The translations under genes were made by a program, and so were the position numbers. The notes under the pieces are model-generated. The model worked only from the letters and a program-made list of their open reading frames with translations, was not told the origin of the DNA and did not search any database. A stretch of DNA of 64,000 bases. It comes from Novisyntrophococcus fermenticellae. GTDB taxonomy: Bacteria; Bacillota; Clostridia; Lachnospirales; Lachnospiraceae. The stretch spans positions 3,348,001-3,412,000 of the forward strand of contig NZ_CP076458.1 of the NCBI RefSeq assembly GCF_018866245.1, given 5' to 3'. This document shows positions 1 through 64,000 of this stretch, piece by piece; the stretch's first letter is position 1, and each line of letters opens with the position of its first letter.

Positions 1-621
1 GCCTTCCTGAACAAATTCATTTCTGCCGGTTTTTTCACTGTACTGCACCCGCACATAACCGCCAAATTTTACCTCTTTTGCGTACTCCGGGCGGCGCAGT
101 TCAAACGGGTTTCCGTCTCTTAACCAGTTATCCGGCACCTCCACCTGGTATCCATCCTTTATCTGCTGCTTAAACATGCCATAGCGGTATCGGATTCCAC
201 AGCCATATGCCGGATATCCCAGTGTTGCCAGTGAATCCAGGAAGCAGGCTGCAAGGCGGCCAAGACCGCCATTGCCCAGGGCAGGATCCGGTTCCTGGTC
301 CTCGATGGCGTTTAAATCAAGTCCCAATTCCTCCAAAGCTTCTTTAACCTCTTCATAGGCCGTCAGATTAATTAGATTATTACCTAACGCACGCCCCATG
401 AGGAATTCCATGGAAAGGTAATAAACGATCTTGGGATCTTCCTCTGTGATTCGTTCCTGTGTCTTCATCCAGTTATCAATGATGACATCTTTCACCGCAT
501 AGGATACAGCCTGAAATATCTGCTGAGGCGTTGCCTCTTCCAAGGGCCTGCGATACAAATTTTTTATATTCTCTACGACTGTTCTTTTAAAAGTCTTCTT
601 TTTAAATTCAAGATATAACAA
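1..621 (-). CDS. glgP: Glycogen/starch phosphorylase, N-terminal part (runs off window)
   Basis: This is the first 207 codons of a glycogen phosphorylase, the PLP enzyme that releases glucose-1-phosphate from alpha-1,4-glucan. Visible family landmarks are YYLSMEFLMGRALGNNL (about residues 68-85), the stretch PDPALGNGGLGRLAACFLDSL (about 107-128) and YGIRYRYGMFKQ. I chose a TTG start at 621-619 because a good GGGAGG sits just upstream and the reading frame starts MLYLEFKKK. The C-terminal two thirds, including the PLP lysine, lie outside the window. The family is certain; which glucan is used cannot be told. Confidence 0.9.
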   Translation of the reverse strand, partial: MLYLEFKKKTFKRTVVENIKNLYRRPLEEATPQQIFQAVSYAVKDVIIDNWMKTQERITEEDPKIVYYLSMEFLMGRALGNNLINLTAYEEVKEALEELGLDLNAIEDQEPDPALGNGGLGRLAACFLDSLATLGYPAYGCGIRYRYGMFKQQIKDGYQVEVPDNWLRDGNPFELRRPEYAKEVKFGGYVRVQYSEKTGRNEFVQEG

Positions 622-704
622 ATTTACTTTCCTCCCTGTTCTCCCGGCTTCCTCTGCGTCAGTAATCCCCTTGGCTGTCTGCGGGTTTTTCTGGTATGAT
701 GTTT

Positions 705-741
705 GCATACCTACGAATTGTTACGCACTTCGTGGTATCAT
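705..741 (+). repeat. Dispersed hairpin element, copy 1 (divergent)
   Basis: An imperfect inverted repeat (ATACCTACG pairing with CGTGGTAT) around a core ATTGTTaCGCAC. It resembles the elements at 8294-8357 and 52406-52468 but only across about 37 nt. It overlaps the ileS stop codon and could serve as its transcription end. Conservation with the other two copies is seen in the sequence; any function is a guess. Confidence 0.45.
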
Positions 742-3700
742 ACTCTCTTTACGGCTAAAGTTACCCTTTCCGTGTTAATATTCCATTCTTTTTCAAATCC
801 TTCGGTCCGGTCCGTGATTAGCTCCTCCGCCAGTACCTCTGAGGCTATCAGATTTCCATGCTTTTCAACAATTCCTTTGATTACCTGATTGTCTTTCACA
901 TAAACGCGGATTTTATCCATCACCTCGAATCCGGCTTCTTTACGCATGGTCTGAATTTTACTGATAATCTCCCGTACAAAACCTTCTTCAACCAGTTCAG
1001 GTGTCAGATTCGTATCCAGAACAACGGTAACTCCATTATCTGTCTCACTGTAATAACCCTCCATCTGTGCGGTCTCAATCAGCAGGTCCTCCTGTAATAA
1101 TATGACAGAAGTTCCTTCAATATTAAGAACCAGCTGCCCTGAGCTTTTTATCTCGCGCATGGCTTCATTGCCGTCAACACTGGAAAGGGCTGTACGGATA
1201 CCATTTAAAAGTTTTCCGAATTTGGGGCCTACAGTCTTTAGCTGTGGTTTAAAGCTATAGGTGATAAACTCCGAAATTTCATCGGTAAATACCACTTCCT
1301 TGATGTTCAGCTCCTCCTGAATAATCTCTTTGTAAAAGTCTGTCAGGGACCAGCAGCTCTTCACATACATCCTGCTGATTGGCTGGCGGTTTTTCATATT
1401 CGCAGTGTTTCTGCAGGCACGTCCCATAACAACGATTTCCAACAGATGCTCCATATTATCCTCCAGCTCACGGTCAATCCACTCCTCATGAATCCGCGGG
1501 TAATCGCAGAGATGGATGCTTTCCGGTGCAGTTTTATCAACGCTGCAAACCAGATTCCGGTAGATATCCTCCGTCATGAATGGAATCATGGGCGCTGCTG
1601 CCTTGCAAAATTCAACAAGTGCAGTATATAAAGTCATATAAGCATTGATTTTATCCTGCTCCATACCTTTTGCCCAGAAACGTTCACGGCTTCTTCTGAC
1701 ATACCAGTTACTCATGTCATCCACAAAGGACTGCAGGGTTCTTGCGGCTTCTGTGATTCGATAATTGAACAGGTCTTCATCCACCTCTTTAATCGTGGAG
1801 TTCAGGCGGGATAAAAGCCACTTATCCATAACCGACAGTTTCTCATACTCTAACCGGTATTTTGATGCATCGAATGAATCGATATTGGCATACAACACAA
1901 AGAATGCATATGTGTTCCACAAAGTTCCCATAAACTTTCGCGAATATTCGGAAACTGCTTTCCCGTGGAAACGGTTCGGCAGCCACGGAGCACTGTTTAT
2001 ATAGAAATACCAACGGATAGCGTCTGCACCATAGGTATCCAGCGCATCAAAAGGATCTACCGCATTTCCCTTGGATTTACTCATCTTCTGACCATTCTCA
2101 TCCTGCACATGGCCCAAAACAATTACATTCTCATAAGGTGCCTTGTTAAACAGCAGCGTGGAGATTGCAAGCAGGGAATAAAACCATCCACGGGTCTGAT
2201 CTACCGCTTCTGAGATAAACTGAGCCGGAAACTGCTTCTCAAACAGCTCTTTATTCTCAAACGGATAGTGATGCTGTGCAAATGGCATGGACCCGGAATC
2301 AAACCAACAGTCAATTACTTCTGGTACCCTGTGCATTGTCTTGCCGCAATGGGGGCACTTTACGGTCACCTCATCAATATATGGACGGTGGAGTTCTATA
2401 TCCCCCGGGCAGTTATCTGACATGGATTTTAATTCTTCTATACTTCCGATTGCATGCTGCTCCCCGCAATCATCACAAATCCATACATTAAGCGGTGTTC
2501 CCCAGTAGCGGTTACGGCTTAAGCCCCAGTCCTGTACATTCTCAAGCCAGTCGCCAAACCGCCTTTTCCCGATACTCTCCGGAATCCAGTTAATGGTGTT
2601 ATTATTGCGCAGCAAGTCTTCCTTTACCGCAGTCATCCTAATGAACCAGGATTCCCGCGCATAGTAAATCAGGGGAGTATCACATCTCCAGCAGTGAGGA
2701 TAATCATGTTCAAACTTAGGTGCATCGTACAGCTTGCCTTCACTGTCCAGGTCTTTGATCACCAGCGGATCGGCCTTTTTCACAAAGGTCCCCTCGTATG
2801 GGGTTTCCTTTGTCATATCGCCTTTCCCGTCTACAAACTGCACAAAGGGCAGACCATATTTCCGTCCAATCCGGTTATCGTCCTCACCAAATGCGGGAGC
2901 AATATGAACGATTCCCGTACCATCACTCATGGTGACATAATGGTCACAGGTAATATAATGTGCTTTCTTTTTCTGCTTCGCAGCCTCTTCCCCCGCACAG
3001 GCAAATAGCGGTTCATATTCCCTATATTCCAGATCTTTTCCCTTATAATTCTCCATGACTTCATAAGCCGGTTCATCCTCTTTGGCCAGTCTGCCCAGTA
3101 CTGTATCCAGAAGTGCCGCAGCCATATAATAGGTATAGCCGTCAGCCGCTTTGACTTTGCAGTAATTTTCGTCCGGGTTCACGCAGAGTGCAACGTTCGA
3201 TGGCAGCGTCCAGGGTGTGGTTGTCCATGCCAGAAAATATGCATCCTCTCCTTTTACCTTAAATCGTACAATTGCAGAGCGCTCTTTCACTGTCTTATAC
3301 CCCTGTGCTACCTCCTGTGAAGAAAGCGGAGTTCCGCAGCGCGGACAGTAAGGAACAATTTTAAATCCCTTATACAGCAGACCCTTTTTCCAGATTTCTT
3401 TCAATGCCCACCACTCGGATTCGATGAAAGAATTTTCGTAGGTTACATAAGGATGCTCCATGTCGGCCCAGAAGCCCACCGTACCGGAAAAATCCTCCCA
3501 CATACCTTTATATTTCCAGACACTTTCCTTACATTGCCTGATGAAAGGTTCCATACCATATTGCTCGATCTGCTCCTTTCCGTTGAGACCCAGCTTTCTC
3601 TCCACTTCCAGCTCGACCGGCAGGCCATGGGTATCCCATCCGGCCTTTCTCGGCACCTCGTAGCCCTTCATGGTGCGGTACCTCGGGACCATATCCTTAA

Positions 3701-3890
3701 TAACGCGGGTCAATACGTGGCCGATATGCGGTTTTCCATTGGCAGTCGGAGGACCGTCATAAAAAGTATACATCGGACTTCCTTCCCGCTCTTTCATGCT
3801 TTTTTCAAAAATCTGGTTATCTTCCCAGAATTTCTCTGTTTTCTTTTCCCTCTCTACGAAATTCAGATTCGTATCGACTTTTTGATACAT
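738..3890 (-). CDS. ileS: Isoleucyl-tRNA synthetase, long (type 2) form
   Basis: Class I synthetase that charges tRNA-Ile and edits valine. HIGH lies at residues 55-58 (GKPHIGH) and KMSKS about residue 600 (GQKMSKSKGN). At 1050 residues it is longer than the roughly 920-residue bacterial type 1 enzyme. The length and the text around QTRGWFYSLLAIS fit the eukaryote-like type 2 enzyme, many of which are naturally less sensitive to mupirocin (family knowledge, not tested here). The start is the ATG at 3890, which follows AAGGAGG; a longer frame upstream runs into the T-box leader and is not coding. It is transcribed alone behind that leader. Confidence 0.96.
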   Translation of the reverse strand: MYQKVDTNLNFVEREKKTEKFWEDNQIFEKSMKEREGSPMYTFYDGPPTANGKPHIGHVLTRVIKDMVPRYRTMKGYEVPRKAGWDTHGLPVELEVERKLGLNGKEQIEQYGMEPFIRQCKESVWKYKGMWEDFSGTVGFWADMEHPYVTYENSFIESEWWALKEIWKKGLLYKGFKIVPYCPRCGTPLSSQEVAQGYKTVKERSAIVRFKVKGEDAYFLAWTTTPWTLPSNVALCVNPDENYCKVKAADGYTYYMAAALLDTVLGRLAKEDEPAYEVMENYKGKDLEYREYEPLFACAGEEAAKQKKKAHYITCDHYVTMSDGTGIVHIAPAFGEDDNRIGRKYGLPFVQFVDGKGDMTKETPYEGTFVKKADPLVIKDLDSEGKLYDAPKFEHDYPHCWRCDTPLIYYARESWFIRMTAVKEDLLRNNNTINWIPESIGKRRFGDWLENVQDWGLSRNRYWGTPLNVWICDDCGEQHAIGSIEELKSMSDNCPGDIELHRPYIDEVTVKCPHCGKTMHRVPEVIDCWFDSGSMPFAQHHYPFENKELFEKQFPAQFISEAVDQTRGWFYSLLAISTLLFNKAPYENVIVLGHVQDENGQKMSKSKGNAVDPFDALDTYGADAIRWYFYINSAPWLPNRFHGKAVSEYSRKFMGTLWNTYAFFVLYANIDSFDASKYRLEYEKLSVMDKWLLSRLNSTIKEVDEDLFNYRITEAARTLQSFVDDMSNWYVRRSRERFWAKGMEQDKINAYMTLYTALVEFCKAAAPMIPFMTEDIYRNLVCSVDKTAPESIHLCDYPRIHEEWIDRELEDNMEHLLEIVVMGRACRNTANMKNRQPISRMYVKSCWSLTDFYKEIIQEELNIKEVVFTDEISEFITYSFKPQLKTVGPKFGKLLNGIRTALSSVDGNEAMREIKSSGQLVLNIEGTSVILLQEDLLIETAQMEGYYSETDNGVTVVLDTNLTPELVEEGFVREIISKIQTMRKEAGFEVMDKIRVYVKDNQVIKGIVEKHGNLIASEVLAEELITDRTEGFEKEWNINTERVTLAVKRV

Positions 3891-3913
3891 GTTTATTTCC
3901 TCCTTTATAAGAT

Positions 3914-4140
3914 AAGAAAAGGCACCCGTCCCGTAAAAGGACGAATGCCATAAATCATTCGCAGCCACCTGTTACATACAATCATATGCATCCCTTCTAA
4001 CGCCGGGACTGCGTCCTCACTTAATTATGGAATATGTCCACGTTCGGCTTGGCAACTCGGAAGTGATCTTCTGCTGTTACTACTGATACCGGACTCACAC
4101 CCTCTCCGGTTCGCTGGAATGTTTGTAGCAGCCTACTGTC
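3914..4140 (-). promoter_or_regulatory. T-box leader of ileS, isoleucine type
   Basis: Read on the minus strand, the leader contains a Stem I region, a probable specifier ATC at 4067-4065 within GAAGATCACTTCC, and the T-box sequence AGGTGGCTGCGAA near 3956-3968. A terminator hairpin follows at 3921-3950 with a T-run at 3914-3920. The competing antiterminator uses the T-box sequence. Uncharged tRNA-Ile would allow read-through into ileS. The specifier matches the downstream gene, which supports the call. Confidence 0.88.
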
Positions 4141-4203
4141 TTCGTCATAGTTTTTCTGTAAATCTGTAGATATCGTTAATTATGTAGTATGTAAAAGAAA
4201 ATG

Positions 4204-4612
4204 TCAAGGTTTATTCGAAAAGAATGGCTCATGATTACACCAGAATAACGTATCCCACCCCTTGCTCTTTTGCATTCCCAACTGCCAGGTCTCAATAAGT
4301 TCTTTAAGCATCCTTTTGTCCGGCGCCATCAATCTCCATTTATCGTTATCTTTACCCTGTAAACGAAGATCAAAAACCAATACATCATAACCAATATCAA
4401 GCCAGTGAAGGTATAGAAAAGGCTGTTTCTTTGAACTACGGTAACCGTGAGTTGTCACAATACAGTGCTTATTACCAGGGGCAGTAGAATAGATATGCCA
4501 GCCATAAATAGCTGTATTATCCAATCCTTTAAAAATTAACTTATCTACTTTTTTATTTCTGTAGCAGTAGTCCGTTTTAATTTAAATATTCTCTTGGCAG
4601 TTTGTAATGCAT
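4204..4612 (-). pseudogene. Alpha/beta hydrolase remnant, frameshifted and truncated
   Basis: A good ribosome site (AGGAGG) precedes ATG at 4612 and the peptide MHYKLPREYLN, then a stop. In the next frame the protein continues as KTDYCYRNKK, and then GLDNTAIYGWHIYS and VTTHGYRSSKKQ, the N-terminal strand pattern of secreted or membrane-linked alpha/beta hydrolases (the HGYRSS segment is the oxyanion region). The frame ends at 4204 before any GxSxG nucleophile or catalytic His. One frameshift near codon 11 plus loss of the 3-prime two thirds makes this a pseudogene. Confidence 0.75.
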
Positions 4613-4641
4613 AAAATGACCTCCTATTATAAAAATAAACG

Positions 4642-4672
4642 CAAAAAAAAAGCAAAACATTTAAGTTTTGCC
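4642..4672 (-). terminator. Intrinsic terminator after the exonuclease gene
   Basis: On the minus strand the stem GGCAAAAC/GTTTTGCT is followed by a run of T. It lies downstream of the exonuclease stop at 4783 and just before the decayed hydrolase. Confidence 0.8.
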
Positions 4673-4782
4673 TTTTCAGTAACAACTTAGGTTGAGTATA
4701 GAGTACATTGCCATCTTTGTCAATGGTTTTGGTAAAAATATATAAAAATTATATAACTGTCACAAAAATAGTACATCTGATA

Positions 4783-5730
4783 TCAGCCATTCTTCTTTGC
4801 ACGCCTTCTGATAACTACGGCTTCCTTCCGCTTTTTAACCTCTTCCGCTTCAATCTCACTGCTGACCTTAATCGTTTTAACTACGAAGAATCTTCCTTCG
4901 TCGGTTTTCTTCATGCGGATTTTACCTTTTACATATCCATGTTCAGGACAAAATGCCACACAATAGTAATTTTTTGCATTCACAGAAAACCACCTGATTT
5001 TCTTTCTGGCCAGTTTTTCACACCGGCAGCACTGAACCACTGTCACCTCTTTATCCGCCAACGCTTCTTCCTTATTGGAAAATTCTCTGGAAATAAATTT
5101 AGAGTAGCCATTATAAATAGCATGGATCTCTTCGATCTTAGTCTTTGGGTTCTGATAGGCATCAATGGAATCATAGGCATATACAACATCCCAGTTAATC
5201 ATCTGGAAAATCTCCGCTGTATAATACGCGTCTGACAACGCCTGATGAAAATCTTTTTCCTTATCCAGCTGCAGATAATCAATCCCATATTCCAGAGAGC
5301 GCCGGGTCTTGGTAGTCTCATAATTAACAGCAAATAATTTCTGCACGTCGTAAAAATGCAGGGGTCCTTTCAAAAGATTCAGAACTCCATAGTACTTCAT
5401 ATTCCTTTGAAGTTCCGTTAAATCAGACGCCCCCCATGTGCAGAAGACCGCCGCCGATCCGGCCCATTTCAGGAACTTCTTAACTGCATCAGAAAATACG
5501 GCTCCATGTGCAAGCTCCTCTTCCGTCTTCTTCACAATCTCTTTGGTGCGGAAATGAAGTTTCGGATAAACCACAGGCTTTACCATACAATGAAATTTAT
5601 CGGTTATCTTTCGTTCACTATTTAATTTTATGGCTCCGATTTCAATAATCTCAAAAGGGAGCAGCGGAACCTCTCTGTCTTTCCCCTCTGGGCATTGGTT
5701 CCATTCCAGGTCAAATACTATATAATCCAT
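4783..5730 (-). CDS. DEDD-family 3'-5' exonuclease with C-terminal Cys-rich domain
   Basis: The N-terminal 190 residues are an RNase T/KapD/DnaQ-like exonuclease. The first acidic pair is in FDLEWNQ (residues 4-10), a second Asp is in WGASDLTE, and HQALSDAYYTAEIF carries the last His and Asp, so this is the DEDDh type. The remaining 120 residues have two Cys pairs (CCRCEK and a later CVAFCPEHG) that could bind zinc, then a basic tail. I start at MDYIVFDLEW, where family members begin; a longer GTG-started frame reads through the promoter. Substrate unknown, probably RNA or DNA ends. Confidence 0.85.
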   Translation of the reverse strand: MDYIVFDLEWNQCPEGKDREVPLLPFEIIEIGAIKLNSERKITDKFHCMVKPVVYPKLHFRTKEIVKKTEEELAHGAVFSDAVKKFLKWAGSAAVFCTWGASDLTELQRNMKYYGVLNLLKGPLHFYDVQKLFAVNYETTKTRRSLEYGIDYLQLDKEKDFHQALSDAYYTAEIFQMINWDVVYAYDSIDAYQNPKTKIEEIHAIYNGYSKFISREFSNKEEALADKEVTVVQCCRCEKLARKKIRWFSVNAKNYYCVAFCPEHGYVKGKIRMKKTDEGRFFVVKTIKVSSEIEAEEVKKRKEAVVIRRRAKKNG

Positions 5731-5737
5731 AGAGTGA

Positions 5738-5766
5738 ATTATACCATGATTCTTTTTGAAATGGAA
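5738..5766 (-). promoter_or_regulatory. Promoter abutting the exonuclease ATG
   Basis: TTCCAT (5766-5761), a 17-nt spacer and a perfect TATAAT (5743-5738) lie directly before the gene. Only 7 nt separate the -10 box from the ATG at 5730, and there is no GGAGG between them, so the transcript may start at or next to the start codon. Confidence 0.6.
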
Positions 5767-5846
5767 TCTTATCTTTGTTGACAACTCACCCTTTTTCACC
5801 CATAATTAAGTAAAAATAAGATCAGTCACAACGGAAGGTAATCTAT

Positions 5847-6389
5847 ATGAATGATTCAGAATTAGCCAAAGGTCAGACGGCCCCCCTTGATAAAAACATT
5901 TTCCTGATCGGTTTTATGGGTACCGGTAAGAGCGCCGTATCCGCTCATCTAAGTTCATTGTATAGGATGGATATTGTGGATATGGATCAGATAATAGCCA
6001 GGCGTGAAGGAATGAGCATCCCTGATATCTTCGACACGCACGGGGAAGAATATTTTAGGGATCTGGAGACGGACCTGTTGATTAAAATGCAGACACGAAA
6101 GAACACGATTGTATCCTGTGGAGGCGGTGTCCCCTTAAGAGCGCAAAATATAGCAGAAATGAAAAAAAGCGGCCGCATATTCCTGCTCACCGCCACTCCG
6201 CAGACAATCCTCGAGCGAGTGAATAACAACGATGAACGACCGCTTCTAAGCGGAAATAAAAACCTCGAATTTATAGAAAAACTAATGGAAGAAAGACGTT
6301 CAAAGTACGAGGCCGCCGCTGATGTCATCATTCATACGGATGAAAAATCCATATCTGAAGTATGCCGGGAAATCCTGGAGCATGTTTGA
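5847..6389 (+). CDS. aroK: Shikimate kinase
   Basis: Phosphorylates shikimate at the 3-OH in aromatic amino acid synthesis. The P-loop GFMGTGKSAVS is at about residues 22-32, followed by DMDQIIARREG (shikimate-binding DxD region), the EYFRDLE segment, the glycine-rich SCGGGVPLR and NDERPLLSG (lid). It has 180 residues, usual for AroK. GGAAGG precedes the ATG. It stands alone on the plus strand and converges with hydE. Confidence 0.95.
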   Translation: MNDSELAKGQTAPLDKNIFLIGFMGTGKSAVSAHLSSLYRMDIVDMDQIIARREGMSIPDIFDTHGEEYFRDLETDLLIKMQTRKNTIVSCGGGVPLRAQNIAEMKKSGRIFLLTATPQTILERVNNNDERPLLSGNKNLEFIEKLMEERRSKYEAAADVIIHTDEKSISEVCREILEHV

Positions 6390-6448
6390 AAATTCATTGC
6401 TCCAGTCTACATGCTCCGATACACGGTTAAATAGTCCATTCCTTCTAT

Positions 6449-7483
6449 TTACAATGCATCTCCCCGCTCATTCACGAGACGATATCCTGCTGATTCTACT
6501 CTCCGTGAAAGACAGCCTCTACACTCTGCGGCCTCTTCTCCTGTGCAGATTTTGTTATCATATAAATCATATTGCTTTCTGTTCTTTACCGGTGAAAGAT
6601 TCGGCATCACAACATTAGCCCCCGCCTGAAGGCCTTTTTCTCTTCCCCGTGGATCCAGCGTTCCTAACGCAGTTGTGGCAGGAAGCAGCACTTTAGGTAG
6701 AAGAATCCGGATTACTGACAGGAGAAATAACGTCATCTGCACACCCCCTGCCTTTTCCCTCGCATATCGGGTTTCATGATGCGGAATAAACGGACCGATT
6801 CCCACCATATGTGGACTTAAGTCTTTTAGGAAAATCAAATCCTCTGCGAGATTTTCCACGGTCTGTCCCGGTGAACCCACCATAAAACCGGCACCAACCT
6901 GATACCCCAATGCTTTCAAATAGTACAGGCATTGTTTCCGGTTCTTAAGGCTCATCTCCTCCGGATGCAGTGTTTTATAATGCTCCTCATCAGCGGTTTC
7001 GTGTCTTAAAAGATATCGGTCGGTCCCTGCTTCCTTGAATTTTCTGTAACTTTCACAGGACTTTTCGCCTACAGATAATGTGAGTGCACAATCAGGATAT
7101 TTCGCCTTAATGGCCCGGATAATTTCCACTAACCTGTCATCGGAAAACCAGGGGTCCTCTCCACCCTGCAGCACAAAGGTACGAAATCCCAGTTCATAAC
7201 CGTTTTCACAACAGTCCATTATTTCCTGACAGGTCAGTCTGTACCTGCTTGTATATTTATTATCCCTGCGGATTCCACAGTAATAGCAGTTGTTCCGGCA
7301 ATAGTTTGTAAATTCAATAAGCCCCCTGGTATAAACTTTATCTCCGTAGTAGTGCTTTCTTAATCTCACTGCCTCTTCGGACAGTTTTTCCGATACAGAA
7401 CAGTCGGATGAGCATCTCAGCAATTCAATATATTCCTTCCTGGTAAGCGCATGCGTCCCGATAAACTTTTCTACTATATCCAT
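6449..7483 (-). CDS. hydE: [FeFe]-hydrogenase maturation radical SAM enzyme HydE
   Basis: Radical SAM protein for building the H-cluster of [FeFe] hydrogenases. The cluster motif is FTNYCRNNCYYCGIRR (CxxxCxxC, about residues 58-73), preceded by the typical GLIEF. Other segments fitting the family are LQGGEDPWF, the SVGE stretch and VGSPGQTVENLAEDL. At 344 residues it has the normal length. It follows tcdA with a 14-bp gap, so the two are probably cotranscribed. HydF, HydG and a hydrogenase are not in the window, so they must lie elsewhere. BioB/PylB-like relatives are the main alternative. Confidence 0.9.
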   Translation of the reverse strand: MDIVEKFIGTHALTRKEYIELLRCSSDCSVSEKLSEEAVRLRKHYYGDKVYTRGLIEFTNYCRNNCYYCGIRRDNKYTSRYRLTCQEIMDCCENGYELGFRTFVLQGGEDPWFSDDRLVEIIRAIKAKYPDCALTLSVGEKSCESYRKFKEAGTDRYLLRHETADEEHYKTLHPEEMSLKNRKQCLYYLKALGYQVGAGFMVGSPGQTVENLAEDLIFLKDLSPHMVGIGPFIPHHETRYAREKAGGVQMTLFLLSVIRILLPKVLLPATTALGTLDPRGREKGLQAGANVVMPNLSPVKNRKQYDLYDNKICTGEEAAECRGCLSRRVESAGYRLVNERGDAL

Positions 7484-7497
7484 ATATTTTCACCTTG

Positions 7498-8256
7498 TCA
7501 GAAGCCGAATGTCAAGTCCTTCACCACTTCCCCCGCGATAATAAGACCTACTGCTGCCGGTACGAATGCATTACTCCCCGGCACCTGTCTGCGCTGTGTA
7601 CATTTTCGGGCGGTTCCCGGCGGACAGATACAGTGCGCGCGGCAGCTGATTGCCATATCATCTATTGGTGTCATCGCCTTTTCCCTTGAATACACAACCT
7701 TCAGCCTGGGGATTCCCCTTTTTTTCAATTCTCTTCTCATAACCTTCGCCAAAGGGCAGACGGACGTGTCATATATATCTGCAACCATAAATGCCGATGC
7801 ATCCATCTTATTTCCCGCTCCCATGGAACTGATGACAGGCGTATGGGTTTTATCGGCCTGTTCCACCAGCATGAGTTTCCCCGTCACGGTGTCAATTGCG
7901 TCCACAACATAATCATATTGGGAGAAATCAAAGGCATCCGCCGTATCCGGGACATAAAATGTTTTATACGTATTCACCACGATATCCGGATTAATCTCCA
8001 GTGCACGTTCCCTGGCAACATCGACTTTATACTTACCTACCGTCTTTCTCGTAGCATGTATCTGACGATTTAAATTTGTCAGACAGATTTTGTCATCATC
8101 TATCAGATCCAGCGTTCCAATCCCACTCCGAACCAATGCTTCAACAGTATAACCGCCTACACCACCAATGCCAAAAACCGCTACTCTTGCATTTTTCAGA
8201 CGTTCCATATTCTCCTGACCGAGCAGCAGTTCCGTCCTTGAAAACTGATTCAACAT
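7498..8256 (-). CDS. tcdA: ThiF/MoeB-like tRNA threonylcarbamoyladenosine dehydratase
   Basis: E1-like adenylating enzyme that cyclises t6A to ct6A in tRNA. The Rossmann motif VFGIGGVGGYTVEALVRSG is at about residues 29-47, then DLIDDDKICLTNLNRQIHAT, DAIDTVTGK and the SSMGAGNKMD segment. A C-terminal pair of Cys residues (CRAHCICPPG) fits the family. 252 residues is normal for TcdA; MoeB and ThiF carry different C-terminal ends. It is the upstream partner of hydE. Confidence 0.88.
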   Translation of the reverse strand: MLNQFSRTELLLGQENMERLKNARVAVFGIGGVGGYTVEALVRSGIGTLDLIDDDKICLTNLNRQIHATRKTVGKYKVDVARERALEINPDIVVNTYKTFYVPDTADAFDFSQYDYVVDAIDTVTGKLMLVEQADKTHTPVISSMGAGNKMDASAFMVADIYDTSVCPLAKVMRRELKKRGIPRLKVVYSREKAMTPIDDMAISCRAHCICPPGTARKCTQRRQVPGSNAFVPAAVGLIIAGEVVKDLTFGF

Positions 8257-8293
8257 TCTGTATATTTACCTCTTTCTAATCTCATCAACTTAT

Positions 8294-8357
8294 GGGAATC
8301 AAAAAGAATTTTGACCCCATGATACTACGGATTGTTCCGCACAAAAGTGGTATCATG
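8294..8357 (+). repeat. Dispersed hairpin element, copy 2
   Basis: A 64-nt intergenic element with the order AAAAAGAATTTTGACCCC, TGATACTAC, a small hairpin CGGATTGTTCCG, then GTGGTATCA, which pairs with TGATACTAC. A close relative lies on the minus strand at 52406-52468, with about 60 nt of shared order, and a weaker one at 705-741. It sits between tcdA and the peroxidase gene and is not in the leader of either. Confidence 0.65.
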
Positions 8358-8419
8358 TATTAGAATTATATCCCGTTGCAGAAAATCTGTCAATGAAGTG
8401 TCATTTCGTATTGCACCAT

Positions 8420-8454
8420 ACAAAAAGAACTGCCGCTTCGCAGTTCCTTTTGTA
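8420..8454 (-). terminator. Bidirectional terminator after gpx
   Basis: GAACTGCC-gctt-CGCAGTTC flanked by A and T runs on both sides, just past the peroxidase stop codon at 8467. Confidence 0.8.
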
Positions 8455-8466
8455 TACTTTGTTTTC

Positions 8467-8997
8467 CTAATTTGAAAGTAAAGCCTCTATTTCTTCCTGA
8501 AGCTTGTCGGGTGTGCATCCGGGTGAAAACCGGCCGGCAACATTTCCTTCCCTGTCAATCAAGAATTTACCAAAATTCCACTTAATATCCTCCGGTTTTG
8601 CTTTATGATTAAACAATTTGGTGAGTTTATCAAACGCTGCCCTTTTATCATCCTCGGGAGCCTGCTGCTTCAGCCATACATAAAGCGGATCCGCATCTTT
8701 CCCATTCACATCAATTTTTGAAAACCTTGGAAAGGTGGTACTATAGTGAAGGGTACAGAACTCACCGATTTCAGCATCTGTTCCGGGTGCCTGTTCCTTA
8801 AATTGATTACAGGGAAAATCCAGAATTTCGAATCCCTGATCATGGTATTTTCTATATAATTCCTCCAGTGCCTTGTATTGAGGTGTAAGTCCACACTTCG
8901 TGGCAGTATTCACCACCATCAGAACTTTCCCTTTATAGCTGGAAAGGGAAACCTCCCCGCCATCCACACCTTTTACATTGAAATCATAAACAGTCAT
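8467..8997 (-). CDS. gpx: Glutathione peroxidase family (thiol peroxidase)
   Basis: Reduces hydroperoxides. The peroxidatic Cys lies in NTATKCGLTPQY (about residue 35), where animal enzymes have selenocysteine. FPCNQFKEQAPG (second signature) and the WNFGKFLIDREG segment are also present. Bacterial and yeast members usually take electrons from thioredoxin rather than glutathione (family knowledge). At 176 residues it is full length. It is the last gene of an operon with the OhrR-like regulator and a flavodoxin-like protein, with a 30-bp gap to the latter, so peroxide control is likely. Confidence 0.92.
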   Translation of the reverse strand: MTVYDFNVKGVDGGEVSLSSYKGKVLMVVNTATKCGLTPQYKALEELYRKYHDQGFEILDFPCNQFKEQAPGTDAEIGEFCTLHYSTTFPRFSKIDVNGKDADPLYVWLKQQAPEDDKRAAFDKLTKLFNHKAKPEDIKWNFGKFLIDREGNVAGRFSPGCTPDKLQEEIEALLSN

Positions 8998-9027
8998 CTT
9001 TAAACCTCCTCGTATATAATGAATTTA

Positions 9028-9459
9028 TTACCCGTGTATGATCTGCCGGGCAAATTTCCGTGCATTTTTCAAGTCCTTCTCATCCGGATGCCCCCGATGC
9101 AAAGCCGTGAACTGACCACGGCAATGAAACTCTTCTTCCGATACCTTTATCCCCCTTTCTTCCAGAAGTTTTTTCATCTGCGGATAAGCAGAAGTTTTTA
9201 TAGCTGCCGTACTAAATACCACAACTTTTCCAACCGTGGAAGGATTCAGTGCTTCGATATATCTGCGTACAGCCTCATCTACTCCTGCTGCATACACCGA
9301 AGTGCCCAAAAATAATACATCCACTTTTCCTTCCGGTGGTTTCGGTATTGCTTCGGCTTTTACATGAACTTCTTCTGCAATTGCCTGTGCTACCTTTTTC
9401 GCATTGCCTCCGCGTGAAAAATAACGGACTGCACTTGTCACATGACTCTCTTCTTTCAT
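9028..9459 (-). CDS. Flavodoxin-like protein
   Basis: A 143-residue flavodoxin fold. The FMN phosphate loop is YFSRGGNAKKVAQAIAE (about residues 13-29), where classical flavodoxins have SxTGxT. LFLGTSVYAAG and VVFSTAA are the next strands. It resembles the short flavodoxin-domain proteins of clostridia. It lies 7 bp after the OhrR-like gene and before gpx, so it could supply electrons in peroxide defence, which is an inference from position only. Confidence 0.75.
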   Translation of the reverse strand: MKEESHVTSAVRYFSRGGNAKKVAQAIAEEVHVKAEAIPKPPEGKVDVLFLGTSVYAAGVDEAVRRYIEALNPSTVGKVVVFSTAAIKTSAYPQMKKLLEERGIKVSEEEFHCRGQFTALHRGHPDEKDLKNARKFARQIIHG

Positions 9460-9466
9460 TTTGCAA

Positions 9467-9928
9467 TCATTCCTTTCTTATCTTATTTTTATCCTGTCCC
9501 TGGATTTTATCCAGAATTTTGTACATTTCCTGATACAAATATTGTGCTTCCTGTCTGTCCAGGGGAATACAGGAACCGACTTTCTCCGGGATATCTTTTG
9601 CCTCCTCCCGCAGACGCATCCCCTGTTCCGTGACCTTCACAACCACGCTGCGCCGGTCATCCGGCAGAGGAGAAAGAGAAATCAATCCTTTCTTTTCCAG
9701 CTTTTTCAAAAGTGGGGTAAGGGTACCCGTGTCCAGGTACAAGCGCCTCCCCAGTTCCTTGACCACAACTTCCTGTTCATCCCATACAACCATCATCACA
9801 ATGTACTGGGTATAAGTCAGACCGATTTTATTTAAATATGGCGTATAAAGCCTTGTCACTTCTTTGGCTGCAGCGTAAAGAGGAAAACAGAGTTGATTTT
9901 CCAGCTTTAGCACATCATATTCATTCAT
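9467..9928 (-). CDS. MarR-family organic-peroxide sensor (OhrR-like)
   Basis: Winged-helix repressor of the OhrR branch. The reactive Cys lies at residue 14 in LENQLCFPLYAAAKEV, matching Cys15 of Bacillus subtilis OhrR. The YTQYIVMMVVWDEQEVVVKELGRRLYLDTGTLTPLLKKLE region is the helix-turn-helix, and DDRRSVVV is the wing. Oxidation of the Cys should release DNA. A palindrome overlapping its own promoter (9969-9984) is a likely operator, so it should repress itself plus the flavodoxin and gpx genes. Confidence 0.85.
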   Translation of the reverse strand: MNEYDVLKLENQLCFPLYAAAKEVTRLYTPYLNKIGLTYTQYIVMMVVWDEQEVVVKELGRRLYLDTGTLTPLLKKLEKKGLISLSPLPDDRRSVVVKVTEQGMRLREEAKDIPEKVGSCIPLDRQEAQYLYQEMYKILDKIQGQDKNKIRKE

Positions 9929-9968
9929 AATGCACCTCCTTTAAAATACATTTTATGCAATTCATTTT

Positions 9969-10005
9969 ATACAATGTATTGTATCACATCTTCCGATTTT
10001 GTCAA
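9969..10005 (-). promoter_or_regulatory. Promoter and operator of the OhrR-flavodoxin-gpx operon
   Basis: TTGACA (10005-10000), a 16-nt spacer and TACAAT (9983-9978). The perfect inverted repeat ATACAAT-GT-ATTGTAT at 9969-9984 covers the -10 box and resembles the OhrR box (TACAATT-AATTGTA). Repressor binding there would block RNA polymerase. Confidence 0.75.
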
Positions 10006-10069
10006 CAGGAAAATTTTTATTAAAAAAGCTAACAACATAGATGATATTTTTAGTATATTTATTTTTTTC

Positions 10070-10098
10070 TTGTACAATATGTCAAACAGCGATACAAT
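10070..10098 (+). promoter_or_regulatory. Promoter of the formate dehydrogenase-molybdopterin operon
   Basis: TTGTAC (10070-10075), 17-nt spacer, TACAAT (10093-10098), about 57 nt ahead of the first gene. A small GCGG/CCGC hairpin follows near 10108-10126. No known molybdate motif was recognised. Confidence 0.6.
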
Positions 10099-10155
10099 AT
10101 ATTTATGCGGCAGTTTTTTTTACCGCCGAACTGATAAAAAAGAGGAGGAATTCAT

Positions 10156-10635
10156 ATGCTGGATCAGTCATATTATGACATGGCAGATGAGGTAATTGGG
10201 CGCTACGGAAAGACAGTCGGTTCTCTGATTCCGATTCTGCAGGATATTCAGGGTGTATATCGCTATCTGCCGGGGGAATTGCTGACATATGTTGCCAGTA
10301 ATCTTGGTATTACAGAATCAAAAGCATATAGTGTTGCAACATTTTACGAGAATTTTTCATTTGAGCCTAAGGGGAAGTATATTATTAAGGTCTGCGACGG
10401 AACAGCCTGCCATGTCCGTAAGTCCGTCCCTGTTCTGGATGCGCTGTACAAAGAGCTGGGATTAAGTAAAGATAAACGTACGACAGACGATATGCTGTTT
10501 ACCATAGAAACCGTATCCTGTCTCGGAGCATGCGGACTGGCTCCGACGATGACCGTAAACGATGAAGTACACCCCAAGATGACACCTGAAAAAGCCGTTG
10601 CGGTAGTTCAAGAATTGGGAGGTGCAGCAAAATGA
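10156..10635 (+). CDS. NuoE/HydC-like [2Fe-2S] subunit of NAD-linked formate dehydrogenase
   Basis: Thioredoxin-fold subunit with one [2Fe-2S] cluster. The four Cys ligands are in CDGTACHVRKS (about residues 80-90) and CLGACGLAP (about 120-130). The N-terminal helical part (IPILQDIQGVYRYLPGELL) is normal for the family, and so is the length of 159. It overlaps the next gene by 4 bp. With the NuoF-like and FdhA proteins it should form a soluble complex that moves electrons between formate and NAD(H), possibly with ferredoxin. Confidence 0.92.
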   Translation: MLDQSYYDMADEVIGRYGKTVGSLIPILQDIQGVYRYLPGELLTYVASNLGITESKAYSVATFYENFSFEPKGKYIIKVCDGTACHVRKSVPVLDALYKELGLSKDKRTTDDMLFTIETVSCLGACGLAPTMTVNDEVHPKMTPEKAVAVVQELGGAAK

Positions 10636-12512
10636 TTTTAAAAAGCAGGGATGATGTAGTACAGCTTCATCAAGAGGAACTTGAAAAAATCAAATCCTAC
10701 GATTGCCGGATTCTTGTCTGTTCGGGAACCGGCTGCGTTGCTTCCGGCTCGGAGAAAATCTATCGGGCCTTTGCAGATATTGTAAAAGATGAACCTGGAA
10801 TCTCTCTGGAGTTTGCCCCTCATGATGAAAAGGCGCATGTGGGAATTAAGAAAACAGGATGTCAGGGTTTTTGCGAGTTCGGTCCCCTGGTACGCATCCA
10901 AAAAGGCAGTCACGTCATTCAGTATATTAAAGTCAAACCAGAAGATTGTCCCGTAATCTTTAATAAAAGTGTCAAACATGATGAAATAGTAGAAGACCTT
11001 TTATATAAACAAAAAGATAAAGTATATAAGCACCCGGAAGAAATTCCGTTTATTGCCAGGCAGACACGTATTGTACTGGAGAACTGTGGTACATACGATG
11101 CACAGTCCCTGTCCGAATATCTGGCCTCCGGAGGATTTTCGGCATTCTGTAAAGCACTGTTCGACATGAAACCGGGGGATGTGGTAGAAGAAATCGATAA
11201 ATCCGGCCTTCGCGGACGCGGCGGCGGCGGATTCCCAACCGGAAGAAAGTGGAAGCAGGTCGCTGCTCAGGAGGAAAAAACGCGGTATGTAGTCTGTAAC
11301 GGCGACGAAGGTGACCCCGGGGCATTTATGGATGGCTCTGTAATGGAAGGTGATCCATACAAACTGCTGGAGGGTATGATGATTGCGGGATATGCGGTCT
11401 CCTCTCAGGAAGGATATATCTATGTCCGTGCCGAGTACCCTCTATCTGTCGCAAGACTGCGTTACGCAATTTCCGAACTGGAATCCTGCGGACTGTTGGG
11501 TGACAATATTCTGGGAAGCGGTTTCTCCTTCCGGCTCCATATCAATCGCGGTGCGGGTGCATTTGTCTGCGGTGAAGGCAGCGCATTGACTGCCTCCATA
11601 GAGGGAAATCGCGGTATGCCGAGGACAAAACCACCGAGAACCGTTGATCAGGGTCTGTGGGGGAAACCTACCGTGCTGAACAACGTGGAGACCTATGCCA
11701 ATGTCCCTAAGATTATTCAGAATGGTGCCGGCTGGTTTCGGACAATCGGTTCCGAGGGCAGCCCTGGAACCAAGACCTTCTCTATCACCGGAGCGATTGA
11801 AAATACCGGTCTGATTGAAGTCCCGATGGGAACCACACTCCGTGAGATTATTTATGATATCGGCGGAGGTTTAAAAGACGGAGCCGCATTTAAAGCCGTT
11901 CAGATCGGTGGGCCGTCCGGCGGATGTCTGACAAAAGATCATCTGGATGTAGGTCTGGATTTTGATTCTGTAAAAAAATATAATGCTATTGTAGGCTCCG
12001 GCGGGCTCGTTGTCATGGGCGAAGATACCTGTATGGTTGAGGTTGCCAGATTCTTCATGAGCTTTACGCAGCGAGAATCCTGCGGCAAATGTACTCCCTG
12101 CCGTATCGGTACGAAACGAATGCTGGAAACTCTGGAGCGCATCGTGGAGGGCAAAGGTGAGCTGGAAGATTTGGATCATCTGGAAAACATTGCATACTTT
12201 GTCAAAGAAAATTCCCTGTGTGGACTTGGTAAAAGTGCACCACTTCCTGTTATCAGCACACTGAATACATTTCGGGATGAATATATCGAACACATTGTAG
12301 ACAAAAAGTGTAAATCACACACCTGTACGGCACTGAAGGTGTTTAAAATCAATGCAGATAAGTGTGTGGGATGTACAAAATGTGCGAGGAACTGTCCGGC
12401 AGATGCGATTACCGGAGAAAAGAAAAAAGTACATACGATTGATACAGCAAAATGTATACGCTGTGGCGCCTGCATGGAGGGATGTAACTTTGGTGCGGTA
12501 TATGTTGATTAG
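10632..12512 (+). CDS. NuoF/HydB-like NADH-binding flavoprotein subunit with extra ferredoxin domain
   Basis: Diaphorase subunit of 626 residues. Domains in order: an N-terminal thioredoxin-like [2Fe-2S] domain (CSGTGC about residue 30, GCQGFCEFGP about 76), the FMN/NADH region with GRGGGGFPTGRKWK (about 193-207) and NGDEGDPGAFMDG, an SLBB domain, the [4Fe-4S] motif ESCGKCTPCRIG (about 480), and a C-terminal double [4Fe-4S] ferredoxin (CVGCTKCARNC and CIRCGACMEGC, about 577-620). This layout matches the subunits of electron-bifurcating hydrogenases and formate dehydrogenases, more than complex I NuoF, which lacks the end domains. Confidence 0.92.
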   Translation: MILKSRDDVVQLHQEELEKIKSYDCRILVCSGTGCVASGSEKIYRAFADIVKDEPGISLEFAPHDEKAHVGIKKTGCQGFCEFGPLVRIQKGSHVIQYIKVKPEDCPVIFNKSVKHDEIVEDLLYKQKDKVYKHPEEIPFIARQTRIVLENCGTYDAQSLSEYLASGGFSAFCKALFDMKPGDVVEEIDKSGLRGRGGGGFPTGRKWKQVAAQEEKTRYVVCNGDEGDPGAFMDGSVMEGDPYKLLEGMMIAGYAVSSQEGYIYVRAEYPLSVARLRYAISELESCGLLGDNILGSGFSFRLHINRGAGAFVCGEGSALTASIEGNRGMPRTKPPRTVDQGLWGKPTVLNNVETYANVPKIIQNGAGWFRTIGSEGSPGTKTFSITGAIENTGLIEVPMGTTLREIIYDIGGGLKDGAAFKAVQIGGPSGGCLTKDHLDVGLDFDSVKKYNAIVGSGGLVVMGEDTCMVEVARFFMSFTQRESCGKCTPCRIGTKRMLETLERIVEGKGELEDLDHLENIAYFVKENSLCGLGKSAPLPVISTLNTFRDEYIEHIVDKKCKSHTCTALKVFKINADKCVGCTKCARNCPADAITGEKKKVHTIDTAKCIRCGACMEGCNFGAVYVD

Positions 12513-12527
12513 ATTGGAGGTAATATC

Positions 12528-15224
12528 ATGATTCATGCAATAATCGATGGAATTCCTGTAGAGGCGGAGAAAGGTACCACCATCTTACAGGCTGCTGAAA
12601 CAGCGGGTATCACAATTCCTACATTATGTTATATGAAAGGCCTGATGCCTGACGGCTCCTGCCGGATGTGTATGGTAGAGATTGAAAGCCGCGGACGCAG
12701 CAAGCTGGATACAGCCTGTTCCGCACATATTTCGGAAGGCGATATCATTCAGACCAAAAGCGAGAAAGTGACTGCATCCAGAAAAGGGGTTTTGGATCTT
12801 CTGCTTTCCAATCATAAAACAGATTGCTTTTCCTGTGCATCAAACGGCAGCTGCAAGTTACAGGATTACTGCTATGAATACGGCGTGGAGAAGACCACCT
12901 GCGAAGGAGAGATGACGGAGCTTCCGATTGATGATTCCAACCCATTTTTTACCTATAATCCGAATCTTTGTATTCTCTGCCACCGTTGTGTTAACACTTG
13001 CAGCCAGGTTGTTGGCAGGGGTGCAATCGATACCGCAGGACGTGGTTTTGAATCCGTGATTTCCACACCATTTGGGGTGGACTGGAGAAACAGTTCCTGT
13101 GAGTCCTGCGGAAACTGCGTGGCAGCCTGTCCGACAGGGGCTCTGACGATGAAGCGGCAAAAAGAATACCGCCCCTGGCAGATTGAGAAAAAAGTACTCA
13201 CCACCTGTCCGCACTGTGCAACCGGATGTCAGTACTACCTGCTTGTAAAGGACGGAAAAATCGTCGACACCGAAGCCGCAGACGGACCTTCAAACAAGGG
13301 GCTTTTATGTGTCAAAGGCCGTTCCGGCTCCTTCGACTTTGTTCATTCACCAGAGCGTCTGAAATACCCACTGATTAAGAATAAAGAGACGGGTGCGTTC
13401 GAACGTGCTTCCTGGGATGAGGCCCTTGATCTGGTTGCTTCTAAATTTATGGAGATTAAAAAGAAGTATGGATCAGATGCCCTGGCCGGATTTGCCTGTT
13501 CACGATCTCCAAATGAAGATATTTATATGATGCAGAAGCTGGTACGATGTGCATTTGGTACCAATAATGTAGATAACTGCGCACGTGTCTGTCACTCCGC
13601 ATCCGTAGCCGGTCTTGCAATGACCTTGGGCTCTGGTGCCATGACAAATCCAATCGAGGATATTACCCGAAATCCTGATGTGATTATGCTGGTCGGCTCC
13701 AACCCGGAAGAAGCACATCCGGTAGTAGGCATGCAGATCCGCCAGGCTGTGCAGCGGGGATGTAAGCTGATTGTAGCAGACCCGCGCGATATCAATCTTG
13801 CCAAGCATGCCGATGTCCACCTGAAACTTCGTCCCGGAACCAATGTGGCATTTGCAAACGGCATCATGCACGTTATTATCGAGGAAGGCCTTCAGGATAT
13901 GAAGTTCATCGAAGAGCGAACCGAAGGCTATGAAAAAATAAAAGAAATTGTAAAAGATTACACCCCTGAAAAGGTCGGAGAAATCTGCCATATCGATCCC
14001 AATGACTTAAGAAAAGCTGCCATTATGTATGCAAAAGCCGACAAGGCTCCAATTATTTACTGTCTGGGGGTCACCGAGCATTCTACCGGCACAGAAGGTG
14101 TTATGTCCATGTCCAACATGGCAATGTTGGTAGGAAAGCTTGGAAGGGAAGGCTGTGGTGTAAACCCACTGCGTGGGCAGAATAATGTGCAGGGAGCATG
14201 CGATATGGGCGCATTACCGGGCGATTTCCCCGGTTATCAGAAAGTCTCCAATCCGGAAGTCATCGAAAAATTCGAAAAAGCCTGGGGAACGAAGCTCAGC
14301 ACAAAGCAGGGACTGCATGCGACGGAGGTCTGGCCAAAGGCAATTCAGGGCGAATTAAAAGGCCTTTATATCTTTGGAGAGGATCCGATTGTAACCGACC
14401 CGGACACTGCTCACATCATAAAGGCTTTTGAATCGCTGGATTTTGTGGTACTCAATGAATTGTTTATGACAGAAACCGCCAGGTATGCGGATGTTATCCT
14501 TCCGGGTATTAGCTATGCGGAAAAAGAAGGCACCTTTACGAATACAGAACGCCGGGTGCAAAGAGTCCGAAAAGCAGTTGCCCCGCCAGGAGAAGCACGG
14601 TCAGATATTGATATCTTTATCGATATCATGAATCGGATGGGCTATCAGCAGCCTTATCTGACCCCGGCGCAGGTTATGGATGAAATTGCATCTCTGACTC
14701 CAAGCTTTGGCGGAATCAGTCACGCGCGTCTGGATGCAGGAGAAACACTTCAGTGGCCGTGTCCGACAAAAGAGCATCCCGGTACACCAATCATGCACGT
14801 TGGAAAATTCTCCAGAGGACTGGGCTGGTTCTATCCGGCAGAATACGTACCTTCTGCTGAGCTTCCGGATGACGATTATCCAATCATACTGATGACCGGA
14901 CGTATCTTATATCATTATACAACAAGAGCCATGACCGGAAAGACCCCGGGTCTGATGGAGATTGAAGGAAGCTCTTTTATTGAGATGAACTTTAAGGATG
15001 CAAACGCTCTTGGCATCAAAACCGGTGATAAGGTTAAAGTATCCTCCAGACGAGGACAGATTGAATCTACCGCACGAGTCGGGAGAAAGGTATCACAAGG
15101 CGAAACCTGGATGCCATTTCACTTTCCTGACGGAAACTGTAACTGGCTGACAAATCCGGCACTGGACAAATATGCCAAAATACCTGAATACAAAGTTTGT
15201 GCCATTCATATTGAAAAAGCATGA
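12528..15224 (+). CDS. fdhA: Formate dehydrogenase, catalytic alpha subunit (Mo/W, Cys form)
   Basis: Oxidises formate, or reduces CO2, at a molybdopterin site. Domains: plant-type [2Fe-2S] (CYMKGLMPDGSCRMC, about residues 34-48), His-Cys [4Fe-4S] (HKTDCFSCASNGSC, about 95), two [4Fe-4S] (CILCHRCVNTC and CESCGNCVAAC), the catalytic-domain [4Fe-4S] (CPHCATGCQYY) and the molybdopterin domains. The metal ligand is Cys355, codon TGT at 13590-13592 in NCARVCHSAS, not selenocysteine. At 898 residues it is full length. The Moco genes follow directly, which suits a complex built in one operon. Confidence 0.94.
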   Translation: MIHAIIDGIPVEAEKGTTILQAAETAGITIPTLCYMKGLMPDGSCRMCMVEIESRGRSKLDTACSAHISEGDIIQTKSEKVTASRKGVLDLLLSNHKTDCFSCASNGSCKLQDYCYEYGVEKTTCEGEMTELPIDDSNPFFTYNPNLCILCHRCVNTCSQVVGRGAIDTAGRGFESVISTPFGVDWRNSSCESCGNCVAACPTGALTMKRQKEYRPWQIEKKVLTTCPHCATGCQYYLLVKDGKIVDTEAADGPSNKGLLCVKGRSGSFDFVHSPERLKYPLIKNKETGAFERASWDEALDLVASKFMEIKKKYGSDALAGFACSRSPNEDIYMMQKLVRCAFGTNNVDNCARVCHSASVAGLAMTLGSGAMTNPIEDITRNPDVIMLVGSNPEEAHPVVGMQIRQAVQRGCKLIVADPRDINLAKHADVHLKLRPGTNVAFANGIMHVIIEEGLQDMKFIEERTEGYEKIKEIVKDYTPEKVGEICHIDPNDLRKAAIMYAKADKAPIIYCLGVTEHSTGTEGVMSMSNMAMLVGKLGREGCGVNPLRGQNNVQGACDMGALPGDFPGYQKVSNPEVIEKFEKAWGTKLSTKQGLHATEVWPKAIQGELKGLYIFGEDPIVTDPDTAHIIKAFESLDFVVLNELFMTETARYADVILPGISYAEKEGTFTNTERRVQRVRKAVAPPGEARSDIDIFIDIMNRMGYQQPYLTPAQVMDEIASLTPSFGGISHARLDAGETLQWPCPTKEHPGTPIMHVGKFSRGLGWFYPAEYVPSAELPDDDYPIILMTGRILYHYTTRAMTGKTPGLMEIEGSSFIEMNFKDANALGIKTGDKVKVSSRRGQIESTARVGRKVSQGETWMPFHFPDGNCNWLTNPALDKYAKIPEYKVCAIHIEKA

Positions 15225-15236
15225 CACCGGAGGCAG

Positions 15237-16472
15237 ATGATGTGTACATATCCTGAAAAGGTGACCTTAGAAGAAGGTCTGCAGCTGTTGCTGCCACACG
15301 TTGACCGTGTATCGGAGGAAATAATCCCCATCGAAGAATCAAGTGGGCGTGTGCTTGCCGTGAACATCATTTCCGGCGAGAACATCCCACCGTTTCATCG
15401 CTCTCCTTATGATGGATATGCATTACGCGCTGCAGATATCGCCGGAGCTTCCAAAGAAGCTCCGGTGCAGTTGTCTGTCATCCAGGAAGTGCCGGCGGGC
15501 AGCACTGCGTCAAGGGAAATCCGGGAGGGAGAAGCCGTCAAAATCCTGACCGGCGCTCCTGTCCCGGAAGGTGCAACCGCTATCGTTAAATTTGAAGATA
15601 CTCTCTTTACAAAAGACACAGTCACAATATCTGCACCGTCTAAAGAAGGAAGTAATATCGTACCCGTCGGGGAAGATGTAAAAGAAGGAGAACTGGTCAT
15701 AGAAAAAGGCAGGCTGCTCTCCCCCGCTCTCGTCGGACTTCTGGCCGGACTCGGTCACAGGACAGTCCGGGTCTACAGAAGGCTCACGGCGGCTGTTCTA
15801 AGCACAGGAGATGAGCTTGTGGGTGTAGGAGAAGCACTCACTCCGGGGAAAATCCGTAACAGTAGTATCTATACAATTCATGCATATCTCGAGCAGTGGA
15901 ATGTAATGGCCCGGATGGTTGGAATTGTAAAAGACGATGCCGGGGAAATTGCTGCCAATATAAAAGAATCGCTTACCGCAAACGATTTGCTGATTACTAC
16001 CGGAGGTGTTTCCGTTGGTGATTATGACCTCCTCAAAGAAGCACTTATACAGATTGGTGCGGAAATTCTGTTCTGGAAGGTTCGCCTGAAGCCGGGTATG
16101 GCGTTTATTGCTGCCCTATATCAGGGAAAACCTATTCTGGCACTTTCCGGAAACCCATCTGCTGCTGCCGTATCCCTGCTTCTGTTCGGACGGCCGCTGA
16201 TTCGTAAAATGTCGGGAATGAAGAACTATCAGACAAAAGAACTGCTTGTAAAAACAGCAGAAGAATTTCCAAAAAAGAGTCCGTCACGCAGGATGATCCC
16301 CGGCACACTGGAAATTCTGGATGGTGAGGCGTGGATTGTCTTCGCAAAAAAGCAGGGAAATGGTATGTTGAATCCTCTCCGGGACTGTGAAATTCTGGGC
16401 GAAATTGAAGCCGGAAGCCCATCGCTTCCCAGGGGAAGCATCATCAAAGCATACCGTATTTTCGACCGCTGA
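15237..16472 (+). CDS. moeA: Molybdopterin molybdenumtransferase MoeA
   Basis: Inserts molybdate into adenylated molybdopterin. Landmarks are PPFHRSPYDGYALRAADI (about residues 47-65), GAPVPEGATAIV, LSTGDELV, TTGGVSVGDYDLLKE (about 252-266) and LSGNPSAAAVSL (about 300). It has 411 residues, as expected. Two tandem ATG codons (15237 and 15240) follow GGAGG; either could be used. It lies 12 bp after fdhA. Confidence 0.94.
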   Translation: MMCTYPEKVTLEEGLQLLLPHVDRVSEEIIPIEESSGRVLAVNIISGENIPPFHRSPYDGYALRAADIAGASKEAPVQLSVIQEVPAGSTASREIREGEAVKILTGAPVPEGATAIVKFEDTLFTKDTVTISAPSKEGSNIVPVGEDVKEGELVIEKGRLLSPALVGLLAGLGHRTVRVYRRLTAAVLSTGDELVGVGEALTPGKIRNSSIYTIHAYLEQWNVMARMVGIVKDDAGEIAANIKESLTANDLLITTGGVSVGDYDLLKEALIQIGAEILFWKVRLKPGMAFIAALYQGKPILALSGNPSAAAVSLLLFGRPLIRKMSGMKNYQTKELLVKTAEEFPKKSPSRRMIPGTLEILDGEAWIVFAKKQGNGMLNPLRDCEILGEIEAGSPSLPRGSIIKAYRIFDR

Positions 16473-16524
16473 CAGCTGTAATACCATTAAGCTATTTGCA
16501 AATCGATATACCAGGAGAAAAGAG

Positions 16525-17109
16525 ATGAAAAGAGAAATCAGTGTAGGGATTCTGGCGGGAGGAAAAAGTTCCCGGATGGGACATAATAAAGCATATCTTC
16601 CGATTGGAAATGAGTCTTTCCTGGAGCATACAGTCCGAATATGCAGTGGATATAAGGATCTCTGGATTTCTGTGGATGACCCCGAAAAATACCCTGGCCT
16701 TCCATATTCTCTTGCCGTGGACGAAAAGAAAGACTACGGCCCGGTAGAAGGAATTTATCAGCTCCTGCGCCACGTAAAGAATTCATATTGTATAATTCTG
16801 GCAACCGATATGCCTCTGCTTAAACCTTCTTTGCTGCAGGCAATGGAACAACGGCTAAGCGGCATGGAGGATTGCCTGATACTTACATCAGAAGGACGAA
16901 TTCATCCGCTTTGCGGAATCTATAAAAAAACATTGCTTCCCGCATTTGAAGAAATGCGCAAAAAAGAAATTCACAAAATTCGGCTGCTGTTTGATCATGT
17001 AAAAACTGTATATGTGGATCTGGAGGATCTTGGCTTTTCTGAAAAGTATCTGGATAATATTAATACGCAACAGGAATATGAATCCTTAAGGAAGCGTGAA
17101 TGTGAATGA
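16525..17109 (+). CDS. mobA: Molybdenum cofactor guanylyltransferase MobA
   Basis: Attaches GMP to Mo-molybdopterin to give the guanine dinucleotide cofactor used by formate dehydrogenases. The nucleotidyltransferase signature is LAGGKSSRMGHNKAYL (about residues 9-24), with ATDMPLL (about 91) as the metal site. The start is ATG 16525 behind AGGAGAAAAG; the open frame runs further upstream but that part overlaps moeA and lacks a ribosome site. It overlaps the next gene by 4 bp. Confidence 0.92.
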   Translation: MKREISVGILAGGKSSRMGHNKAYLPIGNESFLEHTVRICSGYKDLWISVDDPEKYPGLPYSLAVDEKKDYGPVEGIYQLLRHVKNSYCIILATDMPLLKPSLLQAMEQRLSGMEDCLILTSEGRIHPLCGIYKKTLLPAFEEMRKKEIHKIRLLFDHVKTVYVDLEDLGFSEKYLDNINTQQEYESLRKRECE

Positions 17110-17777
17110 AAATGCTGAATAAATTTTTCGGAAGGATGATGGATTGCCTGGAATCCGGGCCTCTGCTTGTCTGGTACTTGGATGGACTCGGATATCGGAT
17201 GTACGAGCAGGCCCGGAAGTTGGGATATACACCACAGATAGATGCCCGCTTTCAGATATTTCCTGTAGGCAGTGTTTATCCGCCGCTCACAAACCCTGCA
17301 CTGGCAACGATGCTGACCGGGTTGCTTCCCGAAGTACACGGTGTCTATGACCGCAGTGTAAGGAGGCTTGACAAACCCACAATTTTTGAACAGGTAACAT
17401 CATCTTTTGCATGGCTGGAGGGTGACAGTGTGATTATAAAAACCAAATCCCGTCCAAAACTACATACAGACCGGGATGGACAGGGGTGCGATAAATGGAT
17501 CTGTCAATCGGCACAGCAGGAACTTGATCAGGGAACCAGGTTTATCTTTGCACATCTTCATCAGATTGATGACTGTGGACATGCCTATGGTCCCTACGCC
17601 GGGCAGACCTTACTGCAGATAGCAAAAACAGACCGGATGATTTCCGGAATCAGTGCTGCATTTCCGGGAAAGGTATTGCTTATCAGTGATCACGGGCTGC
17701 ATCCTCAAGAGGGTAAAGGTAGCCATGGAACGGACTGTGAAGAGGATATGCTTGCAATATGGGGAGAATATCGGTGA
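17106..17777 (+). CDS. Alkaline phosphatase superfamily protein (nucleotide pyrophosphatase-like)
   Basis: A 223-residue metal-dependent hydrolase of the phosphodiesterase/phosphatase superfamily. Seen motifs are WYLDGLGYRM (first metal Asp, about residues 23-32), LTNPALATMLTGLLPEVHGV (nucleophile Thr region, about 60-80), HQIDDCGHAYGP (about 152-163) and LLISDHGLHP (about 193). The substrate is unknown. Lying inside a run of moeA, mobA and mobB genes, it may act on a pterin or nucleotide phosphate, for example as housekeeping for Moco precursors. That is inference; I know of no established role. Confidence 0.78.
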   Translation: MKMLNKFFGRMMDCLESGPLLVWYLDGLGYRMYEQARKLGYTPQIDARFQIFPVGSVYPPLTNPALATMLTGLLPEVHGVYDRSVRRLDKPTIFEQVTSSFAWLEGDSVIIKTKSRPKLHTDRDGQGCDKWICQSAQQELDQGTRFIFAHLHQIDDCGHAYGPYAGQTLLQIAKTDRMISGISAAFPGKVLLISDHGLHPQEGKGSHGTDCEEDMLAIWGEYR

Positions 17778-18130
17778 ATATTTCAAATACATGGCCACGC
17801 ATTACGATTGTGGCAAAGAGAATAAAGCACGGGCAGCTGTTGGCAGAAGAATACTCCGGTTATGAAGTCCGCCATCTGAAAGATAATTGGAATGGTATAC
17901 TTCAGGTTGAATTCGAATCATATGACGGTTTCATAGCTGCAATTCCGGTCAGAGAAATTCTGAATGCTTCTCCGGGGAACCAGATTATTCTGGCAGATAC
18001 CAGGAACGGAATCCCTCTCTGCTCAAAAACACAGTCAAAGCAGTATCGCCTGATCGCAGAGCGTGACCCGGCCGGAAGACGCTGGTGTAAAAATATCATT
18101 GGAATAGAATTTGTGGAGGTTGAAAGTTGA
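17774..18130 (+). CDS. Unknown small protein in the molybdenum cofactor operon
   Basis: A 118-residue protein I do not recognise. A GTG start at 17774 overlaps the previous stop codon (GTGA) with GGGGAG eight bases upstream; an ATG at 17759 is the alternative. It has alternating beta-type segments (GILQVEFESYDGFIAAIPVREIL, in two parts), one Cys-containing run (CSKTQSKQ) and RRWCKNIIGIEF at the end, with no signal peptide or membrane segment. Its 4-bp overlaps with both neighbours tie it to the operon, so a role in Moco handling or formate dehydrogenase assembly is likely. Confidence 0.7.
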   Translation: MNISNTWPRITIVAKRIKHGQLLAEEYSGYEVRHLKDNWNGILQVEFESYDGFIAAIPVREILNASPGNQIILADTRNGIPLCSKTQSKQYRLIAERDPAGRRWCKNIIGIEFVEVES

Positions 18131-19245
18131 AAGTCTGTAGTGTGGTGGGTATCCGTAAATCCGGTAAAACAACCGTTGTTACGGAACTTATAAAAGAGTT
18201 GAAAAAACGAGGATATCGGGTGGGTACCGTAAAGACCGTATTCTGTCCTGATTTTACATTGGATCAGGAAGGAAGTAATACTGACCGCCATAAAAAGGCC
18301 GGAGCTGATATAATTGGCATCAAGGGAAAGCATGAGATGAATCTGATCTATCCCTATGGAATGGATGATAATACCTTTTTCCCCCTATTCGATGTGGATA
18401 TTCTCCTGGCCGAAGGCGATTACGAAGCCGGTGTTCCCAGGATTGTCTGTGCACATCACAGGGAAGATGCCGAGCCACGCATCAATGCATACACCTTTGC
18501 AATCAGCGGGCGTATTGGAGAAAGCAAAGAAACTTTTGGAGATCTCCCGGTACGAAATATACGAAGTGACCCAGCCGCCGTAGCTGATTTACTTGAATCC
18601 CTGCCGGATACCCAATTTCCGATTCCGGTTTTAAAAACCCCGGGCGAGGTCTCTGCCTTTTGTCAGTGCGGCTGCCATAAAGCAGAAAAGAAATGCCAGA
18701 TGAAAAAAAATGCTCCAAGGCATATATTTCTAACCGGAGAAAAACAAGTTGGAAAATCCACAATTTTAAACCGTGTAATCTCTGAACTGGAATTAAAGCC
18801 AACTGGTTATCAGACCCTGCCTCTTTTGATTCACGGTCAGCGGAAAGGATTTTATCTTCATGGACTTTGCGAATTGCCCACTTATGAAAACGACAATCCG
18901 ATTTGCATCCGTATGGAGGAGAAAAAGAGTCTTCCGCTGACCGAAACATTCGAAACACTTGGGGTTCGGATTCTTACAGAATCTTTGAAGACCGATGATT
19001 GGATGCTGATGGATGAAATCGGAAAATTCGAGCAGGAGGCTGCAGGATTCCAACGTATGATTTTCCGGTGTCTTGATAAAAAGCCGGCAGTACTTGGTGT
19101 CCTGCAGAAAGTTGAAAGTCCTGTTATAGAGGAAGTCAAAGCCCGGGGTGATGTTATGGTTTTCGAAGTGACGAAAGAGAACCGGGAAGAAATCTACCAG
19201 AAAGTTCTGGAAGTCTGCAAAGAAAAATTACACGGTCTTTCCTGA
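18127..19245 (+). CDS. MobB-like GTPase fused to a second P-loop NTPase (THEP1-type)
   Basis: 372 residues in two halves. Residues 1-175 resemble MobB, the GTP-binding helper of MobA: P-loop GIRKSGKTTVV (about 7-17), then DRHKKAGADI. Residues about 195-372 form a second NTPase of the THEP1/DUF2478 kind: P-loop LTGEKQVGKSTIL (about 199-211), LMDEIGKFE (Walker B), and the C-terminal AVLGVLQKVESPVI. A short Cys-rich linker (CQCGCHKAEKKC) joins them and could bind metal. The start is a TTG overlapping the previous stop codon. It ends the operon, 2 bp from a convergent gene. Confidence 0.82.
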   Translation: MKVCSVVGIRKSGKTTVVTELIKELKKRGYRVGTVKTVFCPDFTLDQEGSNTDRHKKAGADIIGIKGKHEMNLIYPYGMDDNTFFPLFDVDILLAEGDYEAGVPRIVCAHHREDAEPRINAYTFAISGRIGESKETFGDLPVRNIRSDPAAVADLLESLPDTQFPIPVLKTPGEVSAFCQCGCHKAEKKCQMKKNAPRHIFLTGEKQVGKSTILNRVISELELKPTGYQTLPLLIHGQRKGFYLHGLCELPTYENDNPICIRMEEKKSLPLTETFETLGVRILTESLKTDDWMLMDEIGKFEQEAAGFQRMIFRCLDKKPAVLGVLQKVESPVIEEVKARGDVMVFEVTKENREEIYQKVLEVCKEKLHGLS

Positions 19246-19247
19246 AG

Positions 19248-20267
19248 TTAACATCTGCAGATACAGGTAGGCCTCACAGTTTCTGCTTTTATATCCGTCA
19301 GTTCCAGCGCTTTTCTTTCTTCATCAATCCGAAGAACACTTAAGCAATCAGATTCCTGGTTGGCGGCAATAAGATACGCATCGAAAACCGCAAAGTCACG
19401 TGGAATTTTTCCACCTGTCGGGACTATATCCAAAAGGTCCAATTCTCCCGCATTTTTAATCTCATACATGGCTATACTGTCATGTCCACGATTGCTTGCA
19501 AATAAAAGCTTTCCGGATCTGTGTATCGCTGCGGCTGTATTCATTCCGGCAAAGCCGGCAGGAAGCGTGGAGATATTCTGTATGCATTCATATGTATTTC
19601 CCCGGTTCCAAAATACCGAGATACTGTTGCCCATCTCACACAACACGTACAGCGCACTTTGCTCTCCTGAATAGAATTCCAGATGGCGCGGCCCGGCTCC
19701 GGGGGATACATGAATTCTGTTTCCGGTATCTTCTATCCGGTGGGTTTTCTTATTCAACCCATAGATAAACACCTGATCCAAACCAAGATCTGACGCATAA
19801 ATCATTCCCTTATGTTCCACACAGGAATGTACATGTGGCGCCTCCTGTCTTTCTAAATCAATCCCCTTTCCATAATGTTGAACCTGGTCCGCTTTGCCGG
19901 CAGGCAATCCATTCGGATCAAGCCGGTAAGCAACCAAAGAGCCGCTGCTGTAGTTTGACAGAAACAAACTATCCCCCTCCTCGCTCATGCTTAAGTGACA
20001 AGGGTCAGCACCATCCGAATCGCATATCTGAATTCTTTTAAACCCCTTATCCACAACCCGAAGTATCTGCATAGCACCTGCCGGTGTCTCTTCCTGTACC
20101 GCATATAGAATTGAATCCTTCCTGTTAAAGCATACCCATGAAGGATGATAAATCCCGCTGTATCCCGATACTTTTCTCAACTCACCTTTTTTAGAATCAA
20201 AGCAGAATTTACAGATACCCTCCTCACCCCGGTCACCATAGGATCCTGTAAAAAAATCGTATTTCAT
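19248..20267 (-). CDS. Lactonase-family seven-bladed beta-propeller protein
   Basis: 339 residues of the 6-phosphogluconolactonase (YkgB/Pgl) beta-propeller family. Repeated blade motifs are seen, for instance [51 protein letters not shown] and [17 protein letters not shown]. It would hydrolyse a sugar or other lactone; several members have unproven substrates. It starts 18 bp after the lysine ABC ATPase gene behind AAAGGGG, so it is probably the last gene of the lysine-riboswitch operon. Confidence 0.82.
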
Positions 20268-20285
20268 AACACGCTTCCCCTTTCA

Positions 20286-21017
20286 TTATAGGATTCTGCC
20301 AAGGAATGTCTTCGTCCGTTCTTCTTTCGGATTCACAAAAATGTCCTCCGCTGTGCCTTCCTCTGCGATTACACCCTTGTCCATGAATATTACCCGGTCG
20401 GAAACATCTCTGGCAAATGCCATTTCATGGGTGACTACAATCATCGTAAGACCAGTATGTGCCAAGTTCTTCATGGTTTTCAATACTTCCCCTACCATCT
20501 CCGGATCAAGCGCTGATGTAGGTTCGTCAAACAGCATCACATCCGGATTCATGGACAATGCTCGTCCGATTGCCACACGCTGCTTCTGTCCCCCGGAAAG
20601 CTGGGAAGGCTTTGCATCGATAAACCTTTCCATACCGACCTTTTTTAAATTTGCAAGCGCCGTCTGTCTGGCCTCTTCCCGTGATTTTTTTAGAACAGTA
20701 ACCTGACCGGTCATACAGTTTTCCAGCGCATTCATATTGTTAAACAGGTTGAACTGCTGAAACACCATACCCAGATGCGTCCGGTATTCGGGCAGATTAT
20801 AGTCAGGCTCCAATACGTTCTCGCCTTTATAATATATCCTTCCGTCATCCGGTTTTTCCAGAAGATTGATGCATCGAAGCAACGTTGATTTCCCTGAGCC
20901 CGATGAACCGATAATAGATACCACCTCACCTTTACGAACGGTAAGATCAATATCTCTCAATACATCATTCTGGCCAAAGCTCTTTTTCAAATGTTCTATC
21001 CTGATGATTTCTGACAT
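20286..21017 (-). CDS. Polar amino acid (probably lysine) ABC transporter, ATP-binding protein
   Basis: ATPase of a HisP/GlnQ-type importer. Walker A is [11 protein letters not shown] (about residues 35-45), Q-loop FQQFNLF, signature [15 protein letters not shown] and Walker [13 protein letters not shown], with the H-loop in VVTHEM. I start at ATG 21017 with AGGAGG eight bases upstream, not at an in-frame TTG two codons earlier. It lies 12 bp after the fused binding protein-permease gene. Confidence 0.93.
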
Positions 21018-21029
21018 TTCCAATTCCTC

Positions 21030-22592
21030 CTACTCTTCTTCTGCCGTAAGCGGTACATAGTCTTTCGGCCCATCCATCTTCTTCTCCACCAGACGCAGAA
21101 TTCTTGTCACGCTAAAGGTCAGGATAAAGTAAATAACGCAGATGATAAAATAAGTCTGGAAAAACATATAGTTTGCGCCGGCTGCTGATTTCCCCTGAAA
21201 GAACAGCTCCGTTACAGAGATGATGCTTAAGACAGAAGTATCTTTAATGTTAATGACAAATTCGTTTCCTGTTGCAGGAAGAATATTCCGCAGCACCTGC
21301 GGAATTACGACCTTACGCATCGTCTGTGTGTGCGTCATACCAATGGCCTGGGCCGCTTCAAACTGACCTTTGTCAACTGCGAAAATCCCACCGCGGACAA
21401 TCTCTGCCATATAAGCACCCGTATTAATTGAAACAATGAAAAGCGCAACTGCTGTACGATTTAAATCAAAACCAAACAGCAATGCGGTTCCATAGTAGAA
21501 CATGGCAGACTGGACAATCATCGGGGTTCCTCTAAACACCTCTACATAGACATTCAAAAGCCAGTCAAATAATTTTTGAAAAATCCTCTTCCATCTTTTC
21601 TCTGCTACTGGCATCGTACGGTATACCCCGACCAAAAGACCGATTACACCGCCCAGAGCAGTGCCGGCCAGAGCCAGAAACATCGTCATTCCTGTGCCGC
21701 GCAGGAACATCCTTCCATTCTGCTTTAAAATTCTAACCATTGGACGATCGGACTCCCCTTTAGCAGATGGTTGATTTTGAATCGCTTCATCCATAATCTC
21801 TACTCGTTCGTCCTTTGAAATTCCCGCCAGAATTTCATTGATTGTACGGATGTCCGGATCTCCTTTACGCATACCGATGGAAACTGCCGTATCCGTAAGG
21901 CTTGTCTGAAACCCATTTTCTTTTGAAAACTCTATCATCTTTAATTTGGGATTTACAGTCTCTGCCGTAACACCCTCCGGTTTTTCACTGACATAGGCAT
22001 CAATCGTCCCTGACTCCAATGCTACCCGCATTGCAGGAAAATTATCCATCGCTTCCTGCTTCTTTACATCCGGAATCTGATCAATCACTGAATAGTGAAA
22101 GGTATTGAGCTGTGCCGTAACCTTTGCGTCTGCAAAATCAGCCAGGCTTTTTGCATCTGCATACCCGCTGTCTGACCGGATAACCATGACCAGATTGGAT
22201 TCATAATACACATCTGTAAAGTCAATTTGCTTTTTTCTTTCCTCCGTCGGTGACATACCTGCGATAATCGCATCGATCTTACCGGACTGCAGCGCCGGCG
22301 GCAGGCCGTCCCACTCCGTCTTTACGATAACCAGTTTGCGTCCCAGCTTTCCGGCAATGAGCTTTGCGATTTCAACATCATAGCCGCCTGCATATGATTT
22401 ATCTCCCTGAATGGGTACCGCCCCATTCTCATCCGTATTCTGCGTCCAGTTAAACGGTGCATATCCCGCTTCCATGCCTACACGAAACTCTTTTTGCTCT
22501 GTTTCCTCCGCCTGCACACTTGCCGTCAAGCCCAGCATACCTGCCAGGATTAACATAAGTACCAATGGCAGAACCAATATTTTCTTCCTCAT
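21030..22592 (-). CDS. Fused substrate-binding protein and permease of a lysine-type ABC importer
   Basis: 520 residues. A signal peptide (MRKKILVLPLVLMLILAGML) leads to a family 3 periplasmic-type binding domain (EFRVGMEAGYAPFNW, about residues 45-60, to about 270). A linker and a HisM-type permease with five or so membrane helices follow, containing the EAA loop EAAQAIGMTHTQTMRKVVIPQ (about 430). Such fusions are common in Firmicutes. A longer open frame upstream reads through the leader and is not coding. The lysine riboswitch upstream points to lysine as the substrate. Confidence 0.92.
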   Translation of the reverse strand: MRKKILVLPLVLMLILAGMLGLTASVQAEETEQKEFRVGMEAGYAPFNWTQNTDENGAVPIQGDKSYAGGYDVEIAKLIAGKLGRKLVIVKTEWDGLPPALQSGKIDAIIAGMSPTEERKKQIDFTDVYYESNLVMVIRSDSGYADAKSLADFADAKVTAQLNTFHYSVIDQIPDVKKQEAMDNFPAMRVALESGTIDAYVSEKPEGVTAETVNPKLKMIEFSKENGFQTSLTDTAVSIGMRKGDPDIRTINEILAGISKDERVEIMDEAIQNQPSAKGESDRPMVRILKQNGRMFLRGTGMTMFLALAGTALGGVIGLLVGVYRTMPVAEKRWKRIFQKLFDWLLNVYVEVFRGTPMIVQSAMFYYGTALLFGFDLNRTAVALFIVSINTGAYMAEIVRGGIFAVDKGQFEAAQAIGMTHTQTMRKVVIPQVLRNILPATGNEFVINIKDTSVLSIISVTELFFQGKSAAGANYMFFQTYFIICVIYFILTFSVTRILRLVEKKMDGPKDYVPLTAEEE

Positions 22593-22618
22593 TCTCTTCT
22601 CCTTATCTTTTGGGCTAG

Positions 22619-22704
22619 TACAGAAAACCTGCCACCGGCAGCTTTCCTTGCATACTTTGGCATACAGAAAACCTGCCACCGGCAGCTTTCCTTGCATACT
22701 TTGG
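22619..22704 (-). repeat. Tandem 42-bp repeat (period 44) with a hairpin in each copy
   Basis: Two identical 42-bp units (22619-22660 and 22663-22704) lie between the riboswitch terminator and the permease start. Each contains CTGCC-ggt-GGCAG on the minus strand, extended by GAAA/TTTC, followed by T-rich sequence. This gives two hairpins in series in the 5-prime untranslated region. Confidence 0.85.
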
Positions 22705-22705
22705 T

Positions 22706-22738
22706 ATAAAAAAGCGCTCTTTGGAAAACCAAAAGCGC
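22706..22738 (-). terminator. Expression-platform terminator of the lysine riboswitch
   Basis: The stem GCGCTTTTGG/CCAAAGAGCGC (22738-22714) is followed by TTTTTT (22713-22708) on the minus strand, directly downstream of the aptamer. Lysine binding should favour this terminator and shut off the importer. Confidence 0.85.
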
Positions 22739-22764
22739 ATACTTCATCTTCACCTATCTGTAAA

Positions 22765-22950
22765 ACATAGCGCAACTTAGTTTTTCCACGATGGCCGCGT
22801 AAACTAAGACAGTCCATAAGCTGTTAGCTTATGTCCCAACCGGATGACAAAAGAGATATCCTCCGATTTCGGCGATGTTTCCTAGTTCTGCTTCTACATG
22901 TCTCTTCACTCCACAGAGTTAATAAACCTCGCAACCTCTACCTCACACAC
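22765..22950 (-). promoter_or_regulatory. Lysine riboswitch (L box)
   Basis: The minus strand carries the conserved L-box blocks in order: GGTAGAGGTTGCGA, a GAAG segment, CGCCGAAATCGG, GGTTGGGACA, then TGGACTGTC, with a P5-type hairpin CTTAGTTT/AAACTAAG and a closing GCGCTATG. This is the aptamer of lysine-responsive leaders in Firmicutes. The order of blocks is seen; the identity of the ligand follows from the family. Confidence 0.9.
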
Positions 22951-23120
22951 TGAGGTGTCTCATATATTCATTTTTTTAAATCTTATGATTTTATTTCCCC
23001 TTTGTCAAGAGGTATTTTTAAAGTTGCATGGCTAAAGTCCGCCAGAAATGTTATACTCATACTATGATACAACAAAATACACAGGTATCAGCCATGCAAA
23101 AATCAAAGGAGGATCTGAAC

Positions 23121-24785
23121 ATGAAGTTTTCCGATATGCCCTATCAAAGGGTTGATTTTGAAAAATTAAAAAAGGACTTTTCCGGGCTTTACGACTCTTT
23201 TTCCAAAGCATCATCCGGAGAAGCACAGTTTGAAGTTCACAAAAAATATTACAAGCTGACCGAGCATGCCATGACAGAAATTACTCTTGCGGAAATCCGG
23301 CATGACATCGATATGACGGATGAATTTTACAGTGCCGAACAGGATTATTATGATGCAAATATGCCGGTATTCAAAAATCTTATCGTCCGTTATCAAAAAA
23401 TGCTCTATGAATCACAATACCGTCCTTATCTGGAGAAGAAGATCGGACCGGTTGCCTTTAAAAACATTGAGCTGGCCATAAAGTCAATTGATGAAAAGAT
23501 ATTGCCTCTTATGCAGGAAGAAAATGCACTTCAAACCAGATACAATAAACTTCTCGCTTCCGCCAAAATCGACTGGAATGGAGAAACACTGAATCTTTCT
23601 TTAATGACTCCCCACCTCCGGAGTAATAATCGAAATATTCGTATACAGGCATGGCAGAAGTATTCCGATTTCTTTGTTCAAAATCAGGAGGAATTTGATG
23701 ATATCTATGACCGCCTGGTGAAAAATCGTACAGCACAGGCGCAAAAGCTGGACTATGAAAATTACCTTACTCTCGGATATTTCCGAATGAATCGGAACTG
23801 CTATGGGCGCGGGGATATTCAGGAATTTCGTAAGCAGGTAAAACAAGAGCTGGTTCCGTTTGCAGAAAAACTACAGGAAAGACGCAGGCAACGCCTTGGT
23901 TTAGATTCCCTGCGTTATTTTGATGAAAATATATATTCCAAAACCGGAAATGCAGCACCGGTCAAAACGCCGGAAGAGATTCTTGCTGCCGGGCAAAAGA
24001 TGTACAACGAACTCTCTCCGGAAACAGGCGCCTTCATGAACTTTATGTGTGAGAACGGGCTTTTTGATGTTCTGGGAAGAAAGACAAAGAAAACCGGTGG
24101 CTACATGACTTATCTTCCGGATTACAAGTCTCCGTTCATCTTTGCAAATTTCAATGGAACCAGCGGAGATGCCGATGTTATCACTCACGAATGCGGTCAC
24201 GCATTCCAGGGCTGGCTGGTTGCAGGTGACCCTGTTCGCGAACATGCAGATATCACCATGGAGACCGCCGAGACTCATTCCATGTCCATGGAATTTTTCA
24301 CCGAACCCTGGATGAACCTCATCTTTGGTGATCGCGCAAAAAATTATGTCGACATGCATTTTGAGGATTCCATCCTCTTTATTCCTTATGGCACGATGGT
24401 AGATGAATTTCAGGATATCTGTTATGACAACCCCGGCTTAACTCCAAAACAGCGAAATGCTGCATGGCGGGACCTGGAAAGACAGTACAAACCACACTTG
24501 AATTATGAAGGAAACCCTTATTATGAAAACGGCGGTTTCTGGCAGAACAAACACCATATCTATGACAGCCCGCTTTACTATATCGACTACTGCATTGCCG
24601 GTGTAAATGCCTTGCAGTACAAGGCTTGGATGGATCAGGACTATAAGGCAGCCTGGGCAAGTTACCTGAAGCTCTGCCGTCTGTCCGCTTCCGACTTCTT
24701 TACAAATCTTGTGGGAGAAGCCGGACTTATCAGTCCGTTTGAAGACGGATGCCTGAAATATGTTGTGAAGAAACTGGATGTCTGA
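23121..24785 (+). CDS. pepF: M3-family oligoendopeptidase (PepF-like)
   Basis: Cytoplasmic zinc peptidase that degrades short peptides. The zinc motif is THECGHAFQGW (HExxH, His355 region), with the third ligand Glu downstream in ETAETHSMSMEF. 554 residues, typical of the shorter oligoendopeptidase F branch. The start is ATG 23121 behind AAAGGAGG; an open frame extends upstream but reads through promoter-like sequence. It is a single-gene unit closed by hairpins at 24793-24897. Confidence 0.92.
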   Translation: MKFSDMPYQRVDFEKLKKDFSGLYDSFSKASSGEAQFEVHKKYYKLTEHAMTEITLAEIRHDIDMTDEFYSAEQDYYDANMPVFKNLIVRYQKMLYESQYRPYLEKKIGPVAFKNIELAIKSIDEKILPLMQEENALQTRYNKLLASAKIDWNGETLNLSLMTPHLRSNNRNIRIQAWQKYSDFFVQNQEEFDDIYDRLVKNRTAQAQKLDYENYLTLGYFRMNRNCYGRGDIQEFRKQVKQELVPFAEKLQERRRQRLGLDSLRYFDENIYSKTGNAAPVKTPEEILAAGQKMYNELSPETGAFMNFMCENGLFDVLGRKTKKTGGYMTYLPDYKSPFIFANFNGTSGDADVITHECGHAFQGWLVAGDPVREHADITMETAETHSMSMEFFTEPWMNLIFGDRAKNYVDMHFEDSILFIPYGTMVDEFQDICYDNPGLTPKQRNAAWRDLERQYKPHLNYEGNPYYENGGFWQNKHHIYDSPLYYIDYCIAGVNALQYKAWMDQDYKAAWASYLKLCRLSASDFFTNLVGEAGLISPFEDGCLKYVVKKLDV

Positions 24786-24792
24786 AAAAACA

Positions 24793-24843
24793 AACAGATG
24801 TGCCTTGTGCCGGCTGCAAAAACCGGTTGTGGACACATCTGTT
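24793..24843. terminator. Hairpin downstream of pepF
   Basis: AACAGATGTG pairs with CACATCTGTT, with an inner CCGG stem. There is no long T-run, so it may act with the next hairpin. Confidence 0.55.
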
Positions 24844-24852
24844 CCTATGTGT

Positions 24853-24909
24853 AGAAGCCCCAGCGTCCCAATAAAATTCCAGAACGATGGGGCTTCTTAT
24901 ATTTTCTTT
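24853..24909. terminator. Terminator between convergent pepF and metQ
   Basis: AGAAGCCCC pairs with GGGGCTTCT (24889-24897), followed by TATATTTTCTTT. It lies between two converging genes and may serve both. Confidence 0.65.
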
Positions 24910-24930
24910 ATCAAATCACGGTTTTAGCTC

Positions 24931-25824
24931 TTAGAAGGAGGGAACTACAGCTCCCTCATACTTATCTTCCATGAACTTCTTCACGGTATCACTGGTCAGA
25001 GCTTCAACGAGCGCTTTTGTCTTCTCGCTGTTCTCTTCTCCCGAGCGTACTGCTACGATATTCGCATATGTCGTCGCTGCAATAGAGTCTGCGTCTTCTG
25101 TAGCCAGAGCGTCGGATACCTTAAATCCAGCCTCAATCGCATAGTTTCCATTAATGACCGCTACATCCACATCTGGCAGTGATCGGGGAAGCTGCGCAGC
25201 CTCAACTTCGATAATTTCAAAGTTCTTGTCGTTCTTTACAATGTCATTCTTCGTTGCATCCATCTCTACACCATCCTTCAGACCGATCAGTCCTTTGTCC
25301 GCCAGTAAGAGAAGGGCTCTTGCTTCATTGGAAACATCGTTTGGAACTGCAATTTTGGCTCCATCCTTAAGCTCTTCCAGAGAAGAGGTCTTTCCTGCAT
25401 AGATGCCAAATGGCTCATAGTGAATGGCAGCCGCACTTACCAGACTGGTTTTATTTTCCTCGTTAAATTGATCCAAATATGGTTTGTGCTGGAAGTAATT
25501 TGCATCCAGGTCTCCGGAATCAAGCGCAAGATTCGGCTGTACATAGTCCGTATACTCTTTCACTATCAGATTATATCCTTTTTCCTTTAACAAATCCTTT
25601 ACGGCTTCCAGAACCTCCGCATGAGGTGAGGGAGTAGCTCCCACAATAATATCCTCCAAATCTGCGGAATCTTCCCCGGATTTAGATTGTTCAGCCGTAG
25701 AATCCGCTTTTGATTCTGCTGCAGGTTCCGATCCGTTTATGGTGGAATCTGCCTTGGATCCGCATGCTGTCAGCGCACCTGCTGCTAAAACTGCTGCTGT
25801 GAGTAAATACAGAGATTTCTTCAT
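24931..25824 (-). CDS. metQ: Methionine ABC transporter substrate-binding lipoprotein
   Basis: The signal peptide MKKSLYLLTAAVLAAGALTAC ends in a lipobox (LTAC), so the mature protein is lipid-anchored. A low-complexity Ser/Glu/Asp linker follows, then the NlpA/MetQ fold with VGATPSPHAEVLE and DLDANYFQHKPYLDQFN, and PNDVSNEARALLLL. The start is ATG 25824 behind GAGGAGG; a longer frame upstream reads into the IS110 end. The gene belongs with metN and metI but is now separated from them by the IS element, so its expression may be altered. Confidence 0.93.
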   Translation of the reverse strand: MKKSLYLLTAAVLAAGALTACGSKADSTINGSEPAAESKADSTAEQSKSGEDSADLEDIIVGATPSPHAEVLEAVKDLLKEKGYNLIVKEYTDYVQPNLALDSGDLDANYFQHKPYLDQFNEENKTSLVSAAAIHYEPFGIYAGKTSSLEELKDGAKIAVPNDVSNEARALLLLADKGLIGLKDGVEMDATKNDIVKNDKNFEIIEVEAAQLPRSLPDVDVAVINGNYAIEAGFKVSDALATEDADSIAATTYANIVAVRSGEENSEKTKALVEALTSDTVKKFMEDKYEGAVVPSF

Positions 25825-25889
25825 AATTTTTCCTCCTCGTATAATATATTTTAGATACTTAATAGTACCTTGATAACTAAATAAATTTT

Positions 25890-26158
25890 GTTCAATCGGC
25901 TTAGTTAAGCCCATGATATAATTGTCTTAGTGTCAATCAGGTAATAGTTCTTTTTTCTCCTGTTGAACCAGTAATGGTTGCTTCATAATAAGTCTGTTCC
26001 CCTGACATGGAAGTTAGCTTCAAACCGGCTGGCTGTTTGCTTAAGTACATGGACGACCATCTGGCAGTGTGGTTTCGCATCTGTCCATCTTAAGCTGGAT
26101 TCTTATATGCGAGGGTGTCGATGCTCCATGATCATGGGTTTTACCAAGCCGATTGAAC
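25890..26158 (+). ncRNA. Candidate bridge RNA region of the IS110 element
   Basis: IS110 elements make a bridge RNA from a non-coding end to pair donor and target DNA (family knowledge). Here the left end is bounded by a 28-nt inverted repeat, 25890-25917 against 26131-26158, with 25 of 28 positions pairing. Inside are further stems: AACCA-gtaa-TGGTT near 25966-25980, and GCTTAAG-tac-ATGGAC pairing with GTCCAT-CTTAAGC (about 26038-26094) around a large loop. Structure is seen; transcription and guide loops are inferred. Confidence 0.55.
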
Positions 26159-26190
26159 ACTGAAATCTTACTACGAAAGAAGGTGATTTT

Positions 26191-27417
26191 ATGAACCCAC
26201 TTTACGTCGGAATTGATGTAAGCAGCAAATCCAATGTCGTTTATTTTATGCTGCCTGATGGTAACAAACATAGTAACTTCTCAGTTGCTAACTCACAGGA
26301 TGGTTCTGTTCAGTTGGTAAAAAGAATCTGTTCTGCTTTAAATTCTCAGTCCCTTGACACCGTCCTCATAGGTCTCGAATCAACATCTGTCTATGGTGAC
26401 AATCTCGTGTATTTCTTAAGGGAAGATGCATCTCTTGCATCCTTTAACAGAAAGATTCATGTCCTCAACCCCAAGCAGGTTAAAAAGTTTAAGGATGCTT
26501 ATAATGACCTGCCAAAGAATGATTATGTGGACTCTTTTGTCATTGCTGACTGCCTGCGTTTTGGAAGAATCAACAAAGAGGTATACATAGGAGATTATCA
26601 CTACAAAGCTCTCCAAAACCTCACACGCGCACGATACTTTACCGTCTGCAACCTCATCAAAGAAAAGCAACGGTTTATGAATGTGCTGTTTAAGAAGTAT
26701 TCAACCATGACACAGGAGAAGGTATTTTCAGATACCTTCAGTACGACCGCCCTTGCTGTCTACGATGAATTTGAATCCGCAGAAGCACTGGCATATATGG
26801 ACTTACATGAACTGACCGCTTTTATCATGGAAAAAGGAAAGAACCGCTTTCCAGATCCCGATGCGGTAGCCAAAGCCATTCAGAAAGCTGCCCGGAGTTC
26901 CTACCGTTTACCCAAGACGGTAAATGACTCTGTAAATCAGGTACTTTCCATATCCATAACCTCCATAAAGGCATTGGAAGCGCAAATCAAAGAGTTCGAT
27001 AAAGCAATCTCTGCTCAAATGGAACTCCTTCAAAACGTATTGATATCTATACCTGGAATCGGTCCCGTTTATTCTGCCGGTATCATGGCAGAGATTGGAG
27101 ATATCAACCGTTTTGAAAATCAGGCGCAGCTTGCGAAATATGCAGGTCTTGCCTGGACTCAGCACCAGTCTGGTGATTTTGAAGCACAAAACACAAGGCT
27201 CATCAGGTCTGGTAACCGATTTTTAAAGTATTATCTGTGTGAAGCTGCATTCTCTCTTGTAAGATGCGACAAGGAGTACAAAGCTTTTTATCACCAAAAG
27301 TACAAAGAGGTGAACAGATATCAACACAAACGTGCACTCGCATTAACTGCCCGTAAATTTGTGCGGTTAGTCTTTACGCTACTGAAAGACAACCGCCTAT
27401 ATCGCCCAGCAGAATAG
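26191..27417 (+). CDS. IS110-family transposase/recombinase
   Basis: 408 residues. The N-terminal RuvC-like DEDD domain starts YVGIDVSSKSN (first Asp about residue 9) and has a conserved LIGLEST. The C-terminal Tnp20/IS116 domain has SIPGIGPVYSAGIMAEIGD (about 287-305) and YAGLAWTQHQSGDF, which includes the Ser taken as the recombinase nucleophile in this family, then RLIRSGNRFLKYYL. The protein appears intact, so the element could be active. A ribosome site GAAGGTG precedes the ATG. Confidence 0.92.
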   Translation: MNPLYVGIDVSSKSNVVYFMLPDGNKHSNFSVANSQDGSVQLVKRICSALNSQSLDTVLIGLESTSVYGDNLVYFLREDASLASFNRKIHVLNPKQVKKFKDAYNDLPKNDYVDSFVIADCLRFGRINKEVYIGDYHYKALQNLTRARYFTVCNLIKEKQRFMNVLFKKYSTMTQEKVFSDTFSTTALAVYDEFESAEALAYMDLHELTAFIMEKGKNRFPDPDAVAKAIQKAARSSYRLPKTVNDSVNQVLSISITSIKALEAQIKEFDKAISAQMELLQNVLISIPGIGPVYSAGIMAEIGDINRFENQAQLAKYAGLAWTQHQSGDFEAQNTRLIRSGNRFLKYYLCEAAFSLVRCDKEYKAFYHQKYKEVNRYQHKRALALTARKFVRLVFTLLKDNRLYRPAE

Positions 27418-27440
27418 AGCGATCTATCTGCTGATTAGGG

Positions 27441-27500
27441 TAGGCCCTGCTCATTTTTTTAACTTGGTCGACAGGGCTTAGGTGGACTTTTTTTGTTTTT
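27441..27500 (+). terminator. Terminator downstream of the IS110 transposase
   Basis: AGGCCCTG pairs with CAGGGCTT, followed shortly by a T-rich run (TTTTTTTGTTTTTTG), inside the right end of the element. Confidence 0.55.
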
Positions 27501-27624
27501 TGAGAAATAGGTCAAAAATATATGATTTTATTTCATTTCCCACTTGACATCACACCGCTGGACTTATCAAAACTTCTGTGTGGTTAATTGTTCTATAGTA
27601 ACGCCTTGATATATCAGGCAATTC

Positions 27625-28290
27625 CTACTTGATTCGTTTGTCACTGCTCCTGGATATTTTCATTCCCACTTCTTGTATAATCTGAACAATAATAACCAGA
27701 ATAATCACCGTAATAAGCATCATTTCCGTCTGATACCGGTAATATCCATATCGGATAGCAATATCCCCAAGTCCGCCTCCGCCTACAGCGCCTGTCATGG
27801 CAGAATAAGCTAAAATTGTAGTCACGGACAGCACCGCTCCCGTAATCAGGGATGGTTTTGCCTCGGGAAGAAGGACTTTCCATATAATCTGAAAGGTAGA
27901 AGCCCCCATGGACTTTGCTGCTTCAATCACACCGCTGTCCACCTCCCGGAAGGAGGATTCCACAACTCTGGCCACGTAGGGCGCAGAAGCTAAAGTCAGG
28001 GGCGGGATTACACCCTTTACCCCTAAAGAGGTGCCAATCAATACCCTCGTTACCGGAATCATCATTACTATAAAGATAATAAACGGTATAGAACGAATCA
28101 GATTTACAATCATTCCTAAAGGCTTATGAATCCATGGAACAGGATAAATACCGTCTTTATCCATAACTGTAAGGATAATGCCGAGGGGCAATCCAATCAG
28201 ATAAGCCAGAAAAGAAGAGATAGATATCATCTTCAAGGAGTCTAGCGTTCCTACCAGAAGCATCTGTACTGTTTCGTTATCAAAGGTCAT
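27625..28290 (-). CDS. metI: Methionine ABC transporter permease
   Basis: 221 residues with about five membrane helices. The EAA loop is SGVIEAAKSMGASTFQIIWKVLLPEAKPSLI in two parts (about residues 123-153), typical of MetI. It overlaps metN by 11 bp. The partner binding protein MetQ lies beyond the inserted IS110 element. Confidence 0.93.
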   Translation of the reverse strand: MTFDNETVQMLLVGTLDSLKMISISSFLAYLIGLPLGIILTVMDKDGIYPVPWIHKPLGMIVNLIRSIPFIIFIVMMIPVTRVLIGTSLGVKGVIPPLTLASAPYVARVVESSFREVDSGVIEAAKSMGASTFQIIWKVLLPEAKPSLITGAVLSVTTILAYSAMTGAVGGGGLGDIAIRYGYYRYQTEMMLITVIILVIIVQIIQEVGMKISRSSDKRIK

Positions 28291-29302
28291 AACTTTTCAC
28301 CTCCTCATATGGTATTTCGGATGTATGAAGGTAGCTCAGTACCTTGCCTTGATCCCCTTCATTTTCAGGAAGCTGGATAACCATCTGTCCCATTGCGGTT
28401 CCGTTAATGTCCCTTGTCTCCGCATGTATAATGTTAACCGGAACCTTACATGTTAAAATAAGGTTGGCCAAAACAGGTTCAAAAGAAGAACGTCCGTCAA
28501 AAGAGATTCTAATCTGTCTGGAATTCCTGAACCGGATAACCTGACCGGCCGCATCTCCAAGGATAAGCTGCCTTCCAATTTTGGATTTCGGATTGGAAAA
28601 TATCTGAGCCACAGAACCTTCTTCTGCAATATGGCTCTGGTCAATAATAGCAACCTTGTCGCAAATAGCTTCTATTACAGCCATCTCATGGGTAATAACT
28701 ACCACTGTAACCCCCATGGTTTTGTTAATTTGTCTCAGCAGATCCAGAATAGACTTTGTGGTGTTAGGATCCAGAGCACTGGTGGCCTCATCGCAGAGGA
28801 GAATCTTGGGATTCGTCGCCAATGCCCTTGCAATGGCTACTCTCTGCTTTTGTCCCCCCGACAACTGAGCCGGATAAGCATTTGCCCGATCTTGAAGCCC
28901 TACGATCTCCAGAAGTTCCATCGCTCGCTTCTGAGCATCCTTCTTGGGCTTTTTGGCAATTTCCAAGGGAAAGCAGACGTTCTGAAGTACATTTCTCTGC
29001 TCTAGCAGATTAAACTGCTGGAAAATCATGCCCATGGACTGTCTCGCCAGCCTCTGCTCCTTCGGTTTCATATTGGATAGGCTTTTATTTTCAAAAAACA
29101 CGTCTCCCGCTGTAGGTAACTCCAGGTAGTTAATGCATCGAACCAGCGTACTCTTTCCCGCTCCGCTAAGACCGATAATTCCATATATTTCTCCTCTCCC
29201 AATGGACAGGTTGATATCATCCAGTGCCTTAATGGGACCATTCGAAGTATCAAAATATTTCCCAAGCCCGACCAGGCGTATAATCGGTTCTGATGACTGC
29301 AT
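28280..29302 (-). CDS. metN: Methionine ABC transporter ATP-binding protein
   Basis: 340 residues. Walker A GLSGAGKSTLV (about 42-52), Q-loop QQFNLLEQ, signature [15 protein letters not shown] and Walker B LLCDEATSALDP. The C-terminal 80 residues (from about 258, FDGRSSFEPVLANL) match the NIL domain, which binds methionine and inhibits transport in MetN. A ribosome site GAAAGGAG precedes the ATG. It is the first main gene of the operon and sits behind a Met-rich leader peptide and a terminator. Confidence 0.95.
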   Translation of the reverse strand: MQSSEPIIRLVGLGKYFDTSNGPIKALDDINLSIGRGEIYGIIGLSGAGKSTLVRCINYLELPTAGDVFFENKSLSNMKPKEQRLARQSMGMIFQQFNLLEQRNVLQNVCFPLEIAKKPKKDAQKRAMELLEIVGLQDRANAYPAQLSGGQKQRVAIARALATNPKILLCDEATSALDPNTTKSILDLLRQINKTMGVTVVVITHEMAVIEAICDKVAIIDQSHIAEEGSVAQIFSNPKSKIGRQLILGDAAGQVIRFRNSRQIRISFDGRSSFEPVLANLILTCKVPVNIIHAETRDINGTAMGQMVIQLPENEGDQGKVLSYLHTSEIPYEEVKSYDL

Positions 29303-29324
29303 ATTTCAGTCTCCTTTCTTTCCC

Positions 29325-29363
29325 GTAAAACAAAAAGCCACAAGTCCTGCACAGACCTGTGAC
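29325..29363 (-). terminator. Putative attenuator terminator before metN
   Basis: GTCACAGGTC (29363-29354) pairs along its whole length, with two G-T pairs, with GGACTTGTGGC (29347-29337), followed by TTTTTGTTTT. It ends 22 bp before metN, so transcription would stop before the operon unless the hairpin is avoided. Confidence 0.8.
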
Positions 29364-29426
29364 CTGATAATCCCGCGTTTTTCGCCGCTTCCAATTCCAA
29401 GCACTATCCATACAAATGAAAATCCA

Positions 29427-29522
29427 TCATCGTCTTTTTGCACACTCTGACATACAGCACATCATCATACACATGCTGTTCATCGGGATCATATTCATCT
29501 GCATAGCTTTAAACTGGTTCAT
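29427..29522 (-). CDS. Methionine/cysteine-rich leader peptide of the metNI operon
   Basis: A 31-codon reading frame with AAGGAG eight bases before its ATG. It starts MNQFKAMQMNM and holds MNSMCMMMCCMSEC near the end, then AKRR and a stop. Ten residues are Met (1, 7, 9, 11, 14, 17, 19, 20, 21, 24) and four are Cys (18, 22, 23, 27). The gene downstream imports methionine and a terminator lies between. This is the pattern of a translation-coupled attenuator, where ribosome stalling at Met codons would disturb the terminator. I saw no SAM riboswitch or T-box here. Function is inferred; composition is seen. Confidence 0.8.
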   Translation of the reverse strand: MNQFKAMQMNMIPMNSMCMMMCCMSECAKRR

Positions 29523-29578
29523 GGCGGCAGCTCCTTTCATATACTCTATGGGTAAACTAGGGATTCTTTATGAGCCGT

Positions 29579-29607
29579 ATTTTACCCCTTCTTCTGACAT
29601 TTGTCAA
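29579..29607 (-). promoter_or_regulatory. Promoter of the metNI leader
   Basis: Perfect TTGACA (29607-29602), 17-nt spacer, TAAAAT (29584-29579). Transcription should start near 29572, about 50 nt before the leader peptide ATG. A GGGTAAA/TTTACCC inverted repeat lies over the start region. Confidence 0.85.
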
Positions 29608-29692
29608 TATAAAATTCTTTTCTGGTAGTGAAATTATAACATTTCTATGAAGAAACTACAATCTTTTTCTACACTTTTCGTTCTTAAAAGGC

Positions 29693-29721
29693 TTGTACTA
29701 TCTTTTGTTCCATATTATGAT
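29693..29721 (+). promoter_or_regulatory. Promoter of the acyltransferase-like gene
   Basis: TTGTAC (29693-29698), 17-nt spacer, TATGAT (29716-29721), about 60 nt ahead of the chosen ATG at 29782. It argues against the longer frame starting at 29647. Confidence 0.6.
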
Positions 29722-29781
29722 AATATCAGAATCAAAACCCGATTAGGGCGAACCATTACTTTGGGCAGGGAGAACAGGCAG

Positions 29782-30684
29782 ATGAGCGAACAGAAATTTT
29801 TAATATCTTTTATGAATAAAATCAACTTTCCGGAAGAAGCACAGGAATTCTTCCAGAGACTGTACAGACAGATTCTGGAAAAACCTGAATATAGCAGACA
29901 TATGGATTCTATAATCAAAGTGTTTACGGATAGCCAATCTGAAAAAGCCTTTGAGCAGGCAGATTTTCTGGCAAAAGACATGAATATTCACAGCTATACC
30001 ATGTCCATGATGCTGTTACTGTTGAGCTGTAAACCATTACTGGAACTTTATCATGAAAAGAATATCTCAGAGGAAATTTACTGGGACACTGTAGCAGACC
30101 TTACTTACAAGCTGAACGAATGCCATCAGGTACATGGTATATGGGGTACTTTTGTACGAACATGGTTTCCTCTTTTTTATCAGGCCGCCCGTTTTGCCTT
30201 AGGACGTATGCAATATGAATATGCAGAATTTCAGCTGAATGAATATTCTCTGAATGGATTTACCCTGAAAAAAGGAGATAAGGTAATCAATATGCACATC
30301 CCTTCTTCCGGTTCTTTCTCAAAAGAGAAGCGCATGGATTCCTACCAAAAAGCGTATAATTTTTTTAAAAAGGACTTTTCCGGTAAAGCCGTACCTATTG
30401 TATGCAATTCCTGGCTTCTGTATCCGGGATATAAGGAAATACTTCCTGCTCATTCAAATATACGGAGCTTCATGGACGACTTTTCTTATATACAGGGATA
30501 CACCAGTAAAGAATTTACTGACTCCTGGAGGATCTTTGGTAAGGATGCTGGAAAAGCACCTGCAGATTTACCACGAGATACTTCCCTGAAAAGGGCTTTT
30601 GCAGAATATCTGGAAAAGGATGGAACACCAGGCAGCGGTTATGGTATTTTATTTTCTACATCCGCCACAAAATATCCCTGTTAA
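29782..30684 (+). CDS. Acyltransferase-domain protein (GNAT-like), role unknown
   Basis: 300 residues. It resembles a group of Firmicute proteins annotated as acyltransferase domain-containing, with an N-terminal helical domain (MSEQKFLISFMNKIN onward) and a C-terminal GNAT-like half. WGTFVRTWFPLFYQAARFALGRMQYEYAEF lies about residues 128-157, followed by GDKVINMHIPSSGSFSKE. The substrate is unknown. I start at ATG 29782 (GGGAG upstream). Its last 29 bp overlap the 3-prime end of the convergent asparaginase gene. Confidence 0.65.
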   Translation: MSEQKFLISFMNKINFPEEAQEFFQRLYRQILEKPEYSRHMDSIIKVFTDSQSEKAFEQADFLAKDMNIHSYTMSMMLLLLSCKPLLELYHEKNISEEIYWDTVADLTYKLNECHQVHGIWGTFVRTWFPLFYQAARFALGRMQYEYAEFQLNEYSLNGFTLKKGDKVINMHIPSSGSFSKEKRMDSYQKAYNFFKKDFSGKAVPIVCNSWLLYPGYKEILPAHSNIRSFMDDFSYIQGYTSKEFTDSWRIFGKDAGKAPADLPRDTSLKRAFAEYLEKDGTPGSGYGILFSTSATKYPC

Positions 30685-31660
30685 TCGTCCTGTAAAACAT
30701 TTCTCTTATGTTCTTCTCCCCGCCGGTCTGACCCAGAATCCACATAAGCTTCGTCACTGTGGCTTCCAGGGTCATGTCATAGGCTTCCAGAAGTCCAAAT
30801 TCTTTTTTAATTGTATGTCCAACCTCGTAAATGGACATATTGCTGCCCTCGTTTGTCACCTGTGTCGTCATGACCACTGTTTTACCGAGTGCGGTCCATT
30901 TTTCAACAGCTTTATAAAAATCCCCGGAATCATAGGCAGGAAGGCCACCTACACCAAAAGATTCAATGATTACCGCATCATAGTGTTCCGCCATGTAGTC
31001 CAGAACATCTGCGCCCATGGAAGGAATCAGCTTCATCAATGCCACGTGAGGATTTATTTTATGAAAAAACTGCACTTTACGAACACAGTTATCCTTATCA
31101 TCCAGGTAAAAAATTACCTGATTGTCCTGAATTGCAGCAATATAGGGAAAGTTAATGCTGGAAAATGCATTATAGCTTTTGCTTCGTTCCTTTTTCCCAC
31201 GGGTACCGGCAATAACCTTCCCGTCAAACACAATATTAACCCCATGTGCCTTCTCCTCGCTCGCAAAGCGCAGGCTGTCTGACAAATTGGTACGGGCGTC
31301 GGTATTTTCCATATCAATAGGCCTTTGTGCACCGGTAATTACAACAGGCTTGGGGGAATTCTGGATCAGATAGGAAAGCGCCGCTGCTGTGTAGGCCATG
31401 GTGTCCGTTCCATGGCAGATAACAAAACCATCGTAGTTTTCATATTGCCTTTCCAATGTTTCGGCAATCAAAAGCCAGTGAACGGGCTGCATATTGGTAC
31501 TGTCAATATTAAGTATCTGCAAACTGTCTATCCGGCATAAGCCTGCCATATCCGGCACGTAGGAAAGAAGTTCCTCTGAAGTGAGAAGCGGCTTTAAACC
31601 GGCCTTTCCCCGCTTACAGGCAATCGTACCCCCTGTTCCCAACATTAATATCTTCTTCAT
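30656..31660 (-). CDS. ansA: Type I L-asparaginase
   Basis: Hydrolyses asparagine to aspartate and ammonia. The first active-site Thr is in LGTGGTIACKR (about residues 7-17) and the second in CHGTDTMAYTA (about 83-93). VITGAQRPI and the DGKVIAGTRGKK segment are also typical. At 334 residues without a signal peptide it is the cytoplasmic type. It lies 84 bp after the P-type ATPase on the same strand and could be cotranscribed. Confidence 0.94.
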   Translation of the reverse strand: MKKILMLGTGGTIACKRGKAGLKPLLTSEELLSYVPDMAGLCRIDSLQILNIDSTNMQPVHWLLIAETLERQYENYDGFVICHGTDTMAYTAAALSYLIQNSPKPVVITGAQRPIDMENTDARTNLSDSLRFASEEKAHGVNIVFDGKVIAGTRGKKERSKSYNAFSSINFPYIAAIQDNQVIFYLDDKDNCVRKVQFFHKINPHVALMKLIPSMGADVLDYMAEHYDAVIIESFGVGGLPAYDSGDFYKAVEKWTALGKTVVMTTQVTNEGSNMSIYEVGHTIKKEFGLLEAYDMTLEATVTKLMWILGQTGGEKNIREMFYRTINRDILWRM

Positions 31661-31744
31661 CTCTGCTCGTCCTTTAAGAAATTTTCTGTTACAAATAATA
31701 TAACCACACCCCGATGGAATATTCCGATGTCCCGGATATACCCG

Positions 31745-34090
31745 TCATGCCGGATCAGCCGTCGGCAATATATCCAGGAAGCGCACAATGACCTTTTGAA
31801 GTATCACACATAATATGCCGCTGCTTATGAAAAAAATAATCTCATCCATGCCCAGACGTTGTAAGCTTAGAATATCAGCAAACAAATAGGTAGCTGCATA
31901 AAACACGACAGCTGATAGCGCACATAAAGATACTCGGATTTTATGAAAGGGTCTGCAGGATTCCAGCAAAGCCATCAAGGTTATAAATCCAGTCAAATAG
32001 TAAATCATGGTATTTGCCGTATCTTTTGACATGCCAATCACCGGAAACAGACCGGTAATGGTCATAATCCAGAACAGAATCAGTAAGGAATAAGGCAATG
32101 CTTTCTTTACTACATTAGACAAAAATGCTCCTCTGGGTTTTTTCCCATCAGGCTCAAAGGATAAAAAGAATGCAGGCATCGCTTCTATCACCGCATCGAT
32201 CAGCGTAATCTGGATTGGAATAAAGGGAAACGGAGAGACTGTTATAATCGATATAATCGACAGCAACATCGAATACATCGTCTTTATAAAGAAGACCCCC
32301 GCTGATCGTGTAATATTATTGATGACACGTCTGCCCTCCATCACAACCTCCGGAAGATCCGAAAAATCAGAATCCAATAATACCAGTTGTGATACCTGCT
32401 TTGCTGCATCACTTCCGGCACCTATGGCAATGCTGCAGTCCGCTTCTCTGAGTGCAAGCACATCATTCACACCGTCTCCCGTCATTGCCACGGTATGTCC
32501 CTGCTCCTTAAGTGCCTTTACCAGTTCTTTTTTCTGGTTTGGCGTAACACGTCCGAAAATTGTATATTTACCCGCTGCCTCTGTAATCTCGTCACTTGTG
32601 TGAACAGACGTCATATCAATATACGAAGCATATTCCTTAAGACCTGCCTGCCGCGCAATACTTGATACAGTCAACGGATTATCGCCGGAAATAATCTTAA
32701 CTGCGACACCTTCCTTTTTAAAAAAGCCAAGTGTTTTCTTCGCATTTTCCCGAATCGGATCGCAAAAGCTCACTGCCGCAACCAGTTTAACAGCAGGAAT
32801 GCTGTCCGTCTTAAGTGATTCCCGTGTATATCCAATATATAGCACACGATTCCCCTCCTGCTGCTCCACTTTGATATTTTCCGGCAGCATAGAGCCGGAG
32901 GAAGATAAAAGTTCGGGAGCTCCCATCACAATCGTCCCTAAATTTTCAAATGTGACCCCACTCCACTTTCGCTCAGAGGAGAACTGAACTTTGTGTAAAA
33001 CCTTGTATGGCGATTTTGCAGTGGGGAAATGTTCCTTTAGGGCAGCAAAGGTGGCATTGCTGTCACCCATAGTATCTGTAAAATAGCTTACTGCATCTTC
33101 CAGTGAAACCGGCATTACATTTTTCCCAATCGGAAGAATTGTGTTGACCCGCATTTTACCCTCTGTTAAAGTCCCTGTTTTGTCAAGACACAGAAGATCC
33201 ACATTCGCAAGTGTTTCAATACAATGCATTTCCTGCACTAAGATATTCTTTTTTGAGAGTTTAATTACTCCGGCAGCAAGTGAAACGCTTATCATTAAGA
33301 CAAGCCCTTTTGGCAGCATACCCAGCAGTGCGGCAGCGGTCAGTACTACAGAAAGTGTAATCGAATTTGCTCTTATAAAATACGCCTGAAGAAATAGGAT
33401 AATTCCTACCGGCAGAATAAAAAAGCCTGTAAATTTTGTAACTTTTCTCATGGAACGCAGCAATTCGGAGGTAATCTTTTTATGTTTTTTTGCACCCAGC
33501 GCCAGTTTGGAAATAAAATTATCGGCACCTATATGTTCCACCCGGGCGTGGCATTCTCCGCTGACAACAAAGCTGCCCGAAAGCAGTGTATCGCCCGGCT
33601 TTTTTACAATTACTTCCGACTCTCCTGTAAGAAGTGACTCATTCACTTCAATTTCTCCATGCACCACAACCGAATCGGCGCAAATTTGTTTTCCCAAACG
33701 AAGTACGGTAATGTCATCCAGGACAAGATTTTCTACCTTTATTTCACTTTCCCCCCCAGAACGAATCACAACTGCCTTCGGCGCAGCGATCAGAGAAAGC
33801 TTTTCTACCAACCCCTTCGCATGAATTTCCTGCAAAATACCAATTAGTATATTAGCCAGGATAATTAGCAGATATATCATATTCACCCATGCACCCACAA
33901 GCGCAAGGCAGATTCCGATTGCCAGATTAAAGGCATTGAATACTGTAAACACATGATCCTTTATAATCTGTCTCGTCGTTTTCGTAATATTTTCAGGCGG
34001 CGTGTTTTCCAGCCCCTGTTTTTGTCTTTGTAATACTTCCTGTTCTGTTAAGCCTTCTGTATAAGGCTTGTTCAAGCGTTGCATATTCAT
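31745..34090 (-). CDS. P-type cation-transporting ATPase, short (CtpE-like) form
   Basis: 781 residues. It has the actuator TGES (in LLTGESEVIV, about 155), the phosphorylated Asp in CLDKTGTLTEG (about 303), MTGDGVNDVLALREAD (hinge, about 540) and about eight to ten membrane helices. The M4 segment reads AALLGMLPKGLVL, with PKG where Ca2+ and Na+/K+ pumps have PEG, as in the HAD-IC/CtpE branch. The ion is therefore uncertain, possibly Ca2+ as reported for CtpE relatives. It starts 16 bp after the SNF2 gene, so it is likely in the same transcript. Confidence 0.85.
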   Translation of the reverse strand: MNMQRLNKPYTEGLTEQEVLQRQKQGLENTPPENITKTTRQIIKDHVFTVFNAFNLAIGICLALVGAWVNMIYLLIILANILIGILQEIHAKGLVEKLSLIAAPKAVVIRSGGESEIKVENLVLDDITVLRLGKQICADSVVVHGEIEVNESLLTGESEVIVKKPGDTLLSGSFVVSGECHARVEHIGADNFISKLALGAKKHKKITSELLRSMRKVTKFTGFFILPVGIILFLQAYFIRANSITLSVVLTAAALLGMLPKGLVLMISVSLAAGVIKLSKKNILVQEMHCIETLANVDLLCLDKTGTLTEGKMRVNTILPIGKNVMPVSLEDAVSYFTDTMGDSNATFAALKEHFPTAKSPYKVLHKVQFSSERKWSGVTFENLGTIVMGAPELLSSSGSMLPENIKVEQQEGNRVLYIGYTRESLKTDSIPAVKLVAAVSFCDPIRENAKKTLGFFKKEGVAVKIISGDNPLTVSSIARQAGLKEYASYIDMTSVHTSDEITEAAGKYTIFGRVTPNQKKELVKALKEQGHTVAMTGDGVNDVLALREADCSIAIGAGSDAAKQVSQLVLLDSDFSDLPEVVMEGRRVINNITRSAGVFFIKTMYSMLLSIISIITVSPFPFIPIQITLIDAVIEAMPAFFLSFEPDGKKPRGAFLSNVVKKALPYSLLILFWIMTITGLFPVIGMSKDTANTMIYYLTGFITLMALLESCRPFHKIRVSLCALSAVVFYAATYLFADILSLQRLGMDEIIFFISSGILCVILQKVIVRFLDILPTADPA

Positions 34091-34106
34091 CGCTATCTTT
34101 CTCCCA

Positions 34107-36995
34107 TTATTTGATTGTTCGTATATCCAGCAGACTTCTTATATCCTCCTCGTCCAGCCCTCCCGTAAATCCTTTTTTCGGCTCCAGTATACTTCCAATG
34201 AGCTCTTTTTTACGCTCCTGCAAATCGGAGATTTTCTCTTCAATGGTTCCCTGTGTCAGCAGGTGATACACCTGTACTGGATTTTTCTGACCCATTCGAT
34301 GGGCTCTTGCGCTGGCCTGAGATTCAACTGCCGGATTCCACCATGGATCAAACTGAATGACGATATCCGCTTTGGTGAGATTAATTCCGGTTCCTCCGGC
34401 TTTTAAGGAAATTAAAAATACCGCTTCCTTATCACTGTTAAAATTATCAATCTCTATTGCCCGGTCTTCCGCCTTCATCGTTCCATCCAGATAGTAATAA
34501 TTTACGTGATTTCGTATCAGCTCTGCCTCAATAATTTTCAACAGTCTGGTAAACTGTGAAAAAACCAGAACACTATGTCCGTTGCTCACTGATTCTTCTA
34601 TAATATCCATGGCAAAGTCAAGTTTACCGCTTCCTCCCTTGTAATTATCCAGGAATGTGGCAGGATGGGCACAGATCTGCCTTAATCTCGTCAGAGCAGC
34701 TAATATCTCTATATGGCTCCGCTCTATTCCATATTGATCAATTTTAATCTTTAACTCTCTTTTGAAATCCTTATAGCAGGCCGCATACAACTTCTTCTGG
34801 CTTTCCGTCATCCCGGTCAGACAATTCGTCTGGGTCAATGCGGGAAGTTCCGTTAGGACTTCCTTTTTCATTCTTCTTAAGATAAAGGGTCTGACTGCTT
34901 CAGACAATTCTGTATGCCGCCCTTCGTCCTTCCCCTGCATAATCGGTTCTTCATAGACTTTTCGAAATTTTTCTCTTGAAAAGAGATAGCCCGGCATAAG
35001 AAAATCGAAGATAGACCAAAGCTCCTGAAGGCGGTTTTCTATTGGTGTACCCGTAATTGCAAAACAGCATCCGGCATCCAGCTTTTTTACACTTCCCGCA
35101 TTCAGTGTTTCGGGATTCTTGATATTTTGTGCCTCATCCACAAAAACATAGGAGAATTCCATCCCTTCATATGTCTCTATATCATTCTTAAGGGTCGTAT
35201 AAGACGTTACAAGCAAATCATAGTGCAGGCAGGAAGAGAGAAGCTGTCTCCTTCTTTCTCCCGACCCTTCAATTAAAAGAACCTTAAGTTCCGGCAGGAA
35301 CCTGGCTGCCTCCTGCTTCCAGTTATAAAGAAGCGACGTGGGGGCAACTACCAGACTCGGTATGCCTTTCTTCCCCTCCCCCGCCAGAAATGCCAGAACC
35401 TGAAGCGTTTTCCCAAGACCCATCTCATCGGCTAATATACCTCCAAAGGAATAAGAAGCTAATTTCTTCATCCACCGCACACCCTGAATCTGATATTCCC
35501 TGAGTACCCCTTCCAGATGCCCGGGAAACAGTTTCTCGTCTTTATCCCTGCATGCACCTGACAAAGTCCGGATTAATCCGCCGAACCGTGCATCCACCGT
35601 AACATCGGAAAGCCCCTTTTCCTTTCGGTAATTTTCCAGATACAGACAGCGGTTCGATGGAACCTCGAATATACCGTCATGAATGGAATCACTGTCAATT
35701 CCCAGTCCATTAATTAAGTCAATAAATCTTCCGCTGTCGGCAGCGTTCAGGTTGACTATGGAGCCATTTCTCAAACGAAAATATTTTTTTCCGGCTTTAA
35801 TTGCATTCAGAAGTTCCACCAGCTCCTCATCACTTACGTTTTCCAGATTAATATTCATATGAATGACGGATCCGTCTTCCGAAAGGGAAATCCCTGCCAT
35901 CTCAGGACTTTTTACATACAGTTTCTTAAAGTCCTGAGAATAATAAATCTCAGCAATCTTTTTCAAACTGGTCAAATTATCGGTCAGTAAATGCACGATT
36001 TTATCTACCTCATCCAGAAAATAAAGTTTTCCCATGGTGCGAAAACCCAGAGCATTCATCTGTGATGTAACAGTCCTCTCACTGTCGTATTCCCGTAATC
36101 TTTTGTCATTTTCCTGTGGATTCAGCGGATTGAAAATCTTCTTTCCATAACAAAACTCCACCTTTGAGATGATTCCTCCTACGGTTGTATCAAAGTAAAC
36201 CCTACTGACCAGCCTGATATTTTCAAGTTTTTTTCTGGTTTCATGGTCTAATGAAATATTTATATCTTTTCCATATACCTCGAGAAAGTTCTTACGAAAA
36301 AGCTTCAAATCGTCTGCGTCAATTTGAAATCTGATTCTGCATGACTCATTTTTATAGGGATAGAGCTGCCGAAAAAGCTCCCGCCGATTCTGCGATAAAT
36401 ACACCAGACAATTTGTTTTCGAAAAAAACAGATAACTGTAATCGGAAACCATTGGTTCAAAGTCGTCATCGGCAGAATAGTTCACTGTTAGGATGCTTCC
36501 CTCTTTTTCCTGCGCAACCGATAGTTCCGGATTTATGTCTTGTTTGATGTACAGCCTCTTTCCCCCTATTACAGCATGCAATACATTCCTGGCCTGCCAT
36601 AGCAAGTCCAGAAAGCGAATCCGGTAGGGTTCCCCTATGCACACCCTGCCTCCAAAAAAGCAAGAGACTTCCTCATGGTTCTCTTCGGTTCTCTTTATAT
36701 CATGGAGGAACTCCAGCAATCTCCTGTCTTCCATGGAAAAATACATTCTATCCGGCTCAAATATAAAATTTTTGCTGAAACACCAGGGCTTCCCCTGTTC
36801 GAAATTATGGAGAAACCCCCTCAGATCCGTTATTCGGTACCTCTTATCCAGCCCGGCCGACAGTTCCAGGCTCATCTCACCGTCTTCATCTGGGTAAATG
36901 ATATTCATACCGAGGTTAATGAGCAGTTTACCGTATGAAGCTCCTGCACCCTTATAGAATAGGGTATCATGAAAATTAATCAGCTTTTTCCCCAC
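34107..36995 (-). CDS. SNF2-family DNA translocase/helicase
   Basis: 962 residues. The C-terminal half is a full SNF2 ATPase: Walker A DEMGLGKTLQVL (about residue 525), DEAQ box in VFVDEAQNIKN (about 618), GTPIENRLQELW, then the helicase C domain with LVFSQFTRLLK and RAHRMGQKNPVQVY (motif VI, about 898). The first 450 residues match the bacterial SNF2-associated region without a clear zinc motif. It starts 11 bp after jetC, at the place where Wadjet operons usually have jetD, so it probably works with the SMC complex on DNA. Confidence 0.88.
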   Translation of the reverse strand: MGKKLINFHDTLFYKGAGASYGKLLINLGMNIIYPDEDGEMSLELSAGLDKRYRITDLRGFLHNFEQGKPWCFSKNFIFEPDRMYFSMEDRRLLEFLHDIKRTEENHEEVSCFFGGRVCIGEPYRIRFLDLLWQARNVLHAVIGGKRLYIKQDINPELSVAQEKEGSILTVNYSADDDFEPMVSDYSYLFFSKTNCLVYLSQNRRELFRQLYPYKNESCRIRFQIDADDLKLFRKNFLEVYGKDINISLDHETRKKLENIRLVSRVYFDTTVGGIISKVEFCYGKKIFNPLNPQENDKRLREYDSERTVTSQMNALGFRTMGKLYFLDEVDKIVHLLTDNLTSLKKIAEIYYSQDFKKLYVKSPEMAGISLSEDGSVIHMNINLENVSDEELVELLNAIKAGKKYFRLRNGSIVNLNAADSGRFIDLINGLGIDSDSIHDGIFEVPSNRCLYLENYRKEKGLSDVTVDARFGGLIRTLSGACRDKDEKLFPGHLEGVLREYQIQGVRWMKKLASYSFGGILADEMGLGKTLQVLAFLAGEGKKGIPSLVVAPTSLLYNWKQEAARFLPELKVLLIEGSGERRRQLLSSCLHYDLLVTSYTTLKNDIETYEGMEFSYVFVDEAQNIKNPETLNAGSVKKLDAGCCFAITGTPIENRLQELWSIFDFLMPGYLFSREKFRKVYEEPIMQGKDEGRHTELSEAVRPFILRRMKKEVLTELPALTQTNCLTGMTESQKKLYAACYKDFKRELKIKIDQYGIERSHIEILAALTRLRQICAHPATFLDNYKGGSGKLDFAMDIIEESVSNGHSVLVFSQFTRLLKIIEAELIRNHVNYYYLDGTMKAEDRAIEIDNFNSDKEAVFLISLKAGGTGINLTKADIVIQFDPWWNPAVESQASARAHRMGQKNPVQVYHLLTQGTIEEKISDLQERKKELIGSILEPKKGFTGGLDEEDIRSLLDIRTIK

Positions 36996-37006
36996 TTTTC
37001 CACCTC

Positions 37007-40000
37007 TTAATTAACTCTCTCAAATCGTGACAGATCATCAATCCGAAAGAGAGATGCCGATATTGCTTCCTGTTCCTCCCCGGGAATCTCTCTCTTAACA
37101 GTCCGCTGCTCAATGTACTCCTCATCTCTCCCCACCTCCCGCTCAATACTCAGTGAATAGATGAGATTAAAACGGTCATAAATTGTATGTTCTTTTAAAT
37201 CTGTAAGACATATCATCTGGGTATTATACTTCCTGGAAATTTCAAACAATGGTTTCAGCAAATGTTCCGAGGTAATGGGACCAAAGGGATTATCCATAAT
37301 CAGAACCTTACTCTGACTTAAATTCCCCGGCATAACTTCTCCACGCATATAAGTCAGCAAAGATATAAATACAACAAAAGCACTGACAAACTTTTCTCCT
37401 CCTGAGGTTTCTTCAATCACCTGGCGCCAGCTCTTCTTTCTCAATCGGTTCGGCTCTATTTTCATCAGATTTATGTGAACTTTGTTAATACCTGCAAACC
37501 GATCAAACAGGGCATAGGAATTAATTTCATTCAACAGCAGGTTCTCGGCGGACTTTTCCTGCCTGAACAAGTTCTCGCACTTTAAGATAGTTTCTTTCAA
37601 GTACTCCTTTAATGCCAACGTGTCCAGACTGTCTTTTGGGGGCAGATCAATTAAAAGCATCTTACATCTGCGTCCATCAAGATCAATGACTGAGTTCCGG
37701 TCAATACTGTTCAGCTCATCATATACATTTTTCAGATAGCTCAGCGTATTATCAAGAATACTTTTTTCCATGTCATCCATCTTCTTCAAATCGATGGAAT
37801 GCTGCGCAAGCTTTCTGTCAATCTGCATATACACCCTGGAAAAAGCATGCTTTGCAAGCTCCGGCTGGTATCTTTTTTCCCCTGCCAGAATAGAGCCAAA
37901 GAGAACCTTAAACATCTCACTTTTAACCGTGAACTCCGTCTCCAGTTCCATGTAGACGGAAGACAGGCTATCTCTTTGTATCCGTATCTTCTCCGCCGTA
38001 TGCTTTTCCATCTGCAGCTGCTCCTTTACCCATTCCTGCAAATCCTCGGGTAATGGAAATCCTTCTTTGTCTTCTTCCGCAAAGCTGCGGAACTCTTCCA
38101 GAGTAAAGAGCATCTTATTCAGCTCCCCTGTATCCTTTTTCAGTACAAGCAGTTCCTTTTCCAGTTTCTTCAATGCATCCTTACAGCTTTTCTTTTCCGC
38201 CTCAAAATCCAGACTTCTGACTGCCTCCGGGTTGAGTGCCTTGTCTCGGCCACATCGGTCTGTTATCATCCTAAGCGCATATTTTACATCTGAATTTTTA
38301 CCGGCAGCAGCAATACGCACAGTGTCAAGCTCCCCTTTTAACTCAGCCTCTATCTGCTCTGATTCCCCCTGCTCTTTTGTTATTTTGTCGAGCAGTGAAG
38401 CACTATATTCCCTGCCCTCGTAATCCTCGTCCCTGACATACAGCTGCATAAGCTCTTTTTGCTTCTCTTCCCGTCTGCGTCTGTAATCCTCCAGTATATC
38501 CTGCAGATTCCGGATTTTTCCGTCGCTTTCAGAAGTCAGGACTTTTAACCTGGCTTCCAGCTTCTCCGGTTCCTCGTAAAATCTTCCCGCCGGTTTCGCA
38601 TCCTGATATCTGAGATATTGTTTTTTGTTATTCTCAATATCTGTATTTCTGTTTCTTAAGATCTCTTCTTTTTCATGAATTTCTTCCGAGATTTTTTCCA
38701 GGACATCCTCGATCTCTCCTATCTGACGGAGCATCTCTTCTTCCTGCTTCTCCAACTGCTGTTTCTTCTCCCTGGCTCCTCTGATTTCCTCTGTCCTTTT
38801 CAGGAATACCGACACTTCTTCATTTCTTCGTAACAAGATCCCCTGTTGATTTTCAATTCCCCACCTCTTTATTTCCTTCTCTGAGAGCTGTTTTTTGAGC
38901 TTATTGATTTCAATTTCCAGCTCCATAATGCTTTGCTCATTGGATTGCAGGATCTCTTCGGCCTTATCATGGGCTCGGAAGATTCTTTCGGCTTCCTCCC
39001 TTGTATAAGTAAAACTCTCCGCCTTTAGAATTGCAATCTCCGTATGCTTTAAGGATTCCCTTGCCGATAAGCAGACCTCATCATTTTTCCTTATTTTTAA
39101 GTTGATTTCTTCCATAAGCTCTTTCAGAAAATTTTTGTTCAGCAGCCGGTCATCATATGTAACTAGGAATTCGGACTCCCCCAGACGGTAAACATGTTTC
39201 CCGGATTTAACAGCCAGAGAATCCGCCAACTTCTCTTTTTCAATCAGAGGTAAAAAGGACGGAAGAGCTCCTTGGAATTCCAGGCTCCTGATTTTATCCA
39301 TATCTTTACGGGACAAAATTAAGGAAACAGACAAAAATGGGTTGTTTTTTAAAAGTTTGACCTTTTCATATCTGTCACAGTCAAGATTTTTAATCCACTC
39401 GTACCCGTGCTCCGCATAGATACCATGTTCTTCCAGAACCTTTACAACTTCCTCCGGCAACTCTGCTATGCGCTCCGATTCGTATTGCTTTTGCTGCTTC
39501 CTAAGTATTGAATTATCCAGTGTCATTTCCTGAATCAGGTGACTGTACCTTTCGGCTTCCCCTTGCAGTATACTTAAGACTTTCTCTCTGTCATATAAAG
39601 CATCCTCCGTTAATTGGTATCCCCGGAGGATTTTTTCCATCTGGTTTTTCTTATCCTTAAAGACCTGAAGTGCATTCTCCGACTGACTCTTTTCCACAGC
39701 GAGTGTCTCCCGCCTTTTTGTGCATTCCTGTAATTCCTGTTGTGCCACGTTCAGGTTTTGGCTGAGACGTTCTGCCTGCTCCTTGAGTTCCTCTATCTGC
39801 TGCCGGCATTCTTCCTTTTCCTGTCTGAACTTCTCTTCTATGACCGTTGGATCAAGGAAAGTATCTCCCCCTTTTCGGGAGCGTAGATTAATTTCCGGAT
39901 AAGATACCAGTAATTCCTTTTCCCTTTCTTTATATGCTTTGATACGGCTTAGAACATCAATCCGTTCTTTTTGCAGAACCTTGACCTTTTCTTTTTGGTC

Positions 40001-41380
40001 TTTTCTCTTGTTTTTGTTGTCGATTTGCCTGTCTCCTGCCTCTTTTAACAGTCCTTCTTCCAGCTCTTTTAAATCTCTTAGACTTTTTCCCCTCTCCCCA
40101 TAAATCTCTTTCAGGGAAAATGAAATATCTAAAATAATTTCTTTTTGGTCCTCCTGCTTCAGGTTCTCCTTTTCCAGCTCCGTCTCGAATCCGGTAATCC
40201 TGCTGCCCAGCTCCTTTAATTCCTCCCGGCAGGAAAGCCCCAGCATCACTTTCTTTTGATACTCCAATCTATGAGCTTTTTCCTTCTGACTATTAAGTGC
40301 ATGCGCAAGATCTTCCTGATGCTTTTCCAGCTCCCCGAGTTCTTTATTGACCTTATGATATTCCCCGGACAACCTTTCATATTCCAGATAATTAAATGCT
40401 TCTTTCATTTGATCCGTTTCATGCAGCAGGCGCTTTTCTGATGCAAGCTGCATATGCAGCTGTCTCTTCACCGCCTCTCCTGCATTTCCAAGTTTCTCTT
40501 TACAGATTCTGTTCAGCTGAAAAGAATTTTCCTGTTTTTCCAATGCTTCTATCAGAGGTTCAGACCTTGTCCGGAAGTTTTCAAAAACCACCCGTTCTTT
40601 TACCATAGCTTCATTCCTCAGCCGGGAAACAGCATGATTCTTGATCAATTCTCTGATATTCTCGATAAAGCTTCCATCCTGATTTAACTGATCCTCAATT
40701 GTTGGAAGAAACCATTTCTTAATCAGCGCATTACTTGTTTTGCAGTCATTGAAAAAAGAATTCAGCCCTGCCTCTGATTCGTTGATTTTTACCATCAGAT
40801 TTTTCCACTCAAATGCATGAATCTGATATGCAAGCAGTCTTCGGTTATACTCTCTTTTATCATCCGGCAGTTCCCATCGGTAAAGCCATACCTTCTGTCC
40901 TTCTTTTTCCGCATTGGAAAGACTTTTAATTACCTTATCAAACTCAATCAGCCTTACAACACCTTTTTCTTCCTCCAATAATTCAATATTTCGGATATCA
41001 AATCTGCCGCCCTCCTCATACTCAGAAAGAAAGGTAACCACTTTCAGCCTTTCATCCTCCTCTTCGGTGTTTCTGCTGAGAACCCTTTTGACGCCTATTC
41101 CCGTCATAACACGCTTTGACTGTCCGTCCAATATCCATTCGATCATAATATAACAAGGCGATTTAACGTTTGTAAAATAGCTTTTGAAATTTCGATCCTT
41201 CAACTTTAACTTTGGCACCATCGGCTGCATCATCATCTGCACCAGAACCGTCTTCCCTCCACCGTTTTGCAGGTTCAGCAAGGCGTCCTCGCCATCAGCA
41301 AAATCAAAAGTCTGATCGTAGATATGCCTGTTTTCGTTATATACAAAATTAATAATTCTTATCTTTCCGATCTTTGCCAT
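37007..41380 (-). CDS. jetC: MukB/JetC-like SMC ATPase of a Wadjet-like complex
   Basis: 1457 residues, an SMC-type ATPase. The head is split: Walker A LQNGGGKTVLV (residues 37-47) at the N-terminus, ABC signature TSGGEKFVSAF (about 1320) and Walker B KVLIMDNPFG (about 1360) at the C-terminus. Between them lie two long stretches of Lys/Glu-rich coiled coil (about 270-520 and 750-1150) around a hinge-like middle. The Walker B has DNP in place of DE, as in MukB-type proteins. Wadjet JetC proteins extrude plasmid DNA loops. It lies 18 bp after jetB. Confidence 0.86.
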   Translation of the reverse strand: MAKIGKIRIINFVYNENRHIYDQTFDFADGEDALLNLQNGGGKTVLVQMMMQPMVPKLKLKDRNFKSYFTNVKSPCYIMIEWILDGQSKRVMTGIGVKRVLSRNTEEEDERLKVVTFLSEYEEGGRFDIRNIELLEEEKGVVRLIEFDKVIKSLSNAEKEGQKVWLYRWELPDDKREYNRRLLAYQIHAFEWKNLMVKINESEAGLNSFFNDCKTSNALIKKWFLPTIEDQLNQDGSFIENIRELIKNHAVSRLRNEAMVKERVVFENFRTRSEPLIEALEKQENSFQLNRICKEKLGNAGEAVKRQLHMQLASEKRLLHETDQMKEAFNYLEYERLSGEYHKVNKELGELEKHQEDLAHALNSQKEKAHRLEYQKKVMLGLSCREELKELGSRITGFETELEKENLKQEDQKEIILDISFSLKEIYGERGKSLRDLKELEEGLLKEAGDRQIDNKNKRKDQKEKVKVLQKERIDVLSRIKAYKEREKELLVSYPEINLRSRKGGDTFLDPTVIEEKFRQEKEECRQQIEELKEQAERLSQNLNVAQQELQECTKRRETLAVEKSQSENALQVFKDKKNQMEKILRGYQLTEDALYDREKVLSILQGEAERYSHLIQEMTLDNSILRKQQKQYESERIAELPEEVVKVLEEHGIYAEHGYEWIKNLDCDRYEKVKLLKNNPFLSVSLILSRKDMDKIRSLEFQGALPSFLPLIEKEKLADSLAVKSGKHVYRLGESEFLVTYDDRLLNKNFLKELMEEINLKIRKNDEVCLSARESLKHTEIAILKAESFTYTREEAERIFRAHDKAEEILQSNEQSIMELEIEINKLKKQLSEKEIKRWGIENQQGILLRRNEEVSVFLKRTEEIRGAREKKQQLEKQEEEMLRQIGEIEDVLEKISEEIHEKEEILRNRNTDIENNKKQYLRYQDAKPAGRFYEEPEKLEARLKVLTSESDGKIRNLQDILEDYRRRREEKQKELMQLYVRDEDYEGREYSASLLDKITKEQGESEQIEAELKGELDTVRIAAAGKNSDVKYALRMITDRCGRDKALNPEAVRSLDFEAEKKSCKDALKKLEKELLVLKKDTGELNKMLFTLEEFRSFAEEDKEGFPLPEDLQEWVKEQLQMEKHTAEKIRIQRDSLSSVYMELETEFTVKSEMFKVLFGSILAGEKRYQPELAKHAFSRVYMQIDRKLAQHSIDLKKMDDMEKSILDNTLSYLKNVYDELNSIDRNSVIDLDGRRCKMLLIDLPPKDSLDTLALKEYLKETILKCENLFRQEKSAENLLLNEINSYALFDRFAGINKVHINLMKIEPNRLRKKSWRQVIEETSGGEKFVSAFVVFISLLTYMRGEVMPGNLSQSKVLIMDNPFGPITSEHLLKPLFEISRKYNTQMICLTDLKEHTIYDRFNLIYSLSIEREVGRDEEYIEQRTVKREIPGEEQEAISASLFRIDDLSRFERVN

Positions 41381-41398
41381 TGTGTCTCCTTATCATCC

Positions 41399-42088
41399 TT
41401 ATCTTTCCAGTAATTTCTCAATAATTTCAATTCTCTCCCCATCCAGGAAATGATACATCATAAGATTGGTGAATTTTACTGTGGGCCTGGCCTCCTCCTC
41501 TGCCTTATCATAAATCAGCAGATCCTGCTTTTCCATAAATGCACAAACACTGCGCAAATACCCATATTTTGTCTTCCTCTTCCCCGGCTCATCAATTGGA
41601 AGAGCACTCCACTGTTCGTACATCGTAGTAATATTAAACTTTGCCTCTTCCTGTTCCCGCTCAATATTTTTTTTACGGGCGGCAAAGGTAAGACGTTCAC
41701 TTACAATTGTTTCCAAATCTCCAACCCTGATAAAGTCTCTGGATTTTACAAAACTTCCTTTACCGCTGAAAAACGTCATAATCAAGATTGTGATAATATA
41801 TTGGGAAAGATAAAAGTCTACCTTTCTGGCATCATAGCTAATGACCTTTTGCAGCTTCATATCTTTGATACCAATTACATCGTTCTCCTCATGGGGAATC
41901 AAATAAACCACCTGATTAAAACGCTCGATGGAAACATCGCTTTCTTTCGCAAGGATCTCCAACAGTTCCCGCACTTCACTGTCAGAGTAATCCATATAAA
42001 ATTCCTTATTATTTTCATAGCTGAGTTCTCCTTCTTTCAGCAGAAAATAATAGATTCTCATGGCTTTACTCAGATTTGCTTCATTCAA
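41399..42088 (-). CDS. jetB: MukE/JetB-like kite subunit (DUF6063 type)
   Basis: 229 residues, mostly helical with winged-helix character, no membrane segment. It starts LSKAMRIYYFLLKEGELSYENNKEFYMDYSD and has IKDMKLQKVISYDARKVDFYLSQY mid-protein. Position (second gene, 8-bp overlap with jetA, before the SMC gene) and size match the MukE-like JetB of Wadjet systems of clostridia. The family assignment comes partly from context. Confidence 0.72.
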   Translation of the reverse strand: MNEANLSKAMRIYYFLLKEGELSYENNKEFYMDYSDSEVRELLEILAKESDVSIERFNQVVYLIPHEENDVIGIKDMKLQKVISYDARKVDFYLSQYIITILIMTFFSGKGSFVKSRDFIRVGDLETIVSERLTFAARKKNIEREQEEAKFNITTMYEQWSALPIDEPGKRKTKYGYLRSVCAFMEKQDLLIYDKAEEEARPTVKFTNLMMYHFLDGERIEIIEKLLER

Positions 42089-43703
42089 AATCCTCTACCT
42101 CCATTTTAAACAACAGATTCGGACAGTGAAGTCCCATAGTGATTTCCATAGCTGACCCATGTTCCATCGCACGTTCCGGAATAAAAATCTGCTCTTTTGG
42201 AAATACCTGAATTGTAAGTTTCTTTATATTTTTGTAGATACTGTTTCTGCCAATAAGCCTTAAAACACAGTATTTTACATCAAACTCTTCTGAGGGATTA
42301 AATAAGGTCCTATTCTTTTGCTGTTTAATCAGTATAAAATCAATTTCTTTTTGCGAGCTTAAGTTGAGCAAAACATTCGTAAGAATTCTGATCTCAGGCA
42401 CCAGTTTCCCGTACTCCTCGCCTACGGCTTCAAGCAGTTGCTTAAGCGTCAGTTCTTTTCCCGCCGCAGCTGTATATTTGCAGATCATCTCAAATATATC
42501 CAGATACTTTTCATTTCTATCGCGTATCTTTTTATCATTTTCACTTTCCAGCTTACTGAAATACTTGTCCGACATCAGAATACCACTACCCTCGTTGGAT
42601 GTCTCTCCACTTTGGATTTTCTGCTCCTTAAGAACCTTCCCAAAATTAAAATACTGATTTACCGAGGGCTTGAATAAAGGCCTCAATACTTTAATCAATG
42701 GATTGCTTAAGGTAATATCTTCTTCCAATCTATTCACTACTGCCTCTTCAAAGTTCATACGATTCTCAAATCCTATAAACAAAAGCTCATCAACTGCCTC
42801 ATTATATATTTTTTGAAGCTCCTGTTGTTTTAAAAGGAGTCTGGACTGTTCCGTAATAATCATTTTAAGGCGGCTCCGGATATAAAACAGATTCTCCCGC
42901 TCCTGTTCCATCACGTTCGGAGAACACTTGTCATCGCTTTCCTCCAGGGATTGTTCCACTGTTGCAATCAATTCATACAAGCTGTCATATCCGCTTTTTT
43001 GTTCCTCCAACGTGTCAAAGGTACTGTTATAAATTTTCTCATATTCGTCAATACCGGCATTCCCTATATCTTCCTTGACTTTTTTGATAAAGTAGTTAAT
43101 TTTCTGTATCTGGGTTTTACTCAAATGAAACAAATTATCCACGCTGTTTCTGGCATCCGTGAAATTTCGCTTTTTGATAGACAGGCTTAACTTGAACTGC
43201 TCAATGGAAATCTGCATGGCCTCTTCGATTTCCAGAGTATTAAACATAAACTTATACCCCTGAGGCGTCATATAGTAAGAATAGACCGAATCACCACCAA
43301 GAGAAATCCTTTTGTCATCAATTAATTTAACATGAATCTTTTCTTCTTTTTGGGATTCAAAATTATATGTAATAAAATAATAAGGAACACCGGCATTTTG
43401 CAGACACTCCTTAATCAGGCAGTCTGTTATATCCTGATATTCCTCATCCTGTAGATTCTTATGCAGATATTCAGCATCCATTCTTCTGATAAAACCCGCA
43501 AGATCCTGCTTTGTACAGGTCTCTTCTATCAGAGATTTCTCCATTATAAACAAAAGCACCAACATGACCAGATTCACCGCTTCTGATCCGTTTATGTGAT
43601 ACTCCCTGAGTTTCTGTTTCCTGGATACCCGCTCTGTCAGAAAGGCTACGATTGCAACAATCTCTGCCCTTTTATGAAAATTCTTTAAAAATTCATAAGT
43701 CAA
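42081..43703 (-). CDS. jetA: MukF/JetA-like kleisin subunit (DUF5716 type)
   Basis: 540 residues. The N-terminal part YEFLKNFHKRAEIVAIVAFLTERVS is the usual beginning of clostridial JetA proteins, followed by helical and coiled-coil regions (about 160-330) and a C-terminal domain that ends EVEDFE. Kleisins bridge the SMC heads. I take a TTG start at 43703 (AGGGAG 12 bases upstream) because a promoter at 43767-43739 would start transcription inside the longer frame that begins at 43748. The longer GTG start is the alternative. Confidence 0.75.
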   Translation of the reverse strand: MTYEFLKNFHKRAEIVAIVAFLTERVSRKQKLREYHINGSEAVNLVMLVLLFIMEKSLIEETCTKQDLAGFIRRMDAEYLHKNLQDEEYQDITDCLIKECLQNAGVPYYFITYNFESQKEEKIHVKLIDDKRISLGGDSVYSYYMTPQGYKFMFNTLEIEEAMQISIEQFKLSLSIKKRNFTDARNSVDNLFHLSKTQIQKINYFIKKVKEDIGNAGIDEYEKIYNSTFDTLEEQKSGYDSLYELIATVEQSLEESDDKCSPNVMEQERENLFYIRSRLKMIITEQSRLLLKQQELQKIYNEAVDELLFIGFENRMNFEEAVVNRLEEDITLSNPLIKVLRPLFKPSVNQYFNFGKVLKEQKIQSGETSNEGSGILMSDKYFSKLESENDKKIRDRNEKYLDIFEMICKYTAAAGKELTLKQLLEAVGEEYGKLVPEIRILTNVLLNLSSQKEIDFILIKQQKNRTLFNPSEEFDVKYCVLRLIGRNSIYKNIKKLTIQVFPKEQIFIPERAMEHGSAMEITMGLHCPNLLFKMEVEDFE

Positions 43704-43738
43704 AATTATATTCCACTCCCTTTGCTTTTCTCCACTAT

Positions 43739-43767
43739 AAGATATCACATTGTGGGAATGACAGCAA
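43739..43767 (-). promoter_or_regulatory. Promoter of the jetABC-SNF2 operon
   Basis: TTGCTG (43767-43762), 17-nt spacer, TATCTT (43744-43739). Predicted start of transcription near 43732. It is back to back with the promoter of the DMT transporter, which lies about 13 bp away. Confidence 0.55.
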
Positions 43768-43779
43768 GTATATGCACAA

Positions 43780-43808
43780 TTGAATTCACTGGTACGCTAT
43801 GTTATACT
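43780..43808 (+). promoter_or_regulatory. Promoter of the DMT transporter gene
   Basis: TTGAAT (43780-43785), 17-nt spacer, TATACT (43803-43808). Predicted start of transcription near 43815, inside the palindrome described next. Confidence 0.75.
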
Positions 43809-43811
43809 CTT

Positions 43812-43834
43812 CATATCCCCCCATGGGGGATATG
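43812..43834 (+). promoter_or_regulatory. Perfect C/G-tract palindrome at the transcription start (operator candidate)
   Basis: Two 10-bp arms, CATATCCCCC and GGGGGATATG, separated by CAT, cover the predicted +1 of the transporter gene and end just before its GAAGGAGG. The C5/G5 tracts flanked by AT resemble operators of CsoR/RcnR-type regulators; a hairpin in the mRNA near the ribosome site is the alternative. Confidence 0.6.
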
Positions 43835-43847
43835 AAGGAGGCGGTTT

Positions 43848-44726
43848 ATGAAATCCAGACAAAATAAAAGAACAGCAGCTATATGTGCAATTTTCGCAGC
43901 TGCATTATACGCACTTAATTCTCCTGTTTCAAAATTGCTGCTCACAAAAGTTCCCGCTGTCATGATGGCTGCGTTTTTATACCTTGGAGCAGGTATTGGT
44001 CTTTCTCTTATTCGATTCGTTCAACAGAAATATGGAAAAAAGCAAACGGAATCCCCACTTACCAAAAAAGAGCTGCCCTATACCGTAGGCATGGTTATGC
44101 TTGACATAGCAGCTTCTATCTTCCAAATGATCGGTTTATCCATGACTTCAGCTGCAAATGCCTCATTACTAAATAATTTCGAAATTGCAGCAACCTCTGT
44201 CATCGCCTTTATGGTCTTCAAAGAATTTATATCCATACGGTTATGGATCGCTGTCGGTCTTGTATCCTTAGCCAGTATGATAATCTCTGTGGGAGATACC
44301 GCTTGTCTTACACTTTCTTTTGGATCACTTTTTATACTGCTTTCTTGTATATGCTGGGGATTTGAAAATAATTTTACCAGAATGATTTCAGATAAGGATC
44401 CGCTGGAAATTGTCGTTATCAAAGGTTTCGGCTGTGGGACCGGATCCATGATGATTTCTTTGATTCTGGGAGAACGGCTTTCAGATGCCAGGTACATATT
44501 TCCGGCTCTTTTTGTTGGATTTGTTTCTTTCGGACTTAGTATTCTCTTCTACATCTATGCTCAACGGGAGCTTGGTGCCGCAAGAACAAGCACATTTTAT
44601 GCACTTTCCCCGTTTATCGGCGTTTTATTGTCTCTGATTCTTTTTCGCGAAGTTCCATCCGTCTCATTTGTAATTGCATTGGTAATTATGATTATCGGTA
44701 CTTACTTTGCCGGGTCTAAAGAATAA
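43848..44726 (+). CDS. EamA/DMT-superfamily transporter
   Basis: 292 residues with about ten membrane helices in two EamA repeats (about 12-145 and 158-290). The N-terminal AAALYALNSPVSKLLL and second-half SFGSLFILLSCICWGFENNFTRM are typical. The substrate is unknown; relatives export amino acids or other metabolites. A strong ribosome site GAAGGAGG lies 7 bases upstream. It is a single gene divergent from the jetABC operon and followed by a Fur-family regulator. Confidence 0.88.
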   Translation: MKSRQNKRTAAICAIFAAALYALNSPVSKLLLTKVPAVMMAAFLYLGAGIGLSLIRFVQQKYGKKQTESPLTKKELPYTVGMVMLDIAASIFQMIGLSMTSAANASLLNNFEIAATSVIAFMVFKEFISIRLWIAVGLVSLASMIISVGDTACLTLSFGSLFILLSCICWGFENNFTRMISDKDPLEIVVIKGFGCGTGSMMISLILGERLSDARYIFPALFVGFVSFGLSILFYIYAQRELGAARTSTFYALSPFIGVLLSLILFREVPSVSFVIALVIMIIGTYFAGSKE

Positions 44727-44771
44727 AGATGTCTGGTACTTGCCAAATCTATTTATAATTGTGTTTCTCTC

Positions 44772-44800
44772 TTGACACAAGAACTTTATTGATATACAAT
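44772..44800 (+). promoter_or_regulatory. Promoter of the PerR-like gene, with partial Per-box-like sequence
   Basis: TTGACA (44772-44777), 17-nt spacer, TACAAT (44795-44800). Just downstream, the minus strand reads TTATAATAATTGTTC at about 44809-44823; its left half matches the Per box TTATAATNATTATAA but the right half does not. Confidence 0.7.
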
Positions 44801-44836
44801 ACTAATAAGGAACAATTATTATAAAGAGGCTATATT

Positions 44837-45226
44837 ATGATCAGACGCAAAACCATTCAATGTGATTTAGTTCTTGAGACTGTAAATCAGCTCGGCTGCC
44901 ATGCAACTGCAGATGAGATATATGAAACACTCATTCATGAACACCCACACATCAGTAAAGCAACCGTGTATCGGAACCTGCAGCGGCTTTGTGAAATGGG
45001 GAAAATTTGTAAAAGGGAATTTCCCGGTGGAGCTGACCGTTATGACCATATCTGCAGTGAACACTATCATGCAAGATGTGTAAAATGTGGCCGTGTTTTT
45101 GATGTTGACATGGAATATATGAAAGATATTGAGAAATCTATCCGGGATGCTCACGGGTTCCTATTTACCGGACATGATATCGTTTTTAAAGGTATATGCA
45201 GGGACTGCAGTAATAAGCTATTATGA
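44837..45226 (+). CDS. perR: Fur-family regulator, PerR-like
   Basis: 129 residues. Winged-helix domain with ATADEIYETLIHEHPHISKATVYRNLQRLCEMG (about 20-53), then YDHICSEHYHARCVKCGRVFDVD with the regulatory His residues and CxxC, and a second zinc pair CRDC near the C-terminus. The two CxxC pairs hold structural zinc. PerR senses peroxide through Fe-bound His and represses defence genes. It is short and lacks an N-terminal extension. Fur or Zur are the alternatives. Confidence 0.82.
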   Translation: MIRRKTIQCDLVLETVNQLGCHATADEIYETLIHEHPHISKATVYRNLQRLCEMGKICKREFPGGADRYDHICSEHYHARCVKCGRVFDVDMEYMKDIEKSIRDAHGFLFTGHDIVFKGICRDCSNKLL

Positions 45227-45260
45227 TGCAGGCGACCAGGTATAACATTATTTCGTGCTT

Positions 45261-45304
45261 ATACGGGAGCATAGAAACACCCCGTAAATTATATAAAAAA
45301 GGAG
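45261..45304 (+). promoter_or_regulatory. Possible preQ1-I-like translational riboswitch
   Basis: A short hairpin ACGGG (45263-45267)/CCCGT (45281-45285) with loop AGCATAGAAACAC is followed by an A-rich tail that runs into GGAG of the next gene. This outline recalls preQ1-I aptamers (short stem, CACCC, A-rich tail over the ribosome site), and the next gene is QueD-like. I could not confirm the pseudoknot pairing, so this stays weak. Confidence 0.3.
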
Positions 45305-45312
45305 AATAGTTT

Positions 45313-45876
45313 ATGAGAAGCATTACAACATTAGAATTGCAGTATGCACACAGGTTCTATGGATTTAAAGGAGAAGCACAGTATTTGCACGGCCACACAG
45401 GTACCCTGACAATTGAGGTAAAGGATTCTGTTAATATGGGTGTTAATATGGTCTTTCCATGTAATGAAATTAAGAAGACCGCATGGGGCGTCTTGAAGAA
45501 TTTTGATCATGCACTGGTTCTTCGAGAGGATGATCCTCTGCTGCCTGCAATTCTTGATGTTTACGAAAAGCAGGGCATTAAGAACGGTGCACCGACCAAT
45601 CAAATGAAAGGACCTGCTTTTAAGACAGAGCTTGCAATCGCATATCCAGAATGTCGTTTGGTGGTTACAAAGGAGACAATGACTGTTGAAGGAATGATCA
45701 AGATTGTTTATGACTTGCTGAAGGATAAGCTGAATATTGCAAAACTCACCTTCACCAGCGGTGATAATGCAGCTTCTGAAGAATTTGAAACCGAAAATCA
45801 GATTGACCGTTGTCCTCTGTGTGGTATTGCTTTAGATGAAAACGGCGTATGCCCCAAGTGCGGATACAAAAAATAA
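45313..45876 (+). CDS. QueD/PTPS-family protein with C-terminal zinc ribbon, catalytic Cys missing
   Basis: 187 residues. The 6-pyruvoyltetrahydropterin synthase fold is shown by the zinc ligands YAHRF (about 11-15) and YLHGHTGTL (about 24-32), with KNFDHALVL and a later KETMTVEGM. In QueD the zinc HGH is preceded by CxRLHGH; here the position reads AQYLHGH, so the nucleophile Cys is absent. The C-terminus adds a zinc ribbon (CPLCGIALDENGVCPKCGY). It may not do the normal queuosine step. GGAGAATAG precedes the ATG. Confidence 0.8.
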   Translation: MRSITTLELQYAHRFYGFKGEAQYLHGHTGTLTIEVKDSVNMGVNMVFPCNEIKKTAWGVLKNFDHALVLREDDPLLPAILDVYEKQGIKNGAPTNQMKGPAFKTELAIAYPECRLVVTKETMTVEGMIKIVYDLLKDKLNIAKLTFTSGDNAASEEFETENQIDRCPLCGIALDENGVCPKCGYKK

Positions 45877-45918
45877 TTGCATTCATAAAGTAGTCATGTA
45901 ACAATTGCCTTTCAAAAA

Positions 45919-45957
45919 CAGGAGAATTTTGGATAAACCAGAATTCTCCTGTTTATG
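45919..45957 (+). terminator. Terminator after the QueD-like gene
   Basis: CAGGAGAATT (45919-45928) pairs with AATTCTCCTG (45942-45951), followed by TTTATG. A strong stem but short T-run. Confidence 0.75.
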
Positions 45958-46002
45958 TGCTTTTCTCCAAGTATCTCCTTGTAAAAAGGTAATAAAAAGT
46001 AT

Positions 46003-46033
46003 TTGTTTTTTTTCTTTATCTGATGTGTATAAT
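46003..46033 (+). promoter_or_regulatory. Promoter of the surface protein gene
   Basis: TTGTTT (46003-46008), 19-nt spacer, perfect TATAAT (46028-46033), about 45 nt before the ATG. Confidence 0.5.
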
Positions 46034-46078
46034 GATGTAGAAACATAGACAAGGCAGATTGAATTCAGGGAGGAGAAT

Positions 46079-47596
46079 ATGAAAATCAAGCTACACAAAA
46101 GGGACCGTATGTCAAAACTACTGTATGTTTTTATAACAATTATGATTTTCTGTGTAACATTACCGGTGCAGGTATTGGCCGCAGAGGAACCGGCTAATGA
46201 AACTATTTGTCCGGAGGAAGAAAGTATTACCGGAGAAATTACAGGCGCAGATGATGAAGTTGTTTTAGAAGAAACTATTTTGCCTAATGAAGCTGCTCAA
46301 ACAGATATTAAGGATGCTGAAGTCCGCAGTAATACGGAGCCACAGAAAGTGATCGTAACTTTTAACCCCAATGATGGTGAAACTGAGGATTATAATAGTT
46401 TTTACAACGTTAACGTTCCGTCCGGTGGAAAGATTACCGAAAAGCCGGAAAATCCCACCCGGGAGGGTTATCAATTTGCGGGATGGGCTTATGTTTTTGA
46501 GGGAGATAATAAACCATTATTCTGGGATTTTGATGAAGATACGGTTGCGGATTACAACATAACCCTCTGGGCTGTATGGGAAAAAGTCTTTCTTGTGGCT
46601 TTTGACCCCAATGACGGTATAAATACAGATTATAATAGTTTTTATAAAGCTAACGTTCCGTCCGGCGGAAAGATTACCGAAAAGCCGGAAAATCCTACCC
46701 GGGAGGGTTATCAATTTGCAGGATGGGCTTATGCTTTCGAGGGAGATAATAAACCATTATTCTGGGATTTTGATGAAGATACGATTGCGGATTACAACAT
46801 AACCCTCTGGGCTGTATGGGAAAAAGTCTTTCTTGTGGCTTTTGACCCCAATGACGGTATAAATACAGATTTTAATAGTTTTTATAAAGCTAACGTTCCG
46901 TCCGGCGGAAAGATTACCGAAAAGCCGGAAAATCCTACCCGGGAGGGTTATCAATTTGCAGGATGGGCTTATGCTTTCGAGGGAGATAATAAACCATTAT
47001 TCTGGGATTTTGATGAAGATACGATTGCGGATTACAACATAACCCTCTGGGCTGTATGGGAAAAAGTCTTTTTTGTGGCTTTTGACCCCAATGACGGTAT
47101 AAATACAGATTTTAATAGTTTTTATAAAGCTAACGTTCCGTCCGGCGGAAAGATTACCGAAAAGCCGGAAAATCCTACCCGGGAGGGTTATCAATTTGCA
47201 GGATGGGCTTATGCTTTCGAGGGAGATAATAAACCATTATTTTGGGATTTTGATAAAGATACGGTTGCGGATTACAACATAACCCTCTGGGCTGCATGGG
47301 AAAAAGAAGATAAAGGAACTGATGCTGATAAAGATGACAAGGACAATAAAGAAGATAAAGGAACTGATGCCGATAAAGATGACAAGGACAATAAAGATGT
47401 TAGTAAGCCAGGAAATAAAAAGCCTTCAGTAAAGGTTTACAAAAGTAGTTCTCCACAGGTCATCCGTAAGGTGAGTTACAACCCTAAGACGAGTGACAAC
47501 AGCAATGCAGTTCTATGGACGGTGTCTGGTGCATCGGCACTGGGACTGGCTGTTCTTGCCGTATTGCGTAAAAGGAAAGGGTTGAATAAACATTAA
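46079..47596 (+). CDS. Sortase-anchored surface protein with four Listeria-Bacteroides-type repeats
   Basis: 505 residues. Signal peptide (about 1-36, ending VLAAEE), an acidic spacer, then four units of about 80 residues, each with GYQFAGWAY and TLWAVWEK, the InlB B-repeat/Flg_new pattern. Next come two Asp/Lys-rich copies (GTDADKDDKDNK), the anchor motif NPKTSD (a sortase-type site), a hydrophobic helix and a basic tail RKRKGLNKH. It should be fixed to the cell wall with the repeats as an adhesive or spacer stalk. GGGAGGAG precedes the ATG. Confidence 0.88.
   Translation: MKIKLHKRDRMSKLLYVFITIMIFCVTLPVQVLAAEEPANETICPEEESITGEITGADDEVVLEETILPNEAAQTDIKDAEVRSNTEPQKVIVTFNPNDGETEDYNSFYNVNVPSGGKITEKPENPTREGYQFAGWAYVFEGDNKPLFWDFDEDTVADYNITLWAVWEKVFLVAFDPNDGINTDYNSFYKANVPSGGKITEKPENPTREGYQFAGWAYAFEGDNKPLFWDFDEDTIADYNITLWAVWEKVFLVAFDPNDGINTDFNSFYKANVPSGGKITEKPENPTREGYQFAGWAYAFEGDNKPLFWDFDEDTIADYNITLWAVWEKVFFVAFDPNDGINTDFNSFYKANVPSGGKITEKPENPTREGYQFAGWAYAFEGDNKPLFWDFDKDTVADYNITLWAAWEKEDKGTDADKDDKDNKEDKGTDADKDDKDNKDVSKPGNKKPSVKVYKSSSPQVIRKVSYNPKTSDNSNAVLWTVSGASALGLAVLAVLRKRKGLNKH
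46349..47305 (+). repeat. Four tandem 237-240 bp coding repeats
   Basis: Units at about 46349-46585, 46586-46825, 46826-47065 and 47066-47305. Units 2 to 4 differ by only a few bases, including at silent positions; unit 1 is more distant (it starts VIVTFN rather than VFLVAFD). Confidence 0.92.
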
Positions 47597-47762
47597 AAAC
47601 CGATATAAAATATATTGATAGTTATGCAAGGACAGTTCTTGTGGTAATTCGTTCCTTGTTCTCTTTGGCATAAAAGTACCTCCAAACTGTTGTGATTCTC
47701 TTACACCCGTTTGGAGGTTTACAGAATCTCTGGTGAAAGTGTCCGTTGTAAACTAACTTGTA
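47597..47762. other. Non-coding stretch between the surface protein and element debris
   Basis: It contains CTCCAAAC (about 47680) facing GTTTGGAG (about 47711) as a long-loop inverted repeat, possibly the end of a lost mobile element or a terminator for the surface gene. Nothing coding was seen. Confidence 0.4.
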
Positions 47763-48070
47763 CTAAATTTCAGTTTTCTCATTATCATCTTCTAAAGCAC
47801 TTGTAACATGAACCTGATTTTTTACGTAAACATCATGATGTATGAAGTTAAGGTATGTCAATTGTTGTGCGACTTCATTATAAATCGGTGCTTTTCCTGT
47901 TGGGTCCTTTATTGTCAATCTCATACCGTAGTCCTGACTTAGTTGGTATCCTTTCTTAAGAGCATCTTTTTCTATAAAATCTCGATACAATCCTTCAATT
48001 TTTAAATACCACTTACGAGAAGAGTGCATACACTTGTCACGATTAGCTGGTGTCATATCATTTAGGTCAA
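47763..48070 (-). pseudogene. Unrecognised C-terminal gene fragment
   Basis: About 100 codons open to the stop at 47763. The peptide has FDLNDMTPANRDKCMHSSRKW, then WYLKIEGLYRDFIEKDALKKG and a polar acidic end EDDNEKTEI. I do not recognise it; it may come from a conjugative element. Its upstream end is cut off by the IS3 fragment, in another frame, so it lacks its own start. Confidence 0.5.
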
Positions 48071-48071
48071 A

Positions 48072-48303
48072 TGATAATTTTAAACGTAGCTTCTGCCACT
48101 GCATTGTCATAGGGACATCCTTTCATACTCAGAGAACGGCGGATATGAAAGGCTTCAAGCGTTTCATCCAGAATTTTGTTTTTAAACCCATTTCCACGGT
48201 CTGTATGAAATATCTGTATTTTGTCCAGATTGACATTAACCTTGGAAAAAGCCTTGCTTACCAGCACAGAATCTTTGTTCCTTCCGGCACTGTAACCAAT
48301 AAT
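48072..48303 (-). pseudogene. IS3-family transposase (OrfB) fragment
   Basis: About 77 codons from the rve integrase domain: IIGYSAGRNKDSVLVSKAF, then IQIFHTDRGNGFKN (the second catalytic Asp) and MKGCPYDNAVAEATFK, which carries the region around the third catalytic residue. Both ends are missing and no IS ends flank it. It is a relic wedged between two other broken genes. Confidence 0.85.
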
Positions 48304-48304
48304 T

Positions 48305-48703
48305 ACAGTCTATCAGAACGTAGTCATAATTCTTCTTAACCTCATTGATGCCAGTTTTCAGAATGCTCTCACGACTGATGGCATTGATAAGCCTTACCTC
48401 AAGACCTGACAGCTCAATGTTAGACGGGAGCAGGTCAACACCCTCATTGTGGTGCAGGATAGCTGCTTGAACATCAACGGATTTATCGTCCATGATGTCC
48501 TGCATAATGGTAGAGAGCGTAACGGGAATATTGTCTGGTTTGGCATAGCCTAATGCCATTGTCAGATTTGCCTGTGCATCAGCATCGACAAGTAAAACCT
48601 TGTTGCCTTGCTTTGCCAGACCCACTCCCAGATTGACCGCTGTGGTGGTTTTGCCGACACCACCTTTCTGATTGGTCAGAGCAATTACTTTGCAATTTGA
48701 CAT
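48305..48703 (-). pseudogene. Truncated ParA/Soj-type ATPase of a mobile element
   Basis: 133 codons from ATG 48703 (GGAGG upstream). The protein has LTNQKGGVGKTTTAVNLG (deviant Walker A), VLLVDADAQANLT and LLPSNIELSGLEVRL, and stops matching at YVLIDC (48305), where the IS3 fragment begins. The C-terminal half is lost. It is a different gene from the chromosomal parA at 57516-58292 and probably came with an integrative element or plasmid. Confidence 0.85.
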
Positions 48704-48767
48704 AGTAGCGTCCTCCTTTCGCATAAATTTAGCCACCTTATCAGGGTGGCTATGTAAAAAAGGTCAT

Positions 48768-48801
48768 GAAAAAAGCCGACTGGCTGTTATACCAATCGGC
48801 T
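48768..48801 (-). terminator. Terminator after the SDR gene
   Basis: On the minus strand AGCCGATTGG pairs with CCAGTCGGCT, followed by TTTTTT. It lies 70 bp past the SDR stop. A second hairpin, AGCCACC/GGTGGCT, lies at 48731-48751 in the leader of the broken parA. Confidence 0.8.
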
Positions 48802-48871
48802 ATGTAAATCATTATTATATTTTAAAGTAGGTCTCAAAGATAAATTTGAATTTGTTTATGAAACTGAGTCA

Positions 48872-49672
48872 CTATAATTTATTTATATCCTTCTGTATAG
48901 ACTCACACCAACCTTCAATTACTGTTGGAGCATCATCTCCAAGTGGTAACATCGATGGTGGATTATCCATAGATACTACTTCCACAATTCTTTTTGCAAG
49001 TAAGTCTAAATCTCCAAACTGCATATTTGATACATTTTCTGTAAATGAATCCTGCCATCTTGACTCATTATAATCTTCTATAACATTATCTGGATTCGTT
49101 CCCCACACATTCTTATTATAAAAATTCGTCCCAAACATACCTGGTACAGCATTTGTAACCTTAATACCAAATGGTGCTACTTCAAAGGCAAGAGACGTAG
49201 AAAATCCTGTCACTGCAAACTTGCTTGTATGGTACAAAACTGGTCCGGGAGAAAAAGATGCTGTAGAAGAAACATTGATGATGTGTCCACTTCTTTGCTT
49301 TCTCATAATTGGAAGAACTGCTTTAGTCATTTTCATCATTCCAAAGAGGTTTGTCTCAAATAGCTGACGCATATTTTCTTCGCTTGTCTCTTCAAAGAAT
49401 GTTATCCTTCCTCGACCAGCATTGTTCAAAAGGATATCAATTTTTCCAAACTTTTTCACTCCCGCTTCAGCAACATCAGCAAACGCTTTTTCATCCTTAT
49501 CCGTAACATCTAATTTCAAATTAAGAATTTGGTCTTTATATTCGGTTGGTGCAACAAAATCATTCTCTTTACGAGTAGTAGCGATAACAGAATCACCGTT
49601 TTTCAAAGCTTCCATTGCTACAGCATATCCCATTCCTTTTGCTCCACCTGTAATAAGCCATACTTTTCTCAT
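48872..49672 (-). CDS. Short-chain dehydrogenase/reductase
   Basis: 266 residues of the classical SDR family. The NAD(P) motif TGGAKGMGYA is at about residues 8-17, LLNNAG at about 82, the catalytic Ser in INVSSTASF and Tyr/Lys in YHTSKFA (about 153-159). The NADPH preference is suggested by TTRKEN after the second strand. Substrate unknown. It lies among element debris and may have arrived with it. Confidence 0.88.
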   Translation of the reverse strand: MRKVWLITGGAKGMGYAVAMEALKNGDSVIATTRKENDFVAPTEYKDQILNLKLDVTDKDEKAFADVAEAGVKKFGKIDILLNNAGRGRITFFEETSEENMRQLFETNLFGMMKMTKAVLPIMRKQRSGHIINVSSTASFSPGPVLYHTSKFAVTGFSTSLAFEVAPFGIKVTNAVPGMFGTNFYNKNVWGTNPDNVIEDYNESRWQDSFTENVSNMQFGDLDLLAKRIVEVVSMDNPPSMLPLGDDAPTVIEGWCESIQKDINKL

Positions 49673-49754
49673 TGCGCTCTCCTTTGCAAATTCTGATTTG
49701 TTTCAGCCTATTATAACATCTTTCCGTAAATTTTTCTATCCACTTTCAATTTCT

Positions 49755-49907
49755 TCACAGAGCATTTGCCATCTTAAATATCAGTTCATCAATGCAGTCG
49801 GTATATCTGCCTTGCTGAATGAGTTGGTTTTTCAACTCCACAAGGCTATGTACTGCAATCTTTCTCTCATGGCTATCCAAATATAGATGGTATGTCGGGT
49901 CTTTCAT
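49755..49907 (-). CDS. Small protein of the kind found in conjugative transposons
   Basis: 50 residues with AAGGAGG before the ATG. It contains YHLYLDSHERKIAVHSLVEL and the end IQQGRYTDCIDELIFKM. I recall similar 45-60 residue proteins from Tn1549- and Tn916-like elements of Firmicutes; their role is unknown. The sequence is intact and well spaced from its ribosome site, so it may still be expressed. Confidence 0.65.
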   Translation of the reverse strand: MKDPTYHLYLDSHERKIAVHSLVELKNQLIQQGRYTDCIDELIFKMANAL

Positions 49908-49980
49908 ACTCGCCACCTCCTTATGATTTCATTGTATATGGAAATGAAACGCAGTTCAAATGTGTAGTGTTTGAAATTAT

Positions 49981-50194
49981 TTAGCCCCATAAATCAGGTC
50001 TTTTTACAGGCAACAATCGCCTTTCAAATTAGCAAGGTTTTTAGCACGATTTTTCGGCAAATTAGCAGGAGAACTGTTTTCATTAGCAAACTTTGAAAAA
50101 ATCCTGCTAATCATTAGTAAGCTAATTTGTGCTGAAAAGTCAGAGTTCAACTCCTCTATGGTCTAATCTCATTAGCAGAAATCGCTCCTGCTAA
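49981..50194. repeat. Cluster of TTAGCA/TGCTAA motifs
   Basis: TTAGCA occurs at 50029, 50041, 50062, 50083 and 50172. The inverted TGCTAA occurs at 50105 and 50189, with near copies at 49981, 50114 and 50120. No gene is present between 49908 and 50278. The cluster could be a binding array (replication, transfer or partition) of a lost element. Confidence 0.55.
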
Positions 50195-50278
50195 TCGCAA
50201 ATTGCTATGAGTTCAAAAACTCTCGGAAAATATAAAAAGCCGGAAACCTTGATTTTACAAGATTCTCGGCGTTATTTC

Positions 50279-50354
50279 TGGCGTCCCTGAGACGATTTGA
50301 ACGTCCGACCCCTCGCTTAGGAGGCGAGTGCTCTATCCACTGAGCTACAGAGAC
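50279..50354 (-). tRNA. tRNA-Arg (anticodon CCT)
   Basis: Full cloverleaf on the minus strand. Acceptor GTCTCTG pairs with CAGGGAC, D-arm GCTC/GAGC, anticodon stem CTCGC/GCGAG with loop CTCCTAA, T-arm with GTTCAAATC, discriminator G and an encoded CCA (50281-50279). This tRNA is a common integration site for mobile elements. Confidence 0.95.
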
Positions 50355-50391
50355 ATTTATAAAATTTTTGACTACTGACCTATCACCTTTT

Positions 50392-50458
50392 TTTCAAAGG
50401 GTTATGTTTCTACGTCACCTTAGGAGGCGGACCCTCTATCCTGCTGAGGTACGGAGAC
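50392..50458 (-). pseudogene. Degenerate tRNA-Arg-like sequence, copy A
   Basis: It begins GTCTCCGTACCTCAGCAGGA, keeps a D-arm (CCTC/GAGG) and the anticodon loop CTCCTAA (50426-50420), but the anticodon stem has two mismatches and the T-arm and 3-prime acceptor are lost. Confidence 0.7.
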
Positions 50459-50474
50459 GAATATAAAATTAGAA

Positions 50475-50535
50475 ATGTTGGCGATTGTCCCAACTAGCCC
50501 TTAGGAGACGAACGCTCCAGCTGATCTACAAAAAC
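50475..50535 (-). pseudogene. Degenerate tRNA-Arg-like sequence, copy B
   Basis: The anticodon loop CTCCTAA is kept again (50507-50501). A D-arm-like GTAGATCAGCTGGAGC and a T-arm-like stem GTTGG/CCAAC can be seen, but no acceptor stem forms. Confidence 0.65.
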
Positions 50536-50592
50536 CGACTTATATATTCTAACACAGTTTTTTAACAAAATCAATTTATTTTAAATAAGTTA

Positions 50593-50793
50593 TCAACATT
50601 TTTTATGGTAAATGGCTTTATGCAGGGTCTTCATCAGCAGATCATTTTGTTCCTCCGGAAGACGGATCGTCTCTTCCTGCATGTCCATGATCTTATCCTG
50701 TGTCGCAACCTCTGACTCGAAGGCATCAAACAATTCTACAAGAGTTAATGTTTCCACATCCGACCAGAAAATGTTAGGAATGAGATGGTCAAT
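50593..50793 (-). pseudogene. C-terminal fragment of an unrecognised protein
   Basis: 66 codons without a start: IDHLIPNIFWSDVETLTLVE, then LFDAFESEVATQDKIMDMQEE and the end LHKAIYHKKC. An in-frame stop precedes it. The acidic helical peptide looks like a real former coding sequence, probably from a mobile element. Confidence 0.45.
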
Positions 50794-50896
50794 TTACGGT
50801 CTTTATAATTACCTTAGACCCATCTCCGGTACATAAGTCATGGAGCCTGATACTTACCAGGCTCCGCTTTCTAATTTCATAAATCACACTTTAGCT

Positions 50897-52228
50897 TTAA
50901 TCTGCCGGTGTATCATCCTTTGGCACAATCAGGTTTAAAATAAACACAACCAGGAAAGAGACCATCAGAGAACTTCCCAGTACATTCTTAAGCAGCTGCG
51001 GGCAGAACTGAAGTATTTCGGGAACCGAATCAATGCCTACGCCAATTGCAAGTGAAATACCCACGATCATTTTATTCCTGTAATTCAAAGGCTGCTCAGT
51101 CAGTAACTGGATACCAGACATTGTAATTGCTGCGAATACAGTTACTGTAGCACCGCCCAGTACCGGCTGCGGAATTGTTGCCATCAGTGCACTGAATTTA
51201 GGCGAAATACCGGCTGCCAGCATAACCATAGCTACTAAAAAGAAAACCCTCTTGGCAACTACCTTTGTGGTACAGATCAAACCGACATTCTGACTGTATG
51301 GATCCGTAGGAAGACCCCCGATACAGGCACCAATCATACCACAGATACTTTGTCCTTTGATGGCACCACCAAGTTCCTTATCGGTTGCCTGTCTGTTAAA
51401 TCCACCCATTGCAGTGGAAGAAACATCTCCGATCGTCTGTACAGCTTGTACTATATACATTAAAATCATCATAATAATTGCATCAGGATGAAATTCCAGT
51501 CCAAAATAAAACGGCCTCGGAATAGATATAATACCTGCCTGGGATAACTCCTTAAAGTTAACAATATCTCCCATAAACAAAGCCACGATATATCCTACAA
51601 TAATTCCAATTAACATTCCGGATACTTTTATATATCCTTTGCCAAACAAACTACAGGCCAGGGTTACAACCAGGGTTACTATAGCCAAAATCCAGAACTT
51701 TCCTGAACCAAAAGTCCCTCCGGCTTTTGCACCTGCTCCTCCACCCATATAGTTAATGGCCGTTTCATACAAAGACAAACCAATACTTAAAACTACAGTT
51801 CCACTGACAATTGGCGGGAAAAATTTACGTATCTTTCCAATTCCCATTCCAATAAATATAGAAGCAAAACCTGCTACCAGCTGAGAACCAAAAATTGCAG
51901 CAATACCATACTGCTCACCAATCATGGTAAGAATCGGCATATATGCAAATGCCACTCCCATAACAGAAGGAAGGCCCATTCCGAATCCAAACACCGGATA
52001 TAATTGAAGAAGTGTTGTAATTGCTCCTATAATCATAGCCGCCTGTGTCAGCATAATCTTTTCTTCACCTGAAAGATTACATGTCGCAGCAATAAGCATC
52101 GGCGGTGTGATATTACCAATCAGCATTGCAAGAACATGCTGCATAGCCTGTGGAAATGCTTCTTTCCATGATGGTTTCCCATCCAGTTTAAAAAGTTCTG
52201 ATTGCGTTGCCGTCATTTTTCTTTCCAT
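50897..52228 (-). CDS. NCS2-family purine (xanthine/uracil-type) permease
   Basis: 443 residues, about 12 to 14 membrane helices. The family segments are QHVLAMLIGNITPPMLIA (about 29-46), a GFGMGLPSVMGVAFAY region, VQAVQTIGDVSSTAMGGFNR and PQPVLGGATVTVFAAI. The central motif is in line with xanthine/urate permeases. I start at MERKMTATQ (52228); a GTG-started frame begins 24 bases earlier. No purine riboswitch was found in the 330-bp leader, which is AT-rich and holds the dispersed element at 52406. Confidence 0.87.
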   Translation of the reverse strand: MERKMTATQSELFKLDGKPSWKEAFPQAMQHVLAMLIGNITPPMLIAATCNLSGEEKIMLTQAAMIIGAITTLLQLYPVFGFGMGLPSVMGVAFAYMPILTMIGEQYGIAAIFGSQLVAGFASIFIGMGIGKIRKFFPPIVSGTVVLSIGLSLYETAINYMGGGAGAKAGGTFGSGKFWILAIVTLVVTLACSLFGKGYIKVSGMLIGIIVGYIVALFMGDIVNFKELSQAGIISIPRPFYFGLEFHPDAIIMMILMYIVQAVQTIGDVSSTAMGGFNRQATDKELGGAIKGQSICGMIGACIGGLPTDPYSQNVGLICTTKVVAKRVFFLVAMVMLAAGISPKFSALMATIPQPVLGGATVTVFAAITMSGIQLLTEQPLNYRNKMIVGISLAIGVGIDSVPEILQFCPQLLKNVLGSSLMVSFLVVFILNLIVPKDDTPAD

Positions 52229-52405
52229 AACTTTTCCCTCTCCAGTATTCACAATAAAAATTAGATTTCATAATTTTTTTTGTATTTTCTTATAAATATA
52301 AAATATAAATCTTCTATTGTCAACCTGAAAATTATTGTATATTTGAAATTTTATTTTAGATTTTTTGATAAATTTTTATTATATATTGATAATGTTTTAT
52401 TACTA

Positions 52406-52468
52406 TCTGAAAGCACTTTTTTTTCGGAGCAACCCGTAGTATTATAGGGTCAAATTCCTTTTTGGGCC
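52406..52468 (-). repeat. Dispersed hairpin element, copy 3
   Basis: Read on the minus strand: AAAAAGGAATTTGACCC, ATAATACTACGG, GTTGCTCCG, then AAAAGTGCTTTCA. The order and most bases match the element at 8294-8357. It lies in the intergenic space upstream of the permease. Confidence 0.65.
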
Positions 52469-52500
52469 TTATATTATTATGTAAACTAATGTTTATGCAA

Positions 52501-52552
52501 AGACACCACAAATTAATTCCTATTATTAGAAATCAATTTGTGGTGTCTTTTT
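52501..52552. terminator. Strong hairpin terminator
   Basis: GACACCACAAATT (52502-52514) pairs with AATTTGTGGTGTC (52535-52547); T-rich on the plus side and TTT on the minus side. It ends the operon whose last gene stops at 52556. Confidence 0.8.
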
Positions 52553-52555
52553 ATA

Positions 52556-53344
52556 TCACTCAAAGTTAAAACTTCTCCAGACCTTCGCCTGGCTTTCATA
52601 AACCAACTTAAAAACCTCTGCATATTCCGGATGATTTACGTAATCATATGTAATTCCGGATGGCTCTTCATAATATCCACAATAGCCGTCTTTCTCGGAC
52701 ATCTTATACTGTTTATTCTTTTCTGATTGATAAGCAGGGTTTTTATTTACTACTATGTGAAATATTTCACCTGTTTCAGAAGCTCCGTTCTGATAATCAC
52801 TATACTGACTACTCGCATAACATGTTATGACAACCGTGCCATCATCTTGTGTTTCATTCGAAAATATAACTTTACCATCCCAGGACGATGGGTAACTGAA
52901 ACTGAATTTTTTTCCTTCAATATAGTTTTCATAGGGAACATATTCCGCTGTACTTTCCGGTATGGTAAGTACCTTTTCCTGATTTGTTCCCGCCTGCTGC
53001 TCATCAGATGAAGCTGATGAGGCTCCGTCAGTTCCATCCTTTTGAGGTGTTTCCGTTATGCCCGCCTTAGCACTTTCTTCCTTTATGGATTCCTGAAGTT
53101 TTTTATATTCATTCTGCACCTCGACTGTCTTCTCCGCAAGGTTCTTATTTAAGTTCTGGGAATAGACCACACAGACAGATAAGACTATGACTGCAAGAAT
53201 CAATATGGTAATACCAAACCCTGTTACCCGGTTCATCTTCCTATCTTCATTTTGAATCTCACATGCATCTTTCCATTCATGTTCTTCATTTTCTTTATTT
53301 TCATCGTGCACTTCAGTTAATTCAGTCTTCTCTTGTTCTTTCAT
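52556..53344 (-). CDS. Single-pass membrane protein with extracellular domain, unknown
   Basis: 262 residues. An acidic cytoplasmic N-terminus (about 1-40), one membrane helix (GITILILAVIVLSVCVVY, about 43-60), a Glu/Lys coiled region, a Ser/Gly/Asp linker, then a C-terminal domain with FSFSYPSSWDGKVIF and YCGYYEEPSGITYDYVNHPE. The latter resembles small PsbP-like or DUF domains seen in clostridial surface proteins, but I cannot name it. It follows the DUF3881-type gene by 11 bp. Confidence 0.65.
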   Translation of the reverse strand: MKEQEKTELTEVHDENKENEEHEWKDACEIQNEDRKMNRVTGFGITILILAVIVLSVCVVYSQNLNKNLAEKTVEVQNEYKKLQESIKEESAKAGITETPQKDGTDGASSASSDEQQAGTNQEKVLTIPESTAEYVPYENYIEGKKFSFSYPSSWDGKVIFSNETQDDGTVVITCYASSQYSDYQNGASETGEIFHIVVNKNPAYQSEKNKQYKMSEKDGYCGYYEEPSGITYDYVNHPEYAEVFKLVYESQAKVWRSFNFE

Positions 53345-53355
53345 TCCGAATCCTC

Positions 53356-54267
53356 TCAGAAATTTATTTTTCCCATTAACCAGATAACCCCCTTAAACCG
53401 ACGCCCAACTTCGGGAACCCCCACCAGATCCTTGTCATTTATACATATATCCAGCGGAATATCATTACACAATATTTGAATTAAATGCAGCTTTTCACCA
53501 GTGTATTCGTTTACCGTAATATCATATTCCATAATATCACCCATGACATTATACTGATCACATTCAATTCCATAAGGCATAAAATACGTATCAACAATTG
53601 AAAAAACATCGTCCTTTTTGCGAATACGTCTGGAGATGGATGAATAAGTATCAATATCCTCCATAGTAAGGCTTTCCATAGCCTCTTCATCTCCATTTCT
53701 GGCTGCCGCTATCAAAGCGTTATGCTCCTGCCAGTTCTGCTGGGATTCAGCGGTTTTTTCAGCCTTTTTTAAAGGAAGAAGAATTGTTCCGCTTTTAGCC
53801 AGGGCTGACAATGTAACAGATGTGCGGGAGTCATGGAGCAGATCCTTGTCTTTTTCATTCAGATACTCTGCGGCATTTTGCAGGTAAAAGATTAAAGTAA
53901 TTCCCACTCTGTAATCATCACAGGCGCCGGCATATGAAACCTTATCTGAATGTCTCTCTACTACAAGATCTTCCTGACTGGTCACCTTTGATCCATTATA
54001 AAAAGGAAAGCAATAATCAATATGAAGATTATCCTCCTCATCCAATTCTCCACAGACTGTAAGCCCACAGTCATATCCATATTCCTTCGATATTTCTACA
54101 AACAGGCGGTGTTCCTCATCTTCAACCACTTTTCTCCTGTCGCTGCTCTTGATTACATCCTGCAACAGTTTCTCCATCTTTTTTCTTGAAGAAATATCAG
54201 AGAAACCCACGGATTTCATATATGCATGCAAGGAAACACCCCCTTTAAATTTTTCATTTATTTTCAT
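53356..54267 (-). CDS. DUF3881-type protein of Lachnospiraceae
   Basis: 303 residues, no signal peptide or membrane helix. It starts MKINEKFKGGVSLHAYMKSVGFSD in two parts and has YGYDCGLTVCGELDEEDNLHIDYCFPFY mid-protein. Family members (DUF3881, from memory) are found in this family of bacteria and often lie beside serS. Function unknown. It overlaps serS by 4 bp, so it is cotranscribed. Confidence 0.7.
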   Translation of the reverse strand: MKINEKFKGGVSLHAYMKSVGFSDISSRKKMEKLLQDVIKSSDRRKVVEDEEHRLFVEISKEYGYDCGLTVCGELDEEDNLHIDYCFPFYNGSKVTSQEDLVVERHSDKVSYAGACDDYRVGITLIFYLQNAAEYLNEKDKDLLHDSRTSVTLSALAKSGTILLPLKKAEKTAESQQNWQEHNALIAAARNGDEEAMESLTMEDIDTYSSISRRIRKKDDVFSIVDTYFMPYGIECDQYNVMGDIMEYDITVNEYTGEKLHLIQILCNDIPLDICINDKDLVGVPEVGRRFKGVIWLMGKINF

Positions 54268-55550
54268 TTGTCAGGAACCAGTTTCTCTTTTCCACCCATA
54301 TAAGGCTGCAATGCTTTTGGAATGCTGACCGTTCCATCTGCGTTCAGGTTATTCTCCAAAAACGCAATAAGCATACGCGGAGGTGCCACTACCGTATTAT
54401 TCAGCGTATGAGCCAGATATTTTCCTTCTTTTCCATTTACGCGGATTTTCAGGCGGCGTGCCTGTGCATCTCCCAGATTAGAGCAGCTGCCCACTTCAAA
54501 ATACTTTTTCTGTCTGGGAGACCAGGCCTCCACATCTACGGATTTTACTTTTAAATCAGCCAGATCACCGGAACAACACTCCAGTGTACGAACCGGAATA
54601 TCGAGTGTACGGAACAAATCCACTGTATTCTTCCATAATTTATTATACCAGGCGGCAGAATCTTCCGGTTTACAAACCACAATCATCTCCTGCTTTTCAA
54701 ATTGATGAATACGGTATACCCCACGCTCCTCCAATCCATGAGCTCCTTTTTCTTTACGGAAACATGGGGAATAACTGGTGAGTGTCTGCGGAAGTTCATC
54801 TTCCTGTATAATCTGGTCTATGAACTTTCCTATCATAGAATGCTCACTGGTTCCAATCAGATATAAATCTTCCCCTTCAATTTTATACATCATAGCTTCC
54901 ATCTCAGCAAAGCTCATAACGCCTGTAACAACATCACTTCGAATCATAAATGGAGGTACACAGTATGTGAAGCCTCTGTCAATCATAAAGTCTCGTGCAT
55001 AGGATATTACCGCCGAGTGTAATCTGGCGATATCCCCCATTAAATAATAAAATCCATTTCCGGCAACCCTTCTTGCAGAATCCAAATCAATTCCATGGAA
55101 AGATTCCATAATATCTGTATGATAAGGTACTTCAAATTCCGGAATGACCGGCTCCCCAAACCTCTCTGCTTCTACATTTTCAGTATCATCTTTACCAATT
55201 GGTACAGACGAATCTATAATGTTGGGAATCACTAGCATTCTCTTAAGAATTTCGTCTTCCAGCTCTTTTTCCTTCACCGATAATTCTTCAATACGAGAAG
55301 CAGATGCTGCAACTTCACTTTTAACTTTTTCTGCTTCCTCCCGCTTTCCCTGAGCCATCAGTTTACCAATTTCCTTGGATATCTTATTTCGATCAGCCCG
55401 CAGTGCCTCAACTTCTTGCTTTATACCCCGGTTTTCCTTATCCAGCTCTATAACCTCATCAACCATTACCAATTTATGATTTTGAAATTTATTGCAGATA
55501 TTTTGTTTTACCATCTCTGGATTTTCTCTTAAAAATTTAATATCTAACAT
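54264..55550 (-). CDS. serS: Seryl-tRNA synthetase
   Basis: 428 residues, class II. The N-terminal coiled arm (about 30-100) holds tRNA-Ser. Motif 2 is in FRKEKGAHGLEERGVYRIHQ (about 272-291) and motif 3 in VVAPPRMLIAFLEN (about 395). I start at MLDIKFLREN (55550), eleven codons inside the open frame, with AGGAGG upstream. No T-box was seen in the AT-rich leader. Confidence 0.95.
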   Translation of the reverse strand: MLDIKFLRENPEMVKQNICNKFQNHKLVMVDEVIELDKENRGIKQEVEALRADRNKISKEIGKLMAQGKREEAEKVKSEVAASASRIEELSVKEKELEDEILKRMLVIPNIIDSSVPIGKDDTENVEAERFGEPVIPEFEVPYHTDIMESFHGIDLDSARRVAGNGFYYLMGDIARLHSAVISYARDFMIDRGFTYCVPPFMIRSDVVTGVMSFAEMEAMMYKIEGEDLYLIGTSEHSMIGKFIDQIIQEDELPQTLTSYSPCFRKEKGAHGLEERGVYRIHQFEKQEMIVVCKPEDSAAWYNKLWKNTVDLFRTLDIPVRTLECCSGDLADLKVKSVDVEAWSPRQKKYFEVGSCSNLGDAQARRLKIRVNGKEGKYLAHTLNNTVVAPPRMLIAFLENNLNADGTVSIPKALQPYMGGKEKLVPDK

Positions 55551-55589
55551 TAGGTTTATGTCCTCCTGTAATTCTAAATGCATGATTTT

Positions 55590-56040
55590 ACATTTAATTC
55601 TTCTGAATAGTTTATCCTAGTATCTGCATTTTTTCAAGTGTTGAAACAAATTTAAGAAGAAGGTTACTATTTACCTTTAAGATATTAATATTTAAAAATG
55701 CTAAAATTAAAAGGACATTTAATTTTTCTTTAAATTTATATTCATATAAATGAATAGATATAATCAATAGCTTACATAATATATTTACATAATATTATAA
55801 AAAATCAAATAGTATTTTGTTTTTACTATTTTAGTTCTAATTTTGTATAAAATATAAAAATAATTAAAATTTATAAAGTTATGAACATAATTACAGTATA
55901 TTTCATTTTTTTGTGGATAACTTGCATATATTTTCTATAAATATATTAATATACAGAGAACCATTCAATGGGAGCTTTACAAACATACCTTTATTAAAAG
56001 AAAAGGCAAATTCATCCAGAATCCACCTTTTCATAATTAA
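55590..56040. other. Very AT-rich intergenic region with a DnaA-box-like site
   Basis: About 450 bp almost free of G and C between serS and the DUF4446 gene. TGTGGATAA at 55912-55920 is a perfect DnaA box on the minus strand (TTATCCACA). Only one clear box was found, so this is not shown to be an origin. No coding potential was seen. Confidence 0.5.
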
Positions 56041-56055
56041 AATTTAATTTTCCGA

Positions 56056-56574
56056 TTAAATAACATCATCGCTGCTGTTATAATTAACAGCTTGTTTCAA
56101 AGCCTTTATCTCCTCTTTACTAAGCATAATATAGGATTCTCCCTTTACAATTTCCTTTATATATAAAAAGCAATTATCCCGGCTATGAATCGCATCAAAA
56201 ATAAATCCAGTATTATTTCTATCCAGCATCGCTAATGCAAAGCTTAATTTTCCTCCAACATCATCAAAAGCATCATATTTCACAATGCCATACTTACTTA
56301 ATATTTTATTATGGTCTTTTTTTATCATATCGACATCAAACTGATAACCTTCATTAATCTTTATTAATTTATCGATATCCTTAAACTTTGTTGCAAATAC
56401 ACGTTCTAACGATTGTGCATCTTTCCCCTTCATAAAAATTTTATATTTTCTCTTCAACCGGCTTATCTGAAAGGATTGTTTTACTGTTAATATAATTAAG
56501 ACACTTACCAATATCATTAATAATATAACTATAATACCCAGATCAATCCCCAGTTTATCAAATAAATTACTCAT
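56056..56574 (-). CDS. DUF4446 membrane-anchored protein of the par locus
   Basis: 172 residues. One N-terminal membrane helix (LGIIVILLMILVSVLIILTV, about 13-32), a basic region, then a domain with YGIVKYDAFDDVGGKLSFALAMLD, NTGFIFDAIHSRDNC and YIKEIVKGES, the DUF4446 signature. This family lies after parB in many clostridia; its role is unknown. The 15-bp gap to parB supports cotranscription. Confidence 0.85.
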   Translation of the reverse strand: MSNLFDKLGIDLGIIVILLMILVSVLIILTVKQSFQISRLKRKYKIFMKGKDAQSLERVFATKFKDIDKLIKINEGYQFDVDMIKKDHNKILSKYGIVKYDAFDDVGGKLSFALAMLDRNNTGFIFDAIHSRDNCFLYIKEIVKGESYIMLSKEEIKALKQAVNYNSSDDVI

Positions 56575-56589
56575 CTGTATATTCTCCCC

Positions 56590-57525
56590 TTATCTGATTG
56601 ATTCTAAAAGGTCCATAATTCTTTCCAATTCATCCTGTGAATAATACTCTATTTCAATTTTGCCCTTTTGTTTACCGCTTCTACGAATAAAAGCTTTTGT
56701 TCCTAAAATACCTTTTATCTTCTCCTCCAGATTTTTATATATTGCATCCAAAGTAAAATCCACTTGTTTATCATTTTTTTTCTTTGGATTCATAATTTCT
56801 TTAACAAGTTTTTCTGTCTCCCGAACACTTAATTTGTCATCAAATACCTTCATAGCAACAGTATATTGCATGTCCAAATCTTCTATCACTAGCAATGCTC
56901 TGGCATGTCCGGTAGAAATCATTTCATCTACCACCATTTGCTGAACCTTATTATTTAATTTCAAAAGTCTCATGGAATTTGTAATCGTAGTTCTGCTTTT
57001 TGATACTCTTTCTGCAACTTCATCCTGTCTGAGAGAAAATTCATCAATTAATCTTTTATATGCAATAGCTTCTTCAATAGGATTTAGGTTTTCTCTCTGA
57101 ATGTTTTCAATTAAAGATATTTCAACCATTTCCTGATCCGTAAAGTTTTTTATTATGACAGGAACTTTTTTTAGTCCAACCAGCTTTGCAGCTCTCCATC
57201 TCCTTTCTCCTGCAATAATCTCATAATATTCATCTTTTTTTTGCACCAAAATTGGCTGAATAATTCCAAATTGTTTTATAGAATCGGCTAATTCCATAAG
57301 AGAATCTTCATCAAATGTCTTTCTGGGCTGTTCTCTGTTAGGTTCTATATCACTTAATTTCAGATATATATCAGCAGGTTTCTCGACTATCTTTTCCACA
57401 ACCTTCTCAACAACCTTAACGTTATTATTCTCTTGATCTGTATTTTTTTCTTTCTTACCTTTCATCGCATTAGAAGGTATCAAAGAGTCTAAACCTTTAC
57501 CAAGTCCTGCTTTTTTTACAGCCAT
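56590..57525 (-). CDS. parB: Chromosome-partitioning protein ParB (Spo0J)
   Basis: 311 residues. It binds parS and acts as a CTP-dependent clamp. The CTPase segment is YYEIIAGERRWRAAKLVG (about 104-121), then LIENIQRENLNPIEEA (about 138), and the helix-turn-helix LRQDEVAERVSKSRTTITNSMRLL (about 172-195). N-terminal LGKGLDSLIP is the ParA-stimulating peptide. It overlaps parA by 10 bp. Two parS sites lie upstream of the operon. Confidence 0.95.
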   Translation of the reverse strand: MAVKKAGLGKGLDSLIPSNAMKGKKEKNTDQENNNVKVVEKVVEKIVEKPADIYLKLSDIEPNREQPRKTFDEDSLMELADSIKQFGIIQPILVQKKDEYYEIIAGERRWRAAKLVGLKKVPVIIKNFTDQEMVEISLIENIQRENLNPIEEAIAYKRLIDEFSLRQDEVAERVSKSRTTITNSMRLLKLNNKVQQMVVDEMISTGHARALLVIEDLDMQYTVAMKVFDDKLSVRETEKLVKEIMNPKKKNDKQVDFTLDAIYKNLEEKIKGILGTKAFIRRSGKQKGKIEIEYYSQDELERIMDLLESIR

Positions 57526-58292
57526 TCTTCATCCCCCCTATGTAATACTTCTTCTGCCAATAATCGATAGCTCTCAGCTCCTGCCGATTTACTATCATAT
57601 AATGTAATCGGCAGTCCATAACTAGGTGCTTCTGCCAATCTTACATTTCTAGGAATAATTGTCTTATATATCATTTGGTTTAAATTTGCTTTCACATTTT
57701 CAACGACCTGAAGAGAAAGATTGGTTCTCGCATCATACATGGTAAATACAACTCCTTCTATTTCTAAATCCGGATTTAATCTTTCTTGTACCAAATCAAT
57801 TGTATGCATGAGTTGTGTTAAGCCCTCCAATGCGTAATACTCACATTGTATTGGTACTAAAACAGTATCTGCTGTTGTCATTGCATTAATAGTAAGCATA
57901 TTTAAAGATGGAGGACAATCTATAATAATAAAGTCATATTGTTCTTTCATTTGCTCAATATTACTCTTTAATATGTATTCTTTATTTTCCACTCCAATTA
58001 ATTCAATTTCAGCACCTGAAAGATTTATATTTGATGGAATTAACGATAAATTGTCAATTTCTAAATCAATTATACAGTCACTGATCTCACATTCTCCTAA
58101 AAGCAGCTCATAGACTGTGTTATTCACATTATTTTTATCTATACCCAGCCCACTTGTTGTGTTTCCTTGCGGATCAATATCAATGGTAAGTACCCTTTTC
58201 CCTGCTTCTGCTAAACATGCAGATAGATTAATTGCCGTTGTTGACTTACCAACGCCGCCTTTTTGATTTGCTATGGCTATGGCTCTATTCAA
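57516..58292 (-). CDS. parA: Chromosome-partitioning ATPase ParA (Soj)
   Basis: 258 residues. Deviant Walker A IANQKGGVGKSTTAINL (about 7-23), ATP-site DIDPQGNTTSGLG and Walker B YDFIIIDCPPSL. TTG start at 58292 behind GGGAG. It works with ParB to segregate the origin region and regulates DnaA in relatives. Confidence 0.94.
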   Translation of the reverse strand: MNRAIAIANQKGGVGKSTTAINLSACLAEAGKRVLTIDIDPQGNTTSGLGIDKNNVNNTVYELLLGECEISDCIIDLEIDNLSLIPSNINLSGAEIELIGVENKEYILKSNIEQMKEQYDFIIIDCPPSLNMLTINAMTTADTVLVPIQCEYYALEGLTQLMHTIDLVQERLNPDLEIEGVVFTMYDARTNLSLQVVENVKANLNQMIYKTIIPRNVRLAEAPSYGLPITLYDSKSAGAESYRLLAEEVLHRGDEEWL

Positions 58293-58373
58293 AATATTAC
58301 TCCCTTCATACCGATTAATTTTATCATTTGTTATTTATAGTATAACACTAGATAATTAAAAATTCCATGAAAA

Positions 58374-58389
58374 TGTTTCACGTGAAACA
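58374..58389. promoter_or_regulatory. parS site 1
   Basis: TGTTTCACGTGAAACA, the perfect ParB-binding palindrome, 80 bp upstream of parA. It lies within a longer near-palindrome (CATGaAAATG to CATTTTCCATG). Confidence 0.95.
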
Positions 58390-58406
58390 TTTTCCATGAA
58401 ATAGAC

Positions 58407-58446
58407 AATTATAACAGATGTTTCACGTGAAACATCTGTTATAATT
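58407..58446. promoter_or_regulatory. parS site 2 at the centre of a 40-bp perfect palindrome
   Basis: The parS core TGTTTCACGTGAAACA lies at 58419-58434, and the symmetry continues 12 bp on each side (AATTATAACAGA and its complement). It is 30 bp from site 1. Confidence 0.93.
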
Positions 58447-58487
58447 ATTACGTACGTATGTTCGATTTTATGAGAGTATAAAATAAC

Positions 58488-58516
58488 TTGTAAATACTTG
58501 TTTTTTAGTCTATACT
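58488..58516 (+). promoter_or_regulatory. Promoter of the alpha/beta hydrolase gene
   Basis: TTGTAA (58488-58493), 17-nt spacer, TATACT (58511-58516), about 90 nt before the ATG. Confidence 0.6.
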
Positions 58517-58607
58517 ACTATTATGCTGTAATAGTTCATCCAAGCGCATGATGCAAGGCTGAGCTGTTAAATTAAGTTTTAAACTCATAAAGAAGGGAGC
58601 CTGTTTT

Positions 58608-59561
58608 ATGAAATCTGTAAAGAAGAAATTGATTACGCTCAGTTTGTTGACAGGTGGGACTGTCATGACAATTCATTTATTGAATAAAGTCATTGCAGCT
58701 TCAGCAACAATTAAAAATATACTAAACTCTGATGAAGAAGATTACTTTAAATGGCGTTATGGCAACGTCTATTATACGAAGCAAGGTACAGGCAGCCCTA
58801 TACTACTTATTCATGACCTGACGCCTTCCAGCAGTGCCTATGAATGGACAAAATTAATAAGCCAACTTTCTGAATTTCATACAGTATATACCTTGGATTT
58901 ATTGGGATGTGGGAGATCTGATAAACCCAGCATTACGTATGCAAATTATTTATATGTCCAGTTAATTACTGATTTTACAAAACAAGTAATCAAAGAACCT
59001 GTTGATATAGTAGCTACAGGTCTTTCTTCTTCATTTGCTATTACTGCATGTAATCTGCATTCTGAATACTTTAAAAAGATTATGTTGATTAATCCTGAAG
59101 ATCTTGCAGTCTTGAATCATATACCTACAAAACGCAGTAAATTTGTAAAAAGCCTGCTGGATTTACCTCTGATTGGAACCATGCTCTATTATGTGATAAC
59201 ATCTAAATCAAATATTGACCTTCAATTTACTGAAAAGTGGCTATATAATCCATTTCATCTATCAGATTTAGACAGTGCTGCATATTACGAGGGTGCTCAT
59301 CGAGGAAAAGGAAATGGAAAGTATTTGCTTTCAAGCATTGCAGGAAACTACTCCTATATTAATATTACTCATTCTCTTAAATCTATAAATAACAGTATTT
59401 TTATATTGGGGGGTTCTGATGAAGAAGGAATTCAGGAGACAATTGCAATGTATACCGCTTTAAATACCTCTGTAGAATCAGTTCTTCTTTCAAAATCAAA
59501 ACATCTGCCTCAACTGGAGGTTCCCAATGAGGTTATTAATCAGATAAAAATTCTATTTTAA
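58608..59561 (+). CDS. Membrane-anchored alpha/beta hydrolase
   Basis: 317 residues. An N-terminal hydrophobic segment (about 8-30) probably anchors it to the membrane. The fold is shown by PILLIHDLTPSS (about 64-75), LDLLGCGRSDKP (about 103-114), the nucleophile region VATGLSSSFA (about 140) and the terminal His in SKSKHLPQLEVPNEV. The nucleophile elbow reads GLSSS rather than GxSxG. GAAGGGAG precedes the ATG. Substrate unknown. Confidence 0.8.
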   Translation: MKSVKKKLITLSLLTGGTVMTIHLLNKVIAASATIKNILNSDEEDYFKWRYGNVYYTKQGTGSPILLIHDLTPSSSAYEWTKLISQLSEFHTVYTLDLLGCGRSDKPSITYANYLYVQLITDFTKQVIKEPVDIVATGLSSSFAITACNLHSEYFKKIMLINPEDLAVLNHIPTKRSKFVKSLLDLPLIGTMLYYVITSKSNIDLQFTEKWLYNPFHLSDLDSAAYYEGAHRGKGNGKYLLSSIAGNYSYINITHSLKSINNSIFILGGSDEEGIQETIAMYTALNTSVESVLLSKSKHLPQLEVPNEVINQIKILF

Positions 59562-59562
59562 T

Positions 59563-59595
59563 ACAAAAGGAACTGCCCGTGGCAGTTCCTTTTGT
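59563..59595. terminator. Bidirectional terminator between hydrolase and the Gld-type operon
   Basis: AAAAGGAACTGCC-cgt-GGCAGTTCCTTTT, perfect, with A/T tracts on both sides. It serves both the plus-strand hydrolase and the minus-strand operon ending at 59620. Confidence 0.9.
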
Positions 59596-59619
59596 TATAT
59601 TTACTATATTTCTCTTTTT

Positions 59620-61068
59620 TCACAGCTTTAATCCCTCATACGAGGAAAAAAATTCTTTTATTGTAGTCTTACTTATCAGTCCTGGTTTTCCATCCATATC
59701 CGTAACAAGATAAAAGTTTTCATCATATTTTGAATATGTGATAATCTTGTCTCCATCATCCATATGAATAGTAATTTTCATTTCAGGCTGATTTACATCT
59801 TCTAAACCTAAGTCTTTACTTTGAGCAGTCATACCTGTCATCTTATTAAAAAAGATATCAAACTTACTGGTATCAATTTTCTTATTGTCACATTGATAAG
59901 TTGCATCTCCAGCTGTGCTTTCATCCTTTTTAGAAGTATCCTTAAGTGTTCTGTCTATTTCTTTTTTTACACCCTTATACTCTACTGTCAGTCCGGTTAC
60001 TTTATTTTTTGTAACTGTAACAATTGACATATCCCAGAAGCTTTCTGCTTTTTGATTTATTATAGCTTCCAAAGACTCAGCCGACATTGTATGAACCTCC
60101 CGCGATCCCTCCATATTCACATAATAGGATCCTTTACTATTCTTGATTCCAACATTCAAAGTCATCGTCTCTTCTACCAAAACGCCATTCTCAGAGGAAG
60201 AAGCGCTTGCATCGCTGGACAAACTTTTCTTTTTGTTGTTTTTACTTTCATTCTCTTTATTCTTCATATAATGAACCTGGATTACTGTCTGCGGATGATC
60301 CAGACCGTATTGTTCCATATTATCACCTTTATAATCCACCAGATTCTCAAACTTCAGTCCTGTTATGCTGGATTCCAAAGTACTTACAGATCCGCTTCCT
60401 GCCTTATATTGATTTCCCTGCTTATCTGTCACATACCATATTCCATCACCACTATCTCCTTTCAATTGAATAGGATCAGAATCTTTTTCGATCTTTATCT
60501 CCTTTATATCAGCTGCTGTAATTACCGGATATTTTTCACCGACAGCTAATCCCATCCTCTCTGTAGGAAGCAATGATTTAACATCTTTATTCACAACATA
60601 TATAACATTCTTCTCATCATTCATATAAACATATGTATTACTTGTTGTTAAATTCTTTGTGCCTATATGAAGTGACGTTGTCCCCTCTTTTGTAGTTATA
60701 TCTATTGTGTTTTCAGGCTCATTCAGTCCATATTCTGACAAATCCTTTGCATCCTCTATTTTTTGTGTCGCATGCAATGCTGCCATACCCTCTGCAACAG
60801 AGTCAATTTTAGAAGTATCTAACGGAAAACTTTCTTCACCATCTAAAGTCCATGTATCTTTTTTAGAAAATGATATTTTTTCTCCCGCTACTTCAAATGC
60901 TATTCCGGTAATATCAGAGGTTTTTAAATCCGTTACTGTTATCTCATCAGTATCTTCTTTCTTCCCTATATCTTTCGTATTATGGGTTTTCATGACAAAA
61001 TACACACCTAGTAAAATTATTAAAACAGCCAGACAAAGCACCGGCTTTAACCATTGCTTTTTCCTCAT
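59620..61068 (-). CDS. DUF4340-type membrane-anchored protein of an ABC export locus
   Basis: 482 residues. One N-terminal membrane helix (KPVLCLAVLIILLGVYFVM, about 8-26), then repeated extracellular beta-rich domains (SDITGIAFEVAGEKISFSKK, about 55-75; GITVEYKG-type repeats later), as in DUF4340 proteins. It starts with ATG at 61068, overlapping the GldG-like stop codon (ATGA). DUF4340 proteins accompany GldG/GldF-type transporters; the function is unknown. Confidence 0.8.
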   Translation of the reverse strand: MRKKQWLKPVLCLAVLIILLGVYFVMKTHNTKDIGKKEDTDEITVTDLKTSDITGIAFEVAGEKISFSKKDTWTLDGEESFPLDTSKIDSVAEGMAALHATQKIEDAKDLSEYGLNEPENTIDITTKEGTTSLHIGTKNLTTSNTYVYMNDEKNVIYVVNKDVKSLLPTERMGLAVGEKYPVITAADIKEIKIEKDSDPIQLKGDSGDGIWYVTDKQGNQYKAGSGSVSTLESSITGLKFENLVDYKGDNMEQYGLDHPQTVIQVHYMKNKENESKNNKKKSLSSDASASSSENGVLVEETMTLNVGIKNSKGSYYVNMEGSREVHTMSAESLEAIINQKAESFWDMSIVTVTKNKVTGLTVEYKGVKKEIDRTLKDTSKKDESTAGDATYQCDNKKIDTSKFDIFFNKMTGMTAQSKDLGLEDVNQPEMKITIHMDDGDKIITYSKYDENFYLVTDMDGKPGLISKTTIKEFFSSYEGLKL

Positions 61069-62573
61069 CACTGTTTTCTCCTCTTCATCCAGATAATAAA
61101 ACCGGCTAATAGGAATAGCACCGGAATCACACCCATTGTTATGATACTCCAAAAACTTGCACTATAGGCCGTAATATTCAGATTGCTAACGGAGAGACTT
61201 TTACTGGGAATAGATACAACACTTGATTTATCCACATTACTCATACTGGTAAGCACACTGGATATTACACTTGTATTTCCTCCATTTACCATATGATCTA
61301 CATCATCACTTAACATATTTACAGCGGAAAAATATACAAGATTTGCTTCTTTTTCATCCCCCACATTCTCTGTTACTGAAACTCCCACATCAAATTTTCC
61401 TGTTTCATCTCCATCATCTTTTTCAGCACTGATTTTTCCTTCGTCTGTAATATTCTTTATATACGCACGCTCTGTAGTGGAAATAAGACTCGTTATGGTC
61501 AATGTATCCCTGTAATTATCCAATTTTTTAATTGCCTGAGCATCTGGAGTAAGCACATATGTATTGCCCGACAGATCAGATGTTATATCCGAACTTCCAC
61601 TTAAATCTGGAATCAGATAATCCGGATGTTTTGGAATATAATGTTGATTATCCCCTTCTATAATTAGACCCTTATCTCTTTGTAATCCATAATTTCTAAG
61701 AATAGATTCAAAATTTGTCAATTCATTTTCATTAACAGAAGAAAATATAAACACTTTTCCTCCATTCTCCAAGTATGCAATAACTTTATCTGCTTCCTCC
61801 TTTGACAGGTCCTTCTGAGGCGCTGCTATTAAAAGTATATCTGTATCTTCTGGAACATTTTCGCTGGTCAGAAGATTTAAAGACTTAATCTCCATATTTG
61901 CTTTTTCTATAGAGTCTTTTAAATTGGATCCCAATTCTGTTTCTTCATGTCCGGTAAGTGTATAAAGTACCGGCATATCATCATTTGTCACATAATTTAA
62001 AGCACTTACAATCTGACCTTCTCCGTCAAATCCTGTTGTTTGCTGTGACATTGTCTGATAATTTACCTCGGATTGGTATAATGTGCTTTGACTTAATACC
62101 TTACTTTTATTCCCATTTACTACAATTACGCTTCCACTACTCACGTTATCAGAAGTATATTTTGTCGCAAATGTTGGATGAAGATCAGGATCAATCGTTT
62201 TAACTTTTATATTACTTGATGCCTCTTTAAAATTTTTCAACAGCTTTGATATATTATCATCTTCACTTCCACTCTTAACATAATAATACAATGTCACTTT
62301 ATCCGAAAGATCTTTTACTGCTTTCTTTCCTTCTTTACTCAATGTGTATAGTTTCTGATCACTAACATCAATCTGAGTTATGGAAGACGGAAGCTGTCCG
62401 AATACCAAATTTACTACTATCACAACTGCTATCACAATTACTGTCATAATAGATGAATAAGATCCTTGTTTCAGGTGCTTCTTTTGTTCTTCTCCAGTAA
62501 ATGTATTTTTTAGGTTTTTAAATGTAAACTTTCGCTTTAATTCAGATAATTTATTCTTTAAATCAAATTTCAT
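61068..62573 (-). CDS. GldG-like ABC transporter-associated protein
   Basis: 501 residues. A basic N-terminus, a membrane helix (IMTVIVIAVVIVVNLVFG, about 42-59), a long extracellular region starting with QIDVSDQKLYTLSKEGK and including VLYTLTGHEETELG and ILLIAAPQKDLSKEEADKV, then a C-terminal membrane helix (about 470-495). This is the Gld-type ABC auxiliary protein (DUF4350-like/ABC_transp_aux). It overlaps the DUF4340 gene and follows the permease by 13 bp. Confidence 0.87.
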   Translation of the reverse strand: MKFDLKNKLSELKRKFTFKNLKNTFTGEEQKKHLKQGSYSSIMTVIVIAVVIVVNLVFGQLPSSITQIDVSDQKLYTLSKEGKKAVKDLSDKVTLYYYVKSGSEDDNISKLLKNFKEASSNIKVKTIDPDLHPTFATKYTSDNVSSGSVIVVNGNKSKVLSQSTLYQSEVNYQTMSQQTTGFDGEGQIVSALNYVTNDDMPVLYTLTGHEETELGSNLKDSIEKANMEIKSLNLLTSENVPEDTDILLIAAPQKDLSKEEADKVIAYLENGGKVFIFSSVNENELTNFESILRNYGLQRDKGLIIEGDNQHYIPKHPDYLIPDLSGSSDITSDLSGNTYVLTPDAQAIKKLDNYRDTLTITSLISTTERAYIKNITDEGKISAEKDDGDETGKFDVGVSVTENVGDEKEANLVYFSAVNMLSDDVDHMVNGGNTSVISSVLTSMSNVDKSSVVSIPSKSLSVSNLNITAYSASFWSIITMGVIPVLFLLAGFIIWMKRRKQ

Positions 62574-62586
62574 CTATATCTCCCTC

Positions 62587-63450
62587 CTAACTCCAACGTC
62601 TCTTCTGCATGGTCTGATTTGCAAGAAAAAGACATATTATAACTACTGATAAAAAATAAACAATTCCATTAATATCCAGAACGCCATTAATAAAATTATC
62701 AAAATGACTGGTAAAATTAAAAATGCCAAAAAATTTCTGTATTAAGCCTTCCAGCAATGATGGTTTAACAATATATGATATAATTAATGTAACTTCAGCA
62801 AGAAGTGTAATAGTCCCTGTAATAATTACATTTTTTATCATTGACCCAATCCAGAGGCAGACTAAAAAAATTAACAGGATAAATGCAGCCAGCGAAGCCT
62901 TTGCAGTCTGAGGAAATAATCCTGCGATTCCTTCTGAAACATAACTCAAAAATAAAATTGCAAAGGATAAAACTGCTGCAATTACCTGGTTTTCTGTAAC
63001 GGACGATAAAAAAACCCCAACAGCCATTTCAGCACATCCCAGCAGTAAGAATCCTAATATAGAGGTATAGGACATTCCCATGGAAACAGTACCAAATTTC
63101 TTTAATATCAGCGGATAAAGAGATATAACAAACAAAGGTACCAAAAAAATAGTTAGCAAAGCAAAATATTTACCGGTTATGATCTCGCCAATTTTAATTG
63201 GTGCAGTTAAAAGCAACTGGTCTGTTTTTTGTTTTCTCTCCTCAGCAATGACACGCATTGTCAAAATTGGGACTGCAATTAAAAAAACAAATGTTGCATT
63301 GCTTAATGTATCACCAATTCTTGGCCATGCGGAACCTATATTAATTGCTCCAAAATATAGCCCAACAACCCCCAGAATAAATGCCATGAAAACATAACCA
63401 ATCATTGAGGTCAGATAACTTTTCAACTCTCTTCTATAGATTGCCCTCAT
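62587..63450 (-). CDS. ABC-2 type permease (GldF-like)
   Basis: 287 residues with six membrane helices. It starts MRAIYRRELKSYLTSMIGYVF and has the segment VIAEERKQKTDQLLLTAPI (about 66-84), common to ABC-2 permeases of the Gld/Nos group. It overlaps the ATPase gene by 4 bp. Confidence 0.9.
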   Translation of the reverse strand: MRAIYRRELKSYLTSMIGYVFMAFILGVVGLYFGAINIGSAWPRIGDTLSNATFVFLIAVPILTMRVIAEERKQKTDQLLLTAPIKIGEIITGKYFALLTIFLVPLFVISLYPLILKKFGTVSMGMSYTSILGFLLLGCAEMAVGVFLSSVTENQVIAAVLSFAILFLSYVSEGIAGLFPQTAKASLAAFILLIFLVCLWIGSMIKNVIITGTITLLAEVTLIISYIVKPSLLEGLIQKFFGIFNFTSHFDNFINGVLDINGIVYFLSVVIICLFLANQTMQKRRWS

Positions 63451-64000
63451 TCTGTTTTCTCCTCCTTTAATTCAACATCTTCCAACTCCGAAATATTTTC
63501 TATCTCAGAATCATTTTCTATCTCGTCACTATCCTTTATCTGATGCTCAATCGCCTCCGTATCATGCTCAGTCAGTTCCAGAAAAACATCTTCAAGTGAC
63601 ATTGCATATAACTGCATTTTAAAAATAGGGATATTCAACTTTGCCAGCTTGTAGAATATAATTTCCCTTAAATCGACATCTTTTGAAGTTGTAAGAGAAA
63701 CATCCACACAGCCTTCTTCCTGAGAATCTGAATATTTAATATTCTCCATATTTGGAATTGTTGCAAATTCTGATACAATTATTCCCAAATCACCCTTTAC
63801 TGTAAACTCTAAAGTATTGGATCCCACCAGATGATTGCTCAGATTTTCAGGGGTATCACTGGCAACCAGTTTTCCATGGGAAATTATCATCACATAATCA
63901 CAAACCGCACTGACTTCTGACAATATATGAGAACTTAATATAACTGTATGTTTTTCTCCCAGACTTTTTATGAGATCTCTGATTTCAATCATCTGCTTGG
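63447..64000 (-). CDS. ABC transporter ATP-binding protein, C-terminal part (runs off window)
   Basis: The visible 184 codons begin inside the ATPase domain (KQMIEIRDLIKSLGEKHTVILSSHILSEV), which contains the H-loop SSH. Walker A and the signature are outside the window. A C-terminal domain of about 130 residues ends in an unusually Glu-rich tail with ENDSEIENISELEDVELKEE. With the permease, GldG-like and DUF4340 proteins it forms a Gld-type export system. Confidence 0.88.
   Translation of the reverse strand, partial: KQMIEIRDLIKSLGEKHTVILSSHILSEVSAVCDYVMIISHGKLVASDTPENLSNHLVGSNTLEFTVKGDLGIIVSEFATIPNMENIKYSDSQEEGCVDVSLTTSKDVDLREIIFYKLAKLNIPIFKMQLYAMSLEDVFLELTEHDTEAIEHQIKDSDEIENDSEIENISELEDVELKEEKTE

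Follow-up and report, generated by a model that had tools for sequence, protein, structure and literature searches.

The stretch of DNA analyzed here (the window, 64,000 nucleotides in full) carries on its minus strand the genes metN, metI and metQ of an ABC importer, headed by a leader region that runs from a promoter at 29607 to 29303, where metN follows (Table 1). Since MetN, MetI and MetQ all score below NCBIfam cut-offs, methionine was assigned as the probable substrate from the best matches and from Met T-boxes. The transposase gene between metI and metQ is on the opposite strand and may thus have cut metQ off from transcription by the leader promoter. A loose lipoprotein pattern, which missed some evident lipoproteins, was found 3' of metI, still inside the locus, at 28 of the 32 loci of relatives.

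Table 1. Features of the leader region and importer operon (positions in the window)
Feature	Position	Strand	Remarks
Sigma-70-type promoter TTGACA-17-TAAAAT	29579..29607	-	11/12 matches; like promoter at equivalent place in relatives
Shine-Dalgarno AAGGAG of leader frame	29531..29536	-	8 nt 5' of ATG 29522
Leader peptide frame MNQFKAMQMNMIPMNSMCMMMCCMSECAKRR	29427..29522	-	31 codons + TGA; ATG 29522, TGA 29429-29427
Segment 1 CTATGCAGATGAA	29494..29506	-	Within codons 6-10 (A-M-Q-M-N); partner, segment 2
Segment 2 TTCATTTGTATGGATAGTGCTT	29399..29420	-	Frame-independent kept element, 6 nt past stop codon; partner, segment 1 or segment 3
Segment 3 AGGTCACAGGTCTGTGCA	29348..29365	-	Terminator 5' arm + loop; partner, segment 2 (antiterminator) or, via arm, segment 4 (terminator)
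Segment 4	29335..29347	-	3' arm of intrinsic terminator, then TTTGTTTT
Intrinsic terminator hairpin	29335..29365	-	13 pairs incl. G-U; T-rich tail; 61 nt 3' of leader stop
metN, ABC transporter ATPase, C-terminal NIL domain	28280..29302	-	Best NCBIfam match MetN, below curated cut-off
metI, permease, BPD_transp_1	27625..28290	-	Just below NCBIfam cut-off
IS110-type transposase gene	26191..27417	+	Between metI and metQ
metQ, NlpA-type lipoprotein, Lipoprotein_9	24931..25914	-	Below NCBIfam cut-offs

The original prediction had described a promoter, a 31-codon frame with its own AAGGAG, a 10-bp hairpin and then metN. These features were all recovered at the locus, save that the hairpin comprises 13 pairs with G-U pairs counted rather than 10. 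The promoter was the sole promoter-like match in 1.1 kb, a match that is weak by itself because shuffled regions yield 2.4 such matches each. As predicted, the frame holds 10 Met codons (start counted) and 4 Cys codons, including Met-Met-Met and Cys-Cys; the Cys codons are codons 18, 22, 23 and 27, all past segment 1. An alternative in-frame ATG at 29540 would give a frame of 37 codons, and the shorter frame is favored by the position of its Shine-Dalgarno sequence. Among the 547 ATG-started frames of 15 to 60 codons in the window, the leader was the only one with at least 10 Met codons, the runner-up having 6. The parts of an attenuator were thus found together: a leader frame with start, Shine-Dalgarno sequence and stop, enrichment of Met codons, and an intrinsic terminator before the gene.

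A profile of five leaders was searched against 397 genomes of the family, with E <0.005 taken as a strong match. This search gave 14 strong matches, 3 of them the profile's own rows, and these stood ahead of metN, or ahead of metI where the frame listing began past base 1000 (metI was listed downstream of the leader in L036, and the end of metN followed by metI in L043). Leader matches in L175, L176, L177 and L191 were also upstream of metN, and a 15-row profile added three genomes (G140, G238 and G170), all with the match ahead of metN. A further profile match (G346:C68, E <0.001) lies 75 nt from a contig end, with the downstream gene beyond the contig. The same genome has two leader-like frames, each near a contig end (contigs C10, L043, and C68, L202); one could be a second copy, or the pair an artefact of assembly. 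Three kinds of match were rejected: a short one in L178 (G368, E <0.001), which lies within an unrelated-looking 235-codon frame with no metN and is chance-like; one in L195 (E 5e-4), which sits within a 698-codon frame; and weak matches (E about 0.005 or more), of which those inspected (L192, L193, L196 and L199) lay in or before other genes. A search of 391 genomes of the class gave two strong matches, both within the family, and a profile of the Herbinix-type leader gave one strong match in the 397 family genomes.

The leader was also sought from the side of metN, by scanning up to 700 nt upstream of metN for Met-rich frames at the best 80 of at least 574 confirmed metN loci, these 80 being from named genomes. 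A Met-rich leader frame was present at 64 of these best 80 loci, compared with 4 of 167 control windows by an equal scan, in agreement with the proposal that an alignment of related metN leaders would retain the frame and its Met codons. In 57 of 60 leaders, an in-frame start is preceded by a loosely defined Shine-Dalgarno-like motif. A terminator-like hairpin of -9 kcal/mol or lower was found 3' of the stop in 64 of 64 leader loci and in 21 of 192 dinucleotide-shuffled regions; at -14 kcal/mol or lower, the counts were 51 of 64 and 4 of 192. Five of the 64 hairpin assignments (L092, L119, L120, L123 and L124) were doubtful and were left out of later counts. The gap from stop to hairpin had a median of 64 nt (60 leaders). 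The 16 loci that lacked a scored leader included two cut by a contig end (L145 and L157) and three with a T-box (L126, L130 and L139), and 10 of the 78 assessable metN loci had neither a leader nor an Rfam regulatory element (L106, L144, L147, L150, L153, L156 and L158-L161). Upstream of metN in L127, promoter and terminator of the same sequence type are kept and the leader frame is absent, as if deleted. Carriers of the leader include Lacrimispora, Enterocloster, Hungatella and Herbinix species. In two genomes labelled as other families (L083, Paenibacillaceae, and L135, Anaerolineaceae), metN and leader group with Lachnospiraceae, and these genomes are likely misnamed or mixed metagenome bins. 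In the Herbinix type, metN is preceded by tRNA genes, which were read as Thr and Pro and set aside as unrelated.

Comparison of codons among related leaders revealed a constraint on Met codons. Nonsynonymous change per codon comparison was 0.156 at Met, 0.281 at Cys and 0.403 at other codons (125 related pairs, which are non-independent; starts counted). The rate at Met codons was therefore lower by a factor of 2.6 than that at codons other than Met and Cys, as expected from the proposal that Met codons are kept while others drift. At Cys sites, synonymous change between UGU and UGC amounted to 19.0% while the residue stayed Cys. Each of the 59 counted loci has 5-14 Met and 1-7 Cys codons. Met makes up 24% of leader residues against 2.3% in control frames, a comparison of related frames picked by Met content. 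Cys, which was not a selection criterion, makes up 9.6% against 3.3%, about threefold; at least one Cys was present in 59 of 59 leaders, and at least two in 58 of 59, compared with 133 of 546 control frames. In the 36-row alignment of the main clade, one Met-Cys step is near-invariant (Met 35/36, Cys 36/36), and Met, Cys, Asn and Gly keep their spacing, with Gly in 29 of 36 rows. ATG triplets within leader frames were distributed over the three frames as 503/25/26, a count that is supportive but not independent, the frames having been picked by Met content. Gap runs inside the frame were multiples of three in 42 of 45 cases, many of which are one shared event. Frame conservation of this kind suggests that the leader frame is translated.

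Repressors are among the controls of methionine genes in Firmicutes. SAM riboswitches and Met T-boxes control such genes as well, as covered in part of one source (PMC3771891), and the original prediction had seen neither in this leader. In the window, Rfam at gathering scores found only a lysine riboswitch (22760-22948, minus strand) and a tRNA, with no SAM riboswitch or T-box; in the leader, Rfam matches with E up to 5 were two chance-level ones, neither of them to SAM or T-box elements. A T-box below the Rfam cut-off was seen at 3934-4157 of the window (minus strand); by eye, the gene that follows it was read as isoleucyl-tRNA synthetase-like. Scanning of 32 of the 64 leader loci with Rfam found tRNA genes only and no SAM or T-box fold, so that the absence of such folds extends from the window to these other leader loci. 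Neither of the outcomes that the original prediction had named as refuting it, related leaders lacking the frame or its Met codons and a conserved SAM-binding or T-box fold across the region, was thus obtained. Thirteen T-boxes were found in this genome, none ahead of a gene read as a Met gene, and its single SAM riboswitch found stands before a metK-like gene. In other families of the order, a SAM riboswitch preceded metN at 4 of 20 loci scanned (L016, L019, L020 and L024). Like the leader described here, the SAM (S-box) riboswitch controls metN through the 5' leader, but it senses SAM directly, and it is absent here.

The same Rfam search found a T-box upstream of metN in L126, L130 and L139, and in L013 of another family. 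To place the specifier, seven T-boxes of this genome served as a calibration set, with their downstream proteins read by eye: those before ValRS, ProRS, LeuRS, leuA, cysE-cysS, PheS and a transporter lipoprotein read GUA, CC-type, CUG, CUG, UGC, UUC and UGG, respectively. The lipoprotein behind the UGG T-box is presumably of the type linked to Trp. In all four metN T-boxes the specifier column reads AUG. In the MetN tree, the three T-box rows of the family form one group (94/87) nested in leader-bearing groups, with support of 100/97 for their joining six Hungatella-type sisters and 95/83 above. Because the T-box in this nested clade reads AUG, the same metN operon answers there to tRNA-Met, and because it takes the place of the leader in these relatives, sensing of Met is well supported by comparison. 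The two devices share the gene or pathway and the kind of signal, uncharged tRNA-Met; the T-box binds the tRNA directly, whereas the inner codons of the leader frame would read elongator tRNA-Met only. The T-box in the met leader of Staphylococcus aureus prefers initiator tRNA, according to the part of the source consulted (PMC3771891).

Four segments of the leader RNA can enter alternative pairings. In the 1:2 pairing, CUAUGCAGAUGAA joins UUCAUUUGUAUGG via the A-M-Q-M-N codons. The element UUUGUAUGGAUUGUGAUU, directly 3' of the stop, is conserved in any reading frame, and in L129 and L133 the leader frame itself contains it; one comparison bearing on segment 2 was made without G003, which has no anchor, and without leaders of other types. 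The 2:3 pairing can be illustrated by L089, in which the UUUGUAUGGAUUGUGAUU element can pair with the terminator 5' arm and loop GGUCGCAA-G-UCUGUGCA, with one bulged G. Leaders of the Herbinix type, a second clade (L135, L140-L143, L146 and L155), have another sequence with an equal layout, in which segment 1 is AUGAGAACAUC (MRTS), segment 2 is GAAUGUGGUGUUUUCAU and segment 3 is GAAAACC with the terminator arm. Compared against related leaders, the predicted antiterminator (2:3) is exclusive with the terminator (3:4), and 1:2, a predicted anti-antiterminator, with 2:3, and these relations, which the original prediction had not described, are kept. A pairing of 5' UTR AAUCCC with GGGAUU, present in the minimum-energy fold of the window, was dropped, as the CCC is absent in G003 and G005.

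The pairings were quantified in an alignment of 30 rows from named genomes (A6) from which six Hungatella-type rows (L099, L112, L113, L114, L116 and L117), in which segment 2 pairs less well, were left out. The proportion of paired cells was 85.6% for 1:2, 84.1% for 2:3 and 93.4% for 3:4, compared with 33.0-44.3%, 28.2-39.7% and 32.8-50.1% in slid versions; the pairing model was taken from one row, which gives it an advantage over slid versions, and the rows are related to each other. Shuffling of letters within columns kept 84.3, 83.2 and 87.5% paired, barely lowering 1:2 and 2:3, and most of the pairing in these two is thus due to conserved columns. Covariation scores of 0.174, 0.191 and 0.386 for 1:2, 2:3 and 3:4 were above those of all slid versions and were matched by 1, 3 and 0 of 500 shuffles, respectively. 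Double-change cells numbered 5, 5 and 30 against shuffled means of 2.0, 1.9 and 11.3, and reached 10, 7 and 14 in slid versions. A separate count of 39 rows, with the six Hungatella-type rows in and L148 and rows more than 95% alike out, gave 79.2, 83.1 and 93.7% paired; double-change cells numbered 6, 14 and 43, where permutation gave means of 2.2, 4.5 and 11.4 and slid versions gave up to 11, 14 and 14. In both counts, the double-change cells of 1:2 and 2:3 did not surpass the best slid versions. Thus, covariation is strong for 3:4 only, and 1:2 and 2:3 are held in register with little compensatory change. Little double change is expected in these two pairings, since one segment is shared between two partners and segment 1 encodes part of the peptide as well.

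The leader was folded with and without a ribosome, as the original prediction had proposed. With segment 4 not yet transcribed, the window leader without a ribosome formed 1:2, with 0 nt of segment 3 paired to segment 2, and with a ribosome stalled at Met7 it paired 15 nt of segment 3 to segment 2. Stalls at Met24, Cys18 and Cys27 gave an equal 2:3 result when the downstream RNA alone was folded. Computed energies in the window were -23.2 kcal/mol for the downstream part with 2:3 and -17.3 kcal/mol for the terminator alone. When this was extended to 59 loci and the window (the five loci with a doubtful terminator left out), 2:3 formed in 41 of 60 leaders stalled at the first inner Met, compared with 26.1 expected with shuffled spacers, and in 11 of 60 without a ribosome; folds of stalled leaders had 0 nt of 2:3 in lineages such as L129, L137, L149, L151 and L152. 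Complete RNAs folded with the ribosome at the stop gave 3:4 in 56 of 60 leaders, including the window, and the 4 in which it failed are close rows of the Lacrimispora clade. Before transcription of segment 4, 2:3 formed in 32 of 60, the window among them, despite a ribosome at the stop, and blocking of segment 2 therefore hinges on distances and timing beyond folding.

Collectively, these data suggest that the leader is a trp-type ribosome-mediated transcription attenuator that senses the charging of elongator tRNA-Met, and perhaps of tRNA-Cys, a reading drawn from sequence comparison to which we assign a probability of roughly 0.85. It agrees with the attenuation sensing charged tRNA-Met that had been proposed for this leader, and is supported by the kept Met codons, the exclusive 1:2, 2:3 and 3:4 pairings and the AUG T-boxes of relatives. 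When Met-tRNA is plentiful, the ribosome would reach the stop, 6 nt before segment 2, and partly cover that segment, so that 3:4 would form and transcription would end. A shortage of Met-tRNA or Cys-tRNA would stall the ribosome in the frame, over or past segment 1; segment 2 could then join segment 3 ahead of the synthesis of segment 4, and transcription would continue into metN-metI. If the leader is not translated, 1:2 would form and leave 3:4 to terminate. Starvation for Met should also lower charged initiator tRNA, which in this model would favor 1:2 and termination; with nine inner Met codons to read, elongation may give out well ahead of initiation.

Two versions of this attenuator differ in the part given to Cys. 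In the first, which we hold tentatively and at rather less than even odds, the leader is a dual sensor: the importer would open when either tRNA-Met or tRNA-Cys is uncharged, despite the threat that Met starvation poses to the leader's own initiator tRNA, and one clade would have swapped the elongator-tRNA sensor for a T-box, changing the readable tRNA and keeping the signal. The threefold enrichment of Cys and the one invariant Cys codon argue that the Cys codons matter, and co-sensing of Cys is plausible on these grounds. As the Cys codons of the window lie past segment 1, a ribosome halted at one of them would no longer shield segment 1; folding of the downstream RNA predicts 2:3 in this case, and 1:2 may form around the ribosome. 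In the narrower version, which falls just short of an even chance, Met is the sole signal, and the Cys codons either follow from the RNA being rich in UG or serve the pairing. This would fit the greater share of Met (24% against 10% of leader residues), the AUG specifier in relatives, the location of all the window's Cys codons past segment 1, and the UGC-specifier T-box that the same genome has before cysE-cysS-like genes. However, Cys recurs across the leaders far beyond control frames although frames were not selected for it, one Cys is found in all 36 aligned main-clade leaders, and Cys codons swap UGU for UGC yet stay Cys.

Readings other than attenuation by codon-specific stalling were weighed against the same evidence. 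A TnaC-like nascent peptide, which would bind Met, Cys or SAM in free form within the ribosome tunnel (TnaC binds Trp) and set the hairpins by arrest, is improbable: the conserved spacing of Met, Cys, Asn and Gly would suit such a peptide, but the peptide differs strongly between clades while the Met/Cys content stays, and plentiful Met arresting at inner codons would be expected to open the importer rather than close it. The conserved Gln and Asn (MQMN), dropped as a peptide-sequence signal because segment 1 is the partner of segment 2, are explained by 1:2, whereas the conserved Gly is not. There is very little probability that the frame encodes a small functional protein, such as a metal-binding Met/Cys peptide, and that the terminator merely ends its transcript. 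The spacing of Met and Cys resembles that of soft-metal ligands, but the strong matches with a readable downstream gene stand before metN, three relatives have a T-box in the peptide's place, its other residues are poorly conserved, and its RNA pairs with conserved segments that lie beyond the frame. An undescribed riboswitch or protein-binding RNA with an incidental open frame is just as hard to credit: the leader RNA folds better than its shuffles (z -3.6), but it matches no Rfam family, AUG is concentrated in one frame (among frames picked by Met content), and the in-frame gap runs fall in multiples of three, many as one shared event. UG-rich RNA as a protein site was likewise not favored, AUG being in one frame.

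The trp-type attenuator proposed here resembles known systems in its layout. The Trp, His, Leu and Thr attenuators have a frame rich in cognate codons, exclusive pairings and an intrinsic terminator before the first gene. Leaders in Rfam include these four, as listed in the part of the source consulted (PMC3766115). The present leader differs in its Met and Cys codons, in control of an importer, in its occurrence in Lachnospiraceae and in the lack of an Rfam match here, and also in that segment 1 lies near the start of the frame and joins segment 2 in a long-range helix. Control by leader peptides in Firmicutes is likewise seen in S. aureus, which reportedly has a Leu-rich attenuator peptide, and in the His leader peptides that in Bacilli stand before hisS paralogues in place of T-boxes, as described in the portion of that report consulted (PMC2965389); amino acid, gene and sequence differ in each case. 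Cys codons in a leader frame are described for the cysS uORF motif of Rhodobacterales, uORFC-8-2 (PMC8632094), and for the cys leader peptides of Actinobacteria (PMC1262725), which belong to other genes and phyla and for which the parts of these sources consulted mention no Met run. The consulted part of the latter source reports no conserved RNA structure before methionine operons in Actinobacteria (PMC1262725). An fthC uORF of Streptococcus, uORFC-39-1, stands before a terminator with a proposed indirect methionine response; in the consulted part of its description, it is proposed to act via initiator tRNA and translation start, not via inner Met codons (PMC11109978). Among the matches listed in open-licence full-text literature, there was no Met leader-peptide attenuator.

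Thus, the proposed switch follows a known mechanism, with a new predicted specificity, for Met and perhaps Cys, and a new lineage, the Lachnospiraceae. A leader attenuator reading Met codons would add a new route of control, and a new amino acid to the classic mechanism. It also poses the puzzle of how a shortage of Met can be reported by a switch that needs Met to start its own leader, and the swap between leader and Met T-box in one clade is a natural experiment on the replacement of RNA regulators.
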